The position numbers were made by a program, and so were the translations under genes. A DNA stretch of 51,987 bases from Terriglobia bacterium. Lineage in GTDB: Bacteria; Acidobacteriota; Terriglobia; Bryobacterales; Bryobacteraceae. The DNA is taken from the NCBI GenBank assembly GCA_025363475.1, contig JANYDS010000055.1:1-51987 (forward strand). Reading direction: 5' to 3'. Shown piece after piece: positions 1 to 51,987 of this stretch. The notes beneath the pieces are model-generated. The model searched no databases. It was not told the DNA's origin and saw only the letters and a list, made by a program, of their open reading frames with translations. How positions within the stretch are numbered: the stretch's first letter is position 1; each line of letters opens with the position of its first letter.

Positions 1-647
1 TCTTCTTTCTCAATCGAAAGCCGGATTCTGCTGGCCGGCGACAAACCGAACTCGGAGCAGAAGGACCGCATCAGTGCCCATGCCTGGTTTCCCTGCCGCA
101 CTGCCGGGTGCGGTTTCACATCCACGACGGCCAGCTTGTTCGTGGCCGGGTCCAGAGCTTTCTTCGCAATCAGCCTGCCCTGCTTGAGGATCGTCTCGTA
201 GGCATCCACCGCCGCATCGTAAGCGACGCAGCAGCCCTCCAACATGTGGGCGTCAGGTCGCCGGTCCAGATCCATCGACGCCAACTCCTCCGACCAGAAA
301 TCCCACGCTTCCCGCGCGCGCCCCTTCAGGTGCTCGGGACAAGGCGGCAACCCCGGCGACGCTTTCTGCTCACCGGCAATCTGTGCGGCGAGCCGGTGCG
401 CACCAACCCTCCGCGTGTCTCCCTCGGCCAGCTTCCGGCCAGCGGATTTTGGCTTTCGGCCTCTCACCGGATCGGTCTCTGCCCCGGCAGTTTGTGGTCG
501 AGTAGTTTGTGCACGGGTAGTTTGTGCAGCAGTTTGTGCAGCGCTCGCACAAACTCCGAGGTGCTTCCGCAGAGCGCGCGCGCCGAACGGCTTTCCACAA
601 TGACTGCAATTACTTAGCTGCGACGGCCTGCCGCCAGGGTGAGGCAT
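1..647 (-). CDS. Phage terminase small subunit, P27-like, with N-terminal zinc finger (3' end cut by window)
   Basis: This frame is open from an ATG at 647 to the left edge, so the C-terminus is missing. The central and C-terminal part reads like the P27 family of terminase small subunits: PPCPEHLKGRAREAWDFW, then a helical stretch with EGCCVAYDAAVDAYE, then HPAVRQGNQAWALMRSFCSE and FGLSPASRIRL. Such proteins bind phage DNA and direct the large subunit during packaging. The N-terminus adds a Cys/His cluster (CSHCGKPFGARALRKHLGVC, about residues 15-34) that looks like a single zinc finger, followed by a low-complexity linker with AQT repeats. An HNH nuclease gene lies just upstream on the same strand, the usual order for a packaging module; the large terminase gene is expected beyond the edge. 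The family call is by eye from motif spacing. Confidence 0.8.
   Translation of the reverse strand, partial: MPHPGGRPSQLSNCSHCGKPFGARALRKHLGVCASAAQTAAQTTRAQTTRPQTAGAETDPVRGRKPKSAGRKLAEGDTRRVGAHRLAAQIAGEQKASPGLPPCPEHLKGRAREAWDFWSEELASMDLDRRPDAHMLEGCCVAYDAAVDAYETILKQGRLIAKKALDPATNKLAVVDVKPHPAVRQGNQAWALMRSFCSEFGLSPASRIRLSIEKE
489..555. repeat. Four direct copies of AGTTTGTG(C) plus one inverted copy inside the terminase gene
   Basis: AGTTTGTG occurs at 489-496, and AGTTTGTGC at 504-512, 519-527 and 531-539. The last copy is followed by the perfect inverted copy GCACAAACT at 547-555 with a 7-nt loop. The block encodes the AQT-rich linker of the terminase small subunit, so it may simply reflect a repetitive peptide. 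It also has the form of a protein-binding array, and pac sites are known to lie inside small-terminase genes in some phages (P22 is the classic case). Confidence 0.7.
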
Positions 648-743
648 CTCTCGGTGCAATTAGTGAAATTTCAATTTCGCGGATTTTCACAGAAAGGGTC
701 GCGATGGTAAAACACCCTTTGTTTGCAGGTATTTGACCCGCCC

Positions 744-1199
744 CTACCCCCTGCCCGCTGCTGTCTCCAGCCGAGTCTTCCGGTTGTGGCATCGGTCGCA
801 CCGGGTACGCAGGTTGCCCAACTCCAGCCGCAGGTCCGGTCTGACCGCAATCGGAACGTCGTGGTCGGCGTGCAGGTGTTTCTCGCCACGCTTCAGCCGT
901 TGGCGCAGTTCGTCCAGGACCCTCTCGACTGGCGGGTCGCCCAACCCGAACCGTCGGCAGTCGGCGACGATATCCGGCTCCCAACCACAATCCAAACATC
1001 GCCATTGATCCCTTTGGAAGCAAAGAACCCGGAGCCTGCGGTGGTCGGCGTCATATCCGCGCGCTTTCGGCGTTCCACGTTCCTCATCCCGCTGCCGCCG
1101 CGTCTGCAGTCTGTGGTCCGCGCAGTACGGCGCTCCATCGCAGAGAATCTGGCACCCCGGCGAACTGCATGCCCGTTTCGGCGCATTCGGCATCGGCAT
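744..1199 (-). CDS. HNH endonuclease, phage packaging type
   Basis: This 151-residue protein has Cys pairs at the N-terminus (CSSPGC...CADH), a middle pair (CLDC), and a C-terminal HNH core: HADHDVPIAV, then NLRTRCDRCHNRKTR. That order fits the small HNH nucleases found beside terminase genes in tailed phages, where they help the terminase cut DNA. The ATG at 1199 is preceded by GAGGGGG (1201-1207 on the complementary strand), a strong ribosome-binding site that decides the start. The gene lies 96 nt upstream of the terminase small subunit on the same strand. Longer reading frames overlap it in other registers but lack any recognisable motif. Confidence 0.85.
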   Translation of the reverse strand: MPMPNAPKRACSSPGCQILCDGAPYCADHRLQTRRQRDEERGTPKARGYDADHRRLRVLCFQRDQWRCLDCGWEPDIVADCRRFGLGDPPVERVLDELRQRLKRGEKHLHADHDVPIAVRPDLRLELGNLRTRCDRCHNRKTRLETAAGRG

Positions 1200-1358
1200 T
1201 CCCCCTCACGGTTGGCTCGTCTTGCGCCACGTTCGGCCCACGTCGCGTCGTGTGGTTGAGACTGGCACCATTCCGCGCTCCCTTGCCGCCCGCGAAACCG
1301 AACGCGCCACGCGCACGAGCGGTATGCCGCGCACCGACCTGCCGCCGCTGAGTCCTCA

Positions 1359-1655
1359 CTATGCAGCGCGATCGCGGGCTTCCAGAAACATCACGTCCGG
1401 AGTCTTGAGCTTCCAGCAATGGAGGCCGCTTTCGAGCTTCTCCCGGAAGACAAAGCGGCTGCCCTGGTAGGTGCTGAGGGCGGGCGACGTCGGATCGTCT
1501 GGCGACCCACGGAGAATGGCGCGGCAGACCAGTCTTTTCCTGCGCCGCACTACGGTGGCATAGGTTCCTGACGCCTCCTGACGAGCGAATTGCGCTGGAC
1601 TGACGCGCTCGAAGAGACGACCGTCAGGACGGTACACGGGAATTAGAGAATTCAT
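1359..1655 (-). CDS. Small basic phage-associated hypothetical protein
   Basis: A 98-residue protein beginning MNSLIPVYRPDGRLFERV. It has a basic centre (VVRRRKRLVCRAIL), and ends with a segment (SRFVFREKLESGLHCWKL) that could be a beta-strand-rich fold. I do not recognise the family. It is same-strand and immediately upstream of the HNH gene, so it probably belongs to the phage module. An in-frame GTG at 1670 would add five residues; the ATG at 1655 was preferred. No convincing ribosome-binding site separates the two options. Confidence 0.5.
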   Translation of the reverse strand: MNSLIPVYRPDGRLFERVSPAQFARQEASGTYATVVRRRKRLVCRAILRGSPDDPTSPALSTYQGSRFVFREKLESGLHCWKLKTPDVMFLEARDRAA

Positions 1656-1703
1656 GGCGTTTGAACGCACGTGGGCAGAAGAACAGATGCGGGGCGGTAT
1701 TAG

Positions 1704-1721
1704 CGAGCGTCCCGACGCTCG
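1704..1721. repeat. Short perfect hairpin (7-bp stem, CCCG loop)
   Basis: CGAGCGT, a four-base CCCG loop, then ACGCTCG. There is no T-run after it on either strand, so it does not look like an intrinsic terminator. It resembles a short dispersed palindrome of the REP kind. Only one copy is seen in this window. Confidence 0.5.
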
Positions 1722-1892
1722 TGTGAGGATGCTAAATCCCTCACAGAAAAGAGTGTTCCTCTTGTTGTTAGCACTCGCTGAGTTCAGTCGTCAACAGACG
1801 ATTTCTTTTTGGACGACGGGCGAATGATGTGGGTTCGCTTTCGCGGAGCCGGTGTCAAAGCGCCGGTCGGCGACGACATCGCGACGCTGACG

Positions 1893-2012
1893 ATTTGTCG
1901 GGTTTCGCGAGGGTGTTTGTCGGGTTCGATGACGGAAAACTGGACCGACCCGACACGAGTTGTGCCAGCCCAGCCAATGAGTTGAAAACGATTTGTCGGA
2001 AATGTCGGGTTG
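1893..2012. repeat. Cluster of TTTGTCGG repeats near the tRNA attachment region
   Basis: ATTTGTCGGGTTTCG (1893-1907), GTTTGTCGGGTTCG (1915-1928) and ATTTGTCGGAAATGTCGGGTTG (1991-2012) share a TTTGTCGG core, and the third adds a second TGTCGGGTT half. Short clustered repeats between phage genes and a tRNA 3' end resemble integrase arm-type binding sites, but that role is inference. Confidence 0.45.
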
Positions 2013-2214
2013 CCCCAAGATAAGAGAGCGCTGGGGAAAACGGAGAGTGATTTTGAGGGAAAGGCAAATCGGCGACTCGCCAACTGGTCAGCGGTCAGAA
2101 ACTATTGAAGACTCAGCGGGCGGAGGCTACCAGAACGAGGTTTTGGACTCCAGTTGGACTCCACAGACCGGGGTGGGGATGATCCCATGTCTGTAACTGT
2201 ATGAGAAATACTGG

Positions 2215-2288
<74 letters not shown>

Positions 2289-2296
2289 AACTTCCC

Positions 2297-2302
2297 AGTG
2301 TA
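2297..2302 (-). promoter_or_regulatory. Possible -10 box of the tRNA-Pro gene
   Basis: TACACT on the minus strand ends 8 nt before the first tRNA base, a typical -10 position for a tRNA promoter. No convincing -35 box is seen at 17 nt upstream. Alternatively the tRNA could be co-transcribed from the kdpE-like gene, which ends only 62 nt upstream. Confidence 0.35.
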
Positions 2303-2350
2303 CACGGCCAGCCTGCTTGGCCGCGATTTCTTTGCGCCCGCGCCCCCAAC

Positions 2351-3079
2351 TCAAGCTGCCGAAACGACTTCGCTTTCCACTGGTGCGCTTTCCAGCACGA
2401 ACCGGTACCCAACCCGCGGTTCCGTAGTAATAAACGTCGGTTTCAAGCCTGGAGGTTCAATCTTCTTGCGCAACTGATTAATGAATACCCGGAGGTATTC
2501 AATCTGGTCGCCACAATCCGGTCCCCAAATCGCCTGTAGCAGACGCCGGTGCGGCACAGGTTTATTCGCTTGTGAAACCAGGTAGCGCAGAATATCAAAT
2601 TCGGTCGGTGTCAGTCGCACCGTTTTGCCCGCGACCACAACGCGCCGCTGGTCGAAATCGATTTCAAGGTTGGGCGTGGTGACACGCTTGGGCGCGGTAT
2701 CCGTCGCGAAACCAGTACGCCTGAACGCAGCCCGGATACGCGCCATCAATTCGTCAAAACTGAACGGCTTCGACACATAGTCATCCGCACCGGCATCCAG
2801 CGCCTCCACCTTGTCGCGATCCGATTCACGGACGGAGACAACAATAATCGGCACATCCCAACCATTTCGAATCGCGCGGCAAGCTTCCAGCCCGCCCATG
2901 CCTGGCATATTCAGGTCCAGCAGAATCAAATCGACCGTATGTTCGCGCAACAACTCCAGCGCCTCTTCGCCGGTCTGTACATCGAGTACATTCGCGCCCA
3001 GGGCGGACAAGCTGGTCCGCAGGACACGGCGGATCTGAGGCTCATCGTCAATTAACAAGATAGTGCGTTTTGAAATCAT
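2351..3079 (-). CDS. kdpE: KdpE-like response regulator (receiver plus winged-helix DNA-binding domain)
   Basis: A 242-residue OmpR/KdpE-type regulator. The receiver begins at ISKRTILLIDDEP, with acidic pocket DD at 11-12, phospho-acceptor Asp55 in LILLDLNMPG, and the conserved Lys in VSKPFSF. The C-terminal winged helix follows from about residue 140 (TPTEFDILRYLV...VFINQLRKKIEP...TEPRVGYRF). The start at 3079 was chosen because the receiver fold begins there; the frame continues upstream but overlaps the kinase gene. It overlaps the kinase stop by 32 nt, so the two are translated from one message. In the Kdp system this regulator activates potassium-transporter genes, but no kdpFABC is in the window, so the target here is unknown. 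Confidence 0.88.
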   Translation of the reverse strand: MISKRTILLIDDEPQIRRVLRTSLSALGANVLDVQTGEEALELLREHTVDLILLDLNMPGMGGLEACRAIRNGWDVPIIVVSVRESDRDKVEALDAGADDYVSKPFSFDELMARIRAAFRRTGFATDTAPKRVTTPNLEIDFDQRRVVVAGKTVRLTPTEFDILRYLVSQANKPVPHRRLLQAIWGPDCGDQIEYLRVFINQLRKKIEPPGLKPTFITTEPRVGYRFVLESAPVESEVVSAA

Positions 3080-4457
3080 TGTTTTCCCCTGTCGCTCCCA
3101 TGGGCAGCGTAAAACGAAATGCGGGTCCCTCCGGCTCCATGTCCAGCCGGACTTGTCCCTGGTAGGCTTCAGCGATGGTGCGCGCGATAGCCAGTCCCAA
3201 GCCTGTTCCTTCAACCCGGTGACGGTCTCCGGTCCCCCGATAGAATTTATCAAATATCAGGGCTCGTTCACTTTCGCGGATCTCGCTCCCTTCGTTGCGA
3301 ACGGTCACGATCAGATTATCCCCCGAAACAGCAGCGGAAATCTGGATTCGGGACCCGGGGCGCGAATATTTCCAGGCATTATCAACTACCTGCACCAGCA
3401 TTTGTTCCAGCAAAAACTCGTCGGCAAGCAGCGTAGGCAGGTCTTCCGGCACATCCACTATGAATTCCCGGCGGCCGAGATATCGGGCCACTCGTGCCTG
3501 CACACGGTTAATAATTACGGAAAAGTGGCACTCTTCCTGGCGCGGATTTTCGCGGTGGCTTTCAATCCGGGCGAGATCAAGCGATTCAGCGATCAGCTGG
3601 TCCAGGCGATCAGCTTCTTCATCGATGATTGCGATCAGTTCCCGGCCGTCCGGGTTGGTAATCATCGAAGATGCCCGCAACGCCGATGCCGCGGCCTTGA
3701 TTGATGTCAGCGGTGTGCGGAAACTATGTGCCAGGGCATTGAGAACGGTGGTCCGCAGTTCGTCACCACGCTGTGCCGACTGTATTTTCGCGCGGTCTTC
3801 GGAACTGCGGACCCTTTCAAAAACCAGACTCAGCAGACTGGCCAGCGCCTGTGCCACTTCCTGCGAAGGCTGGGGGCCGTAGAGTTCCAGTACATCGCGC
3901 CGAACCCCGGAATTGAGAGGCAGCACCGAACACGCTTCTGCGCTGGTTGTGCCAGCGCTGATCACACGGGGCTGGCCGTCAATACGCAGTGCCGCTCCGT
4001 CAACACCGAAAAGCTCAATTACTTTTCCAACCGCGACCTCGGCCGCGTCTCCAAGCGTTCCGGCGGCAAGCAGAATCGTACTCAGCTGGTGCAGGCGTTC
4101 CATCTCGCCCCTTCGCGCTACTGCCTCCATCGTCTGCCGCTGTGCACGGATGGAAAGCTGACTGCCAATCATCGCAGTCAGGAACATGGCACCAAACGTA
4201 ATGGCGCCCTGTGTGGTGGTGATCTGAAAGCTCCGAACCGCTTCGACGTAGTAATAGCTGAACGACAGACTGCCGACGAGTGAGGCCGCAAGCGCGAGGA
4301 ACCAGTCACCGAGTGTCGCGAGGCTCAGCACAGCCAGCAGCAGCATCATAGACGCGGTGGAACGGTTCGCCCCCAGCATGAAACCCGCCTCGGCAATGCC
4401 CCACATCACAAGTGCCGCACCCGCCACACGCAAACCCTTCCTGAGCATGGCCACCAT
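3048..4457 (-). CDS. KdpD-like sensor histidine kinase lacking the long cytoplasmic N-terminus
   Basis: About 469 residues. The N-terminus is a four-helix membrane region of the DUF4118/KdpD type (VAGAALVMWGIAEAGFML...FLALAASLVGSLSFSYYYVEAVRSF), followed by a weakly GAF-like stretch. The HisKA phospho-acceptor box is LAHSFRTPLTSIKAAASALR, and the HATPase region has the N box (QVVDNAWKYSRPGS) and G box (GTGLGLAIARTIAEAY). Canonical KdpD is near 890 residues and carries a KdpD sensor and USP-like domain at the N-terminus; both are absent here. Starts at 4457 or 4448 both fit. Longer starts would run into metF, which reads the other way. Confidence 0.85.
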   Translation of the reverse strand: MVAMLRKGLRVAGAALVMWGIAEAGFMLGANRSTASMMLLLAVLSLATLGDWFLALAASLVGSLSFSYYYVEAVRSFQITTTQGAITFGAMFLTAMIGSQLSIRAQRQTMEAVARRGEMERLHQLSTILLAAGTLGDAAEVAVGKVIELFGVDGAALRIDGQPRVISAGTTSAEACSVLPLNSGVRRDVLELYGPQPSQEVAQALASLLSLVFERVRSSEDRAKIQSAQRGDELRTTVLNALAHSFRTPLTSIKAAASALRASSMITNPDGRELIAIIDEEADRLDQLIAESLDLARIESHRENPRQEECHFSVIINRVQARVARYLGRREFIVDVPEDLPTLLADEFLLEQMLVQVVDNAWKYSRPGSRIQISAAVSGDNLIVTVRNEGSEIRESERALIFDKFYRGTGDRHRVEGTGLGLAIARTIAEAYQGQVRLDMEPEGPAFRFTLPMGATGENNDFKTHYLVN

Positions 4458-4472
4458 TGTGCCCCGCACCGG

Positions 4473-4478
4473 TACAAT
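4473..4478 (+). promoter_or_regulatory. TACAAT box 7 nt before the metF start
   Basis: TACAAT is followed by seven bases (CGGAGTC) and then ATG. A transcript starting 7 nt after this box would begin at the start codon, so metF may be leaderless. The GGAG within the gap is an alternative, ribosome-binding reading. Only 28 nt separate the divergent kinase and metF start codons, so their promoters must overlap coding sequence. Confidence 0.4.
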
Positions 4479-4485
4479 CGGAGTC

Positions 4486-5385
4486 ATGTTCATCCGGGAT
4501 TTCCTTGCCTCCGGAAGGCCTTCCATTTCGTTTGAATTCTTTCCGCCAAAAACGGATGATGCCGCCCTGCAACTGGAGCGGACCATTGCCGAATTGAGTG
4601 AGCTGGAACCTTCATTTGTCTCCGTCACCTGGGGCGCGGGTGGCTCCACACGGGAAAAAACTATTGATATCGTCTCACGAATCAAAAGGGAAACCGGCAT
4701 TGAGGCCATGGCGCACCTTACCTGTGTTGGTGCGAACCGGGAAGAAATCGGCGCAATTCTCGAACGGTTAACGGATGCAGGCGTCGAAAATGTGCTTGCC
4801 TTGCGGGGTGATCCGCCCAAGGGTCAGGCGGCATTTACTGTGGCTGAGGGCGGTTTTCGTTATGCCAGCGAACTGGCAGATTTCATTAGCCAAACGCATG
4901 GAGGCCGCCTTTGCCTGGGCGGGGCGGCTTACCCGGAAAAACATCCCGAGTGCGGAAATCCGGCAGTTGATCTGAACAATCTGAAGCGCAAAGTCGATGC
5001 CGGACTGGATTTCCTGATCACCCAGCTCTTCTTCGAAAACCGACACTACTGGGAATTTGTGGAACGGGCGCGGTCGGCGGGAATCAGGATTCCCATTATT
5101 CCCGGCATTATCCCGATCACCAACGCTGCTCAGGTGGAACGCCTTACCTTGTCCTGTGGCGCTCTGTTGCCATTCAAACTGGGTGCGGAACTTGACCGGC
5201 GGCGCAATGACCCCAACGCCGTCATGCAACTGGGCGTGGCCCATGCGACCTCGCAGTGCATCGACCTGCTGACCCATGGTGCGCCCGGCGTGCATTTCTA
5301 TACCCTGAACCGCAGCAGTGCTACTCGTGATATTTTCAGCGCCCTCCGTGTGATGGGCCTCGCCGGACAAGAGGTTCAGGTATGA
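4486..5385 (+). CDS. metF: 5,10-methylenetetrahydrofolate reductase
   Basis: A 299-residue MetF-type TIM barrel that reduces methylenetetrahydrofolate to methyltetrahydrofolate for methionine synthesis, using FAD. Diagnostic segments are ISFEFFPPKTDDA at the N-terminus, SVTWGAGGSTR, AHLTCVGANREEI, NVLALRGDPPKGQ and FLITQLFFE, and the C-terminal half has GVHFYTLNRS. The length matches bacterial MetF. The start at 4486 gives the usual short N-terminus before the FEFFPPK motif. Its last four bases (ATGA) form the start of the next gene, indicating translational coupling. No SAM riboswitch can be fitted upstream because only 28 nt separate it from the divergent kinase. Confidence 0.95.
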   Translation: MFIRDFLASGRPSISFEFFPPKTDDAALQLERTIAELSELEPSFVSVTWGAGGSTREKTIDIVSRIKRETGIEAMAHLTCVGANREEIGAILERLTDAGVENVLALRGDPPKGQAAFTVAEGGFRYASELADFISQTHGGRLCLGGAAYPEKHPECGNPAVDLNNLKRKVDAGLDFLITQLFFENRHYWEFVERARSAGIRIPIIPGIIPITNAAQVERLTLSCGALLPFKLGAELDRRRNDPNAVMQLGVAHATSQCIDLLTHGAPGVHFYTLNRSSATRDIFSALRVMGLAGQEVQV

Positions 5386-6320
5386 CGCGTCGTTCTGTTC
5401 TTCAGACATTGGCCGCGGCAGCGGCGCTCGCCCGTGAGAGTCGTCCTCAAGCGGCTGCGGAAAAAAACGGTGGCCCCAGGGCGGGTGTTGAAGCCGGGGC
5501 GCGCACCCGGCCCCTGGTCTGCGCCTTTTCCAAAAACCTGGCCAAAATTCCCTATGCCCAGCTGGGTCTGATTGCATCACAGATGGGTTACGACGGCGTC
5601 GATCTCACCGTGATGCAGGGCGGCCACGTAAATCCCAACATCACCAACGTTGATTTGGTGCGTGCCGTGGAGAGCGTGCGCGGTGCGGGTGTTGAAGTGC
5701 CTATGATCACGACAGACATCACGTCACAAGCCGATGCCTGGGCTTACGCGATTCTGGCGATTACCTCGCGGGTTGACGTCAATCTCTTCCGTACCGGGTT
5801 CTGGCCCTGGGGTTCCGAAGGCAATATTCCCAAACGTCTGGCGCAAATCCGAAACGACATTGTGAACACCGTCGCTCTCGGGAAGCAGAACAAAATGGTG
5901 GCCATGTTCCCGAATCGCGCGGGCAGTTTTTTCGGCTCAGCGTTTTGGGACGCGCAATCGGTGCTTGCCGATTTGGATCCGGCCTGGATCGGCTACTACT
6001 TTGATCCGTCGCAGACGCAAACTTGGGAACCGGCTTTGCGCTATGCCCTGCCGCGCCTCAAGGCCGTGGCCGTGCAGGACGGCACATGGCAAAAGGTTGA
6101 TGACCGCTGGATGTTAAAGCCGTGTCCGCTCGGTGACGGTATGGTGGACTGGCAGGTATTTTTCCGGATTCTCGCGCAGGCGCGTTTCACCGGGCCCGTA
6201 TCCATCCATTTCGAATACCAGGCGCAGGATGAAGTGAGCGCTATGACAAAAGATCTGGAGTTTGTCCGGACTCAGATTGACCAGGCGTGGAATCCGGGGC
6301 CGGTCCGGCGGATAAATTAG
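5382..6320 (+). CDS. Sugar phosphate isomerase/epimerase-like protein with twin-arginine-type N-terminus
   Basis: A 312-residue protein of the xylose-isomerase-like TIM-barrel type. It starts with MTRRSVLQTLAAAAALA, which resembles a Tat signal, then a variable linker. The barrel begins near LVCAFSKNLAKIPYAQLGLIASQMGYDGVDLTV. Candidate metal-binding positions are Glu55-equivalent acidic residues, the WDAQS segment, YYFDPSQ, and the late HFEYQ. Many Acidobacteria and Planctomycetes have families of such exported or exported-looking isomerase-like proteins of unknown substrate. It overlaps metF by 4 nt, so it is co-expressed with it, although no folate role can be read from the sequence. Confidence 0.75.
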   Translation: MTRRSVLQTLAAAAALARESRPQAAAEKNGGPRAGVEAGARTRPLVCAFSKNLAKIPYAQLGLIASQMGYDGVDLTVMQGGHVNPNITNVDLVRAVESVRGAGVEVPMITTDITSQADAWAYAILAITSRVDVNLFRTGFWPWGSEGNIPKRLAQIRNDIVNTVALGKQNKMVAMFPNRAGSFFGSAFWDAQSVLADLDPAWIGYYFDPSQTQTWEPALRYALPRLKAVAVQDGTWQKVDDRWMLKPCPLGDGMVDWQVFFRILAQARFTGPVSIHFEYQAQDEVSAMTKDLEFVRTQIDQAWNPGPVRRIN

Positions 6321-6507
6321 TTTTCGCCGCCTCATGGGGCACTTCATGGGACGGAGGGTCAAGGCGAAGTTCGCAATCGCAACAATCGCTGCAACGGTCG
6401 CACCGTTCGCACAGGTGATTGGCGCAGGTGTCCTTCGTGCATTTGACGCAAATGCGCTGCGATTCCTCTTCACAGATACTACAGACGAAATGCGGGGGTA
6501 CGTTCAT
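6241..6507 (-). CDS. Small Cys-rich (probably zinc-binding) protein
   Basis: An 88-residue protein starting MNVPPHFVCSICEEESQR. The first half holds eleven Cys and a His in closely spaced pairs (CSIC, CVKC, CANHLCERC, CSDCCDC), which suggests two cross-braced zinc sites like those of B-box or RING-type folds. The second half is Pro/Ser-rich and probably disordered. It follows the coiled-coil gene by 13 nt on the same strand. Its 3' end overlaps the oppositely directed isomerase-like gene by 80 nt, an unusually long antisense overlap. I do not recognise a named family. Confidence 0.65.
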   Translation of the reverse strand: MNVPPHFVCSICEEESQRICVKCTKDTCANHLCERCDRCSDCCDCELRLDPPSHEVPHEAAKTNLSAGPAPDSTPGQSESGQTPDLLS

Positions 6508-6520
6508 AGTTTTCAGTTCT

Positions 6521-7105
6521 CTAATTGCGTTTGACGGGGCGCGCAGGTTCCGCGGGCTGGCGCGAAAGAATGGCACGGCAGCGCTGCGCTTCCTGATCCA
6601 TTACGTCGATCTGCTGTTCTTTTTCACTGGCAAGTTCCAAAAGATATTGCTTTAGCCGGTCTTCACTGGCCCTGTCTTCGGCTGCCACTGATTCAATCAG
6701 ATCGGCCAATGCCGGGTTCTGATATTTTCGCAAACCGCCCATCAGCGCTCCCAACAACTGGTGCGCCGCCTGGACGCGGAACAACGCCTTCATACATTCA
6801 GCCATCTGTTCCGGGTGTTTGGCAACTGCCGCCATGTCGGTCTGGATGGATGTCAGCTGCGTGCGCGAAGACTGCCACTGCGTAACGTAGGTTTCCGACG
6901 CACCTTTGGCGACCCATTCAACAGGCCGAACCTGCTCCAGCATCGGTGAGACGCGACTGGCGTTTTGCGAGATGCGGACGAGGACGTCTGAAATTTCCTG
7001 ACTGGTAATCCTGTCTGTAGCCAGTGTGGTTTGCGCCCGGAGCAGGGCATGACTTGACGCTATTATGCAGAACGTTATCGCGAGCAGTTCTCGCATTTTA
7101 TTCAA
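6521..7105 (-). CDS. Secreted helical protein of unknown function
   Basis: A 194-residue protein with a signal peptide (ITFCIIASSHALLRAQ) and then an almost wholly helical, charged mature part (TSQEISDVLVRISQNASRV...RASEDRLKQYLLELASEKEQQ). It probably forms a coiled coil in the periplasm. A GAGGTG ribosome-binding site (7113-7118) lies 7 nt before a TTG at 7105, whereas the ATG at 7096 would be 16 nt away, so TTG is the better start. It lies between the FecR-domain gene and the Cys-rich gene in a probable operon. Function unknown. Confidence 0.7.
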   Translation of the reverse strand: MNKMRELLAITFCIIASSHALLRAQTTLATDRITSQEISDVLVRISQNASRVSPMLEQVRPVEWVAKGASETYVTQWQSSRTQLTSIQTDMAAVAKHPEQMAECMKALFRVQAAHQLLGALMGGLRKYQNPALADLIESVAAEDRASEDRLKQYLLELASEKEQQIDVMDQEAQRCRAILSRQPAEPARPVKRN

Positions 7106-7149
7106 TTTTATTCACCTCGCGTATCGGGATTCGCACGCCAGCCCTGGAG

Positions 7150-7977
7150 TTACGGCGCTGGCGGAGGCGGCGGGGGGGCAGGGGGAGTGCCGATGCCGTT
7201 GTTCTTATCCGCAGGGGACCCTGCCGCCGGCGAACTAACAGGCGCCGCAGCCCCGACTGGTGAAGACGACCCTCGGGAGCCATTCATAGCCGCCTGATAC
7301 AACGCGTCCGAAGCTGCCTTCGCCAACCGTTGCATGAGGGAACCTTTATCCACCAGTTGCCGGGCTAATGGTTCGTTTTTGTAAACCCGCACCCACTCGC
7401 CTGGACTCAAAAGTTTCGGCTCGCTCACTTGTAGAAGGTGCCTGACTTCCACCTGACCCTCTTCATCGAGCACGGTGGTGGTTGAGCTTTCTTCTTCCAC
7501 TTCCACATCGAAAATTGTGCCGCGAACAGAAATTACAGCGGTCGGCGTTCGCACTTTGTTGTGATTGGGCAGGCCACCTGGGTGCTCAATCTGGACACGA
7601 ACTTTACCCAGCCACACTTCCAGCAAATCTTTCCAGTCGCCGCGGTTTGCCCGGAAAACGATGCGGGAATTCGGGAAAACTTCAAATTGACTGCCATCGG
7701 ACACCTGGAAAAGGCCGTAGCCGTCAGACCTGGTGACAATCACCTGTTCCGGCCGAACGAAGTCGCCGGTATTGAGCACCCACGGGCTGGCATCGCGCAT
7801 TACGGAGATTTGCCCGGTAAAGGTGAGTAATTTGGCTGCCCCGCTGGTGTTGCCGACGAAGCCGCCCGCAGTCTGAGCGCAGAGCCTCAGTGTACCTGCC
7901 AGCATGAGTCCGGCGAGCGCGGAAAAGAGACGCGAACTGAATCTCAAATGTGCCAAAACCTGCATTAAGAATAACAC
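7150..7977 (-). CDS. FecR-domain exported protein
   Basis: A 275-residue protein with an N-terminal signal or anchor (residues about 13-34), and a FecR-type region at about 70-190: ASPWVLNTGDFVRPEQVIVTRSDGYGLFQVSDGSQ, and VRTPTAVISVRGTIFDVEVEE. This beta-rich fold is used in anti-sigma relays and also in free-standing surface proteins. No sigma factor or TonB receptor is next to it, so a FecI-type relay is not supported. The tail is Ala/Pro-rich and ends in a run of prolines. Start may be GTG at 7977 or ATG at 7965. It heads a minus-strand operon. Confidence 0.78.
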   Translation of the reverse strand: MLFLMQVLAHLRFSSRLFSALAGLMLAGTLRLCAQTAGGFVGNTSGAAKLLTFTGQISVMRDASPWVLNTGDFVRPEQVIVTRSDGYGLFQVSDGSQFEVFPNSRIVFRANRGDWKDLLEVWLGKVRVQIEHPGGLPNHNKVRTPTAVISVRGTIFDVEVEEESSTTTVLDEEGQVEVRHLLQVSEPKLLSPGEWVRVYKNEPLARQLVDKGSLMQRLAKAASDALYQAAMNGSRGSSSPVGAAAPVSSPAAGSPADKNNGIGTPPAPPPPPPAP

Positions 7978-8087
7978 CGCGACGGCGGGAAAGAGGCGGT
8001 AAACGGCGAATTTTAATGCGCAACTGTTTAGGATTCAGCAGGTTCCAGTCGCTCTGCGGTGGGAATTGGTAGAATCAGGTCACCTAG

Positions 8088-9887
8088 ATGTGTCTTTGCG
8101 CTACAGTTGCGCGATTCCGTGGCCCCGTTGTGGCGCTCGGAGTCCTTTTGGCTTTCGTGCCGGCGAGCCTGGCCCAGCAGAGTTCAGGCTGGAAAAGAGT
8201 TGCCGGAACTACGGTGGATCAGGGGCTGGCAAGCGCCGCTTCCGGTCCGGTGGCGGCTCTTTGGTATGCGCCCGGTACTCGCTCGCTTCTGGCACGGACG
8301 CTATCCGGACGGGTCTTTGAGACTGCGGATTTCAATCAGTGGAAGCTGAGTTCTGCGGGTCCGGGCATTGAGATCCAAATTTCCTCCACTTCCAGTCGGA
8401 CCTATGCCTTGGGTTTGGACAACGTGCTGGCGTCGGATGACGGCGGCAGGAACTGGATCAATCTCACAGCTTTTAACGGACGCTCCATTATCGGCGGCGG
8501 CTTTACCGCGCTGGCGCTTGCTCCAGGAAAGTCACAGGAAATTGTAGTTGCCAACCGGTTTGGTGTGTGGCGCTCACTGGACGGCGGCCTCACGTGGCGT
8601 GGCTTGAACGATACTCTGCCAAACCTTGCCGTCCGAAAACTGACGGGCAACCGATCAGCCGTTCTTTCGGACGGATCTTTGGTCGCCGTTGACGCGGGCA
8701 TATGGACACCTGTTGCGGGGACCGATCCGGATCGGGAACTGGCGGCGCAGTATGGCTTTCCCGTGATCGCGCGCACAGGATCCATCGCATACGCGAGTTC
8801 TGCTGATGGACGCTTGTTGACCTCACGCAATGACGGGCAGAACTGGATCCCTTCCCCGCGAGTTGCCGGCATTGAGCGCATTGACAGAATCTGGATCGAT
8901 GAGACCCGTCCGGAAACGGCGCTGGCTGCCGCAGGGTCGCGCCTGCTGCGTACAGTCAACGGTGGCCTCTTCTGGGACGATGTGACGGGACCGTTGCCCG
9001 CGACCGAAATTCATGGGGTGACAGGCGACAGTTCCGCCGGTGTAGTTTATGTCGCAACAGAACGCGGCGTTTTGTCTGCGAGGTTTTCTCTGAACGACGC
9101 CGGGCCCGGAGCCGCGCGGTGGACGCTGGTGAGTGGAGAACTACCCGCAGCACCTGCGTGGGATGTGCGCCTGAATGCGGATAATTCACTGACAGTCGCG
9201 CTCGACGGGTACGGTGTCTTTGAAACCGCAGCACCCCACCAGACGCGACGAATTCGAGTGGTGAACGCTGCCGATATGAGTGACCGGGCAGCAGCGCCAG
9301 GCTCGCTGATTACGGTACTGGGTGCCAATGTGACTGCCGCGCGTGCTGCCGGAGCGCTTTATCCAATCCTTGCCGCTTCAGCCAGGACCTCTCAATTACA
9401 GGTGCCGTTTGACACCGCCCCAGGCGTGTGGTCGCTGGCATTGGATACGGCCGATACACGCTGGACGGTCCCGCTGGCAGTCAAGGACGCGGCCCCGGCT
9501 ATATTTGTGGATTCTGACGGAACCCCGCTAATACTGGACGCTTCGAGCGGACTGGTGCTGGACCCCAACGTCGCTGTTCACGCCGCCGCGACTCTTCAGT
9601 TAATGGTTACTGGTCTCGGCAAGGTCGTGCCGGAGTGGCCAGCCGGCGTCGCTGCTCCTGCGGAGAATCCACCGGCCGTGAAAGCAGCGGTAACGGCTTT
9701 TCTCGATGGCACTCCGGTTAAGATTCTTCGCGCTACGCTGGCCCCGGGCTACGTTGGCTATTATGTGGTGGAACTGCAAGTTCCGGCGATTGTGAACCGC
9801 GGTGCCAGTGAATTGCGCCTGGTAGTGAATGGCGAAGAAAGCAATCGCGTCCGCCTCTATCTGGAACCGGACCTCGCCACTCGCTAA
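8088..9887 (+). CDS. Secreted beta-propeller (BNR/Asp-box) protein with Solibacter-type C-terminal domain
   Basis: A 599-residue exported protein (signal about residues 11-29, ending SLAQ). The first 370 residues carry Asp-box/sialidase-like repeats such as SDDGGRNWINL, SLDGGLTWRGL, SRNDGQNWIPS and TVNGGLFWDDV, which form propeller blades. The C-terminal third (from VVNAADMSDRAAAPGSLITVLGANV) matches the conserved Solibacter C-terminal domain architecture (known as TIGR03437), with the AAPAIFVDSDG and VTGLGKVVPEWPAG segments. That domain is a strong taxonomic marker. No catalytic sialidase residues can be assigned, so a binding or structural role is likelier. A TAGAAT at 8070-8075 is a possible -10 box. 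Confidence 0.82.
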   Translation: MCLCATVARFRGPVVALGVLLAFVPASLAQQSSGWKRVAGTTVDQGLASAASGPVAALWYAPGTRSLLARTLSGRVFETADFNQWKLSSAGPGIEIQISSTSSRTYALGLDNVLASDDGGRNWINLTAFNGRSIIGGGFTALALAPGKSQEIVVANRFGVWRSLDGGLTWRGLNDTLPNLAVRKLTGNRSAVLSDGSLVAVDAGIWTPVAGTDPDRELAAQYGFPVIARTGSIAYASSADGRLLTSRNDGQNWIPSPRVAGIERIDRIWIDETRPETALAAAGSRLLRTVNGGLFWDDVTGPLPATEIHGVTGDSSAGVVYVATERGVLSARFSLNDAGPGAARWTLVSGELPAAPAWDVRLNADNSLTVALDGYGVFETAAPHQTRRIRVVNAADMSDRAAAPGSLITVLGANVTAARAAGALYPILAASARTSQLQVPFDTAPGVWSLALDTADTRWTVPLAVKDAAPAIFVDSDGTPLILDASSGLVLDPNVAVHAAATLQLMVTGLGKVVPEWPAGVAAPAENPPAVKAAVTAFLDGTPVKILRATLAPGYVGYYVVELQVPAIVNRGASELRLVVNGEESNRVRLYLEPDLATR

Positions 9888-10523
9888 TCAGCGAGGCGGC
9901 AGAATTCTCATTGCCCCGGTCCGGCACCCGCCCGCGGAATTCGTGCAGGCCCGCGCCTTCAGGTCTTTGTCAAAGCAGATACGCACTTCCTGCAAGGTGC
10001 CATCCCGGTAACAGGTCGCGCGAAAAGCGTCTTTCGGATATGTCGGATTGGCAGCGGCAAACTGGCTCTCAATTTGTGCCCCGTCCTGACTCTCCTCAGT
10101 CGAAATTGACGCCAGCGCCGCTGGTATCTTTACCCCATCGCGTGCCTTGCGAACCAAATCGAAGTACTCCTGTGAACTTAGCCCTGAACAGCTCCCATGG
10201 GTCTTCCATTCATGCTGAATCAGGCTCTCTGTCGGGATATACCGCAGCATCACGGCGACTAGCGATTCCGCCACCGGGCTTGATCCGCAATCGTCTTTGG
10301 CACGGCCCTGTTCCATCTGCTGCCACAGCCCGTGAACTACGAAGCCCAGGCGCCTGCCGGGACTGCATTCCTTCGGGTCCTTATTGCCTCCTGGCAGAGC
10401 GCAGAAATCCGGGGCCCAGGAAAGCGACAGCATGTAGTAGTCGAACGGTGGTGCTTCGGCGGGAGCCGCCAGAGCCAGTGTGAGGGCACACAGCGCAGCA
10501 GCCGTCAGACGAAACCCGGCCAT
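9888..10523 (-). CDS. Ribonuclease T2 family protein, exported
   Basis: A 211-residue RNase T2. After a signal peptide (about residues 1-24) the mature protein begins with FDYYMLSLSWAP. The CAS I motif is FVVHGLWQQ with His64, and CAS II is HEWKTHGSC with His104, Glu105, Lys107 and His109, so all catalytic positions are present. The enzyme cleaves RNA through a 2',3'-cyclic phosphate in the periplasm or outside the cell. The Cys residues around these motifs fit the usual disulphides. It follows the rhodanese gene by 4 nt. Its stop is directly adjacent to the stop of the opposing propeller gene, with no base between. Confidence 0.92.
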   Translation of the reverse strand: MAGFRLTAAALCALTLALAAPAEAPPFDYYMLSLSWAPDFCALPGGNKDPKECSPGRRLGFVVHGLWQQMEQGRAKDDCGSSPVAESLVAVMLRYIPTESLIQHEWKTHGSCSGLSSQEYFDLVRKARDGVKIPAALASISTEESQDGAQIESQFAAANPTYPKDAFRATCYRDGTLQEVRICFDKDLKARACTNSAGGCRTGAMRILPPR

Positions 10524-10527
10524 TGCG

Positions 10528-10893
10528 CTACTCCAGTTCCAGACCGGAATCCTTGAGCGCTTTCCAACCGCCGTCAAGAGAAACCGGATTGGTGTAGCCC
10601 ATCTTTTGCAAATTATCCGCCACCAGCGCAGACCGGAATCCGCCACCGCAATAGAGCACCAGCTTGGTGGCCTTGTCGGGATACTGTGTTTCCACATCGC
10701 GTTCAATAGTGCCTTTGCTCAGATGCACGGCGCCTTTGACATGGCCAGCTGCCCATTCATTGTCTTCACGCACATCAACCAGCACGTGGGCTTCGCCACG
10801 CGCCAGCATGTCCTTGTAACCACTGACATCGGTCTCGCGTACCCGCGACTTCGCATCATTCACCAGCTGTTGAAATCCCGTGTTATGCGCCAT
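10528..10893 (-). CDS. Single-domain rhodanese (sulfurtransferase)
   Basis: A 121-residue cytoplasmic rhodanese. It shows ARGEAHVLVDVREDNEWAAGHV, followed by the active loop CGGGFRS with nucleophilic Cys82, then SLDGGWKAL. The enzyme moves sulfane sulfur through a persulfide on that Cys; the real acceptor is unknown. A good ribosome-binding site (GAAGGAAA) precedes the ATG. It lies between murA and the RNase T2 gene in one operon with no clear functional link. Confidence 0.92.
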   Translation of the reverse strand: MAHNTGFQQLVNDAKSRVRETDVSGYKDMLARGEAHVLVDVREDNEWAAGHVKGAVHLSKGTIERDVETQYPDKATKLVLYCGGGFRSALVADNLQKMGYTNPVSLDGGWKALKDSGLELE

Positions 10894-10919
10894 TTATTTT
10901 CCTTCAGGTTTAAAACGTC

Positions 10920-12176
10920 TTAGTCAACGCGGCTGATCCGGGCACCCACGCCCGAAAGCTTCTCTTCAATTTTTTCATATCCGCGATCTATGTGATAAAC
11001 ACGGTCGATCACCGTCTCGCCTTTCGCCACCAGTGCTGCCAAAACCAGCGATGCACTGGCCCGCAGATCAGAAGCGATCACTCCCGCCCCGGTCAGATAG
11101 CTGCGGCCCGCAATGGTCGCCTGGCGTCCGTCGAGACGAATGCGAGCGCCCATTCGGATCAATTCCTGCGCATGCATGAAACGGTTCTCAAAAATTGTCT
11201 CGCTGATGAATGAGATGCCGTCGGCCTGGGTCATCAGGGCCATGTATTGCGCCTGCAAGTCGGTGGCGAAACCAGGGAATTCTTCCGTCCGCATATCAAC
11301 GGGAGAAAGCGTGGTGCCTCCCTGCACGCGCAGCGTTCCGCCCCCTTCATCGGTAATGCGAACTCCGGCTTCGATCATTTTCGATGTCAATGCGGCCACA
11401 TGCTCCGGCACGCAGCCGGTCACGCGCAGATCCCCCCCGCTGATCGCGCCTGCAATCAGGAACGTACCGGCTTCAATACGATCCGCAATAATTTCATGGG
11501 TTACACCATGCAGTTTCGACACACCGTTTACGCGAATGGTACTGGTGCCCGCACCTTCAATCTGCGCACCCATCTTGATCAGCATTTCGGCCAGATCCAC
11601 CACTTCCGGTTCCCGTGCCGCGTTCTCGATTACGGATTCACCGGAGGCGAGGACAGCGGCCATCAGAATGTCTTCAGTGCCGGTAACGGTAATTCGGTCG
11701 AACGTGATACGCCCGCCCTTGAGTCCATTGGGCGCAACCGCTTCAATATATCCATGCGATTGCTCAATTTTCGCCCCCAGATGCTCCAAACCTTTCAAGT
11801 GCAGGTTAATGGGCCGTGCACCAATGCCGCAGCCTCCGGGCAGAGAAACCCGCGCCCTGCCTGCCCGTGCCACCAGCGGACCCAGCACCAGGCTCGACGC
11901 GCGCATGGTCTTTACCAGTTCATAAGGCGCTTCCGGCGACAGGATCTTAGGCGTATTGATGGTGACCTGTTCGCCATCCTCCGCCACATCTGAACCAATA
12001 TCCACCAGCAGCCGTTCCATGGTCCGGATGTCGCGGACCCGCGGAATACGCCGCAGAATCACGGGTTCATCAGTAAGCAGTGCGGCGGCCAGTTCGGGCA
12101 GTGCGGAGTTCTTGGCGCCACTGGTCGCGATGGAACCATGAAGCGGCGTGCCGCCTTCGATCACAAATTTATCCAT
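10920..12176 (-). CDS. murA: UDP-N-acetylglucosamine 1-carboxyvinyltransferase
   Basis: A 418-residue MurA that transfers enolpyruvate to UDP-GlcNAc, the first committed step of peptidoglycan synthesis. The N-terminal FVIEGGTPLHGSIATSGAKN holds Lys22-Asn23, the active loop is SLPGGCGIGARP with Cys116 (the fosfomycin-reactive position), and the C-terminal half has TEEFPGFATDLQAQ with the catalytic Asp and FENRFMHAQEL. Length is standard. Its start overlaps the end of murQ by 8 nt, tying the synthesis gene to a wall-recycling gene. Confidence 0.97.
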   Translation of the reverse strand: MDKFVIEGGTPLHGSIATSGAKNSALPELAAALLTDEPVILRRIPRVRDIRTMERLLVDIGSDVAEDGEQVTINTPKILSPEAPYELVKTMRASSLVLGPLVARAGRARVSLPGGCGIGARPINLHLKGLEHLGAKIEQSHGYIEAVAPNGLKGGRITFDRITVTGTEDILMAAVLASGESVIENAAREPEVVDLAEMLIKMGAQIEGAGTSTIRVNGVSKLHGVTHEIIADRIEAGTFLIAGAISGGDLRVTGCVPEHVAALTSKMIEAGVRITDEGGGTLRVQGGTTLSPVDMRTEEFPGFATDLQAQYMALMTQADGISFISETIFENRFMHAQELIRMGARIRLDGRQATIAGRSYLTGAGVIASDLRASASLVLAALVAKGETVIDRVYHIDRGYEKIEEKLSGVGARISRVD

Positions 12177-13026
12177 GTCGTTGGGTATCTTCCTGTTTCA
12201 CTTTCTGCCAGTTCGTAATTGCCGTGCGCACACTGTTATCCGCCGCCGCCAGCATGCGGCCCGCCTCTTCATACGAAGCACCGGTGGCAGTACCAATGAT
12301 TCTCTTCGCGCGGTCCAGCAGTTTCACATTCTTCGGTTGCACGTTCACCATCAGATTGCCCCACACGTATCCCAGCCGGATAAACGTTCCGGTGGTGAGC
12401 ATGTTGAGCACGAGTTTCGTTACCGTTCCTGCTTTCAGCCGCGTGGAACCCGCAACCACTTCCGGCCCCGGAACAGGCGTGATGCCGATACGTGCGCGAC
12501 GCGAAAGCTCTGAATCCGGCGTACAACTGATTCCCAGAGTCAGAGCACCCATCTGGTTGGCTTCGTCAATTGCACCCAACACGTAAGGAGTACGGCCACT
12601 CGCCGCGATTCCGCAGAGCACATCCTTTGCACAAAATCCGCGAGCCAGTAGATCCCGCATGCCCATAGCAGGGTCGTCCTCGGTAGTCTCCGTAGCCCGT
12701 GACAGCGCCGCTTCGCCGCCCGCAATTATTCCCTGCACTAGATCAGTTTTTACATTGAATGTTGGCGGGCATTCCGACGCATCCAGCACGCCCAGCCGAC
12801 CGCTGGTACCCGCGCCGATATAGAAAAGCCTGCCGCCATTCCGCATCGCGTCCACAATGCCCTCAACTGCCAGAGCAATTTGCGAAAGCTGCGGAGTCAC
12901 CGATTCTGCCACCTTGCGGTCTTCATCGTTCATGACCCGCAACATCTCTGCCGTGGAAAGCTGGTCGATTCCTGCCGATGCCGGATTGGTCTGCTCGGTC
13001 AGCAGCGTTGCCAGTGGTTCAGACAA
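12169..13026 (-). CDS. murQ: N-acetylmuramic acid 6-phosphate etherase
   Basis: An enzyme of the SIS fold that cleaves the lactyl ether of MurNAc-6-phosphate during cell-wall recycling. Diagnostic segments are LTEQTNPASAGIDQLSTAEM, RLFYIGAGTSGRLGVLDASE, CPPTF, and GSTRLKAGTVTKLVLNMLTT. The start is set at TTG 13026: AAGGTG lies 10 nt upstream and family N-termini begin close to this point. That start overlaps the upstream CoA-transferase by 8 nt. An ATG at 13092 would add 22 unlikely residues from inside the neighbour gene. Confidence 0.92.
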   Translation of the reverse strand: MSEPLATLLTEQTNPASAGIDQLSTAEMLRVMNDEDRKVAESVTPQLSQIALAVEGIVDAMRNGGRLFYIGAGTSGRLGVLDASECPPTFNVKTDLVQGIIAGGEAALSRATETTEDDPAMGMRDLLARGFCAKDVLCGIAASGRTPYVLGAIDEANQMGALTLGISCTPDSELSRRARIGITPVPGPEVVAGSTRLKAGTVTKLVLNMLTTGTFIRLGYVWGNLMVNVQPKNVKLLDRAKRIIGTATGASYEEAGRMLAAADNSVRTAITNWQKVKQEDTQRHG

Positions 13027-14161
13027 GCTCTTGAAGCACCTTTGCTGTATGTTGCCCCAGCCGCGGAGGCGGATCCAACCGCAACTCAACATCTGAAAAC
13101 CGCATCGGGTTGCGCATCACTTCCTGGTCTCCCCGCTCCGCATCCTGCATCGGCACAATTGCACCGCGCTGCCGAACGCCCGGAGATTCCAGAACCTCAC
13201 TGGTCGAAAGCACCGGGCCGCAAGGCACCTGCTCCCTCTCAAGAGCACTCATCCAGTGCTGACGGGGCTGCGCGATCAGCACCGCTTCCAGACACGGAAT
13301 CAGGCTGTCGCGGTTCTTAACCCGCAGTTCGTTACTCAGATACAGAGGATCGTGGATCAAATGCTCCAGGCCCAACGTCCGGCAAACGCCCTGCCACAGC
13401 CTCTCATTCGGCGCACCAATCACCATCATGCCGTCCGCGCAGCGGAAAATCTGATACGGGACAATGCTCGTCTGCATCGCGCCCATCGGCTTCGTTTCCG
13501 TATGCGTCAGCAGCCACGAAGAGGTCACCGAACACATCACACCCAGCAATGCTTCAAGCAAAGCGATTTCGATATACCGGCCCTTGCCTGTTCGCGTACG
13601 GGCGAATAATGAAGCGAGAATGGCCTGGCTGGCGTAAAACGATGTCACGATGTCGGCCACAGGGAAACCGCTTTTCACCGGAGGCCCGTCAGGATATGCA
13701 CTGACCGCCATGAGGCCGCTCATGGCCTGCACCATGATGTCGTAGCCGGCTTTCGAACTGTCAGGCCCCGTCTGGCCGAAACCCGAGATCGAGACGTAGA
13801 TCAAATCCTCCCGCCCGAGCGACGCAAAATCGGCACCAAGTCGCCTCATCACGCCAGGCCTGAAATTTTCAATCACGACATCGGCTTTGGCGCAAAGTTT
13901 CAGCAGGGCCTGCTTACCCTCTTCGCTTTTCAAATCGAGCGCCACACTCTCTTTGTTGCGGTTAATGCCGAGGAAATAGGCGCTGTCCGGACCCACAAAT
14001 GGTGGCCCCCAGCGGCGGCATTCGTCCCCTGTCCCGGTGTCCTCAATCTTGATAATCCGAGCGCCCAGATCCCCCAGATTCATCGTGCAAAACGGACCCG
14101 AAACGGCCCGCGTCAGGTCGACGACCAGGATGCCCTCAAGCGGAAGTGCGGATTGGTTCAC
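13019..14161 (-). CDS. Family III CoA-transferase (CaiB/BaiF type)
   Basis: About 380 residues with the family III pattern: ILVVDLTRAVSGPFCTMNLGDLGARIIKIE, then DDECRRWGPPF-like and RNKESVALDLKSEEG, VIENFRPGVMRRLG, and YVSISGFGQTGP. Such enzymes move CoA between carboxylic acids; the aspartate of the GYDIMVQAMSG segment is the usual catalytic residue. The substrate cannot be read. The start is GTG 14161 (or TTG 14164), supported by a TAGTAT box 5-8 nt upstream and by the position of the first strand; the frame continues to 14290 but there it overlaps the divergent gene. It heads the murQ-murA operon. Confidence 0.88.
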   Translation of the reverse strand: MNQSALPLEGILVVDLTRAVSGPFCTMNLGDLGARIIKIEDTGTGDECRRWGPPFVGPDSAYFLGINRNKESVALDLKSEEGKQALLKLCAKADVVIENFRPGVMRRLGADFASLGREDLIYVSISGFGQTGPDSSKAGYDIMVQAMSGLMAVSAYPDGPPVKSGFPVADIVTSFYASQAILASLFARTRTGKGRYIEIALLEALLGVMCSVTSSWLLTHTETKPMGAMQTSIVPYQIFRCADGMMVIGAPNERLWQGVCRTLGLEHLIHDPLYLSNELRVKNRDSLIPCLEAVLIAQPRQHWMSALEREQVPCGPVLSTSEVLESPGVRQRGAIVPMQDAERGDQEVMRNPMRFSDVELRLDPPPRLGQHTAKVLQELV

Positions 14162-14203
14162 CAAATGAGATACTAGCGAATCCCGTTCGTCACTTTCTGA
14201 TCC

Positions 14204-14695
14204 ATGCGCCTGCAACTGCTCTTTCAAGGCAACCCGGTCACGGTAAAGTACCACTCCGGGCTGCGCGATACCGCAGGTAATCCAGCACACGCGGCGACAT
14301 TAATCCGCCAGCGTTTGATTACTCTTGATCCGCAACTGAAGGTCGATCCCGCCAAACACGAAAGCATTTTGCTGCATGAGTTCTTTCATTTTGTTTGGGT
14401 GCGGCTCGGGAATGACCGCCGATTTGCGTGGGAAGACTTGCTGCGGGACGAACGGAGCAGTCGCGCTCGTGGCGAAGCAGGCTGGTCCTCGGAGTGGCGC
14501 AAGAACAAGCTACTGGATACCGATTCGGACGGTCGCTCAAGACGCTGGCGCGAATATTGCTGCGAAAGCTTCTGTGATACTGCAGCCTGGGTGCATTCGG
14601 GCCATGATTCCGAGGTGACTCTGGCCCTGACTCACCGGCACCGCCGCGCGGCATGGTTTCACGCAAGTCTGGGCCCCGGTTCCTTCCCGATATAA
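14204..14695 (+). CDS. Putative metal-dependent peptidase-like protein with HEFFH motif
   Basis: A 163-residue protein without a signal peptide. ILLHEFFHFVWVRLGN carries an HEXXH zinc motif, and about 65 residues later YCCESFCDTAAWVHSG supplies a Glu that could be the third ligand, as in gluzincin-like proteins. The segment between is charged and variable. The name of the family is not known to me. It sits 9 nt upstream of the TlpA-like gene on the same strand, so it may be co-expressed with the thiol-redox pair. Peptidase activity is inferred only from the motif. Confidence 0.65.
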   Translation: MRLQLLFQGNPVTVKYHSGLRDTAGNPAHAATLIRQRLITLDPQLKVDPAKHESILLHEFFHFVWVRLGNDRRFAWEDLLRDERSSRARGEAGWSSEWRKNKLLDTDSDGRSRRWREYCCESFCDTAAWVHSGHDSEVTLALTHRHRRAAWFHASLGPGSFPI

Positions 14696-14696
14696 T
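14691..14696 (+). promoter_or_regulatory. TATAAT box 9 nt before the TlpA-like gene
   Basis: A perfect TATAAT at the very end of the upstream HEFFH gene, followed by GAAAGGCAC and ATG. It may be an internal promoter giving a very short leader. The AAGG in the gap can also act as a ribosome-binding site for read-through message. No good -35 box is visible. Confidence 0.35.
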
Positions 14697-14705
14697 GAAA
14701 GGCAC

Positions 14706-15236
14706 ATGCACAGATTGCCGCCAGCGTTACGCCTTGTAGTGGTTGTCGGCGTCGCCGTCCTATTGGGACTCGTTGCCTGCTCCCCCGCCGAACCGCCAAA
14801 GACCACGGTCAAGGACAGTAAAGACCGGAAAGCAGCTCCCGAGTTTGCCTTGAAAGATGCCAGCGGCAAAATTGTCCACCTCGCCGATTTCAAAGGTAAA
14901 GTGGTGCTGCTCGATTTCTGGGCCACCTGGTGCGGACCCTGCAAAATCGAAATTCCCTGGTTCGCCGAGTTCCAGCGTCAATATAAGGATCGCGGTTTTG
15001 AAGTCCTGGGCGTCTCAATGGATGAGAGTGGCTGGGCTGCGGTAACGCCCTTCGCCGCAGAAAAGAAAATTAACTATCGGCTGGTGATTGGCGACGACAA
15101 AACCGGCGATCAGTACGGCGGTATTGAAGCCCTGCCCACCACGTTTGTGATTGACCGTGAGGGCCGGATTGCCTCCGTGCATGTTGGCTTGTCCGCAAAG
15201 AAAGAGTTTCAGGATGCTATTGAAAAAGTTCTCTAA
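14706..15236 (+). CDS. TlpA/ResA-like thioredoxin-fold lipoprotein
   Basis: A 176-residue lipoprotein: hydrophobic signal and lipobox GLVAC with Cys25, then a Ser/Lys linker and a thioredoxin fold. The active site is WCGPC (Cys76, Cys79) in FWATWCGPCK, and the cis-Pro loop is EALPTTFVID. Proteins of this type reduce disulphides outside the cytoplasm, often for cytochrome c maturation. It overlaps by 23 nt the next gene, a stand-alone DsbD-alpha-like domain, which is a plausible redox partner. Confidence 0.92.
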   Translation: MHRLPPALRLVVVVGVAVLLGLVACSPAEPPKTTVKDSKDRKAAPEFALKDASGKIVHLADFKGKVVLLDFWATWCGPCKIEIPWFAEFQRQYKDRGFEVLGVSMDESGWAAVTPFAAEKKINYRLVIGDDKTGDQYGGIEALPTTFVIDREGRIASVHVGLSAKKEFQDAIEKVL

Positions 15237-15699
15237 GTTCGCCGGGATCAGCCTGCTGATTCTGTCCGCCCTCGGGGTGGATTGTTCCGCGCAGATGAAC
15301 CCGGTTGTGACTATTGCGCCAGTTCCCACGATCAAAGCGAAAAAGGGTTCGGTGACCGTGGTATCCATACGCGCCGTGTTGCCGCCCGGCTTTCATGCCA
15401 ACAGCAACACTCCCACGGATGCTTATCTGATTCCATTGAAACTCACGTGGACAACAGGACCGCTCCAGGCGGATGGGATTACCTATCCGAAGAGCACGCT
15501 GGAAAAATACAGTTTCTCTGACAAGCCCCTTTCTGTAGTCACCGGCGAATTCACCATCACAACGAAGTTCAAAATACCCGACAGTGCTTCATCCGGCCCG
15601 GCAGCCCAGAACGGCACCCTCCGTTATCAGGCTTGCAATGACCACATGTGTTTCGCACCGAAGACGGTGCCGGTTGTCCTGTCACTCAATCTCGACTAA
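15214..15699 (+). CDS. Stand-alone DsbD N-terminal (alpha) domain-like periplasmic protein
   Basis: A 161-residue exported protein (signal about residues 8-26, ending CSAQ). The mature part is an immunoglobulin-like beta domain with PPGFHANSNTPTDAYLIPLKLTW and the signature YQACNDHMCFAPKTVPV. In full-length DsbD the alpha domain uses two Cys in this position to pass electrons from the membrane part to DsbC or TlpA-like proteins. Here no membrane beta domain or gamma domain is fused or adjacent. Start at 15214 is within the end of the TlpA-like gene, implying coupling. Confidence 0.82.
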   Translation: MLLKKFSKFAGISLLILSALGVDCSAQMNPVVTIAPVPTIKAKKGSVTVVSIRAVLPPGFHANSNTPTDAYLIPLKLTWTTGPLQADGITYPKSTLEKYSFSDKPLSVVTGEFTITTKFKIPDSASSGPAAQNGTLRYQACNDHMCFAPKTVPVVLSLNLD

Positions 15700-15702
15700 G
15701 CA

Positions 15703-16282
15703 TTAGAAACGAAAACTGACTTCTCCACTACTGGCCACAAACCAGCGGCTGCGGCCATTGTTGCTGGTGTTGGCAAGGTACCAGTGCGGGTGTTGACCCC
15801 AGCCAGAAATGCCCCCTGTGATCGAGCGCTACTGCGGCACCACCCGCTAAGTATCCACCCCATCCGGTGTGCGAAAGCAGTCCAAAACCCGGATTCGGAT
15901 TCGAAACCGAATATTTCTCAAACAAACCACCACCGCCGGACGAAAGCTCGACGCGATCACGCCACAGCGAAAGAATCCCGCGGACACCGAACGGCATCCA
16001 GATCAGGCGGTCATCCGGTTTGATGTCGTATTTCGCGCCACGTATTTTCTGGGCGATATTCGGCGCAACACCTACCCCTGCCTCCGCTTCCAGATATCGG
16101 AATACCCGGCGTCCAAACGTGCCACCGAAACTCACCGCTGCGTCAGTCTGGCAGCAAAACGCGTTTACATTGTACGCATACCCGGCGCTGAAAGTGACAG
16201 TATTCAACGGGCTGGACTGGGCATAGGCGTGCCTCATGCCGGGGGCTAATCAAAGGGCGAGCAACAACAAAATATGTTTCAT
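15703..16282 (-). pseudogene. Outer-membrane beta-barrel-like gene with an internal stop and a frameshift
   Basis: From ATG 16282 the frame gives MKHILLLLAL, then TGA (16250-16252), then LAPGMRHAYAQSSPLN in the same frame, so a stop sits in the middle of an otherwise normal signal peptide. The mature part has barrel-like strands (TVTFSAGYAYN, AVSFGGTFGRRVFRYLEAEAG, GWGGYLAGGAAVALD). Near 15775-15790 the frame must shift by one base to continue as HWYLANTSNNGRSRW and end with VSFRF and a stop at 15703; a terminal Phe is typical of barrel proteins. Without the shift it ends at 15728 with an unlikely tail. Two lesions make a decayed gene likely; sequence error is the alternative. Confidence 0.68.
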
Positions 16283-16331
16283 CACCACTCAAGTGGCACT
16301 TACCCGGCGAGTTCGGCCCGGTCTAAATAAC

Positions 16332-17516
16332 CTAAGCGCGCAGGAAGTGTGCAATCGAACGGGTTGCCTGCCGCGTGCGGTGTTCGTTTTCAATCAGAGC
16401 GAATCGCACGAACCCTTCACCCATCGGCCCAAAACCGATACCCGGCGAGACACCCACCAGCGCTTTATCCATGAGCAGTTTGCAGAACTCCAGACTGCCG
16501 AGTTCTTTAAACCGGTCCGGTATCGGTGCCCAAAGAAACATCGAACCCTGCGGCGTCTCAACCGGCCACCCGGCGCGGTGCAGGCCGTCTACCAGCACGT
16601 CGCGACGCTTCTGGTACACCTCGCGGATCTTGTAAGTCTCGTCGTCGCAGTCTCGAATAGCGACAATAGCCGCGATTTGCACAGGCTGAAACGCACCGTA
16701 ATCGAGATAGCTCTTGATCCGGGCCAGGGCCGCAATCATTTTTGCGTTGCCCAGACAGAAGCCTATGCGCCACCCCGCCATGTTGTAGCTTTTCGACATG
16801 GAGAAAATTTCAACAGCGACATCTTTTGCGCCTGGAACCTCCAGAATGCTCGGCGGTGTATACCCGTCGAAACCCAAATCGGCATAAGCGAAATCATGCA
16901 CGACCAGCGTCCCGTGCTCCCTCGCGAGATCAACGATTTCCTGCATGTAGGCCAAATCCACACAGACTGTCGTGGGATTGTGCGGGAACGAAATCAGCAG
17001 CATCTTCGGCGCCTTGGCCGATTCCTTATACAGTTCTCTCAACCGTCCCATGAACACATCCGCAGTCGGCATCGGCAGCATCTGCGCGTGTCCGTCTGCC
17101 ATGATCACGCCGTACTGATGAATCGGATAGGCCGGGTTCGGCGAAACCACCACATCGCCGGGTCCGATGGTTGCGAAAAGAAGGTGTGCCAGTGCGTCTT
17201 TGGCACCCATGGTCACAATTGCTTCGGTGTCGGGATTGAGATCTACTCCATGCCGGCGCTGATACCTTTTCACAATCTCTTCGCGCAAATGCTGAATACC
17301 GCGGGAAACCGAATAGCGATGATTCTTCGGGTTGCGCGCGGCTTCGATTAATTTGTCGACTACTATCTGGGGCGTCGCACCGTCGGGGTTACCCATCCCG
17401 AGATCCACCACATCCTGCCCTGCTGCCCGTGCCTTTGCCTTCATCTCATTGATGACGGCAAACACGTAGGGAGGCAGTTTCTGGATGCGATAAAAATTCT
17501 CGTTAGGTTGGGGCAT
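16332..17516 (-). CDS. alaC: PLP-dependent aminotransferase, AlaC-like
   Basis: A 394-residue class I/II aminotransferase. The N-terminus ([19 protein letters not shown], then [14 protein letters not shown]) is typical of the AlaC (YfdZ) group of glutamate-pyruvate transaminases. The PLP Lys is Lys242 in [15 protein letters not shown]; other cofactor contacts are SFPHNPTT and [10 protein letters not shown]. It would make alanine from pyruvate and glutamate in the cytoplasm. The specific activity is inferred from resemblance. TAAAAT lies 4 nt before the ATG. It faces the Fic gene divergently across 65 nt. Confidence 0.88.
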
Positions 17517-17581
17517 TGAGATTTTAGTTTAATAGGCGGGATTCAACAGCGCTGCCGATTCCGTGCTTTGTCTTAAATCGG

Positions 17582-18320
17582 ATGAATCAGCTGCTGCAGG
17601 CCATTGCCCAAAAAAAGGAACGCCTGGATGGTTTGCGTCCCTTCTCAGCGGAGGCGCCGAAGGCGTTGCAAAAGTCATGGGACGTTGACCTGACTTACAC
17701 TTCGAACGCTATCGAAGGCAACACGCTCACTCTGCGCGAGACGGCGGAACTGATCGAACACGGTATCACTGTGGGCGGTAAACCGCTCCGCGATCATTTT
17801 GGAAGCGGTCGATCACTACAACGCAGTGCTATGGATACGGGAACTGGCGGAAAAGCAGAAGCCTGTGGATGAAATGGACGTGCGCGAAATACACCGGCGC
17901 ATTGTGCTTCGGAGTCAGCCCGAAATTGGTGGGGTTTACAGCAGCCTGCCTCGCCGTATTGTGGGCTCGGCAGTTATCCTTCCAGGTCCCGCAAAGCTGC
18001 CGCAACTCATGAAGAGTTTCGGGGAATGGCTCGGGTTGGCCGAACCCGGATTGCTCCCCGCCTTCAACGCGCATTTCCAGCTCGTTGCGATTCATCCTTT
18101 CGGAGATGGCACCGGGCGGACCGCCAGACTATTAATGAATTTGCTGCTGATCCGCAGCGGCAATCCGCCGGTAGCCGTTCGCCCGGAAGACCGGAAACGG
18201 TATTTGGATGTTCTTGAGCACGCGTCGTTGCATGATGACACGCAACCGTTCCACGAATTTCTGTGCCACCGGCTGGAAGCGACGCTGGATGAATACCTCG
18301 AACTCTTGTCAGGCCACTAA
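17582..18320 (+). pseudogene. Fic-family AMP-transferase gene, frameshifted
   Basis: The first reading frame (from 17582) has the Fic N-terminus with an inhibitory-helix motif TSNAIEGNTL ((S/T)xxxE(G/N)). At a run of four T (17797-17800) one extra base breaks the frame; removing one T gives KPLRDHLEAVDHYNAV, which joins smoothly to the second frame. That part holds the catalytic motif HPFGDGTGRTAR and ends at 18320. Fic proteins transfer AMP to target hydroxyls and are often toxins or regulators. With the shift the catalytic His would not be translated from the main start. A start inside the second frame (near 17799) would give the core without the inhibitory helix, which is worth noting. Confidence 0.82.
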
Positions 18321-18332
18321 GACCCCAACAGG

Positions 18333-18366
18333 AAAAGGGTACCCGCCTGCGCGGATACCCTTTTTT
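18333..18366. terminator. Bidirectional intrinsic terminator after the Fic gene
   Basis: AAAAGGGTA pairs with TACCCTTTT, then after one mismatch CCGC pairs with GCGG around a CTGC loop, followed by a run of T. The A-run on the other side lets it also stop transcription of the minus-strand gene ending at 18387. It lies exactly between two convergent genes. Confidence 0.85.
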
Positions 18367-18386
18367 CGCTGTTTTTATTATTGGAG

Positions 18387-18608
18387 TTATTTGGCTGTCT
18401 TGGCTGCAGGCGCTGCAGTGGCCGGCGCTGCGGTTGTGGTGGCCGTCGCAGCCACTTTCTTATGGGTCTTCACATGTTTCTTCGCCATCGGAGCCGGTGC
18501 AGCTGCTGTCGGAGCCGGCGTCGTGGCAGCGGCCTGAGCCGCGAAGGACGCACCGGCCGTAGCCAGCGCGAGAGAGATGCCGATGATTTTGGAAGTGATG
18601 TTGGTCAT
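18387..18608 (-). CDS. Small secreted Ala/Pro/Lys-rich protein
   Basis: A 73-residue protein: a clear signal peptide (IIGISLALATAGASFAAQA), then a short low-complexity part with Ala-Pro-Thr repeats around a basic centre (MAKKHVKTHKKVA). In composition it resembles acid-shock (Asr-like) proteins and other small periplasmic basic proteins, but similarity from composition alone is weak. The start at 18608 was chosen because the signal peptide begins there; the frame extends to 18683. A strong terminator follows. Confidence 0.6.
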   Translation of the reverse strand: MTNITSKIIGISLALATAGASFAAQAAATTPAPTAAAPAPMAKKHVKTHKKVAATATTTAAPATAAPAAKTAK

Positions 18609-18763
18609 GATGTGTTCCGTCCTTTTTTGAGTAACTCTGCGAGGCGCTTTGCTTTCTGCCTCTGTACCCATTGACGGTGGCAAGTATGAACCAGCCCTTA
18701 ACGCACCATTAAATACAGTTCACCCGCAAAGCCATGAGATGCTGAAGCCAGCCCGAGTAAAAA

Positions 18764-18931
18764 ATGCGAACCCCCGAAATTATCGAAGAAGAATTGATTG
18801 AGATCGCTGCCATGGCCGATGGCGGTACCCAACTGGAACAGATCATCGCCTGGTGCACAACCCATCCGGACGAGATTCCCTATGCGATGCGCATGCTGCT
18901 GGGCAAGACTACCCCGCCGAAGCAGGACTAG
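18764..18931 (+). CDS. 55-residue acidic protein of unknown function
   Basis: A small gene: MRTPEIIEEELIEIAAM, then ADGGTQLEQIIAWCTTHPDE, ending LLGKTTPPKQD. The sequence is soluble, helical and well formed, with coding-like composition, so it is likely real though short. Its stop codon overlaps the stop of the opposing epoxide hydrolase gene (18928-18930). I do not recognise the family. Confidence 0.55.
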   Translation: MRTPEIIEEELIEIAAMADGGTQLEQIIAWCTTHPDEIPYAMRMLLGKTTPPKQD

Positions 18932-20160
18932 CCCCGCACAGTCCGGAAGAACTCCCGCACCTCGGCGACAAAAAGCTTCGGCTGTTCAAAGCAGCCGAAA
19001 TGTCCGCCTTTGGCCATCTTCGTGAACCGTGTCAGGTTGAAGTCGCGTTCGAGGGCACTCTTCGGTGGTGCCAGATTCACCATTTCGTGCGGGAACGCCG
19101 CGAAACCAGTCGGCACATTCACGCGGCCAGGCCTTGCGCCCGCCGTATCGTCGCTGCTGCCGCGGTAATACCAAACACCAGTCGCAGCGGTATCGGTAAC
19201 CACATACAGCATCACGTTGGAAAGCACCTGGTCCTTCGACAACACACTGTCGAGGTCATTCCCCGAATCGCTCCACACCTTCAGCTTTTCCACGATCCAT
19301 GCCGCCGTACCCACTGGACTATCCGCCAGCGCAAATGCCACCGTCTGCGGCTTGTTGCGCTGTTCGCGCTGGTAGTCGGATTCCGCATTACTGTAAGCTG
19401 TCGCGGCCTTCCGCCATGTGCGTTCTTCTTCGCTTTGCTCCGCATCCGGAACCGGGCGCGACGTGCCTGCATTCAAATGAATCCCCAGCAGGTCTTCGGG
19501 GAATTGCTGCGCAAGCTGGATGGTGACGAAGGCACCCCAGTCACCGCCCTGTGCGCCGTACTTTTTGTAGCCCAGGTTCTCCCTCATCAGTTTGTGCCAC
19601 AGACGTGCTGTGCTCACTGGTCCAACAGGTTTGCCTTTGGGTTTGGAAGAGAAGCCGAAGCCGGGCAGGGAAGGCACAATCACATCAAACGCATCATCCG
19701 CCGATCCGCCAAAGCTTGCGGGATCAGTCAGCGGCCCAATGGCCTGCAGAAACTCGACAACCGAGCCCGGCCAGCCATGTGTCAGCAGCAGAGGCATTGG
19801 TCGCGGCCCTTTCCCCTTCACATGGAAAAAATGTATATCGAAATCCTCAACCTGGGCGTGGAACTGCGGAAAGGCATTGAACCCTGCTTCGGTCTTGCGC
19901 CAGTCGTATTTGGTTTTCCAATATTCCACCAGGTCTTTCATGTAGTCCCAGTTGGTGCCATAGCGCCAGTCATTGGCATCCAGGCGGTCCGGAAATCGTG
20001 CGTCGCGAACCCTGGCCATGATGCGGTCAAGCGTTGCCTTCGGGACTGCAACCTTAAACGGACGCGGTTTCTGCTGATCGGCAGACTGGGCCATAAGTGG
20101 CAAACTCCCTAATGCTGAGGCAACGGAGACAGGTAACAAGGCACGCCGCGAAAATTCCAT
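18928..20160 (-). CDS. Epoxide hydrolase-like alpha/beta hydrolase, exported
   Basis: A 410-residue protein with an EHN-type N-terminal domain (FKVAVPKATLDRIMARV...FPDRLDANDWRYGTNWDYMKDLV) typical of microsomal-type epoxide hydrolases. The oxyanion motif is HGWPGS (129-134), the nucleophile is Asp207 in GGDWGAF, and the catalytic His is in KGGHFGCFEQP near the end. The enzyme would add water to epoxides. The N-terminus MEFSRRALLPVSVASAL looks like a twin-arginine signal. The start at 20160 was chosen for that signal. It follows the MFS gene by 5 nt, so the two are co-transcribed. Confidence 0.9.
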   Translation of the reverse strand: MEFSRRALLPVSVASALGSLPLMAQSADQQKPRPFKVAVPKATLDRIMARVRDARFPDRLDANDWRYGTNWDYMKDLVEYWKTKYDWRKTEAGFNAFPQFHAQVEDFDIHFFHVKGKGPRPMPLLLTHGWPGSVVEFLQAIGPLTDPASFGGSADDAFDVIVPSLPGFGFSSKPKGKPVGPVSTARLWHKLMRENLGYKKYGAQGGDWGAFVTIQLAQQFPEDLLGIHLNAGTSRPVPDAEQSEEERTWRKAATAYSNAESDYQREQRNKPQTVAFALADSPVGTAAWIVEKLKVWSDSGNDLDSVLSKDQVLSNVMLYVVTDTAATGVWYYRGSSDDTAGARPGRVNVPTGFAAFPHEMVNLAPPKSALERDFNLTRFTKMAKGGHFGCFEQPKLFVAEVREFFRTVRG

Positions 20161-20165
20161 GCTGA

Positions 20166-21386
20166 CTACTTTATCCTGCTCCGCAGCGGAGAGGCGATCA
20201 GCCAGAGGGTTGACAGTAAAAAGCCCCAAGCGCCAATCAGCATTGTGGTCCGCATACCCGCCACCTCTGCCAGCGCCCCGCCCAGCAGCGCACCCAGCGG
20301 CAGAATTCCCTGGAACAACGAATGAATAGCTGAGTTCACACGCCCCAGCAGATGGTTCGGCGTCACGGTTTGCCGCAGCGTGAGTTCGTTAATGCTGTAA
20401 ATGGGCCAGGCCATATCGAGCAACTGGGAGGCCCCGAGAATCGCGGCGCAAAGAGCGACAGAACCATGAGCCAGCGGAACCATCAGGGCTGAAACGCCGG
20501 TTAGCAATGCCGCGCCGATGAGGGAGGGGCCAACGCCGAACCGGCTCGCCAGGCGTTCCGCTACGACGGCACCGAACAGGCTGCTGACGCCGCCGATCGA
20601 AATGATCGCGCCCAACAGAGCAGGGGTCAGCCGGAGTTCACGGATGGCGAAGATCATATATAAACTGCTAATGAAGCCCATGAACAAAGCGGCGGTCGCC
20701 GTACGCAGGGCGATGGCCCGCAGGATCGGATTGCGCCACGAAACAACCAGGCCTTCCCGGATTTCACCCAGAATATGCGGGTCTTCCTGCTTGATCGGCT
20801 GTATTTCGGGCCTGCGGATCAGACTCAGGGAAACCGCCGAAACCACAAACGAAACAGCATCAAACAGAATGGCCATCGGAGCTGTGATCAGTTGCACCAG
20901 CACTCCGGTCAGGCCCGGCCCGGCCACTTCCGCAATCGATTCCGTCAACGCCATTTTGCTGTTGGCTTCGAGAATGTTTTCTTCATCCACCAGCGCCGGG
21001 ACATGGGCCTGATAGCTAACGTCGAACAACACGGTAAGGATTCCAGTGATTGCGGCTGCGGCATAGAGATGAGTCATCGTGAGCCGGTGCAGGATCGCTG
21101 CGAGAGGAATCGAGCCCAGCACCAGAGCCCGACCCAGATCCGTCAGGATCATGACGGGGCGCCGTCGCAGCCGGTCAGCCCATGCGCCGGCAAACAACCC
21201 AAACAAAGGCACAGCCACGCCATATGCTCCGCCCAGATAGCCCATTTGCAAGGGCGAAGCGCCCAGCACCAGAACGGCAGCGAGTGGAATCCCCTCGCGG
21301 CTGATCCGGGAGCCCATCTGGGAAAGGGTCTGGCCGGCCCAAAGCTTAATAAAATCAGGCTCGCGCCAGAGTTTCCTGCCTGTCAT
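20166..21386 (-). CDS. MFS transporter, EntS/MFS_3-like
   Basis: A 406-residue membrane protein with 11-12 predicted helices. The first part, FIKLWAGQTLSQMGSRISREGIPLAA and GLFAGAWADRLRRRPVM, is typical of the MFS_3/EntS group that exports siderophores or drugs. VTPNHLLGRVNSA in the second half is a further group feature. Substrate unknown. It is the first gene of a two-gene operon with the epoxide hydrolase. TATAAG lies 4 nt before its ATG, and the divergent ccoN start is 51 nt away. Confidence 0.85.
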   Translation of the reverse strand: MTGRKLWREPDFIKLWAGQTLSQMGSRISREGIPLAAVLVLGASPLQMGYLGGAYGVAVPLFGLFAGAWADRLRRRPVMILTDLGRALVLGSIPLAAILHRLTMTHLYAAAAITGILTVLFDVSYQAHVPALVDEENILEANSKMALTESIAEVAGPGLTGVLVQLITAPMAILFDAVSFVVSAVSLSLIRRPEIQPIKQEDPHILGEIREGLVVSWRNPILRAIALRTATAALFMGFISSLYMIFAIRELRLTPALLGAIISIGGVSSLFGAVVAERLASRFGVGPSLIGAALLTGVSALMVPLAHGSVALCAAILGASQLLDMAWPIYSINELTLRQTVTPNHLLGRVNSAIHSLFQGILPLGALLGGALAEVAGMRTTMLIGAWGFLLSTLWLIASPLRSRIK

Positions 21387-21437
21387 TCGGCTTATACAGT
21401 CCGTTTCATATGGCTCTCATCATACGATCTATAGAGG

Positions 21438-22772
21438 TTGTCCAGGAACCAAAATAACGAACTCATCCGCGCCCATGGCCTTGCCTCGCTGGTCATGCTG
21501 TTCGTGGCGGTGCTGTTTGGCATCTTCGCGTCAGCCGAAATGTGGAAGCCCGAACTCAGCGGAGGCATCGCAGCGCTCACGTGGGGCCGCCTGCGTTATG
21601 ACCACACTCAGGGCATCCTTTTCGGCTGGTTGGGCAACGCCTTCTTCGCGTTCCTCTATCACGCCGTGCCGATCCTCACAGGCCGGCCCGTAACCAGCAA
21701 CACACTCGGCCGCTGGATGTTCGGCATCTGGAATTTCGCCATCGTGATCCCCGGCTGGACGCTGGTTCTTGCAGGCTTTAGCCAACCGCTGGAATGGGCA
21801 GAATTTCCCGTCGTGGTGGACATCTTCGTAGTCCTCGCGCTGCTGCTTGCGCTCATTCAGTTTCTGCCGGTTTTTTTCAAAGACGGGCTCGAAGACACGT
21901 ACGTTGCGGGCTGGTATGTGATCGGTGGTCTGGTCTTCACCACTCTTTCCTATCCCATGGGGAACTTCGTGCCGGAATTTCTGCCCGGCGCGCGGGGTGC
22001 AGCGTTCAGCGGTCTCTGGATTCACGATGCAGTCGGACTCTTCGTCACGCCCCTTGCGCTCGCCATCATCTATTACGTAATTCCAGCGTCAACCGGCAGG
22101 CCCGTTTACAGCCACTTCCTCTCGATGCTGGGCTTTTGGCTGCTCTTCTTTCTCTATCCGCTCAACGGGACACATCACTACGTCTTTTCAGTGATTCCGA
22201 TGGACGCACAGAAGGGCGCGATCCTTGCCTCATCCCTGCTGGGCGTAGACGTCATCATCGTTGTCGCCAACCTGTTCCTGTCCCTGCGCGGTACCGGCTG
22301 GTTCGCGCGCGATCTGCCCCTGCGATTCGTAGCGACGGCGACAATGTTCTACCTGATCGTGAGCATTCAGGGCTCCCTGCAGGCGCAGATGGCGATCAAC
22401 GGAACGGTTCACTTTACAGACTGGGTCATCGGCCACTCTCACCTCGCCATGTTGGGCTTCGCCACCTTCGCAGCAGCGGGTGGACTCACCCACGCGTGGC
22501 GCAAAATGCCCGGTGCCCGCTTCAATCCTCGCGCCGTCGAATGGGCTTACTGGCTCATCACTACCGGGCTGCTTCTCATGTTCGTGGATCTCACGGCGGC
22601 GGGGCTGATCGAAGCACGCGAGTGGAAAGCGCAGACTCCCTGGATTGATTCGGTGCGGGCTGTGCGTGGTTACTGGATCTTCCGCACCGCAACGGCCCTG
22701 CCGATCACGGCAGGCTTCGTCGCCCTGCTGGCCGGACTCCTGACCGGCGACAGAGTCGGGGAATCCCGATGA
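21438..22772 (+). CDS. ccoN: cbb3-type cytochrome c oxidase subunit I
   Basis: A 444-residue haem-copper oxidase core with about twelve helices. Haem and copper ligands can be placed: His56 (DHTQG), His196 in WIHDAVGLFVTP, His246-His247 in NGTHHYVF, and His333/His335 in IGHSHLAML. The segment RPVYSH keeps a Tyr near the position of the cross-linked Tyr of cbb3 enzymes. This places it in the C family, in a divergent group (HDAVGLF rather than the canonical HNAVGFF). It reduces oxygen to water with high affinity in known members. The start is a TTG at 21438 because no ATG lies upstream in frame. Confidence 0.88.
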   Translation: MSRNQNNELIRAHGLASLVMLFVAVLFGIFASAEMWKPELSGGIAALTWGRLRYDHTQGILFGWLGNAFFAFLYHAVPILTGRPVTSNTLGRWMFGIWNFAIVIPGWTLVLAGFSQPLEWAEFPVVVDIFVVLALLLALIQFLPVFFKDGLEDTYVAGWYVIGGLVFTTLSYPMGNFVPEFLPGARGAAFSGLWIHDAVGLFVTPLALAIIYYVIPASTGRPVYSHFLSMLGFWLLFFLYPLNGTHHYVFSVIPMDAQKGAILASSLLGVDVIIVVANLFLSLRGTGWFARDLPLRFVATATMFYLIVSIQGSLQAQMAINGTVHFTDWVIGHSHLAMLGFATFAAAGGLTHAWRKMPGARFNPRAVEWAYWLITTGLLLMFVDLTAAGLIEAREWKAQTPWIDSVRAVRGYWIFRTATALPITAGFVALLAGLLTGDRVGESR

Positions 22773-23848
22773 AATCTCTCCGCATGTCCTATCTGGTGGC
22801 CGGCCTCGGTGGTGTTGGATTCTTCGCTATGTCTGTGCTTCTGCTGGGAGTCTGGCCGGGGCGTGTACTTGAGGAAGAAACACGCAGAACCTCACCCAAA
22901 AACCCTTTGGCCCTGACAGTGAGCGAAAAGCGCGGTCGTCAGATCTATGCCCGCGAAGGGTGCGCCTACTGCCACACTCAGCAGATTCGCCAGCTCGATG
23001 CCGATACCGTCCGCTTCGGCAAATCGACCGCCGTCTGGGAAACACAATTCGACTACCCGCACCTCTGGGGTACGCGCCGCATCGGGCCGGATCTTTCCCG
23101 CGAAGGCTCACTGCATTCTGAGGACTGGCAACTCACCCATCTCTATTCGCCGCAAGCCGTAGTGCCTGATTCTGTGATGCCTGCCTTCCCCGCACTGTTC
23201 GATGGAGCGCCAGACCGGCCTTTGCAAGGTGCCCGCGACGTGGTGACCTATCTTGCCGGCCTGGGCTACGCGCGAGCATTGGCTGAACCGGAAATCGCTC
23301 TCAAGAAAACCTCAGGCCCTCCTGCGAATGGTGACGATGCCTACGCCCACAATTGCGCGGGCTGCCACGGCCCTCACGGGGAAGGCGATGGTCCGGCTGC
23401 GGCGGGACTCAGTCCCAAACCTGCCAATCTGGTGGAGCATGAATACACGGAAGCACATGTCATAACGGTGCTTGAACGCGGCATTAGAGGCAGTTCCATG
23501 CAGGCCTGGCGCGGGCTTCCGCATCACGACATCGCCCACACTGTGCGCGGTTTCTACCGTCCCGTTCGCGAACCTGCTCCGCCCCCCGCGATCCGCGATC
23601 TGGGCAAACAGGTTTACGCCGACCATTGCGCCCAGTGCCACGGGGAAAATGGAGATGGCAAAGGTTCCGCCGCGCCGGAAGTTCGCATGGCCCCGACAGA
23701 TTTCACCTCCGAACGCCCCACCCCTGCCGAGACCTTGCGTGCCCTGCGCCAGGGAGTGGCAGGTACTCCGATGGCTCCGTGGAACACTAAACTTAGTGAA
23801 GCGGAACTATCCGCCGTGGCTTACTACGTGAGAGGTTTTTATCGATGA
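22769..23848 (+). CDS. CcoO-CcoP fusion: trihaem cytochrome c subunit of cbb3-type oxidase
   Basis: A 359-residue protein with one N-terminal membrane helix (about 8-29). The first c-type domain is CcoO-like: GCAYCHTQQIR (Cys65, Cys68, His69), DYPHLWGTRRIGPDLSREG, and the Met ligand in DSVMPAFP. Two further cytochrome domains follow as in CcoP, with CAGCH (196-200) and CAQCH (287-291). In most bacteria CcoO and CcoP are separate proteins with their own membrane anchors; here one anchor carries three haems. The gene overlaps ccoN by 4 nt, and its own last 4 nt overlap the next gene. Confidence 0.9.
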   Translation: MKSLRMSYLVAGLGGVGFFAMSVLLLGVWPGRVLEEETRRTSPKNPLALTVSEKRGRQIYAREGCAYCHTQQIRQLDADTVRFGKSTAVWETQFDYPHLWGTRRIGPDLSREGSLHSEDWQLTHLYSPQAVVPDSVMPAFPALFDGAPDRPLQGARDVVTYLAGLGYARALAEPEIALKKTSGPPANGDDAYAHNCAGCHGPHGEGDGPAAAGLSPKPANLVEHEYTEAHVITVLERGIRGSSMQAWRGLPHHDIAHTVRGFYRPVREPAPPPAIRDLGKQVYADHCAQCHGENGDGKGSAAPEVRMAPTDFTSERPTPAETLRALRQGVAGTPMAPWNTKLSEAELSAVAYYVRGFYR

Positions 23849-24726
23849 TCAACATTCGCGGCATGCGTGAATCTGATACCGCCGAAGCCTCACGAATTTT
23901 CCGTCTGGCTTTCGGTACTTTCCTTGGCCTGCCGGATCCGAATTCTTTCTCCGCGGGCCGCGAATACATAGCCACGCGCTTCCACGCCGACCCGGGCGCA
24001 GCCTTAGTGGCGGAAACGGACGGTAAGCTGGTCGGCTCAAATTTGGTCACGATCTGGGGTAGTTTTGGGACGTTTGGACCGCTGACGACACGCCCTGAAT
24101 TCTGGGACAAAGGTGTTGGCAGCGCCCTCCTCGGCCCCACCATAGACCTGTTTGACCAGCGCGGTGTTCGCGAAGCCGGACTCTTTACCTTTGTCCAAAG
24201 TCCGAAGCACCTGGCTCTCTACCAGAAGTTCGGCTTCTGGCCCGGTTTTCTGATCGGAGTCGCAGCCAAACCTGTGGCAAAGGCCGCACCCTGGATTAGA
24301 CATTCACCCTCCGCCGCCGCTGAATGTCCTGCTCTGACCAACTCCATATTCGAAGGTCTCAGCCTAAGTGTTGAAATCAACTCCGTCGAAGCCCAGGGTC
24401 TGGGCGAAACGGTACTCGTAACGGGCGGCATGGCCATCTGCCACTGCGGCGAAAGGACGGAGGCCGGGCCTGGCACCTGCTACATCAAATTCGCCTGCGC
24501 ACAAGGCCCCCGCGAATTCCAGCGCCTGCTCGAAGCCTGCGAAGGGCTCGCCTTTGACCGGGGCCTCACACGCCTTGAAACCGGCGTGAATTTCGAACGC
24601 ATCGAAGCGTACCAGGCCTTGATGGCGAATGGCTGCCGCGTCGAACGCCAGGCCCTGGCCATGCACCGCAACGGGCTGCGGGCGTATAACAGGAGAGACG
24701 TCTATGCACTCGATGACTGGCGCTAG
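23845..24726 (+). CDS. Double-GNAT acetyltransferase-like protein
   Basis: A 293-residue cytoplasmic protein. The N-terminal GNAT domain reads MINIRGMRESDTAEASRIFRLAFG, with acetyl-CoA-binding-type segment FWDKGVGSALLGP and LYQKFGFWPG. The second half (from about residue 170) repeats the fold in a degenerate form with LEACEGLAFDRGLTRLETGVNFERIEAYQALMANG. No target can be assigned. It sits inside the oxidase cluster with 4-nt coupling to the CcoOP gene, which is an unexpected neighbour for a respiratory enzyme. Confidence 0.8.
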   Translation: MINIRGMRESDTAEASRIFRLAFGTFLGLPDPNSFSAGREYIATRFHADPGAALVAETDGKLVGSNLVTIWGSFGTFGPLTTRPEFWDKGVGSALLGPTIDLFDQRGVREAGLFTFVQSPKHLALYQKFGFWPGFLIGVAAKPVAKAAPWIRHSPSAAAECPALTNSIFEGLSLSVEINSVEAQGLGETVLVTGGMAICHCGERTEAGPGTCYIKFACAQGPREFQRLLEACEGLAFDRGLTRLETGVNFERIEAYQALMANGCRVERQALAMHRNGLRAYNRRDVYALDDWR

Positions 24727-24862
24727 TTTCAACGCAATGGACGCCATAGTGGGCGTGGCAATTGCACTGGCGCTTGCGTTCGTAGTCGCGTGGCTTGTGT
24801 CGCCGAAGTTGCGGGTACGTCTGGAAGAGCCCAAATTCCGCTTCCAGGAACGTCTGAAATGA
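24704..24862 (+). CDS. 52-residue single-pass membrane protein in the oxidase cluster
   Basis: A micro-protein starting MHSMTGASFNAMDAIVG, with one transmembrane helix (VGVAIALALAFVVAWLV) and a charged C-terminal tail (SPKLRVRLEEPKFRFQERLK). AGGAGA (24691-24696) lies 7 nt before the ATG and decides the start. The gene overlaps the GNAT gene by 23 nt and its last 4 nt overlap the TsdA-like gene. Size, topology and location resemble the small CcoQ/CcoH-like accessory subunits of cbb3 oxidases, but there is no sequence motif to prove it. Confidence 0.72.
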   Translation: MHSMTGASFNAMDAIVGVAIALALAFVVAWLVSPKLRVRLEEPKFRFQERLK

Positions 24863-25806
24863 AAGGCTTCACCAGCATCATCCTCGCCTGCTGTGCCATC
24901 GGCGCGTTGACCGTCGGGGCAACGCTGCGAATGGCCGAAACCACTCCCGAAGCCAGCAATATCCCTGTGATCGCCACTGAAGAATATGGCAAACGCCTGT
25001 TGGCCCAAACGCCGGAACTGCTGGGTCCGGATGTCGCCGACCCGAAGATGCGATACACAGAGAGTCGCCTCTCCTGTGGTTCCTGCCACCTTGGCACTGG
25101 AGCCGAGCCAGGCACTCTGAGTCTGCCCGAAACCATCCACCACTATCCCCGGTTTTCTGCCCGGGTCGGACTGTCCACCACCATTGAGGACCGCGTCAAC
25201 GAATGCATGCAGCGCAGCATGAACGGGCGGCCTCTGCCGAAAAACAGCGCCGAGATGCTCGCCATGGCGGCCTATATCCGGTCACTCGGCTACCACGATG
25301 CCGCCGCCGGAGCCAACCACCGCAAGGCCAAAGAACCCCCCGCCTTCAAGACTCCGAACCGCGCGGCCGACCTGAAAGCGGGCAAAAAAATCATTGAAGA
25401 GAAGTGCGCGTCCTGCCATCAGGCTGACGGTTCCGGGCTCCTCGCCGCCGCCCTTCCCATTCATGGCTACGTTTTCCCTCCGCTTTGGGGGCCAGACAGT
25501 TTCAATACCGGGGCCGGAATGCATCGCGTTCTGACCTCCGCCCGGTTTATCAAAGCGCGCATGCCGCTAGGCAAACCGGACCTCACCAACGACGAAGCCT
25601 TTGACGCTGCTGGCTATATCAACTCCCAGCCACGCCCCGAAATGGCCCACCTTGACCTCGACTATCCGGATCGCAAAACGAAGCCAATCGATAACGGGTA
25701 CGGTCCGTTTGCGGATCCGTTCCCGCTGGAGCAGCATCGGTTCGGGCCGTTCGCCCCCATCGAAAGTTTTTACAAAATGAAGCCAATTTCTACATCAACG
25801 CGGTAA
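24859..25806 (+). CDS. TsdA-like dihaem cytochrome c (possible thiosulfate dehydrogenase)
   Basis: A 315-residue exported protein (signal about 6-22). Haem 1 motif is CGSCH (73-77), haem 2 motif is CASCH (183-187). Between them RVNECMQRSMNGRPLP matches the TsdA pattern in which a Cys (here Cys116) is the unusual axial ligand of haem 1. TsdA joins two thiosulfates into tetrathionate and gives the electrons to cytochromes. Being in the same operon as ccoN and ccoOP, it could feed this oxidase directly. Substrate is inferred from motif only. Confidence 0.8.
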   Translation: MKGFTSIILACCAIGALTVGATLRMAETTPEASNIPVIATEEYGKRLLAQTPELLGPDVADPKMRYTESRLSCGSCHLGTGAEPGTLSLPETIHHYPRFSARVGLSTTIEDRVNECMQRSMNGRPLPKNSAEMLAMAAYIRSLGYHDAAAGANHRKAKEPPAFKTPNRAADLKAGKKIIEEKCASCHQADGSGLLAAALPIHGYVFPPLWGPDSFNTGAGMHRVLTSARFIKARMPLGKPDLTNDEAFDAAGYINSQPRPEMAHLDLDYPDRKTKPIDNGYGPFADPFPLEQHRFGPFAPIESFYKMKPISTSTR

Positions 25807-25898
25807 ATTTGCCTCAATGTGTGGCTTATTGGCCACATCAAAAGGCCGCTTAGTCTTTCCGTATCAATTATTTACGCAACTTCTGCTCCCGATGCGCG

Positions 25899-25904
25899 TA
25901 AAAT
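25899..25904 (+). promoter_or_regulatory. TAAAAT box 7 nt before the lpxC start
   Basis: TAAAAT is followed by AAAACAG and ATG, the same spacing as at metF. No purine-rich ribosome-binding site is present, so a leaderless message is plausible. Confidence 0.4.
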
Positions 25905-25911
25905 AAAACAG

Positions 25912-26805
25912 ATGCGTTTCGAAACCACGATTCATCGTGCGGTAGAGGTCAGCGGGGTAGGTTTACATAGTGGCGTCCCGGTCAATATGCGGATCACGCC
26001 AGCTCCCGCCGGGACTGGAATCGTCTTCCGGCGCTCTGATCTGGATTTTTTCCCGATCGCGGCCAGTTGGAAACACGTTGCCCGCGTCAGCTACGCCACC
26101 AGCCTGATGCGCCAGGGCGTTCTGATCTCAACCACCGAGCACCTGCTCAGTACCCTCTACAGTTTCGCGGTGGATAACGCCTATATTGAAATCGACAATC
26201 TGGAAGTGCCGATTCTCGATGGCAGCGGCAAGCCGTTCGTCGATCTGCTGCGCGAAGCCGGGGTACGCACCCTGCGCCGCCCTCGCAAATACCTGCAAAT
26301 CCGCAGGCCGGTCAGCGTGGAAGACGGACTGAAACGAATTTCCATCATTCCCGACGACACCTTCCGCCTCACCTGCGACATCGATTTCCCACTCCCCATT
26401 GGCAAACAATCCCTCGAAATGGAAGTTACCCCCGAGCGTTATGCCACCGAACTCTCCCCGGCGCGGACTTTTGGGTTTGAACACGAGCTGGATCAACTGC
26501 GGGAAATGGGTTTGATTCGCGGCGCAACCCTCGATTCGGCGGTCTGTTTCACCCGCGACGGTGTCTTAAACCCCGGCGGTCTGCGGTTCCCCGATGAATG
26601 CTGCCGTCACAAGGCTCTCGATCTGATCGGTGATTTGGCTTTGATTGGTCGCCCGCTGCTGGGACACGTGATTGCCGAACGCGCCGGGCACGCCATGCAC
26701 GCCGCGCTGGTGGCGAAGATCATGTCAGACCCCTCGCTGTACGACATAGTGACGTTCGATCAGCTGGCGTCGCAGGTTGCAGAATCGCTGGTTTCGGTCG
26801 CCTGA
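25912..26805 (+). CDS. lpxC: UDP-3-O-acyl-N-acetylglucosamine deacetylase
   Basis: A 297-residue LpxC, the committed enzyme of lipid A synthesis. It begins MRFETTIHRAVEVSGVGLHSG. The zinc ligands are His77 in TTEHLLSTLY, His233 and Asp237 in CCRHKALDLIGDL, and the catalytic His260 is in ERAGHAMHA; DGSGKPF is also present. The presence of this gene shows that the cell makes lipopolysaccharide. The start at 25912 matches the family N-terminus, and the upstream in-frame extension has no conserved residues. Confidence 0.96.
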   Translation: MRFETTIHRAVEVSGVGLHSGVPVNMRITPAPAGTGIVFRRSDLDFFPIAASWKHVARVSYATSLMRQGVLISTTEHLLSTLYSFAVDNAYIEIDNLEVPILDGSGKPFVDLLREAGVRTLRRPRKYLQIRRPVSVEDGLKRISIIPDDTFRLTCDIDFPLPIGKQSLEMEVTPERYATELSPARTFGFEHELDQLREMGLIRGATLDSAVCFTRDGVLNPGGLRFPDECCRHKALDLIGDLALIGRPLLGHVIAERAGHAMHAALVAKIMSDPSLYDIVTFDQLASQVAESLVSVA

Positions 26806-26812
26806 GGTTTTT

Positions 26813-26968
26813 GTGGCAAAAAAAAAGCCGGGAACGTTCAGCGCGCAGAAGGAAGTCCGGGCCATTGCGCGTGAACGGGTGGGTATAGTCAAAGCCGCCC
26901 GGGTGATCGTCCCCAAAAGCGAACGAACACCCAAATACAAAGAAGATCTTCTAATCAAAGAAGATTAA
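26813..26968 (+). CDS. 51-residue strongly basic protein
   Basis: Starts at GTG 26813 with GAGG (26804-26807) 5 nt upstream; the ribosome-binding site overlaps the lpxC stop codon. The sequence begins VAKKKPGTFSAQKEVRAIA and is rich in Lys and Arg throughout (RERVGIVKAARVIVPKSER). It may bind nucleic acid, but I recognise no family. Its position directly behind lpxC implies co-transcription. It ends 3 nt before the opposing esterase gene. Confidence 0.6.
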   Translation: MAKKKPGTFSAQKEVRAIARERVGIVKAARVIVPKSERTPKYKEDLLIKED

Positions 26969-26971
26969 GAG

Positions 26972-28468
26972 CTACTCCGAAGCGACCGCTTTCCCCTTCA
27001 CCACTTTGGAAAAGAATTCCATCATGGGCGCGAACGAAGGCTGTGCCACGCTGACGTGAGTTCCGCCGGGGACCTCGACATAAGTAATCGGCGCACCCGC
27101 CTTTTTACCGGCTTCCACCATGGCGCGGGACATGCTGACGTTCACTGTCGGGTCAGTGTCTCCGTGGGTCACGTACTGCGGAATGTGCTTGATTTTTACC
27201 ATGCCATTCACGTCGCCACCGCCTGAAATCGGTCCCAGGGCCGCGAACATGTCCGGGTGATCGATGGCGGTGCTCCAGGTCCCATAGCCGCCCATGGAGT
27301 GGCCCATCAGATAAACCCGTGACAGGTCAACCTTATAGTCGCGTTCCACTTCGGCGATGACATCCAGCACATCTTTTTCCGCAGAACCGCGATACATTGA
27401 GGCGGGGCCGCGGCCTTTCGGAGCCACCACCAGGAAGCCATACTTGCCGGCATCTCTCGGCAATTCCTTGCCGTAGCTGTCGAACATGCCGTTTTCGTCG
27501 CCACCCATGCCGTGCAGTGCGACTACCAGCGGCGCACCTTTGGCTGCGTCGTAGTTATCCGGAACATAAAGCCGGTAAGGCTGAAGTGTCTGATCGACAG
27601 CCGACCGGTAGGCTTTATGGAAATCGCCATGTCTTCCGGTAAAGGGATCTTTCCCCGCAGTCAGGGCATCAGCAACCAGCTGTGCGTTGGCGAATTCCGA
27701 TTTGAAGTTGTAAGCTCTGGGGTTCGTTTCGCCTTTATCGGCCAAGTCATACAGGGCCAGCGTGTATTCGGCGCTGGCGAGCGCGGGGTTGCTGCTCTTG
27801 CCCACTTTTGCCAGCGTGTCTTTCAAGTGCTGAACATCTGCCGCGAGGGGCTCCACGTGAACCGTCAGGTTCCTGGCGAACGCGCCCGGAAGGGCGGGGG
27901 TTGGACCCTCTGCCACTGTGAGCCGAACTTCAATCGTGGCGTTTCCCGAGACCGATTGAGGGATGGTCACCTGCTGCACAAAAGGCTTCGTGGGATCAAG
28001 CGGAGCGCGGGCCGCCAGCACCACTGTGTCCTGGCCCACAGCCATAAGCGCGAGGGCCACATTTAGTTTCGCGGCAGACGCACGCGGCGTGGCATAGAGC
28101 GGTGCTACTGAAACCGTCACCTTGCCAGGTGCGATCATCGCGTGGTCCAGTTTGCCGCGCAGGGCGGATGCGAACTCAGCTTCAGGAGTCCAGGCCACGC
28201 CTCGCATTACCGCGATGCCCTGCGCCATGTCGTTGAGTGCTTCACCGTACTTGCCGCCAGCGTTAGCTTTGGTGGCCTCAGTGCCCAGACGCGCGGCTTC
28301 GGCGGCCTGTTCGGGCGTGAGCTTTAGAGACAAACGCTGTGTGTTGTAGCCAACGGACGTGCTCAGGACCATGGCCGCGTCCTGGGCAAAAAGCGAAGAA
28401 GCCGCAAACGTGCCCGCCAGGACTGCGGCGGAGACAACGCGAGGGGAAAGAAATGGGAAATGCAACAT
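26972..28468 (-). CDS. Exported esterase-like alpha/beta hydrolase
   Basis: A 498-residue protein with a signal peptide (VVSAAVLAGTFAASSLFAQ). The first 300 residues form a helical and beta-rich region with no domain I can name. The C-terminal 220 residues are an alpha/beta hydrolase of the PHB-depolymerase/feruloyl-esterase type: PLVVALHGMGGDENGMF, the nucleophile Ser in LMGHSMGGYGTW, Asp in THGDTDPTVNVS and His in PGGTHVSVA. It would cleave ester bonds outside the cytoplasm. The start at 28468 begins the signal peptide, and a TAAGAT box lies 7 nt upstream. Confidence 0.83.
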   Translation of the reverse strand: MLHFPFLSPRVVSAAVLAGTFAASSLFAQDAAMVLSTSVGYNTQRLSLKLTPEQAAEAARLGTEATKANAGGKYGEALNDMAQGIAVMRGVAWTPEAEFASALRGKLDHAMIAPGKVTVSVAPLYATPRASAAKLNVALALMAVGQDTVVLAARAPLDPTKPFVQQVTIPQSVSGNATIEVRLTVAEGPTPALPGAFARNLTVHVEPLAADVQHLKDTLAKVGKSSNPALASAEYTLALYDLADKGETNPRAYNFKSEFANAQLVADALTAGKDPFTGRHGDFHKAYRSAVDQTLQPYRLYVPDNYDAAKGAPLVVALHGMGGDENGMFDSYGKELPRDAGKYGFLVVAPKGRGPASMYRGSAEKDVLDVIAEVERDYKVDLSRVYLMGHSMGGYGTWSTAIDHPDMFAALGPISGGGDVNGMVKIKHIPQYVTHGDTDPTVNVSMSRAMVEAGKKAGAPITYVEVPGGTHVSVAQPSFAPMMEFFSKVVKGKAVASE

Positions 28469-28475
28469 GCGCCTG

Positions 28476-28534
28476 ATCTTATCAAAAAACGCCATTTTAA
28501 AAAACACCGCTAAAAGATTGAACCAGGCTACGCT
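28476..28534. promoter_or_regulatory. Divergent TANNNT boxes between esterase and glycosyltransferase genes
   Basis: On the minus strand TAAGAT (28476-28481) lies 7 nt before the esterase ATG. On the plus strand TACGCT (28529-28534) lies 6 nt before the TTG of the glycosyltransferase gene. Neither gene has a visible ribosome-binding site, so both may be leaderless. The 72-nt gap must contain both promoters. Confidence 0.35.
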
Positions 28535-28540
28535 GAACAT

Positions 28541-30199
28541 TTGGTAAAGCTCGCCTTCGCTTCCGGAACCGACGAACTCAACCGCGGCCTCATTGCCGAG
28601 ATGCGAAAGCTTTATCCCGAACTGCCTCTGTGGGTAGTCTCTGATTTCCCCCCCGAAGACAAAGACGACAAGTGGATTCCCTGGCACATCAACCGCACGT
28701 TCTACGAAAATTTATCCCGTTGCAAAGCCGCCCTGCGCGGTACCAGTGTGCGCCTGGCCGGGGTGATGCTGGTACCGGGTGTTCCTTTTCGCCGTATGCG
28801 TCTGGCGGCACTGCTGCTCTCCCCTGCACGGTTCATCGCGTTCAATGAAAATCTGAACCACTTCATGCTGCGCCCCGGCTCGCTGCCGGCGATTCTGAAG
28901 CACTGCATCTGGCGAACCCGCAACCTGCTGCGCGCCTCTTCCCGCATGAGTTCGGCGTCTAATCGCGACGAGATTGAGTTCCGGTCCGCCGTCCACGATG
29001 CCAGCGAGATTGCGGCCTACTCCGGACGGGCGGCCACAGGTAAACCGCGTATTTTGATCGCCAGTTGCTACGGCATCTTTCCGCTCTCGCACGGCGGCGC
29101 TGTCCGCATGTATAACCTGATGCGGCGGGCCGCGCACGACTTCGACCAAATCCTGGTGATGTTCGCCGACGATGTTACGGCTCCTCCGCCCGAAGTGCTC
29201 GCAATATGCGCTGAGGTGGTTGTTGTCCGGCGTCACGGCACCCACGCAGTGGCTTCGCACGGCCGCCCCGATGTAGTGGAAGAATTCAGATCACATGCTT
29301 TCCAGAACGCGCTCAAACAGATGGTCCACAAATGGCAGCCAGCCATCGCCCAACTGGAGTTCACTCAGATGGCGCAGTATGCCGACGCTTGCGCTCCTGC
29401 CCGAACCATTCTTGTCGAACACGACATCACGCTTGACCTGTACGCACAGATGCTGCGCTTTGCTCCACCGGGTGAAGACTGGGAAATTGAGCGACAGCTC
29501 AAACTCTGGAATCGCTTTGAACGAGCAGCGTGGAATAAAGTCAGCCGCGTCATTACGATGTCGAAAAAAGATCGCCTGATCGCAGGGGGCAACGCCATTA
29601 CGCTCCCCAATGGTGTCGATCTGGTGCGCTTTCAGCCTTCTGCCCGCGAGCCCGAACCCCGCCGCATCCTGTTCATCGGTTCATTCGCCCATCTGCCCAA
29701 TCTGATCGCCCTTGAATTTTTTCTAACCCAGGTCTGGCCCCGGCTCACGGGAGTGACGCTCCATATCATCGCCGGCAATCGCCCCGAATATTTTCTTGAT
29801 TTCTACCGTGAGCGGATACGCGTTAATTTGAATCAGCCGGGTCTGGAACTCGAAGCGTTCGTTGCGGATGTGCGCCCGGCTTATGAGAGAGCGGCCGTGG
29901 TCATCGCACCGCTTCTGGCCTCGGCCGGTACCAACATCAAGATCCTTGAAGCCATGGCCATGGGCAAAGTGGTGGTGAGTACACCTGCGGGCATCAACGG
30001 TCTGGATCTGACACCAGGCACCGATATGGTGCTGGCCTCCAGCGCCGCTGAAATGGCTGCGTCCATTGACGAATTGTTCAACAGTCCTGCTCTTCGCGCA
30101 GGAATCGAAGCCTCTGCCCGGCGCACGGTGGAACGGGACTTCAGCTGGGATGCCGTTGCTCAAAAGCAGCTGGTGCTTTACTGTGAGATGGGCGGCTGA
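28541..30199 (+). CDS. Glycosyltransferase, GT4-like, with N-terminal extension
   Basis: A 552-residue cytoplasmic protein. Residues 1-165 form an extension (ASGTDELNRGLIAEMRKLYPELPLWVVSDFPPEDKDDKWIPWH). The GT-B fold starts at PRILIASCYGIFPLSHGGAVRMYNL, with a Gly-rich donor/acceptor loop, and the second Rossmann half holds RRILFIGSFAHLPN and the E-rich donor motif SAGTNIKILEAMAMGKVVVST, where the GT4 Glu pair is expected. It would transfer a sugar to a surface polysaccharide. The next gene starts 5 nt later, a likely co-expressed sulfotransferase. Confidence 0.83.
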   Translation: MVKLAFASGTDELNRGLIAEMRKLYPELPLWVVSDFPPEDKDDKWIPWHINRTFYENLSRCKAALRGTSVRLAGVMLVPGVPFRRMRLAALLLSPARFIAFNENLNHFMLRPGSLPAILKHCIWRTRNLLRASSRMSSASNRDEIEFRSAVHDASEIAAYSGRAATGKPRILIASCYGIFPLSHGGAVRMYNLMRRAAHDFDQILVMFADDVTAPPPEVLAICAEVVVVRRHGTHAVASHGRPDVVEEFRSHAFQNALKQMVHKWQPAIAQLEFTQMAQYADACAPARTILVEHDITLDLYAQMLRFAPPGEDWEIERQLKLWNRFERAAWNKVSRVITMSKKDRLIAGGNAITLPNGVDLVRFQPSAREPEPRRILFIGSFAHLPNLIALEFFLTQVWPRLTGVTLHIIAGNRPEYFLDFYRERIRVNLNQPGLELEAFVADVRPAYERAAVVIAPLLASAGTNIKILEAMAMGKVVVSTPAGINGLDLTPGTDMVLASSAAEMAASIDELFNSPALRAGIEASARRTVERDFSWDAVAQKQLVLYCEMGG

Positions 30200-30204
30200 C
30201 CGGC

Positions 30205-31470
30205 GTGCGTTTTGTCATACTGCACTATCACATTTTCAAGAACGCCGGGTCCACGCTGGAGGACATCCTCGATCACAGTTTCGGCCACCGTTTCGCTCGT
30301 CTCGATTCTGGGGACCGCGACCATACGTTTGGCAACGATGCCCTCGCAGACTTTGTAAAGACCAACCCGCAACTTGCCGCTGTTTCCAGCCATCAGATCC
30401 GCCACCCGCTGCCCGAAGTACCCGGTATTCTTTTCTTCGACATCTGTTTCCTGCGGGACCCGGTGGATCGTGTCCGTTCGATGTACGAATATTTCCGCCA
30501 GCGACCCGCGCCGGGTGACCCGGTTAGCGATCTCGCCCGCGCACTTTCGCCGGGCGCGTTCGTGGGAAAACTGATCGAAGAGCACCCGCTCCAGGTCCGT
30601 GACGTTCAGGTAAATTTGCTCGCGAGGGGCGGCGACAGCGACGAACCCAATGCCAGAGATCTCGAAGTTGCGACAGAGAGAATGCTGGAGGCGTCGTTCC
30701 CGGGTGTAGTGGATATCTTCGAACAAAGCGTGGCGGCGGGCGAATATTTTCTGCGCCAGGTCTTCCCTGAGTTGGATCGTGCCGTGCCAGCGGCAAACGT
30801 TTCTGATGGGCTCAAACCGGCGCTGGAAAGAGATTCAGCAGCAAACCGCGTGAACCTGCACGAAGCTTGTGAACCCGCAGTTTACGGCGAACTCCTCCGC
30901 TTGAATGCGCTCGATTTCGAGTTGCTTCGCCGTGTGCGTGCCGATATAGCGCGCAGAAACGAATTAATTTCTGGTCAGCCCCCGAGGCGGTATCCGCGCC
31001 TGTCCGCCGAAACAGAATCAGTGCGGTGCCGAAAATTGTTCGATGAGGCCTTTTACCTGGCGGCCAATCCGGATGTTGCCGCTGCCCGGGTTGATCCTCT
31101 GAAACACTATATGCGCTACGGTTTTACCGAAGGGCGCAAGCCGCATCCTTGCTTCCAGCCCGATTTCTACCTCGCGCAACTCTCCGAAAAGCTGAGAGGC
31201 GGGATCAATCCGCTGCTCCATTACCTGCAAACGGGCGCGGCCAATCCGCATCGTCTATTCGATCAGGACGCCTGGGTAGCGGGGCACCCTGAGGTTGAAA
31301 CCGAGGGTCTGAATCCGCTGGTACACCACCTCGCGACAACCCGGCGCGGGCCTGGCGGCGTCATGATTGATGACCTTGCCGCCGGCGAAACTGCGCCACC
31401 GGATGAACAGCGCCGGTTTTTCGGGGCCGTAAACCCCCGGCAGTGGCAAATTCAGCTTCAGCGACCTTAA
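30205..31470 (+). CDS. Sulfotransferase with C-terminal glycan-gene repeats
   Basis: A 421-residue protein starting at GTG. The N-terminal 250 residues are a family 2-type sulfotransferase: PAPS 5'-phosphosulfate loop HIFKNAGSTLEDIL with Lys, and the 3'-phosphate motif FLRDPVDRVRSMYEY. It would sulfate a carbohydrate. From about residue 275 come three copies of a repeat of about 35-40 residues (FDEAFYLAANPDVAAARVDP, FQPDFYLAQL, FDQDAWVAGHPEV, each with NPL-HYL-type endings); this repeat is seen in glycosyltransferase and methyltransferase proteins of surface polysaccharide clusters. The combination with a glycosyltransferase upstream points to a sulfated glycan. Confidence 0.83.
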   Translation: MRFVILHYHIFKNAGSTLEDILDHSFGHRFARLDSGDRDHTFGNDALADFVKTNPQLAAVSSHQIRHPLPEVPGILFFDICFLRDPVDRVRSMYEYFRQRPAPGDPVSDLARALSPGAFVGKLIEEHPLQVRDVQVNLLARGGDSDEPNARDLEVATERMLEASFPGVVDIFEQSVAAGEYFLRQVFPELDRAVPAANVSDGLKPALERDSAANRVNLHEACEPAVYGELLRLNALDFELLRRVRADIARRNELISGQPPRRYPRLSAETESVRCRKLFDEAFYLAANPDVAAARVDPLKHYMRYGFTEGRKPHPCFQPDFYLAQLSEKLRGGINPLLHYLQTGAANPHRLFDQDAWVAGHPEVETEGLNPLVHHLATTRRGPGGVMIDDLAAGETAPPDEQRRFFGAVNPRQWQIQLQRP

Positions 31471-31605
31471 ATTATGCTTAATGCCCGAAACAAACTGGCG
31501 GACAGAGCAACTCTTGTAGTAACGTCGTGTTCAGATAGCAAGAGCGGTAGAATTTTAATAAGACGGGATGCATAGCATGCCGCCAGGTAACGAGGGATTT
31601 GTTCT

Positions 31606-33636
31606 ATGAGCAGAAATTGGCTTATTTCAATGGCCGCAGGCGCAGTGGCCTTTGGGGTCTGCGGTCTTACACCTTCTCAGGCACAGGTGGCCGGGCAGGC
31701 TGCCCCGGAATCCCTGGCAGAGACTACTGCGACACCTGGCGACGCTACTGAATGCACCTTCTTTGGTGCCGGGCGTGACCGATTTGCACCGCGCATTGAC
31801 CTTGCGGGGGGCACCACAGCGGGTCGGCTTACCCGCATGTATGCGGCTTCCGGAGGTTTCGGGGGCAGGGCATCAGGCGGGGCACGGGCGCAGGCTTTCA
31901 CGACCGCCGCCACCGGCAGCATATCCACGAACCTAATCGACCAATACATTTTTGCCGCACTGCAATCGAATGGCGTCACGCCCGCCGCGAAGACTGATGA
32001 TTACGAATTCATCCGCCGCGTCACGTTAGACCTGACGGGCCGCATTCCGACAGCTGCCCGCGTCACCCAGTTCGTAGCTGATACGTCAGCGACCAGGCGC
32101 GTCGCTCTGATTGACGAACTGCTGGCCAAGCCCGAGTGGGTTGATAAATGGACCATGTTCTACGGCGACCGGTTCAAGAACACCGCTGCGAATGTTCAAA
32201 TTCTGATCCGTCCGGAAGGCCGCAACGCATTCTACAAATTCATCAAAGATTCGCTGACTGCGGGCAAGCCCTACAACCAAATGGTGTCGGAGATGATTGC
32301 GGCGCAGGGCAATAACAGTTTTGATCAGGCCAACGGCCAGCTTAACTACCTTCCTCTGGGTGTTGTCGGCGGCGGTCCGGCGCAGGATATCTACGATTCG
32401 CAGGCATCCAATGTCGCGGAAGCTTTCCTCGGTCTTGCCCATGTGAACTGCGTGCTTTGCCACAATGGCCGCGGCCATCTGGACACACTGAGCCTTTGGG
32501 GCAGCCAGACCACCCGGACACAGGCATGGGGCCTGTCGGCATTCTTCGCCAAAACCAATACGGCGAGAGTCAATCTCCCGCTTCCGGCCAACAACTACTA
32601 CTACTGGGCGCTGACCAATCCTGCCAACGCTGTGGATTACGCGTTAAACACAACGACGGGTAACAGGCCGTCCCGCACCGCTATCGGAGCCACCCGCAAC
32701 ATTACGCCTTCTTATATGTTCACTGGTAAAGCGCCGGCTGCCGGACAGGAATACCGGGCGGCGATGGCACAGTTCGTCACCAGCGATTTCCAGTTTGCCC
32801 GTGCCAGTGTTAATTACATTTGGGCTGAATACTTCGGTACCGGCCTTGTTGATCCTCCGGACCAGTTCGATCCGGCACGGCTTGACCCCAATAATCCTCC
32901 GCCTGCGCCCTGGACCCTGCAGCCGTCGAATCCCGCGCTGCTGAATGCACTGGCACAGTCTTTCATCGACAGCGGCTACAACGTGAAAGCCCTGATGCGC
33001 TTGATCGCCAATTCCGACACCTATCAACTGGCGTCTGAATACTCCGGCACCTGGAGCCCGGCCTGGGATCAGTTTTTCGGTCGGCACAATGTCCGCCGCA
33101 TGTGGGGCGAAGAGGTACACGATTCTGTCGTGACGGCGATCGGCACCGTTCCCAGCTACACGGTGCCTGGTTTCACCCTCGACTCTGTCAATTACCCCAC
33201 CTCGCTCGGTTTCGGGAAGATTTCCTGGGCGATGCAGTCTCCTGACGTGGTTAACATGCCGGACGGAGGAGGTGCTGTCAGCCAGTTTATTGATTCGTTC
33301 CTGCGCGGTAACCGGGACGACCAGCCACGCAAGAGCGAAGGGTCAATTCTGCAAACACTGAATTTGATGAACGATAACCTCATCGAGAGTCGCATCAAGG
33401 CAACCGGCACGGGCACTTCGGCGAGTTTCCTTCAGGCGCAACTCAACCTTTACCCAAGCGATAACGCAGGGCTGATCACTGCGCTTTACCTGAATGTTTT
33501 GTCGAGGAAGCCTACTGCGACAGAAATTTCGCTCGCTTCTGCGCAATTGCTGAAGGCCGGACAAACCCGCAGTCTCAATGCGGAAGATCTGCTCTGGACT
33601 ATGCTCAACAAGCTCGACTTCGTCTTCAACTACTAG
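31606..33636 (+). CDS. DUF1549/DUF1553 exported protein with a CxxCH motif
   Basis: A 676-residue exported protein (signal about 5-26). The DUF1549 region starts with IDQYIFAALQSNGVTPAAKTDDYEFIRRVTLDLTGRIPTA and VNYIWAEYFGTGLVDPPDQF; the DUF1553 region has FDQANGQ-like and LNVLSRKPTATE. CVLCHNGRGH near residue 284 has the spacing of a haem c site. Such proteins are abundant in Planctomycetes and Acidobacteria and are commonly paired with a DUF1501 gene, as here 13 nt downstream. The function is unproven. A GAGGG ribosome-binding site precedes the ATG. Confidence 0.83.
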   Translation: MSRNWLISMAAGAVAFGVCGLTPSQAQVAGQAAPESLAETTATPGDATECTFFGAGRDRFAPRIDLAGGTTAGRLTRMYAASGGFGGRASGGARAQAFTTAATGSISTNLIDQYIFAALQSNGVTPAAKTDDYEFIRRVTLDLTGRIPTAARVTQFVADTSATRRVALIDELLAKPEWVDKWTMFYGDRFKNTAANVQILIRPEGRNAFYKFIKDSLTAGKPYNQMVSEMIAAQGNNSFDQANGQLNYLPLGVVGGGPAQDIYDSQASNVAEAFLGLAHVNCVLCHNGRGHLDTLSLWGSQTTRTQAWGLSAFFAKTNTARVNLPLPANNYYYWALTNPANAVDYALNTTTGNRPSRTAIGATRNITPSYMFTGKAPAAGQEYRAAMAQFVTSDFQFARASVNYIWAEYFGTGLVDPPDQFDPARLDPNNPPPAPWTLQPSNPALLNALAQSFIDSGYNVKALMRLIANSDTYQLASEYSGTWSPAWDQFFGRHNVRRMWGEEVHDSVVTAIGTVPSYTVPGFTLDSVNYPTSLGFGKISWAMQSPDVVNMPDGGGAVSQFIDSFLRGNRDDQPRKSEGSILQTLNLMNDNLIESRIKATGTGTSASFLQAQLNLYPSDNAGLITALYLNVLSRKPTATEISLASAQLLKAGQTRSLNAEDLLWTMLNKLDFVFNY

Positions 33637-33649
33637 GAAAGATACGGCC

Positions 33650-35074
33650 ATGAACGAACAAGAAAAATTTGAAAATCTGTTCAACAAGTATCCGCACCAG
33701 ACGAAGAGTTTCTTCGCGAAGAACCATGTTTCGCGACGGCGTTTTTTCCAGATCGCCGGTACCGGAGTTACGGCTTCGTATCTGGCCTCGAAGCTGCCGG
33801 CAACAACTGTCATAAGTTCCACTCCGGTCAAAACCATCAACAGGGCGAAGAATGTGATCTTCATCCTGCTGGCCGGGGCACCCAGCCACACTGACACATT
33901 CGATTTCAAGATGATCAACGGCACTACGCCGACGACTTTCAACCCGACCACCGTGGGCGGGATTAACTGGCCCATGGGCATCATGCCCAAACTGGGCGGC
34001 ATGATCAGCGATTTCTCCGTGGTTCGTTCCATGCAGTCGTGGGCGCTTGTCCATTCCCTCGCCCAGACCTGGACGCAGATCGGACGCAATCCTTCCGGCG
34101 TCCTGGGCAATGTCTCGCCGAATATTGGCAGTGTGGTGGCGATCGAAAAGCAGGGCGAACGGACGCCGAGTCAGGTTTTCCCTACATTCCTTGCGCTGAA
34201 CTCCGGCGGTGCGGCCGGGCCGGGATATTTCCCTGCGGCATATGCCCCGTTCAAAGTGACGCCTTCCACTGTAGGCTTGCGTAACACCACGAATCCTGAT
34301 GGTCAGACCCGTTTTACCAATCGCTGGGATTTCCTCCACCATCTGGACGATCCACTGCGCACCAGTGATACCAACCGGCGTACTGAACTTGAAGACTACG
34401 ACGAGTTTTACACCGCCGCACAGGGGCTGATGTATAACCCGGTGGTCGCGAACGCGTTCAAATATACGGCAGCCGAATCCGCCCGATACGGCACCAGTGG
34501 CTTCGGCAATTCCTGCCTTATGGCGAAACAGGCGATTCAGGCCAACCAGGGTACGCGTTATGTGGAGATTACCCTGGGCGGCTGGGATATGCATACCAAT
34601 ATCTACACTGCCACCCAGTTGCCTGCGCTGACCAAGATTCTGGATGACGGACTTTCCACGCTGCTTGCTGACCTGAAAGCTTCCGGCGATCTGGCCAACA
34701 CCATGATTGTTATGGCTGGCGAATTCGGACGCACTGTGGGACGGCTTACCGGCGCTGCTGGCCGCGATCATTTTAACCAGCAGTTTGCATTTTTCGCGGG
34801 TGCTGGCATTCAGGGCGGTCGCGCCATTGGTGCCACTGATACGGTCGGCGCCACCATTACCGATTATGGCTGGAGCCGCCAGCGTGCGGTTAAGCCTGAG
34901 GATATTGAATCCACAATTTACTCGGCGATGGGCATTAACTGGACATCCGTCCGGCATGATGATCCGCTGGGACGTGGTTTTTATTACGTTCCTAATTCGG
35001 ATCAGGATGTTTATGGTCCGATTAATGAATTGTGGACGCCTTCGGTGCCTACAAAGACGATCAGTATTGCTTGA
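33650..35074 (+). CDS. DUF1501 sulfatase-like Tat-exported protein
   Basis: A 474-residue protein. The N-terminus SRRRFFQIAGTGVTASYLAS is a twin-arginine signal. The alkaline-phosphatase-like fold is shown by NVIFILLAGAPSHTDTFDFK, LGGWDMHTNIY, and VMAGEFGRTVGRLTGAAGRDHFNQ, where Asp and His could bind a metal. It follows the DUF1549/DUF1553 gene by 13 nt, the usual pairing, and the two are probably secreted together (one by Sec, one by Tat). The substrate is unknown. Confidence 0.88.
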   Translation: MNEQEKFENLFNKYPHQTKSFFAKNHVSRRRFFQIAGTGVTASYLASKLPATTVISSTPVKTINRAKNVIFILLAGAPSHTDTFDFKMINGTTPTTFNPTTVGGINWPMGIMPKLGGMISDFSVVRSMQSWALVHSLAQTWTQIGRNPSGVLGNVSPNIGSVVAIEKQGERTPSQVFPTFLALNSGGAAGPGYFPAAYAPFKVTPSTVGLRNTTNPDGQTRFTNRWDFLHHLDDPLRTSDTNRRTELEDYDEFYTAAQGLMYNPVVANAFKYTAAESARYGTSGFGNSCLMAKQAIQANQGTRYVEITLGGWDMHTNIYTATQLPALTKILDDGLSTLLADLKASGDLANTMIVMAGEFGRTVGRLTGAAGRDHFNQQFAFFAGAGIQGGRAIGATDTVGATITDYGWSRQRAVKPEDIESTIYSAMGINWTSVRHDDPLGRGFYYVPNSDQDVYGPINELWTPSVPTKTISIA

Positions 35075-35194
35075 GCTTGGTGCAAACCGACATCAAAGCG
35101 TGTAAGCTTAGGCTGATCATGGCGGTGCGCTCTGCACAGCAGCCCCTTTTCGCGGTGGTCATTTCTGATCTCGACCATCTGCGCCCCACTGGCG

Positions 35195-36215
35195 ATGCCA
35201 GGGACGATCACTGATCTGGGTCTGCTGCCGGGTGGCCGAAACAGCGTTGCCAGTGGCATCAATGCAAGCGGGCAGATCGTTGGCTATGCGGATCATGCCG
35301 GAGCCGGGGGCACTCACGCCTTTCTCTATTCAGGCGGAGTTATGACCGATCTCGGTACCTTCGACGGCAGCCAAAGCTCTGCGGCCGGGATCAACGACAG
35401 CGGACAAGTTGTTGGATCGGCGGACATAACAGGCGATGTCAGCTCACATGCATTTTCCTGGTCAGCCGGCACAATGACTGATCTGCTGGGTGCAGAGAGC
35501 TACGCGAGGGGTATCAACGCCAGTGGACAGATCGTCGGCAGCGCGGCCAGCGGCGGGTTCGTATATTCCGGCGGCAGCGTGACCAATCTCGGTTCACAAC
35601 TCTACCCTCGCGCCATTAACGACAGCGGACAGATCGCGGGCATGGTTCTCACGCTCGGTGGTTCCCGCGCGGTCTTCTACTCAGGCGGCACGACAACCGA
35701 CCTCGGAACACTCGGCGGCTCCCGCACTGAGGCGGCTGCAATCAACAACAGCGGGCAGATAGTTGGTTATGCCTCGACAGCGAACGACAAACAGTCACGC
35801 GCTCTCATAGTTGGGCGGCATCATGAGTGACCTGGGCACATTAGACGGCGGCGTTAACAGCCAAAGCTTCGCTTATGGGATCAACGCCAGCGGACAGATT
35901 GTTGGCCAGTCGTCGGCGAGCGGAGGCGCGGGGAACGGGGCTTACCACGCGTTTTCATATTCAGGCGGCATCATGACCGATCTCAATTCTCTGCTGCCTG
36001 TCGGTTCAGGCTGGAACATTCTTGAACTAGCGAACGCCATTAACGATTCGGGCCAGATCGTTGGTAGTGGATCCATCAATAGACATCAGCATGCGTTTCT
36101 CTACGACCCCAGGGATTCCTCTTCTTCGTCGTCGCCCGAACCGGCTTCCGTGGCATTGTTTGGCACCGGCGCTGCGTTTCTCGTACTCATGCGCAAGAAA
36201 CTGGCGCGCAGTTAG
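35195..36215 (+). pseudogene. HAF-repeat PEP-CTERM protein gene, frameshifted
   Basis: Two frames together give one protein. The repeats have the form HAFLYSGGVMTDLGT with AAGINDSGQVVGSA between them; six or seven copies are seen. In the GGG at 35813-35815 one extra base breaks the frame; removing it joins RALIVG to GIMSDLGTLDGG. The C-terminus has SPEPASVALFGTGAAFLVLMRKK, a PEP-CTERM sorting signal. There is no signal peptide at 35195, but an ATG at 35120 followed by one further shift would give one ending ICAPLAMPG. Known HAF proteins are exported and autotransporter-like. The gene is likely decayed. Confidence 0.7.
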
Positions 36216-36295
36216 ATTTTAAAGAGTTCGAGCACTCAGGCGGTCTTCTACCCATACACGGAGTACACGTAACATAGCGCGCGTGTCCATACGGT

Positions 36296-36516
36296 TCAGT
36301 GACTCAGCTCCAGCGTGTCATCGCAGCGATACCAAACGCCGTGAGCATATCGAGATTCTCGAACTCGGTTGGCAGTGGCGCTCCGCAACATTTTCTTCGC
36401 AGACTGCTGACAGTGGAAGCCGATTACCTCGTCACTGACACTGTCGGATTGGAGAACGGCGTCCAGCAAGGTATCGTCCTGTGCTGCCTTGCGCAGGGAA
36501 AGCAGTGCCTGTTCAC
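36296..36516 (-). pseudogene. Truncated HEPN-domain toxin remnant
   Basis: A GTG at 36516 overlaps the stop of the nucleotidyltransferase gene by GTGA, the coupling usual for MNT/HEPN pairs. After three codons the frame is broken; in the shifted frame the HEPN-like sequence ALLSLRKAAQDDTLL, SVSDEVIGFHCQQSAKKML and RVRESRYAHG appears, in which the R-x5-H resembles the toxin active motif. It ends at 36296 after about 70 residues, against about 130 in intact HEPN proteins. The remaining 75 nt up to the PEP-CTERM gene show nothing. Confidence 0.5.
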
Positions 36517-36834
36517 GCTGCTTCGTAGAGGATTTGTCCTGCCGTTGCGGCCTCGTAATAGATATTGCCTGGCGTATCCCGCCAATATTGAAATTTCTCT
36601 TCACTGACCACAAGAAGGTCGATGGCGGCATTGAAGGAGCGAAGGAGACGATTCAGGCGGACCATTTCTGCAAATCGGTTTGCCGGTTTATCTTCGATCA
36701 CCATGATGTCGAAGTCGCTGTGAAGCGTGGCAGTGCCACTGGCCTGAGAACCAAAGAGGATGATCATCTTCGGTTGCGGCGTCTACCAATGTGCTGGTCA
36801 CTTTCGTCACGATCTGTTGGGCTGCCGGATTCAT
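36513..36834 (-). pseudogene. MNT nucleotidyltransferase (HEPN/MNT antitoxin) with broken N-terminus
   Basis: From 36767 to 36513 an intact core reads MIILFGSQASGTATLHSDFDIMVIED, with the GS(x)9DxD pattern of minimal nucleotidyltransferases, and ends FQYWRDTPGNIYYEAATAG. The usual 20-residue N-terminal helix is found upstream in another frame (ATG 36834, NPAAQQIVTKVTSTLVDA), so a one-base shift near 36775-36785 separates the two. In intact systems this protein modifies the HEPN toxin with AMP. The core could still be translated from 36767. Confidence 0.6.
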
Positions 36835-36892
36835 GGCTCGCGTGAGATAGCTTCATCTGGTTTGCCACCATTGCACGGCGTTACGATGGTCT

Positions 36893-37132
36893 GTGACTAT
36901 TTTTCTTCGCAAGCTACCGCAGCAGGTCCAGGAAGCGATTGAGGAAACCAGTCGCCGTGAGAATATCAGCCTCAATCGGGCCACGATTCGGTTGCGGGAA
37001 GCATCACTGCGAAAGGTGACCCAAAATAACGATTTCGATGAGTTCCGCGGTAGATGGTCGCAGGCTGAGGCCGACGAGTTCGATAGAGCGTTGCTTCAAA
37101 TGCGGTCGGTGGAACCGATTGCTGCCCTATAG
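36893..37132 (+). CDS. Antitoxin-like ribbon-helix-helix protein without its toxin
   Basis: A 79-residue protein beginning VTIFLRKLPQQVQEAIEE (GTG 36893). The strand-helix-helix start, with RRENISLNRATIRLREASL, resembles antitoxins of the VapB type, and the tail (FDEFRGRWSQAEADEFDRALLQMR) is like the toxin-binding part of such proteins. The usual PIN-type toxin does not follow; thiD lies 72 nt downstream. It is therefore an orphan or the toxin has been lost. The divergent HEPN/MNT remnant starts 58 nt away. Confidence 0.6.
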   Translation: MTIFLRKLPQQVQEAIEETSRRENISLNRATIRLREASLRKVTQNNDFDEFRGRWSQAEADEFDRALLQMRSVEPIAAL

Positions 37133-37161
37133 GCTCGGGCTGTCTTTCGTCGCTGCGGATA

Positions 37162-37198
37162 CCGGACGGGGGCGTCCGGCGCGGGTCTGGGGACCCGC
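37162..37198. repeat. Two tandem hairpins directly upstream of thiD
   Basis: The first is CCGGACG-GGGG-CGTCCGG (37162-37179), the second GCGGGTC-TGGG-GACCCGC (37181-37198). Both have perfect 7-bp stems and lie one base apart. The second ends 6 nt before the TTG start of thiD. No T-run follows. They could be a dispersed palindrome pair or affect thiD translation. No TPP riboswitch sequence is present. Confidence 0.6.
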
Positions 37199-37204
37199 CC
37201 TCCT

Positions 37205-37999
37205 TTGATCCCGATTGCATTGACGATTGCCGGGTCTGACCCCAGCGGCGGGGCGGGCGTTCAGGCAGATATCAAGACATTCCATCAACTGCGCGTTTAT
37301 GGCACCTCTGCCATCACGTTGATTACCGTTCAAAATACACAGGGAGTCACGCGTGTGGAAACGCTCGATCCGCGTCTGGTCGCTGAACAAATCGCGGCCA
37401 TTCTCAATGACATTCCTCCACAGGCTGCCAAGACTGGCGCCCTGGGGAATATCGCCATCATCGAAGCCGTGGCCGGGACAGCTCTCGGTTGCCCGCTCAT
37501 TATCGACCCGGTCATGATCAGCAAACACGGTGCACCGCTTATGGATGAAACTGCCCGCGCGGCCCTCGCCCGCCTTCTCTTTCCCCGCGCGGCGTTAGTA
37601 ACTCCCAACCTTCACGAGGCTTCGGCGCTCACCGGTATTAAGGTGGAAACTCCTGACCAGATGCGTGAAGCCGCGGTCCGCATTGCCGAACTGGGTGCGG
37701 CGTCGGTGCTGGTGAAGGGCGGACACCTTGAAGGCGACGCCATCGATATTCTCTTCCACAACGGAAGCTTTGCTGAGTACTCAGCGCCGCGAATCGTGAC
37801 ACCGCACACGCACGGCACCGGCTGCACTTACTCAGCCGCCATCACGGCGTTTGTGGCGCTCGGCCTTACGCTGCCCGAAGCGGTGCGTAACGCCAAATTA
37901 TTCATCCATGAAGCAATCGCGACGAATTCAGGCCTTGGGCACGGGCACGGCCCGGTAAATCACTGGGCTGGCGATTCGCTTAGCTATAATCGAGCTTGA
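37205..37999 (+). CDS. thiD: Hydroxymethylpyrimidine/phosphomethylpyrimidine kinase
   Basis: A 264-residue ribokinase-fold enzyme of thiamine synthesis that phosphorylates HMP and HMP-P. Key segments are ALTIAGSDPSGGAGVQADIKTF, TLITVQNTQGV, IIDPVMISKHGAPL, LVTPNLHEASALTG, LVKGGHLEGD and the anion hole THGTGCTYSAAITA with the catalytic Cys-containing GTGC. The start is TTG 37205, with hairpins immediately upstream. Its stop overlaps the TTG of the next gene (TTGA). Confidence 0.95.
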   Translation: MIPIALTIAGSDPSGGAGVQADIKTFHQLRVYGTSAITLITVQNTQGVTRVETLDPRLVAEQIAAILNDIPPQAAKTGALGNIAIIEAVAGTALGCPLIIDPVMISKHGAPLMDETARAALARLLFPRAALVTPNLHEASALTGIKVETPDQMREAAVRIAELGAASVLVKGGHLEGDAIDILFHNGSFAEYSAPRIVTPHTHGTGCTYSAAITAFVALGLTLPEAVRNAKLFIHEAIATNSGLGHGHGPVNHWAGDSLSYNRA

Positions 38000-38223
38000 C
38001 CAAAGTTCAAAAGCATTTCCGCCTGCAGCGTCCGCTCGATGAACCACTCATGCAAAATCTGCTGACGGCCCGTTCGATTTACGGTATTGACCTGATCCGG
38101 ATTGCGCCGACTCGCGACGAAATCATGGTGGAGTATGACGCCACCCGCCTGTGTGTGCCAGAGCTGGAAGCGGCATTGGAACGGGCCGGGATTCCGGTCG
38201 CCAGCGTTTATTCCGCCGGCTAA
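37996..38223 (+). CDS. 75-residue ferredoxin-fold-like small protein
   Basis: Starts at TTG 37996 inside the thiD stop. The sequence (RPLDEPLMQNLLTARSIYGIDLIRIAPTRDEIMVEYDATRL, then LEAALERAGIPV) has the beta-alpha-beta-beta-alpha order of heavy-metal-associated domains but without the CxxC metal site. A TATAAT (37985-37990) lies 5 nt upstream, possibly an extra promoter. Function unknown; it is co-expressed with thiD and followed after 5 nt by a transporter gene. Confidence 0.6.
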   Translation: MTKVQKHFRLQRPLDEPLMQNLLTARSIYGIDLIRIAPTRDEIMVEYDATRLCVPELEAALERAGIPVASVYSAG

Positions 38224-38228
38224 TCGCA

Positions 38229-39470
38229 ATGACGAGCGGAACCTCACTCGTCTCCTCTGGAACATCTCTTCGAGGCATCACCAGGCAGCAGTGGACCACT
38301 CTTTTCGCGGCTCAGGCGGGCTACATGCTGGACGCGATGGACGTCCTGCTGTTCGTATTCGCCGTCAATTCCATCCGCAATCAGTTCGGTTTCAGCGCCG
38401 CGCAGGCGGGTCTGGCCAGTTCCTTTACCCTCGCGTTCTCAGCCGCAGGTGGCATCGGCTTCGGGATTCTTTCTGACCGCATAGGCCGCGCGAAGTGTCT
38501 TATCTGGTCAATCATCATTTATAGCGTGGCGTCGGCCGGGACGGCAATGAGCTGGAACCTGGCCAGCTTGCTCTTCTGGCGTGCGGCGATTGGGATTGGT
38601 CTGGGCGCGGAGTGGTCTGCCGGGGCGGTGCTGGTGGCCGAGACGTGGCCCGCCGAACACCGTGCGAAAGCGGTCGGAATTATGCAATCCGGCTGGGCAC
38701 TCGGCTACATGCTGGCCGCAGGTATGGCCGCCTGGATTTTACCGCGCTGGGGCTGGCGTGTGCTGTTTCTTTCCGGCCTGTTCCCTGCGCTTTTCGCTGT
38801 GTTGATCCGCAAGCACGTGCAAGAGCCGGCGATCTGGAAGGCACAACAGCGTGCTCCGCGAGCCGGGCTGGGTGACCTGTTTCGGGGTCCGCTGCTGCGC
38901 CGCACTCTCTGCGGTTCTGCACTTGCGACCTCAGTGCTATTTGCCTATTGGGGACTCTTTACCTGGATTCCTGGCTTTCTTTCGGCATCAATCTCAGGGG
39001 GTGGTGCCGGGCTTAGCGTTGTCAGCACCAGCGGGTTCGTCATTCCCATGCAATTGGGTGCGTTTGCGGGTTACGTTGCGTTCGGCTGGCTGGCAGATCG
39101 TTTTGGCCGTCGGCCCGCTTTTGTCGCATATGTCATCGGTGCGGCCGTCATAACGCCGGTATACGGAGCGACGCGCGATCCCCAACTGCTTTTTTTGCTG
39201 GGCCCGGTGATCGGCTTTCTGGGCACCGGATTCTTCAGTCTGTTTGGCAGCATGCTGGCGGAACTCTATCCCACCGCCCTGCGTGGCACAGGCCAGGGTT
39301 TTGTCTACAATATCGGGCGCGGACTCAGTTCAATGGCACCGTGGACGGTTGGTTTTTTTGCCGACCGTTATGGAATGGGAACAGCACTCGGCTTGAATTC
39401 CGCCTTCTTTCTGCTGGGTGCCGCCCTCATTTTTACCCTGCCCGAAACTCGCCAGGCTGAGCTCGGCTGA
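38229..39470 (+). CDS. MFS transporter, sugar/organic-acid type
   Basis: A 413-residue protein with twelve helices. The first part has AAQAGYMLDAMDVLLFVFAV and the loop 2-3 motif GILSDRIGRAK; the helix 4 segment RAAIGIGLGAEWSAGAVLVAETWP and LGTGFFSLFGSMLAELYPTALRGTGQGFVYN are typical of sialate, aromatic-acid and related porters. Substrate not identifiable. The start at 38229 (ATG) is used because the upstream in-frame extension overlaps the preceding gene. Confidence 0.86.
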   Translation: MTSGTSLVSSGTSLRGITRQQWTTLFAAQAGYMLDAMDVLLFVFAVNSIRNQFGFSAAQAGLASSFTLAFSAAGGIGFGILSDRIGRAKCLIWSIIIYSVASAGTAMSWNLASLLFWRAAIGIGLGAEWSAGAVLVAETWPAEHRAKAVGIMQSGWALGYMLAAGMAAWILPRWGWRVLFLSGLFPALFAVLIRKHVQEPAIWKAQQRAPRAGLGDLFRGPLLRRTLCGSALATSVLFAYWGLFTWIPGFLSASISGGGAGLSVVSTSGFVIPMQLGAFAGYVAFGWLADRFGRRPAFVAYVIGAAVITPVYGATRDPQLLFLLGPVIGFLGTGFFSLFGSMLAELYPTALRGTGQGFVYNIGRGLSSMAPWTVGFFADRYGMGTALGLNSAFFLLGAALIFTLPETRQAELG

Positions 39471-39545
39471 ATGTTTCTGCGTAATCCGTGAAAATCTGAA
39501 TACAATAGTTTTCTGACACTGGCTGTTTGTTGGGAAAATAAAACA

Positions 39546-42500
39546 TTGTTTTCTGAAAATCGGGGTTCCCGTTTGACTGAGCTTGTCGCAAAGTCGGTTC
39601 CAGCGCGGCGGCGTTATGGAGCCGCTCTTCTGGTGGTGCTGGCGCTGCTGCTGGTTCGCGTGGCCTTTGCTCCCCAGCTTGGGTCGCGCACTCCGCTACC
39701 GCTGCTGATTCTTCTGGTGCTGGCAGCGTCACGCTGGGGTGGGATGGTGGTGGGGCTGGTGGCAACGGCGGTTTGCACCATTGTCCTCGGCTATTTTGTA
39801 TCATCGGCTCTGATTGACGTCGTGATATTCAGCCTCACGGGTCTTGCCGTGTGCCGGATGGCGGGACAGCTTCGCGATGCCCTCAACCTTGCAGAAAGCG
39901 GCGAGCGTCGTTATAAAGCAATCTCAGAGAGCCTGCCCCACCTGATCTGGGTGTCAACGGCCGATGGCGGCACGCACCAGGCCAACGCGCGTTTTGCCGA
40001 ATACACCGGAATTGATTCCCTGCCCGCGGTGAGTGCCGACTGGCGCGACCTTGTGCATCCGGACGATGCTTCCCTCCTCGAAAAAGCCTGGAGAGACGCG
40101 GTAGCTTCTGGCTCCGGTTTCCGGGCAGAATTCCGCCTGCGCCGACATGACGGTATATGGCGCTGGTTTGATTCCTGCGGTGTGCCGCTGAAAGATGAGT
40201 GCGGGACTGTCACCGGCTGGGTTGGTTCCAATACCGATTTTCAGGACGCTATTGAACTGCGCGAAGCACTGCGGTCCGAGAGCGCGCGGTTTCGGAAAAT
40301 TGTTGAAACCGTTCCGGGGGCTGTTGGTTTACTCCTCCCCAATCCCGGAGGTGGTGCGAAGGTTTCTTACGCTAGTCCGCGGGCTCGCGAAGTGTTTGGT
40401 TTTAGCCCTGAAGAGCTGCAGGCCAGTAGCAGCCTTATCATCGACCGGATTCACCCGGCCGATAGAGGTTCGATCCGGGCGTTCCTCCAGTCCTGTGGTG
40501 CGCTCACGATTTGGATGGGGGACTTTCGTTACGAACATCCGGCTACCGGTGATCGCTGGCTGGAATGCCGCATGACTTCGGAACGGACGACAACGGGAGA
40601 GATTTGCTATTACGCTGTTGTGACTGATGTTACGGCGCTCAAACAGGCTGAACTGGGCGCTCTTGAATGGCAGCGCGCGTTTGAAATGGCTGATCTGGCG
40701 ATCTCGCTCCATGATCCGGTGAACAACACGCTGCGTGCGGTTAATGCGGCCTATGCGCGCCAGCGGGGGTACACACCCGATGAACTTCGCGGTCTCCCGG
40801 TGGCTGTAGTCGCGCCGCCGGCAGAAGCCGCCAAATTGCCCGGTTACTTTGCAGCGGCAGATCAGCAGAACAATCATTTTGTTTATGAATCGCTCAGCCT
40901 CCGGAAAGATGGAAGCGTCTTTCCTGTTCAGGGTGATGTCACTTCAATCCGCGATGAAGCCGGCAAGGTTGTGTCACGCGTTGCCCTGATTCAGGATCTG
41001 ACGGAACGCAAGCGCATCGAATCGGAACTCCAGCGGAGTCAATCGCTGTACCGCGCAATTGCGGCAAACATTCCAGGCACCGCTGTTTATGTCTTCGATC
41101 ATGACCTGCGCATTCTGGCCGCCGAAGGGGATCTGGACCCGCCCGCCAAAATCCGGCCCCACGAAACCGAAGGTCGGCTGTTGACGGAATGCCTGACCGG
41201 CGAAATGCTCGAGGGCGAGATGGCACGCTGCCGCAGGGCGCTTGCCGGCGAACCGGGAACCACTGAAATTCCGTTCGATGAACGTATTATCGTCAATCAC
41301 TGGGTGCCGCTGAAGGATGCCGGAGGGAACGTTGTTGCCGGGCTTCGACTGGTGACTGATGTAACGGTACAACGTCTGGCGACGGCGGCACTGCGACAGG
41401 CTGAGAATGAACTCATGGAAGCCCAGCGAATCGCCCGGATCGGGAGCTGGCATTTTGATGCGCGCACCGCGACCGTCACCGGTTCACGCGAGTTCTTCCG
41501 CATCCACAACTGGGATCCGAACCTGCCCATGCCGAATTATGCGGAGCGAACCGGAATGTTTCACCCGGACACCTGGGCGCCGCTTCAGGCCGCAACACAG
41601 GCCTCGCTGGAGACGGGCGCTGCATATGAGATTGACGCTGAGATCACGCCCCGCGACGGTTTCAAGCGCTGGGTTACGATTCGCGCTGAAGCCGTGCGCG
41701 ACGACGCGGGCACCATCACGGGTCTGCGTGGCACGCGCCAGGACATCACTGAAAGGAAGGCGGCGGAAGCTGCGCTTCGCGACAGCGAAGAACAATTCCG
41801 CACACTCGCCAATGCGATTCCGCAGCTCTGCTGGGTTGCTGAAGCCGAGGGTGTTGTTTCGTGGTACAACCGCCGTTGTTATGAATATGCGGGCCCTCAT
41901 TTCGACCAGGCCGCCGGGCAGGGCTGGCAATCCGTTCACCATCCGGATCACCTCAAAGACGTTCTTAACCAGTGCCGTGCCTCGCTGGCGGAGGGCAGGC
42001 TTCTGGATATTGTTTCGCCGCTCAGGCGGGCTGATGGTGCCTATCGCCATTTCCTGATCCGCGTGGTGCCGGTTCTCAATTCCGGCGGCGACGTGGTGCG
42101 CTGGTTTGGAACGGCGACGGATATCAGTGAACAGCGCGAAACAATGGACACGCTGCAGCGGATTTCCGAGCAGCGGCGCCTGGCCCTTGAAGCGGCTGAC
42201 CTGGGTGCCTGGAACCTTCATCTCTCAGATGGAGAAATGGAATGGGACGAGCGCTGCCAGGCTCTGTTTGGCGTTGCCGGAGTGGGCCGGAGTGTTTACT
42301 TGGAATGCCTCAAACGGATTGTTCCGGAAGACCGCGAAACTATGGATCGGGCGGTCGAAGCTGCATTGGCAGGGGTTAACAGCGGCGTTTATAACCACGA
42401 ATACCGGGTGACCTGGCCGGATGGGTCCATTCACTGGATTTCGGCTCACGGGCGTGTGCATTTTGAGGGCGAGGGAGCGGACCGGCGGGCTGTTCGGTTC

Positions 42501-43697
42501 CTCGGGGTAATTGGCGATATTACTGAAAGGCGCGAGACGGAACAGGCGCTCCGCGAAGCCAGGCAGGAGCTGATGAATGCCCAGCATATCGCGCGTGTCG
42601 GCAACTGGTACTGGGATTTGAAAACCAATCAATTCCGTGCCTCGCCGGAGCTTTATAATATCTGCGGCTGGGACGTTGCCAATCCTCTTCCTCCCTTGAG
42701 CCAAATGCAGAGCGCGCATTCGCCGGAAAGCTGGGCTCGCGCGGCCGCTGCAGGGCAACGAATTGTTGAAACAGGCGAGCCCTGCGAACTGGAGTTCGAA
42801 GTCTTTCGTGACGACGGCACGCGCGTTTGGATTTCCGTGAGGGCAGAGGCGGTTCTGGCTCCCGATGGTTCCGTGATCGCCGTGCGGGGCACCCAGCAGG
42901 ACATTACCGAACGCAGGCGTGCCGAGCAAAAAATACATGATCTGAACACCAGCCTCGAACTGCGCGTTAACGAACGCACCACCGAACTGGAAGCGGCAAA
43001 CCGCGAACTTGAGGCTTTTGCGTATTCCGTCTCTCATGACCTGAGAGCGCCGCTGCGCGGAATTGACGGCTGGAGTCTCGCGTTGCAGGAAGATTACGGC
43101 GCACTTCTCGACCAGACGGGCTTGAAATATCTCGCCCGCGTCCGCAATGAAGCGCAGCGGATGGCCGCGCTGATCGATGATCTTTTGCAGCTTTCCAGAG
43201 TGACCCGGAGCGGGATGCACCACGCTCACGTGGATGTTTCAGCCCTTGCACGAGAGATTGCGGAGCGCCTTGATGAGGCGCATCCTGATCGCCAGCTCAA
43301 CTTCGTAATTGCACCAAACCTCACTGCCTATGGCGATGCCCGCCTGATCGAAGTGGCACTCACTAACCTTCTTGACAACGCTGTAAAGTTCACAGGCCAT
43401 GAGCCTGTTGGACGAATTGAGCTCGGTAGTACCGAACGTGAGGGAGAGAAAGTTTTCTTCGTCCGTGATAACGGAGTCGGGTTCGAAATGGCCCATGCCT
43501 CCAGCCTGTTTAGTGCCTTTCAGCGGCTGCACAAAACTTCGGACTTTCCCGGCACGGGTATCGGCCTGGCAACGGTTCAGCGCATCGTGCGCAGACACGG
43601 GGGCGACATCTCAGCCGATGCTTCGCCAGGCCAGGGCGCGACATTTTATTTGACCTTCGGAGTTCCTGTTATCCTGGGAGTTCCTGTTAATGGATAA
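39546..43697 (+). CDS. Membrane multi-PAS sensor histidine kinase
   Basis: A 1383-residue kinase starting at TTG. Residues about 24-103 form a DUF4118-like membrane region. Eight PAS-like units follow; their starts read ESLPHLIWVS, ETVPGAVGLL, EMADLAISLH, ANIPGTAVYV, ARIGSWHFDA, NAIPQLCWVA, EAADLGAWNL and ARVGNWYWDL, mostly with PAC ends such as DITERK. The HisKA box is AFAYSVSHDLRAPLRGIDGW, of the phytochrome type, and the HATPase domain has the N box (NLLDNAVKF) and GTGIGLATVQRI. It is probably a redox or ligand sensor. Its stop overlaps the next gene by 8 nt. Confidence 0.93.
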   Translation: MFSENRGSRLTELVAKSVPARRRYGAALLVVLALLLVRVAFAPQLGSRTPLPLLILLVLAASRWGGMVVGLVATAVCTIVLGYFVSSALIDVVIFSLTGLAVCRMAGQLRDALNLAESGERRYKAISESLPHLIWVSTADGGTHQANARFAEYTGIDSLPAVSADWRDLVHPDDASLLEKAWRDAVASGSGFRAEFRLRRHDGIWRWFDSCGVPLKDECGTVTGWVGSNTDFQDAIELREALRSESARFRKIVETVPGAVGLLLPNPGGGAKVSYASPRAREVFGFSPEELQASSSLIIDRIHPADRGSIRAFLQSCGALTIWMGDFRYEHPATGDRWLECRMTSERTTTGEICYYAVVTDVTALKQAELGALEWQRAFEMADLAISLHDPVNNTLRAVNAAYARQRGYTPDELRGLPVAVVAPPAEAAKLPGYFAAADQQNNHFVYESLSLRKDGSVFPVQGDVTSIRDEAGKVVSRVALIQDLTERKRIESELQRSQSLYRAIAANIPGTAVYVFDHDLRILAAEGDLDPPAKIRPHETEGRLLTECLTGEMLEGEMARCRRALAGEPGTTEIPFDERIIVNHWVPLKDAGGNVVAGLRLVTDVTVQRLATAALRQAENELMEAQRIARIGSWHFDARTATVTGSREFFRIHNWDPNLPMPNYAERTGMFHPDTWAPLQAATQASLETGAAYEIDAEITPRDGFKRWVTIRAEAVRDDAGTITGLRGTRQDITERKAAEAALRDSEEQFRTLANAIPQLCWVAEAEGVVSWYNRRCYEYAGPHFDQAAGQGWQSVHHPDHLKDVLNQCRASLAEGRLLDIVSPLRRADGAYRHFLIRVVPVLNSGGDVVRWFGTATDISEQRETMDTLQRISEQRRLALEAADLGAWNLHLSDGEMEWDERCQALFGVAGVGRSVYLECLKRIVPEDRETMDRAVEAALAGVNSGVYNHEYRVTWPDGSIHWISAHGRVHFEGEGADRRAVRFLGVIGDITERRETEQALREARQELMNAQHIARVGNWYWDLKTNQFRASPELYNICGWDVANPLPPLSQMQSAHSPESWARAAAAGQRIVETGEPCELEFEVFRDDGTRVWISVRAEAVLAPDGSVIAVRGTQQDITERRRAEQKIHDLNTSLELRVNERTTELEAANRELEAFAYSVSHDLRAPLRGIDGWSLALQEDYGALLDQTGLKYLARVRNEAQRMAALIDDLLQLSRVTRSGMHHAHVDVSALAREIAERLDEAHPDRQLNFVIAPNLTAYGDARLIEVALTNLLDNAVKFTGHEPVGRIELGSTEREGEKVFFVRDNGVGFEMAHASSLFSAFQRLHKTSDFPGTGIGLATVQRIVRRHGGDISADASPGQGATFYLTFGVPVILGVPVNG

Positions 43698-44145
43698 GCG
43701 TCCCATCCTCCTCATTGAAGACAACGAGAGCGATATCGAACTGACGCGACGAGCTTTCCGCAAGATCAACATCGTCAACCGACTGATTGTAGTTGAGGAC
43801 GGGCAGGACGCACTCGATTACCTGTGGGGAAATGCGATGCATCGGGGTCGCGACACGTCCGAACTTCCGGCCCTCATTCTGCTTGATCTCAAGTTGCCCG
43901 GAATTTCAGGTTTGGAAGTTCTCCGCCGTATTCGTGCGGACCCCCGCACAAGACGTATCGCTATCGTCATTCTTACTTCGTCGAAGGAAGAACAGGATCT
44001 CGCCGCAAGCTATGATCTGGGAGTGAACAGTTATATCCGCAAGCCTGTGGATTTTGAACAGTTCATTGCGGCCGCTGAGCACATTGGCCTCTACTGGCTG
44101 GTTCTGAATGAACCTCCGCCCGAAATCCGGCGGACGACGGGGTAA
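43690..44145 (+). CDS. Stand-alone receiver, Rcp1-like response regulator
   Basis: A 151-residue receiver with no output domain: ILLIEDNESDIELTRRAF with the acidic pocket, Asp66 as the phospho-acceptor in LILLDLKLPG, ILTSSKEEQDL, and IRKPVDFEQF. This type (Rcp1) is commonly found behind phytochrome-type kinases and passes phosphate to another protein. It overlaps the PAS kinase by 8 nt and lies 18 nt before a hybrid kinase, so it can form a relay with both. Confidence 0.93.
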   Translation: MDKRPILLIEDNESDIELTRRAFRKINIVNRLIVVEDGQDALDYLWGNAMHRGRDTSELPALILLDLKLPGISGLEVLRRIRADPRTRRIAIVILTSSKEEQDLAASYDLGVNSYIRKPVDFEQFIAAAEHIGLYWLVLNEPPPEIRRTTG

Positions 44146-44163
44146 AAGGGAACTTCGATTCAA

Positions 44164-46932
44164 GTGGAAAATTCAGATCAGACAGAACCGTCAATCAGGC
44201 TGCTTCGCATCCTTCAGATTGAAGATTCTGAGAGCGATGCGGCTCTGATCCTGCGCGTCCTGAGTCAGGCCGGTTATCAGGTTATTTCTGAACGCGTCGA
44301 AGACGCTGCATCCATGATGGCTGCTCTGACGGAGCGGCCATGGGATGCAATTATTTCGGACTATTTTGTTCCGGGTTTTGGTGCCGGCGACGCACTCGCT
44401 GTGCTCGGCGCTTCCGGGCAGGATGTTCCGCTCATCATCGTTTCCGGCACCATTGGCGAAGAAGTGGCAGTTGCCATGATGCGGTCTGGTGCCCGTGATT
44501 ACCTCATGAAAGACATGCTGAAACGGCTGCCTCCGGCTGTTGAACGGGAAGTCAGGGAGGCCCGCGTTCGCTCCGCCCGCCGGGAGACCGAACGTCAGCT
44601 TGAGGAAAGCCGTGAACGGCTGGAAACCATTGTTAACACTACGCAGCTGGGAACTTTTGATTATTACCCGGCTGCCGGAAAATTTGTATGGTCTGAACAC
44701 CTCAAAGCACAGTTTGGTCTGCCGCCCGATTCTGCTCTGACCTGGAAGAAGTTTGTCATTGGCCTGCATCCGGATGATCGCCAGGCCATTATCCGCACCT
44801 TTCGGGAAGCGCTCGCCGGTGAAAATAGTGGACGTTTTGCACTGGAACACCGACTGGCTTTACGGGAAGGCGAGCATGAGCGGTGGCTCTCGTCGTGGGG
44901 ACGGGTTCTGTTCGACGAAACGGGCAGGGCGGTCCGGCTTCTTGGCGCTGCGCGCGACATCAGCGAACAGAAGAATGCGGAAAAGGAACTGCGTTACCAG
45001 CTTTTGCTGACCGAACGCATTACCAGGCAAACCTCAGATGCAATTTTTGTGGTTGATTCCCAGGGTTTGGTGCGTTACGTCAACGCAGGGGCGGAACAGA
45101 CTTTTGGCTTTAGCTGCGGCGAACTCACCGGCCGCATCCTTCACGACGCCATTCATCATCATCATCCCGACGGAAGACCGTTCCCCCGCTCCGAATGTGC
45201 CATTGACCAGCCGGTTGACGAGCCACCGTCCCGCGAAACAGAGGACATTTTCTTTCGCAAAGATGGAAGTCAGATCACAGCCTCCACTTCAAGGGCATCC
45301 ATCGAACTCGAGGGCGGCGAAACGGGTCGCGTCATCACCATTCGGGATATAACAGAGCGCAAACGCGACGAACAGGCTTTGCGTGACAGCGACGCCCGTT
45401 TTCGCGCCCTGACTGAAGCCGGTATGGTCGGCATCATGATCGCCGACAGCAAGGAAATTTTCGAAGCCAACGATCATTTTATTTCCATGCTGGGTTATAC
45501 GCGTGAAGATTTTTTGGCGGGCCGCTTCAACTACCGCGATATCACTGCTCCCTCGTCCATCGAAATCAGCGACCGCGCCGTCGCACGCTGCATGCAGACC
45601 GGTTCCACAGGGACTTTTGAGAAAGAATATCTGCGCCGGGATGGAACCATTGTTCCGGCCATGATCGGCGGCGTGCGGATTAACCACCGCGGGCGACCCT
45701 GCATGTTCGGCTTCATTATCGACCTCAGTGAACGAAAGAGTCTCGAAGAACAGTTCCGGCAGGCCCAGAAACTCGATTCCGTGGGCCAGCTTGCCGGTGG
45801 TATTGCGCACGATTTCAATAACCTTTTGACCATCATCCTGGGCTACGCAGGCATGTTGGCCGCAGAGCTGGATGCGGAGAATCCGCTGCGGGACTCCGTC
45901 GACGAAATATCAAGAGCCGCTACCCGTGCCGCGGCGCTCACACGGCAGTTACTCACCTTCAGCAGGCAGCAACCGGACCAGCCGAGGGTTGTGCCCATCA
46001 ATGACGTGCTGGTTGAACTTCAGAAGATGCTGCGCCGCCTTATCGGCGAAAATATCGAGATCACTCTCGCCCTTGATCCGGATGCCGGCTTCGTTCGGAT
46101 TGACCCTGTGCAAATGGAGCAGGTAGTGGTCAACCTGGCCGTTAACGCCCGTGATGCCATGCCGTCCGGCGGCCTGATCTGCATTGAAGTTTTTCCACTC
46201 ATCGTGGAACAGGATTTTGCCGGCAGCCTTCATTCCCTGCCGCCCGGCAACTATGTACAACTGGTCGTCAGCGATACGGGGTTCGGTATGTCACCCGAAG
46301 TTCAAGCCAGAATTTTTGAACCGTTTTTTACAACCAAAGAACAAGGGAAGGGAACCGGGCTGGGCCTCTCTACCGTGTACGGAATTGTTAAACAGTGCGG
46401 CGGTTCCATCACGGTGCACAGCGCTCCCAATCTGGGCACTACCTTCCGTATGATTTTTCCTGCGGCACTAAGTGGCGCAGCCCGTGAAACCGCTGGCGTA
46501 ACCTCCGTTCCGGCCCAGGGCAGCGAGACTATACTCCTGGTGGAGGATGAACCCGGGGTCCGCCGCTACGTGCGCGAGATTCTGGCTCGTGGCGGCTACT
46601 CGGTGCTTGAAGCCGGCGACGCTGCCGAGGCCCTCGGTGTCGCACTCGAACATTCTGAGTCGCTGGATATTCTGCTCACGGATTTCATTCTGCCGGGCGA
46701 AACGGGCTACGAAATCGCGCGCCAGCTGCGAACTCTGATCCCCGGCCTTCCTGTGTTAATCATGTCCGGCTACAGCGAACGCATGGCGCACGGCACCGAT
46801 GACAGCGACAAGATTCACCGGATTCAGAAGCCCTTCAAACCAGCCGATCTCATGGCCCGCCTCCGTGCCATTCTTGAAGACGACCAACGATCTTCCTCAG
46901 TGATAGACAGCGGAATCGAACAAGGCCTTTAG
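44164..46932 (+). CDS. Hybrid histidine kinase: receiver-PAS3-HisKA-HATPase-receiver
   Basis: A 922-residue soluble protein starting at GTG. The N-terminal receiver has [16 protein letters not shown] and Asp66 in [10 protein letters not shown]. Three PAS-like domains follow ([28 protein letters not shown] and [14 protein letters not shown]). The HisKA box is [21 protein letters not shown], the HATPase G box is [17 protein letters not shown], and a second receiver at the end has [12 protein letters not shown] and [13 protein letters not shown]. With the two upstream genes it makes a multistep phosphorelay. Its 3' end overlaps the opposing peptidase gene by 36 nt. Confidence 0.93.
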
Positions 46933-48123
46933 ATCTTTACCGGAGGCAGCCTCCATTGCTTTTTCGAAGTCCCGCGAATCCACCAGCGCTCCCGCTCCGG
47001 CGGCTGTGTACTTTCCCACCCCGGCCCAGAAAGCTTTGTCGCCGAGTTCGGTCCGCAGGCGGTCCAGAAATAGCGCGCCCTTAACGTAGGGCAATTCACC
47101 CAGCGCCTCGTGCGCGGTTTTCCAGCCTTCCCAGTGAAGTGGCCGGTCTTTGCCCTCCGCGCGTATCGCGGTCATGCGATCCCGCAATCGCGTCATCCTG
47201 GCTTCGTAAGCCGGTCTGCCTGCATAAGCCGAAATATACGTATCAGCCATGAATTCCGCTACGCCTTCATTGAGCCAGAAGTCTGACCACGAACGGATAC
47301 CCACCGTGACGCCCCACCACTGGTGGGCCATCTCGTGGGCCATTAGATAGAGCGAGTCTGCATCCTCCATCCGGCTCAGGTATTCAGCCGACATCAGCGC
47401 CATGCCTGCGGCTTCCTGGCCTAGCCCCTCCTGCGGCAGGAATGCCTGCGCATAGGTTTTGTTGAGCGGGTCGATGGTGGCCAGACCGCGCATGTATTCC
47501 CACGCGTCGACGGTTCGCTGAAGGGCAATAATGTGATCGTCATCGCGGGCGTAGATGGTAAACCGGCCCTCAGTTGAGAGTTGTAACCGGGCCACGCCAA
47601 AACTGAAGAGGTAAGTCTGCACCGGGGCAATCTGTTCGAAAACAACACTCGGGCCGGAGCGGGGTAGTCTTCGTCCCGGGCCAGCGACATTCCAGCCCCC
47701 TTCAGCAGGCAGAACAACTTCGAGGCGCAGCGTCGCCCGTTGCCCTGCGGAGTTGTCGCAGACCATCCATGCTTCGCAATAGAACGCGGTGTCGAAGCCC
47801 TCTTCATCCGGAGCCCAGTGAAAGCCATCGGTCGGCAGCGCCATGTAGTCTACTTTCAGAATATGCCTGCCGCCTCCCTTTAATTGAAGGCTGACCTTGT
47901 CGCTGGTGGACGTGACCTCTCCATCCGCCAACTCGGCTTTCAGGATCTGCAGCCCAGCCTGCTTGTTGAGTTCCACACGCCCTGCGGCGTGGTCAAACGT
48001 AAGCTCCTCGTGTCCTCGCAACATGCGTTTCTCAAAGTCAGGAGTGAGTTTGATGTCGTAGTGCGTTTGCCCGAAGGCTACGGTGGCGGACAGGGCCGCG
48101 CAGGCAAGGATGAGAAGCTTCAC
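46897..48123 (-). CDS. Exported M1-type metallopeptidase, short form
   Basis: A 408-residue exported protein (signal about 1-18). The zinc motif is HEMAHQWWG (His263, Glu264, His267) with the third ligand Glu286 in WLNEGVAE, the gluzincin arrangement. The usual GAMEN substrate motif is not clear; the equivalent place reads GQEAAGMALM. It is shorter than typical M1 aminopeptidases (near 600-900 residues), lacking the C-terminal helical domain. It follows the TonB receptor gene by 22 nt, so it may process peptides imported by it. Confidence 0.87.
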   Translation of the reverse strand: MKLLILACAALSATVAFGQTHYDIKLTPDFEKRMLRGHEELTFDHAAGRVELNKQAGLQILKAELADGEVTSTSDKVSLQLKGGGRHILKVDYMALPTDGFHWAPDEEGFDTAFYCEAWMVCDNSAGQRATLRLEVVLPAEGGWNVAGPGRRLPRSGPSVVFEQIAPVQTYLFSFGVARLQLSTEGRFTIYARDDDHIIALQRTVDAWEYMRGLATIDPLNKTYAQAFLPQEGLGQEAAGMALMSAEYLSRMEDADSLYLMAHEMAHQWWGVTVGIRSWSDFWLNEGVAEFMADTYISAYAGRPAYEARMTRLRDRMTAIRAEGKDRPLHWEGWKTAHEALGELPYVKGALFLDRLRTELGDKAFWAGVGKYTAAGAGALVDSRDFEKAMEAASGKDLKALFDSAVYH

Positions 48124-48145
48124 CCTTGTATTTTTGCCTGGAGCC

Positions 48146-50428
48146 TCATTTACTTCGCAAGTGAAACGTCACTCCCGCGACTGCGGTGAACGGATAGCCT
48201 GTCGTCCCGTGTATTCTGGCCACCACAGGAGCGCCTGGCGTTATCCGCGATTCCAGATAATTCTGGGTCTCAAAATAGTCCCGGTTCGTTAAGTTGTCGA
48301 GGCTCAGATTCAAGTCAACACTGCGACGCAGTTGTTTCACCAGTCCCATGTCAAATACGGTCAGCCCGCTGGCAACAATTGACGGATCATCCCCACTGAG
48401 CCGGTAGTGATTGACTGCGCGCATCCGTAAGGACCCGCTCCAGCCGCGCCAGTTGGAAAGTGTCAGCCCTGCATTGGCCACAAAATGCGGAGAACTATCG
48501 ACATAAATCCGCTGCTCGCCACCCCGGAAAAACGCATTCGAAATCTTTGTCAGGCCTCCGTTCACAGAAACGTGATGATTCAGTTCTACCGAACCCTTCG
48601 TCTCAAATCCATAGGCCCGGCTCGGCCCTTTAAATTCAAACGTGCCGTCATCCGGGATATAAACGGTCTCGTTCGAATGATCAATCAGAAATGCGTCCGT
48701 ACTCACGGAAACACGACCGATGCTGGATGAAGTCCCCACCTGATAGAAGTCCGTATTGGCGAGTCGCGGACTCTCTGGCCTCTGAATCACACCCCTCGCG
48801 TCACTGCTGTTGATGCCCCGGCCGTAGTTAACGTGCAACGTCAGAGGTATCGCGTGTGTGGGTGTGTAGGCCAGACTGGCTTTCGGCTGCCAGCGACCCG
48901 CCGTCTGTGTGCCGCTTTGCACAGAGTCAATCTGATCACGCACATTCCAGCGGAACTCGTCGAACCGCAAGCCGCCGCCCACAATCACGTGGTAACCGAA
49001 GAAACTCAAATTTTCCTGCACGTAACCCGCGCCATTGGTCACTCTCGCGTTGGCCCGCGTTGCCACACCCAGCGGTACCCGGTCAGAGTTCCCGGAAAAA
49101 GCGAGTGGATAGAGGCCCACATTGATCTGGTTGTCGTGATAGTTAGCTCCGGCGGTGAGAACACCAGTAACGGTGCCCAGTTTCTGCTGGTGCGAATACT
49201 GCGTGTTCGCGCCTTCCTGCAGGCGGGAATCGTGCTGTTGAATTCCGTCGCCATTCAGGGGGTCGTTCAGGAAGAAAGTGAAGTTTGAATAGAGATCAAA
49301 CAGTGAACGCCCCAGGAAGGCGTCGGCCCGCAGCGTATCGCCAGCGGCGAACGTTTTCGTGTAGTTGGTCGAAAGCGTGCCCAGCTTGACTCTGCCGCCG
49401 TTGGAGGGGTCAATATAGCCGTAACGATCAAGCGTGCCATTCGCTACCAGATCGAGGGGGATCTGGCCTGAGGAATAGAAGTTATTCCGCCCAAATATAA
49501 ACCGGACGCCCCACTTCTGACTGGCCTTCAGCGTACGGGTGTAATTTGCATTCACATTGTCCCGGCGATACCGGCCAGCGTTGATAAACGGTCCATCTGT
49601 ATACGCGCCTTCATAGGCCACGTAGGCATCCACTCGCTGAACTTCGGGACTATATGCCAGGAATGTCCGCCCGGTATTGAAATTCCCACCCTGCAGGCGA
49701 ATTGTCATTTGATCCGGCAGGCTCTCCCGCTGGCGAATCTGCACTACGCCCAAGCCGCTGAAATCCCCATATTCTGCGCTGAAAGGTCCGTTGATTAGTT
49801 TTACTTCGCCAATCAACTCAGGGCTGAGCGCTTTCAACGAACCCAGGTAGCCCTGCCCGTGGCCCTGCGAACCCTGATTTTGCTGGACATCGTCGAGCAT
49901 CACTTTCAAGCCGCCGTTCACCCCACCGTGATCGAGATTGAAACCGAACCGCCGGATTTCGAGCGATTTTCCGCCGCCCTCATGCTGCCCGGCGTTGATG
50001 CCGGCATTGAGTTGCATCAGCATCTGGTCGTCGCGGGTAAACAGAGTTTTGCTGAAGACTTCGGAATTACGCAAATCGATTGAAGGTTCCAGCACACGGT
50101 CTGAAACTACGATTGCGTTATGCTGCTCAGCGATCTGTGTGAAATGCAGGTCAAGACTCTGCCCGGTGTACGCTTCCTCGACAGCCACGAACCCGTCACG
50201 TTCGGCCACCACAACAAATGAACCGGATCCTGGTACATTCAGCCGGTACAGGCCGTCTGTATCGGTCCAGGCTTCCGACACCATGGTCCCGCGAGCAGTC
50301 TTCAGGCGTACCGTTGCATCGTTCACAACACGACCCTGTGGATCGGTCACGTGTCCGGTAATTTCACCTTCCGCCCGCACGGTAGCCGCGCTCAGCAGGC
50401 AAGTCAGTAAAATAACCGTTGTTCTCAT
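48146..50428 (-). CDS. TonB-dependent receptor with carboxypeptidase-regulatory-like N-terminal domain
   Basis: A 760-residue outer-membrane protein: signal (about 1-19), a carboxypeptidase-regulatory-like beta domain (EITGHVTDPQGRVVNDATVRL), then the plug (LEIRRFGFNLDHGGVNGGLKVMLDD, INGPFSAEYGDFSGLGVVQI) and a barrel ending YPFTAVAGVTFHLRSK. Such receptors bring in ligands across the outer membrane with energy from TonB. The ligand is unknown, though the neighbouring peptidase gene suggests peptides. The ATG at 50428 begins the signal peptide. Confidence 0.9.
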   Translation of the reverse strand: MRTTVILLTCLLSAATVRAEGEITGHVTDPQGRVVNDATVRLKTARGTMVSEAWTDTDGLYRLNVPGSGSFVVVAERDGFVAVEEAYTGQSLDLHFTQIAEQHNAIVVSDRVLEPSIDLRNSEVFSKTLFTRDDQMLMQLNAGINAGQHEGGGKSLEIRRFGFNLDHGGVNGGLKVMLDDVQQNQGSQGHGQGYLGSLKALSPELIGEVKLINGPFSAEYGDFSGLGVVQIRQRESLPDQMTIRLQGGNFNTGRTFLAYSPEVQRVDAYVAYEGAYTDGPFINAGRYRRDNVNANYTRTLKASQKWGVRFIFGRNNFYSSGQIPLDLVANGTLDRYGYIDPSNGGRVKLGTLSTNYTKTFAAGDTLRADAFLGRSLFDLYSNFTFFLNDPLNGDGIQQHDSRLQEGANTQYSHQQKLGTVTGVLTAGANYHDNQINVGLYPLAFSGNSDRVPLGVATRANARVTNGAGYVQENLSFFGYHVIVGGGLRFDEFRWNVRDQIDSVQSGTQTAGRWQPKASLAYTPTHAIPLTLHVNYGRGINSSDARGVIQRPESPRLANTDFYQVGTSSSIGRVSVSTDAFLIDHSNETVYIPDDGTFEFKGPSRAYGFETKGSVELNHHVSVNGGLTKISNAFFRGGEQRIYVDSSPHFVANAGLTLSNWRGWSGSLRMRAVNHYRLSGDDPSIVASGLTVFDMGLVKQLRRSVDLNLSLDNLTNRDYFETQNYLESRITPGAPVVARIHGTTGYPFTAVAGVTFHLRSK

Positions 50429-50476
50429 TGGTTGGACAGTTCTCCCCAGTATTACGCTTGGTCCGGGAAATTGGAT

Positions 50477-50836
50477 TCAACGCAGTGACTGATCGTAAAA
50501 GAACCGTTCGCGGATAATCTGGTCGCCTCTCCAAACCTGCAGGGCAACTTCATCCAGATGCCGTTTCCGCCCCTGCCGATCAGTGAATTCGACCACCCAG
50601 TTGATGGCCACCTGATCGCCAGCCAGAACTAAAGATTGCGCGCGAACCTCTGGCAACTCCGGCGACGAAGCGAGCATTTTGCGCTCATGCTCCAGCAGTG
50701 CCGGCTTGCCTTGCCGCAGCGGTTGCGTGTTCTCCTGCGCAGTTGCGTCGTCCGCATAGAATTCTTCGTAGGCAGCAAGGAATTCACAGGGTTCAACCAT
50801 TTGGACGAATCGCGCTACCACTTCCCGCGCCGGCAT
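50477..50836 (-). CDS. SnoaL-like (NTF2-fold) protein
   Basis: A 119-residue cone-shaped NTF2-like protein: VVARFVQMVEPCEFLAAYEEFYADDATAQENTQ, QSLVLAGDQVAINWVVEF and RGDQIIRERFFYDQS. These are often small hydrolases, isomerases or ligand-binding proteins; nothing fixes the activity here. Its ATG follows the stop of the gene to the right by only 2 nt, so they are one transcript. Confidence 0.85.
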   Translation of the reverse strand: MPAREVVARFVQMVEPCEFLAAYEEFYADDATAQENTQPLRQGKPALLEHERKMLASSPELPEVRAQSLVLAGDQVAINWVVEFTDRQGRKRHLDEVALQVWRGDQIIRERFFYDQSLR

Positions 50837-50838
50837 GA

Positions 50839-51987
50839 TTACTGCAGTCCCGCGGTTGCGGAACCCGACTTTTCGTCAATCGCCAGAGCCAGTGCAGTGG
50901 TTGCCCAGCCTGTGGCCATCGACGAAATCCACTGGTCGTGGCCATAAGGGAAACCGCTTTCAAAGTAAGGCTGGAATTTAGGAGCACGGCTCTTCACATA
51001 CTTGGAACCATCAGCACGCTGCGTCGAAAGCAGAAACTTCACGCCTTTTTGATAGGCCGCATCTCTCGTCGAAATCACCCCGGTTTCCGCGAGTGCAAAC
51101 AAGGTCTGTCCCGTCGCGTAAGCATCGGCCTCAGGCTCAAAATGCTGTGCCCAGCCGCCATCGCTTTTCTGCGCAGCCAGAATAGCCGCTGCCAGATTCT
51201 TCAGCACGCGAGCGTCGGTTCCAGCCCAATAGAGTCCCAACAACTGCATCGGTCGGTCTTCTTCCGTCAGTGTCTCCGCAGACAGCATCCAGGCTTTCGC
51301 CCGCTGAATTCTTCTTCAAATTAGGCAGACCGTCCTGCCGGCCCGTAGTGGCTCAGCAGCCTTATTGCCAGCGTGGTTCGGAAGATATCGCCGTCTTCCA
51401 GCAGAGGCCGGGCCACACCATCCTGGACCTTATGCCAGCGTCCGGTCGTTAGCTGCTGCGTGGCGATATTCGCGGCAATCGCATCGGTCATCCTGTCTGC
51501 CGCATAACCCGTTTGCGCCAGCCCCGTCATGGAATAAAGCGGGAGATCCGGAGCACCTGCACCATCGCGCCGTTCGAACATCAACGGTCCTGGTGATGCC
51601 AGATATGTGCGGATTGATTTCACGCGGTCCGCTGCAAGTGATTCATTCACTTTCAAGCCCCTGGCGCGGGCGACTGTGGCGGCAAAATCGGTGATGTTGG
51701 TATGGTGGCAGGAAACGCAGCCGGCTTCGCCGAAGAATCCGCCGGCAGCTGTCTCAAGCAGAGTAATGCTGCGTTGCACGGCAGGCTTGATCTCGACCTG
51801 GGCTGCCTCGGGAATCACGGTTTTGGTTAAATTCGCGTGGACCGCTCCTGAACTCTTCAAAGCTTCGTACGCCGCCGTAGGGCCGTACTGCGCAGCCCAG
51901 TCGAGGGCGTTATGGCTCGTAACGAAATAACCTAGGCAGAATGGGGGATGGGCCGTGGATGCAGCGTATAGTTCCAGTCGCCGTGGA
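50839..51987 (-). pseudogene. Ankyrin/CxxCH/terpene-cyclase-like repeat protein, frameshifted (5' end outside window)
   Basis: The frame runs on through the right edge. Near the edge HNALDWAAQYGPTAAYEALK looks like an ankyrin repeat. Then GCVSCHHTNI gives a c-type haem-like motif. The middle frame stops at 51321 after LLSHYGPAGRSA; the rest continues from about 51306 in another frame as IQRAKAWMLSAETLTEED and ends at 50839 with repeat-like QKSDGGWAQHF. Joining the parts needs two one-base changes (GCC-T-AAT and AAG-AAG-A-ATT). Similar joint proteins occur in Acidobacteria. The ends of the frames suggest decay or sequence error. Confidence 0.65.

Follow-up and report, generated by a model that had tools for sequence, protein, structure and literature searches.

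A cbb3-type oxidase operon of Acidobacteriota that includes a TsdA-like dehydrogenase and probably forms a thiosulfate-to-oxygen respiratory module

The cbb3 oxidases are usually seen as high-affinity, low-oxygen enzymes that work on the general cytochrome c pool; the cb-oxidase of C. jejuni is likewise a C-family enzyme. The dihaem thiosulfate dehydrogenases TsdA and TsdBA are known as donors of electrons to separate cytochromes, and excerpts of one paper raise transfer from TsdB to a cbb3 oxidase as a suggestion (PMC9237845). TsdA enzymes are reported, in the sections of PMC5146829 used here, to run the reaction in both directions. For Acidobacteriota, the cbb3 oxidases of two species were reported to be unused at low O2, the conditions of their use being left open in the passages that we cite (PMC8407424), and excerpts of a MAG study of seven peatland species report tsdA as absent (PMC6018796). 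Among the matches listed in our literature search, titles and abstract openings held no description of a TsdA-cbb3 or SorAB-cbb3 operon, and an earlier description is possible.

Here we describe a gene cluster that joins the two kinds of system. The window, by which we mean the whole stretch of DNA that was analysed, comprises 51,987 nt of contig JANYDS010000055.1 from a Terriglobia bacterium. Positions 21438-25806 contain five overlapping reading frames on the + strand:

21438..22772, + strand: ccoN-like gene, C-family haem-copper oxidase subunit I (TTG start, 444 aa; COX1)
22769..23848, + strand: CcoO-CcoP fusion (359 aa, one N-terminal membrane anchor; FixO mono-haem and two cytochrome c domains; three CXXCH)
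23845..24726, + strand: GNAT acetyltransferase (293 aa; Acetyltransf_1; at this place in this genome only)
24737..24862, + strand: small one-helix protein (conserved 41-aa core from the ATG at 24737; longer 52-aa frame from 24704; alignment A3)
24859..25806, + strand: tsdA-like gene, putative dihaem thiosulfate dehydrogenase (315 aa, N-terminal hydrophobic segment; SoxA-TsdA cytochrome domain)

The initial annotation had noticed five genes with overlaps of 4-23 nt, and the reading frames and coordinates bear this out (4, 4, 23 and 4 nt between neighbours); the observation of a five-gene oxidase/TsdA cluster is confirmed. The order CcoN-CcoOP-small protein-TsdA was found again in many genomes. 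Thus, the arrangement is not due to chance, and the proposed check, whether the gene order is unique to one genome, separates the recurring core four genes from the GNAT gene, which occupies this place here only. Scans for promoters and terminators gave no signal exceeding that of shuffled sequences. For comparison, we assembled 41 loci of this oxidase clade, from 39 genomes and two plasmids, and 33 other C-family oxidase loci as controls, with E 1e-20 as the threshold for dehydrogenases.

The first two genes encode the oxidase proper. CcoN matched Pfam COX1 (1.8e-58) and, among solved structures, the CcoN of cbb3 oxidases (E 3.1e-36 at best). Residues H56, H196, H246, H247, H333 and H335, which we take to be the His ligands of CuB and of the two haems (b and b3), and Y240, taken as the cross-link Tyr of helix VII, were identical in 40/40 clade rows and 33/33 control rows, and the same rows all kept Y212, S229 and Y305, presumably the residues of the single K-type proton channel. 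The subunit had been called divergent, with good reason: it is of the C family, yet scored 159.7 bits against the NCBIfam ccoN equivalog cut-off of 583.15, and its identity to four canonical plasmid-borne CcoNs was 27-30%. A nitric oxide reductase reading of this divergent protein was ruled out, as it keeps every ligand as well as the Tyr of helix VII. The window CcoN did not match a gene annotated as 'cbb3' in a Hymenobacter record (L141). Separate, individually anchored CcoO and CcoP are absent; a single 359-aa chain carries three CXXCH motifs and one N-terminal hydrophobic segment, just as the single-anchor trihaem fusion had been described, and this architecture is conserved in the clade. 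The chain matched FixO (PF02433, 1.3e-37) as well as Cytochrome_CBB3 and cytochrome c domains in Pfam, and the CcoO of solved structures with E 2.4e-29. Some clade members have CcoN joined to CcoOP as well; the structure predicted for this natural fusion of CcoN and CcoOP (from alignment A4 with 9 sequences) was of low confidence, with a mean pLDDT of 59 and a pTM of 0.52.

Two smaller claims about the cluster had to be amended. What was listed as a 52-residue membrane protein is indeed a small one-helix protein; its conserved part begins at the ATG at 24737, and the 11 codons ahead of it are without counterpart in most relatives. Most members of alignment A3 share the motif E-x-P-K-[YF]-x-F close to the C terminus. 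Pfam gave no match for the window's small protein; a plasmid homologue matched FixQ weakly (E 0.0072, 16.7 bits against a cut-off of 29). Since the small protein is retained in loci where SorAB replaces TsdA, we assign it to the oxidase, not to TsdA, and its reading as a TsdA partner was ruled out; a related tail also occurs in the sister group L123. It would serve as an accessory oxidase subunit akin to CcoQ. No such protein was found in two untruncated loci, L114 and L116, and it is thus not indispensable. The third gene had been described as a double GNAT, either a modifier of a subunit or a chance neighbour. It encodes a GNAT protein, but Pfam recognizes one acetyltransferase stretch, residues 42-131, and no second at E 1 or better. 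The gene is absent from the other 40 of the 41 clade loci compared, which favours the chance neighbour and led us to reject the subunit modifier as a general part of the system; GNAT homologues in oxidase-bearing relatives are located on other contigs. Judging from this distribution, the GNAT gene is probably a bystander inserted in this genome and not part of the module.

The last gene product matched the Pfam SoxA-TsdA cytochrome domain (2.1e-13) and a second cytochrome c domain, and its closest solved structure was that of A. vinosum TsdA (E about 2e-38). It has the haem ligand Cys116, Arg102, Arg112, Ser120 and Met235. The assignment to TsdA-type dihaem cytochromes with a Cys ligand extends to the whole clade: Cys116, the ligand of haem 1, and both CXXCH motifs are present in 27/27 clade TsdAs, as are Arg112 and Ser120, while Arg102 is kept in 25/27 and is Lys in 2. 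According to excerpts of PMC4423706, TsdA has an active-site Arg pair and a Ser that separates it from SoxA. The SoxA reading was ruled out, as this TsdA-specific Ser is retained. The residue preceding the haem-2 Met, reported in part of PMC5146829 to be Lys in A. vinosum TsdA and Asn in the tetrathionate-reducing C. jejuni TsdA, is Arg in 12/27, Lys in 7/27 and Asn in 8/27 clade sequences. Both this variation and the two-way activity of TsdA enzymes weigh against the module reading given below; we infer that the enzyme works in the thiosulfate-oxidizing direction.

The linkage between dehydrogenase and oxidase held in all untruncated loci of the clade. TsdA was encoded in 27 of the 41 clade loci and SorA took its place in 6, always on the oxidase strand, and the remaining 8, with neither gene, were all cut by contig ends; every one of the 33 untruncated loci thus carried a sulfur dehydrogenase, as against 0/33 control loci with TsdA or SorA at E 1e-20. 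These counts support the suggestion of the initial annotation that a possible thiosulfate dehydrogenase is built into the oxidase operon, and the interpretation of the two as one operon unit. In the six SorAB relatives, the SorA and SorB genes lie directly upstream of fused CcoN-CcoOP. For L119 and L071, NCBIfam models of SorA (1.5e-133 and 1.9e-138; 445 and 462 bits against an equivalog cut-off of 600) and SorB (6.5e-20 and 1.3e-21; 71 and 77 bits against a cut-off of 93) were the best matches, and the other four loci were 54-78% identical to these two in SorA and 41-73% in SorB. Further neighbours in relatives include genes for rhodanese, DsrE and a beta-lactamase-hydrolase-like phosphatase, adjoining binding-protein genes near the molybdate, sulfate and CysP models, and a distant homologue of the thiosulfate dehydrogenase model NF052225 (99.8 bits against a cut-off of 300). 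None of these extra sulfur genes adjoins the operon in this window, and a profile search of the window's genome with NF052225 gave no match, though controls gave none either.

TsdA and the oxidase also share their distribution and divergence. TsdA at 59% identity or more occurred in 14/200 genomes of the order, all of them among the 15 with a split-type oxidase (Fisher p 1.3e-20 over the 200 genomes, kinship not being corrected for), and CcoN and TsdA tree distances were correlated (r 0.93, 24 pairs, 0/2000 permutations). Five of the 200 genomes had a TsdA at 35-45% identity and no oxidase of this clade. G136 and G172, whose oxidases lie in contig-cut loci, had no TsdA at E 1e-10 with at most 11 candidates scored per genome. 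The same neighbourhood recurs in different families of the phylum as well as on plasmids from two classes of proteobacteria; plasmids with the operon occur in Paraburkholderia and in acetic acid bacteria, among them Komagataeibacter xylinus E25, which has it on pGX3 and in which ccoN was seen on another plasmid too. Fused-type and plasmid-type TsdAs do not group in a single clade with split-type TsdAs, so TsdA and the oxidase may have been paired more than once. No PF11614 match, indicative of CcoG, was found in the window's genome (G000, 96% complete); 3/14 control genomes matched, 1 of them above the cut-off.

Taken together, the genes, the intact active-site residues, the conserved linkage, the matching divergence and the dehydrogenase exchange support a dedicated module. 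We consider it probable, on the strength of these comparisons, that the operon encodes a self-contained thiosulfate-to-oxygen respiratory module, best read as a variant assembled from known parts. TsdA, placed in or held at the periplasmic face of the membrane, would oxidize two thiosulfate at its His/Cys haem to give tetrathionate. From its second haem electrons would flow, presumably directly, through the trihaem CcoO-CcoP fusion to haem b and the haem b3-CuB centre in CcoN, which would reduce O2 to water. The dehydrogenase is exchangeable: SorAB, a sulfite dehydrogenase, replaces TsdA in one part of the clade. TsdA and the oxidase may form a stable physical complex, and the module could serve energy conservation or the disposal of sulfur compounds. 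A bolder proposal, to which we lean less than to its opposite, is that the clade has specialized as sulfur-oxyanion oxidases, with TsdA or SorAB permanently docked on the trihaem CcoOP arm as a thiosulfate:O2 or sulfite:O2 supercomplex that needs no free cytochrome c; over evolution one dehydrogenase could replace another, and the unit as a whole would be mobile on plasmids.

Other readings of the same data appear less likely to different degrees. The true substrate could be another reduced sulfur species, such as a persulfide, polysulfide or organic thiosulfonate, with sulfur detoxification as the main purpose; the DsrE, rhodanese, phosphatase and binding-protein genes that cluster with the operon in relatives fit this idea, and so does the window's genome, where no match to the RuBisCO large chain was found and autotrophic growth on sulfur via RuBisCO is thus not indicated. 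We nevertheless regard it as unlikely, because the thiosulfate-binding residues reported for A. vinosum TsdA (PMC4423706, in part) are conserved here and SorAB in the place of TsdA points to simple sulfur oxyanions. Still less probable is that TsdA acts as a tetrathionate reductase or a plain electron carrier while quinol supplies the oxidase by way of cytochrome c. Excerpts of PMC5146829 do report that CccC, a TsdA paralogue of C. jejuni, passes electrons to the cb-oxidase, and eight sequences have Asn before the haem-2 Met, as C. jejuni TsdA does; however, CccC is there said to have Met for the Cys ligand that all 27 clade TsdAs keep, and a swap with SorAB, an oxidizing enzyme, fits the oxidizing direction. 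A chance or hitch-hiking neighbourhood around an ordinary, functionally unlinked cbb3 oxidase is hardly credible: the GNAT gene exemplifies how an unrelated gene can enter, but a dehydrogenase in all untruncated clade loci and in none of the controls, in a gene context shared between families of the phylum and proteobacterial plasmids, argues strongly against it.

The dedicated module predicts O2-coupled thiosulfate or sulfite oxidation in Acidobacteriota and, unlike the usual view of cbb3 enzymes, would tie a whole oxidase clade to one kind of electron donor. Sulfur-linked use is a possible reason for the low-O2 result excerpted above (PMC8407424), if those oxidases belong to this clade. The plasmid-borne operon of acetic acid bacteria provides culturable test cases, and the SorAB/TsdA swap is a natural experiment in dehydrogenase exchange.

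Compared with canonical ccoNOQP, the operon shares the CcoN haem and CuB ligands with the helix-VII Tyr, the FixO domain and a CcoP-like dihaem part, and its small one-helix protein resembles CcoQ in position and topology. It differs in that CcoO and CcoP, separate there, are here fused with one anchor, in part of the clade with CcoN as well, in the ccoG domain, which was not found in the window's genome, and in the sulfur dehydrogenase that it includes. SorAB sulfite dehydrogenase is represented by the SorA and SorB genes of six clade relatives, whereas the window operon has no SorA. The C. jejuni pair of CccC and cb-oxidase likewise combines a cytochrome of the TsdA family with an oxidase of the C family, but CccC, according to excerpts of PMC5146829, lacks the Cys ligand and is an electron carrier rather than a thiosulfate dehydrogenase. 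With the TsdA and TsdBA systems of A. vinosum, Thiomonas, Pseudomonas stutzeri and Halomonas, the operon shares the dihaem TsdA, its Cys ligand and its Arg/Ser active site, and the plasmid form also has a dihaem partner cytochrome; the difference is that here the oxidase lies within the same operon.

The five overlapping reading frames that the initial annotation placed at 21438-25806 are genuine, with overlaps of 4, 4, 23 and 4 nt. Pfam assigned their products, in order, to COX1 (CcoN), FixO plus cytochrome c domains (the CcoO-CcoP fusion, CcoOP), one acetyltransferase stretch (GNAT), no family at all (the small protein) and SoxA/TsdA plus cytochrome c domains. CcoN aligned with cbb3 subunits of known structure (E about 1e-36) and CcoOP with solved CcoO (E 2.4e-29), and a match to A. 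vinosum TsdA (E about 2e-38) bore out the last protein as TsdA-like. The window's genome, G000 (4.16 Mb, 96 contigs), gave six COX1 matches, comprising three much stronger ones, the window ccoN and two partial ones; a CcoN query at E 1e-3 matched the window gene only. Elsewhere in G000, another haem-copper oxidase subunit I apparently lies in two overlapping frames (G000:C51:47990-49329; loci L007 and L008), which may reflect a frameshift or an assembly error, or be a genuine break.

We asked how regularly a sulfur dehydrogenase adjoins oxidases of the clade, that is, the C-family (cbb3-type) group that contains the window's CcoN. The set comprised 41 loci from 39 genomes and two plasmids; it excluded the Acetobacter plasmid, which is almost identical to that of Komagataeibacter, and the other Paraburkholderia records. 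On the oxidase's strand and at E <=1e-20, TsdA was found at 27 of the 41 loci (25 downstream, 2 upstream), and SorA, of the sulfite dehydrogenase SorAB, stood upstream in TsdA's place at six. At each of the eight loci with neither (L002, L067, L070, L073, L075, L076, L173 and L175), the contig stops no more than 3 kb from CcoN in one direction or both; L076 and L175 have no upstream sequence, and their 6.5 and 5.1 kb of downstream sequence contain no TsdA. Three of these eight genomes carry TsdA on another contig that starts inside the expected neighbour gene (L128, L129 and L136), and G147, whose oxidase locus is cut, carries it mid-contig on another contig (L135); searches of G136 and G172, also with cut loci, found no TsdA at E 1e-10. 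Among 33 control C-family loci outside the clade, which were selected for wider flanks rather than drawn randomly (at 6 of them one or both flanks are nevertheless <3.5 kb long, and at four others, canonical plasmid loci, 4 kb; the distant, short-flanked L093-L104 were excluded), neither TsdA nor SorA was detected at E 1e-20, and one locus, L044, gave a weak match at E 1e-5.

SorA and then SorB precede a fused CcoN-CcoOP frame at L071, L119, L171, L172, L174 and L176, for example:

L119:5175-6835, oxidase's strand, SorAB genes directly upstream of fused CcoN-CcoOP
L071:8360-9942, oxidase's strand, SorAB genes directly upstream of fused CcoN-CcoOP

Their NCBIfam scores in L119 and L071 were 445 and 462 bits for SorA (cut-off 600) and 71 and 77 bits for SorB (cut-off 93), all below the cut-offs. 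The small protein is retained in all six SorAB loci, and thus belongs with the oxidase. It was matched at 34 of the 41 clade loci at E 1e-3, and at L071 under a different query setting; of the remaining six, four are contig-truncated and the other two, L114 and L116, lack it. At L060, one of the 27 TsdA loci, a SorA-like gene (31%) lies on the same strand 4.1 kb downstream of CcoN, beyond TsdA and a rhodanese gene, so that this locus may hold both dehydrogenases.

The GNAT gene, single-copy in G000, overlaps CcoOP by 4 nt, as the small gene does in relatives such as L001. Of the two possibilities that the initial annotation allowed for, a subunit modifier or a chance neighbour, the second held, the gene being an insertion between CcoOP and the small protein: homologues (45-56%) occur in 16 of 199 other order genomes sampled, and where such a genome carries the oxidase as well, which is the case in three (G192, G136 and G095), the homologue sits on a different contig.

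A CcoN search of the order (200 genomes) yielded matches at E 1e-3 in 99, namely 21 close relatives including G000 (53-100% identity) and 78 with more distant oxidases. Fifteen of the 21 have separate CcoN and CcoOP (split type) and six a single fused frame, 864-898 aa long in five and cut at the contig start in G147. TsdA is present in 23 of the 200 genomes. At >=59% identity it occurs in 14, every one among the 15 split-type genomes; the other nine comprise four with a fused oxidase (G121, G076, G147 and G144) and five without a clade oxidase (G074, G057, G105, G094 and G170). Fisher's exact test of the co-occurrence gave p 1.3e-20, uncorrected for kinship, and CcoN and TsdA distances correlated over 24 linked pairs (r 0.93, 0/2000 permutations), with shared species history contributing to r. 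In the TsdA tree, split-type TsdAs group in a single clade (SH-aLRT 99) with those of fused loci L114 and L116. The remaining fused-type and plasmid TsdAs form separate lineages, so TsdA was either gained repeatedly or diverged fast. On Hymenobacter plasmids (L110 and L141), a block of TsdA, DsrE and two binding proteins has no adjoining clade oxidase; the sulfur part thus seems to exist as a unit of its own.

Wider scans added further members: a phylum scan (396 genomes) found CcoN matches at E 1e-25 in 79 genomes, including 11 of the clade, and a class scan (399 genomes) gave 24 at E 1e-100, the samples overlapping and few candidates being scored per genome. CcoN 55-57% identical to the window's is encoded on plasmids of Komagataeibacter xylinus, Acetobacter ascendens and Paraburkholderia fungorum. 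The first two share the order DsrE, two binding proteins, dihaem cytochrome, TsdA, CcoN, CcoOP, small protein; in Paraburkholderia the order from dihaem cytochrome to small protein is unchanged, with DsrE and the binding proteins rearranged around it. The operons of L105 (CP004363.1, K. xylinus) and L108 (NZ_CP015167.1, A. ascendens) are almost identical throughout, reflecting recent transfer between genera, and adjoin relaxase, toxin-antitoxin and transposase genes. A CcoN tree of 55 rows recovered a clade of 40 at 100/100 support, with plasmid oxidases first under midpoint rooting, and gave no branch order for SorAB versus TsdA forms. Oxidases of a sister group (L121-L127) are encoded by CcoN and CcoO-like genes; their small membrane protein is longer, and in L123 it ends in the same kind of motif as that of the clade. 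Neither TsdA nor SorA lies nearby. Rhizobial plasmids (L106, S. meliloti pSymA; L109, Phyllobacterium) carry a further cbb3-like oxidase, also divergent (35-37% to the window CcoN), which adjoins groEL, SCO and a metal P-type ATPase.

Rhodanese flanks the module at L060, L062, L063, L068, L069 and L129. Relatives also carry, next to the module, genes for DsrE-family proteins that seem to be exported, for a beta-lactamase-hydrolase-like phosphatase and for binding proteins that fall near the ModA, sulfate and CysP models. The window operon has no such neighbours; G000 has two DsrE-family matches elsewhere. The clusters labelled DsrE13 and DsrE17 had no Pfam match, and the DsrE in these labels is provisional. 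Against NF052225, a model named thiosulfate dehydrogenase, DsrE17 scored 99.8 bits (cut-off 300) and DsrE13 19.4 bits, too weak for reliance. The cluster 17 proteins (L072:9689-10390 and relatives), apparently exported distant relatives of that model lying between oxidase and TsdA, are a putative second, different thiosulfate enzyme or sulfur-binding partner.

With positions aligned via solved cbb3 subunits, the His ligands of haem and CuB, the Tyr of helix VII and three putative channel residues do not vary across the 40 clade CcoN rows (leaving out the partial L076). At the canonical Glu position (P. stutzeri 323), Gln stands in 38 of 40 clade rows and also in 28 of 33 controls, and is therefore no mark of the clade. 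In the 27 linked TsdAs, Arg112, Ser120, the Cys ligand and the Met of haem 2 are invariant; Arg102 is replaced by Lys in two, and the residue preceding the haem-2 Met is Arg in 12, Lys in 7 and Asn in 8. Sections of PMC4423706 cover the roles of the active-site residues and of a TsdA-only Ser, and sections of PMC5146829 the variation at haem 2, where neighbouring residues affect reaction direction. Direction is not readable from the TsdA sequence, and we infer the oxidising one from the oxidase partner and the SorAB exchange.

The operon is most likely a thiosulfate-oxidising, oxygen-reducing respiratory unit, and a stable supercomplex of its products is possible. Our literature searches found no description of a dedicated operon, a clade-wide rule or a TsdA/SorAB exchange; its component parts are already known. 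Electron flow from TsdB to cbb3 oxidases is suggested as possible in a passage of PMC9237845. PMC6018796 reports that none of its seven acidobacterial MAGs has tsdA and that four hold only distant soxCD/sorAB-like genes. PMC8407424 leaves the conditions of cbb3 use open: it reports that expression went undetected at micromolar and nanomolar O2, the exceptions being low transcription at 10 micromolar and a brief RT-qPCR signal, to as little as 0.1 micromolar, in A. capsulatum. In the phylum scan, G526 and G585, the only CcoN matches at 1e-25 within the same class outside the window's order, both fall in the clade, and it is therefore plausible, at most, that the oxidases of PMC8407424 belong to it as well.
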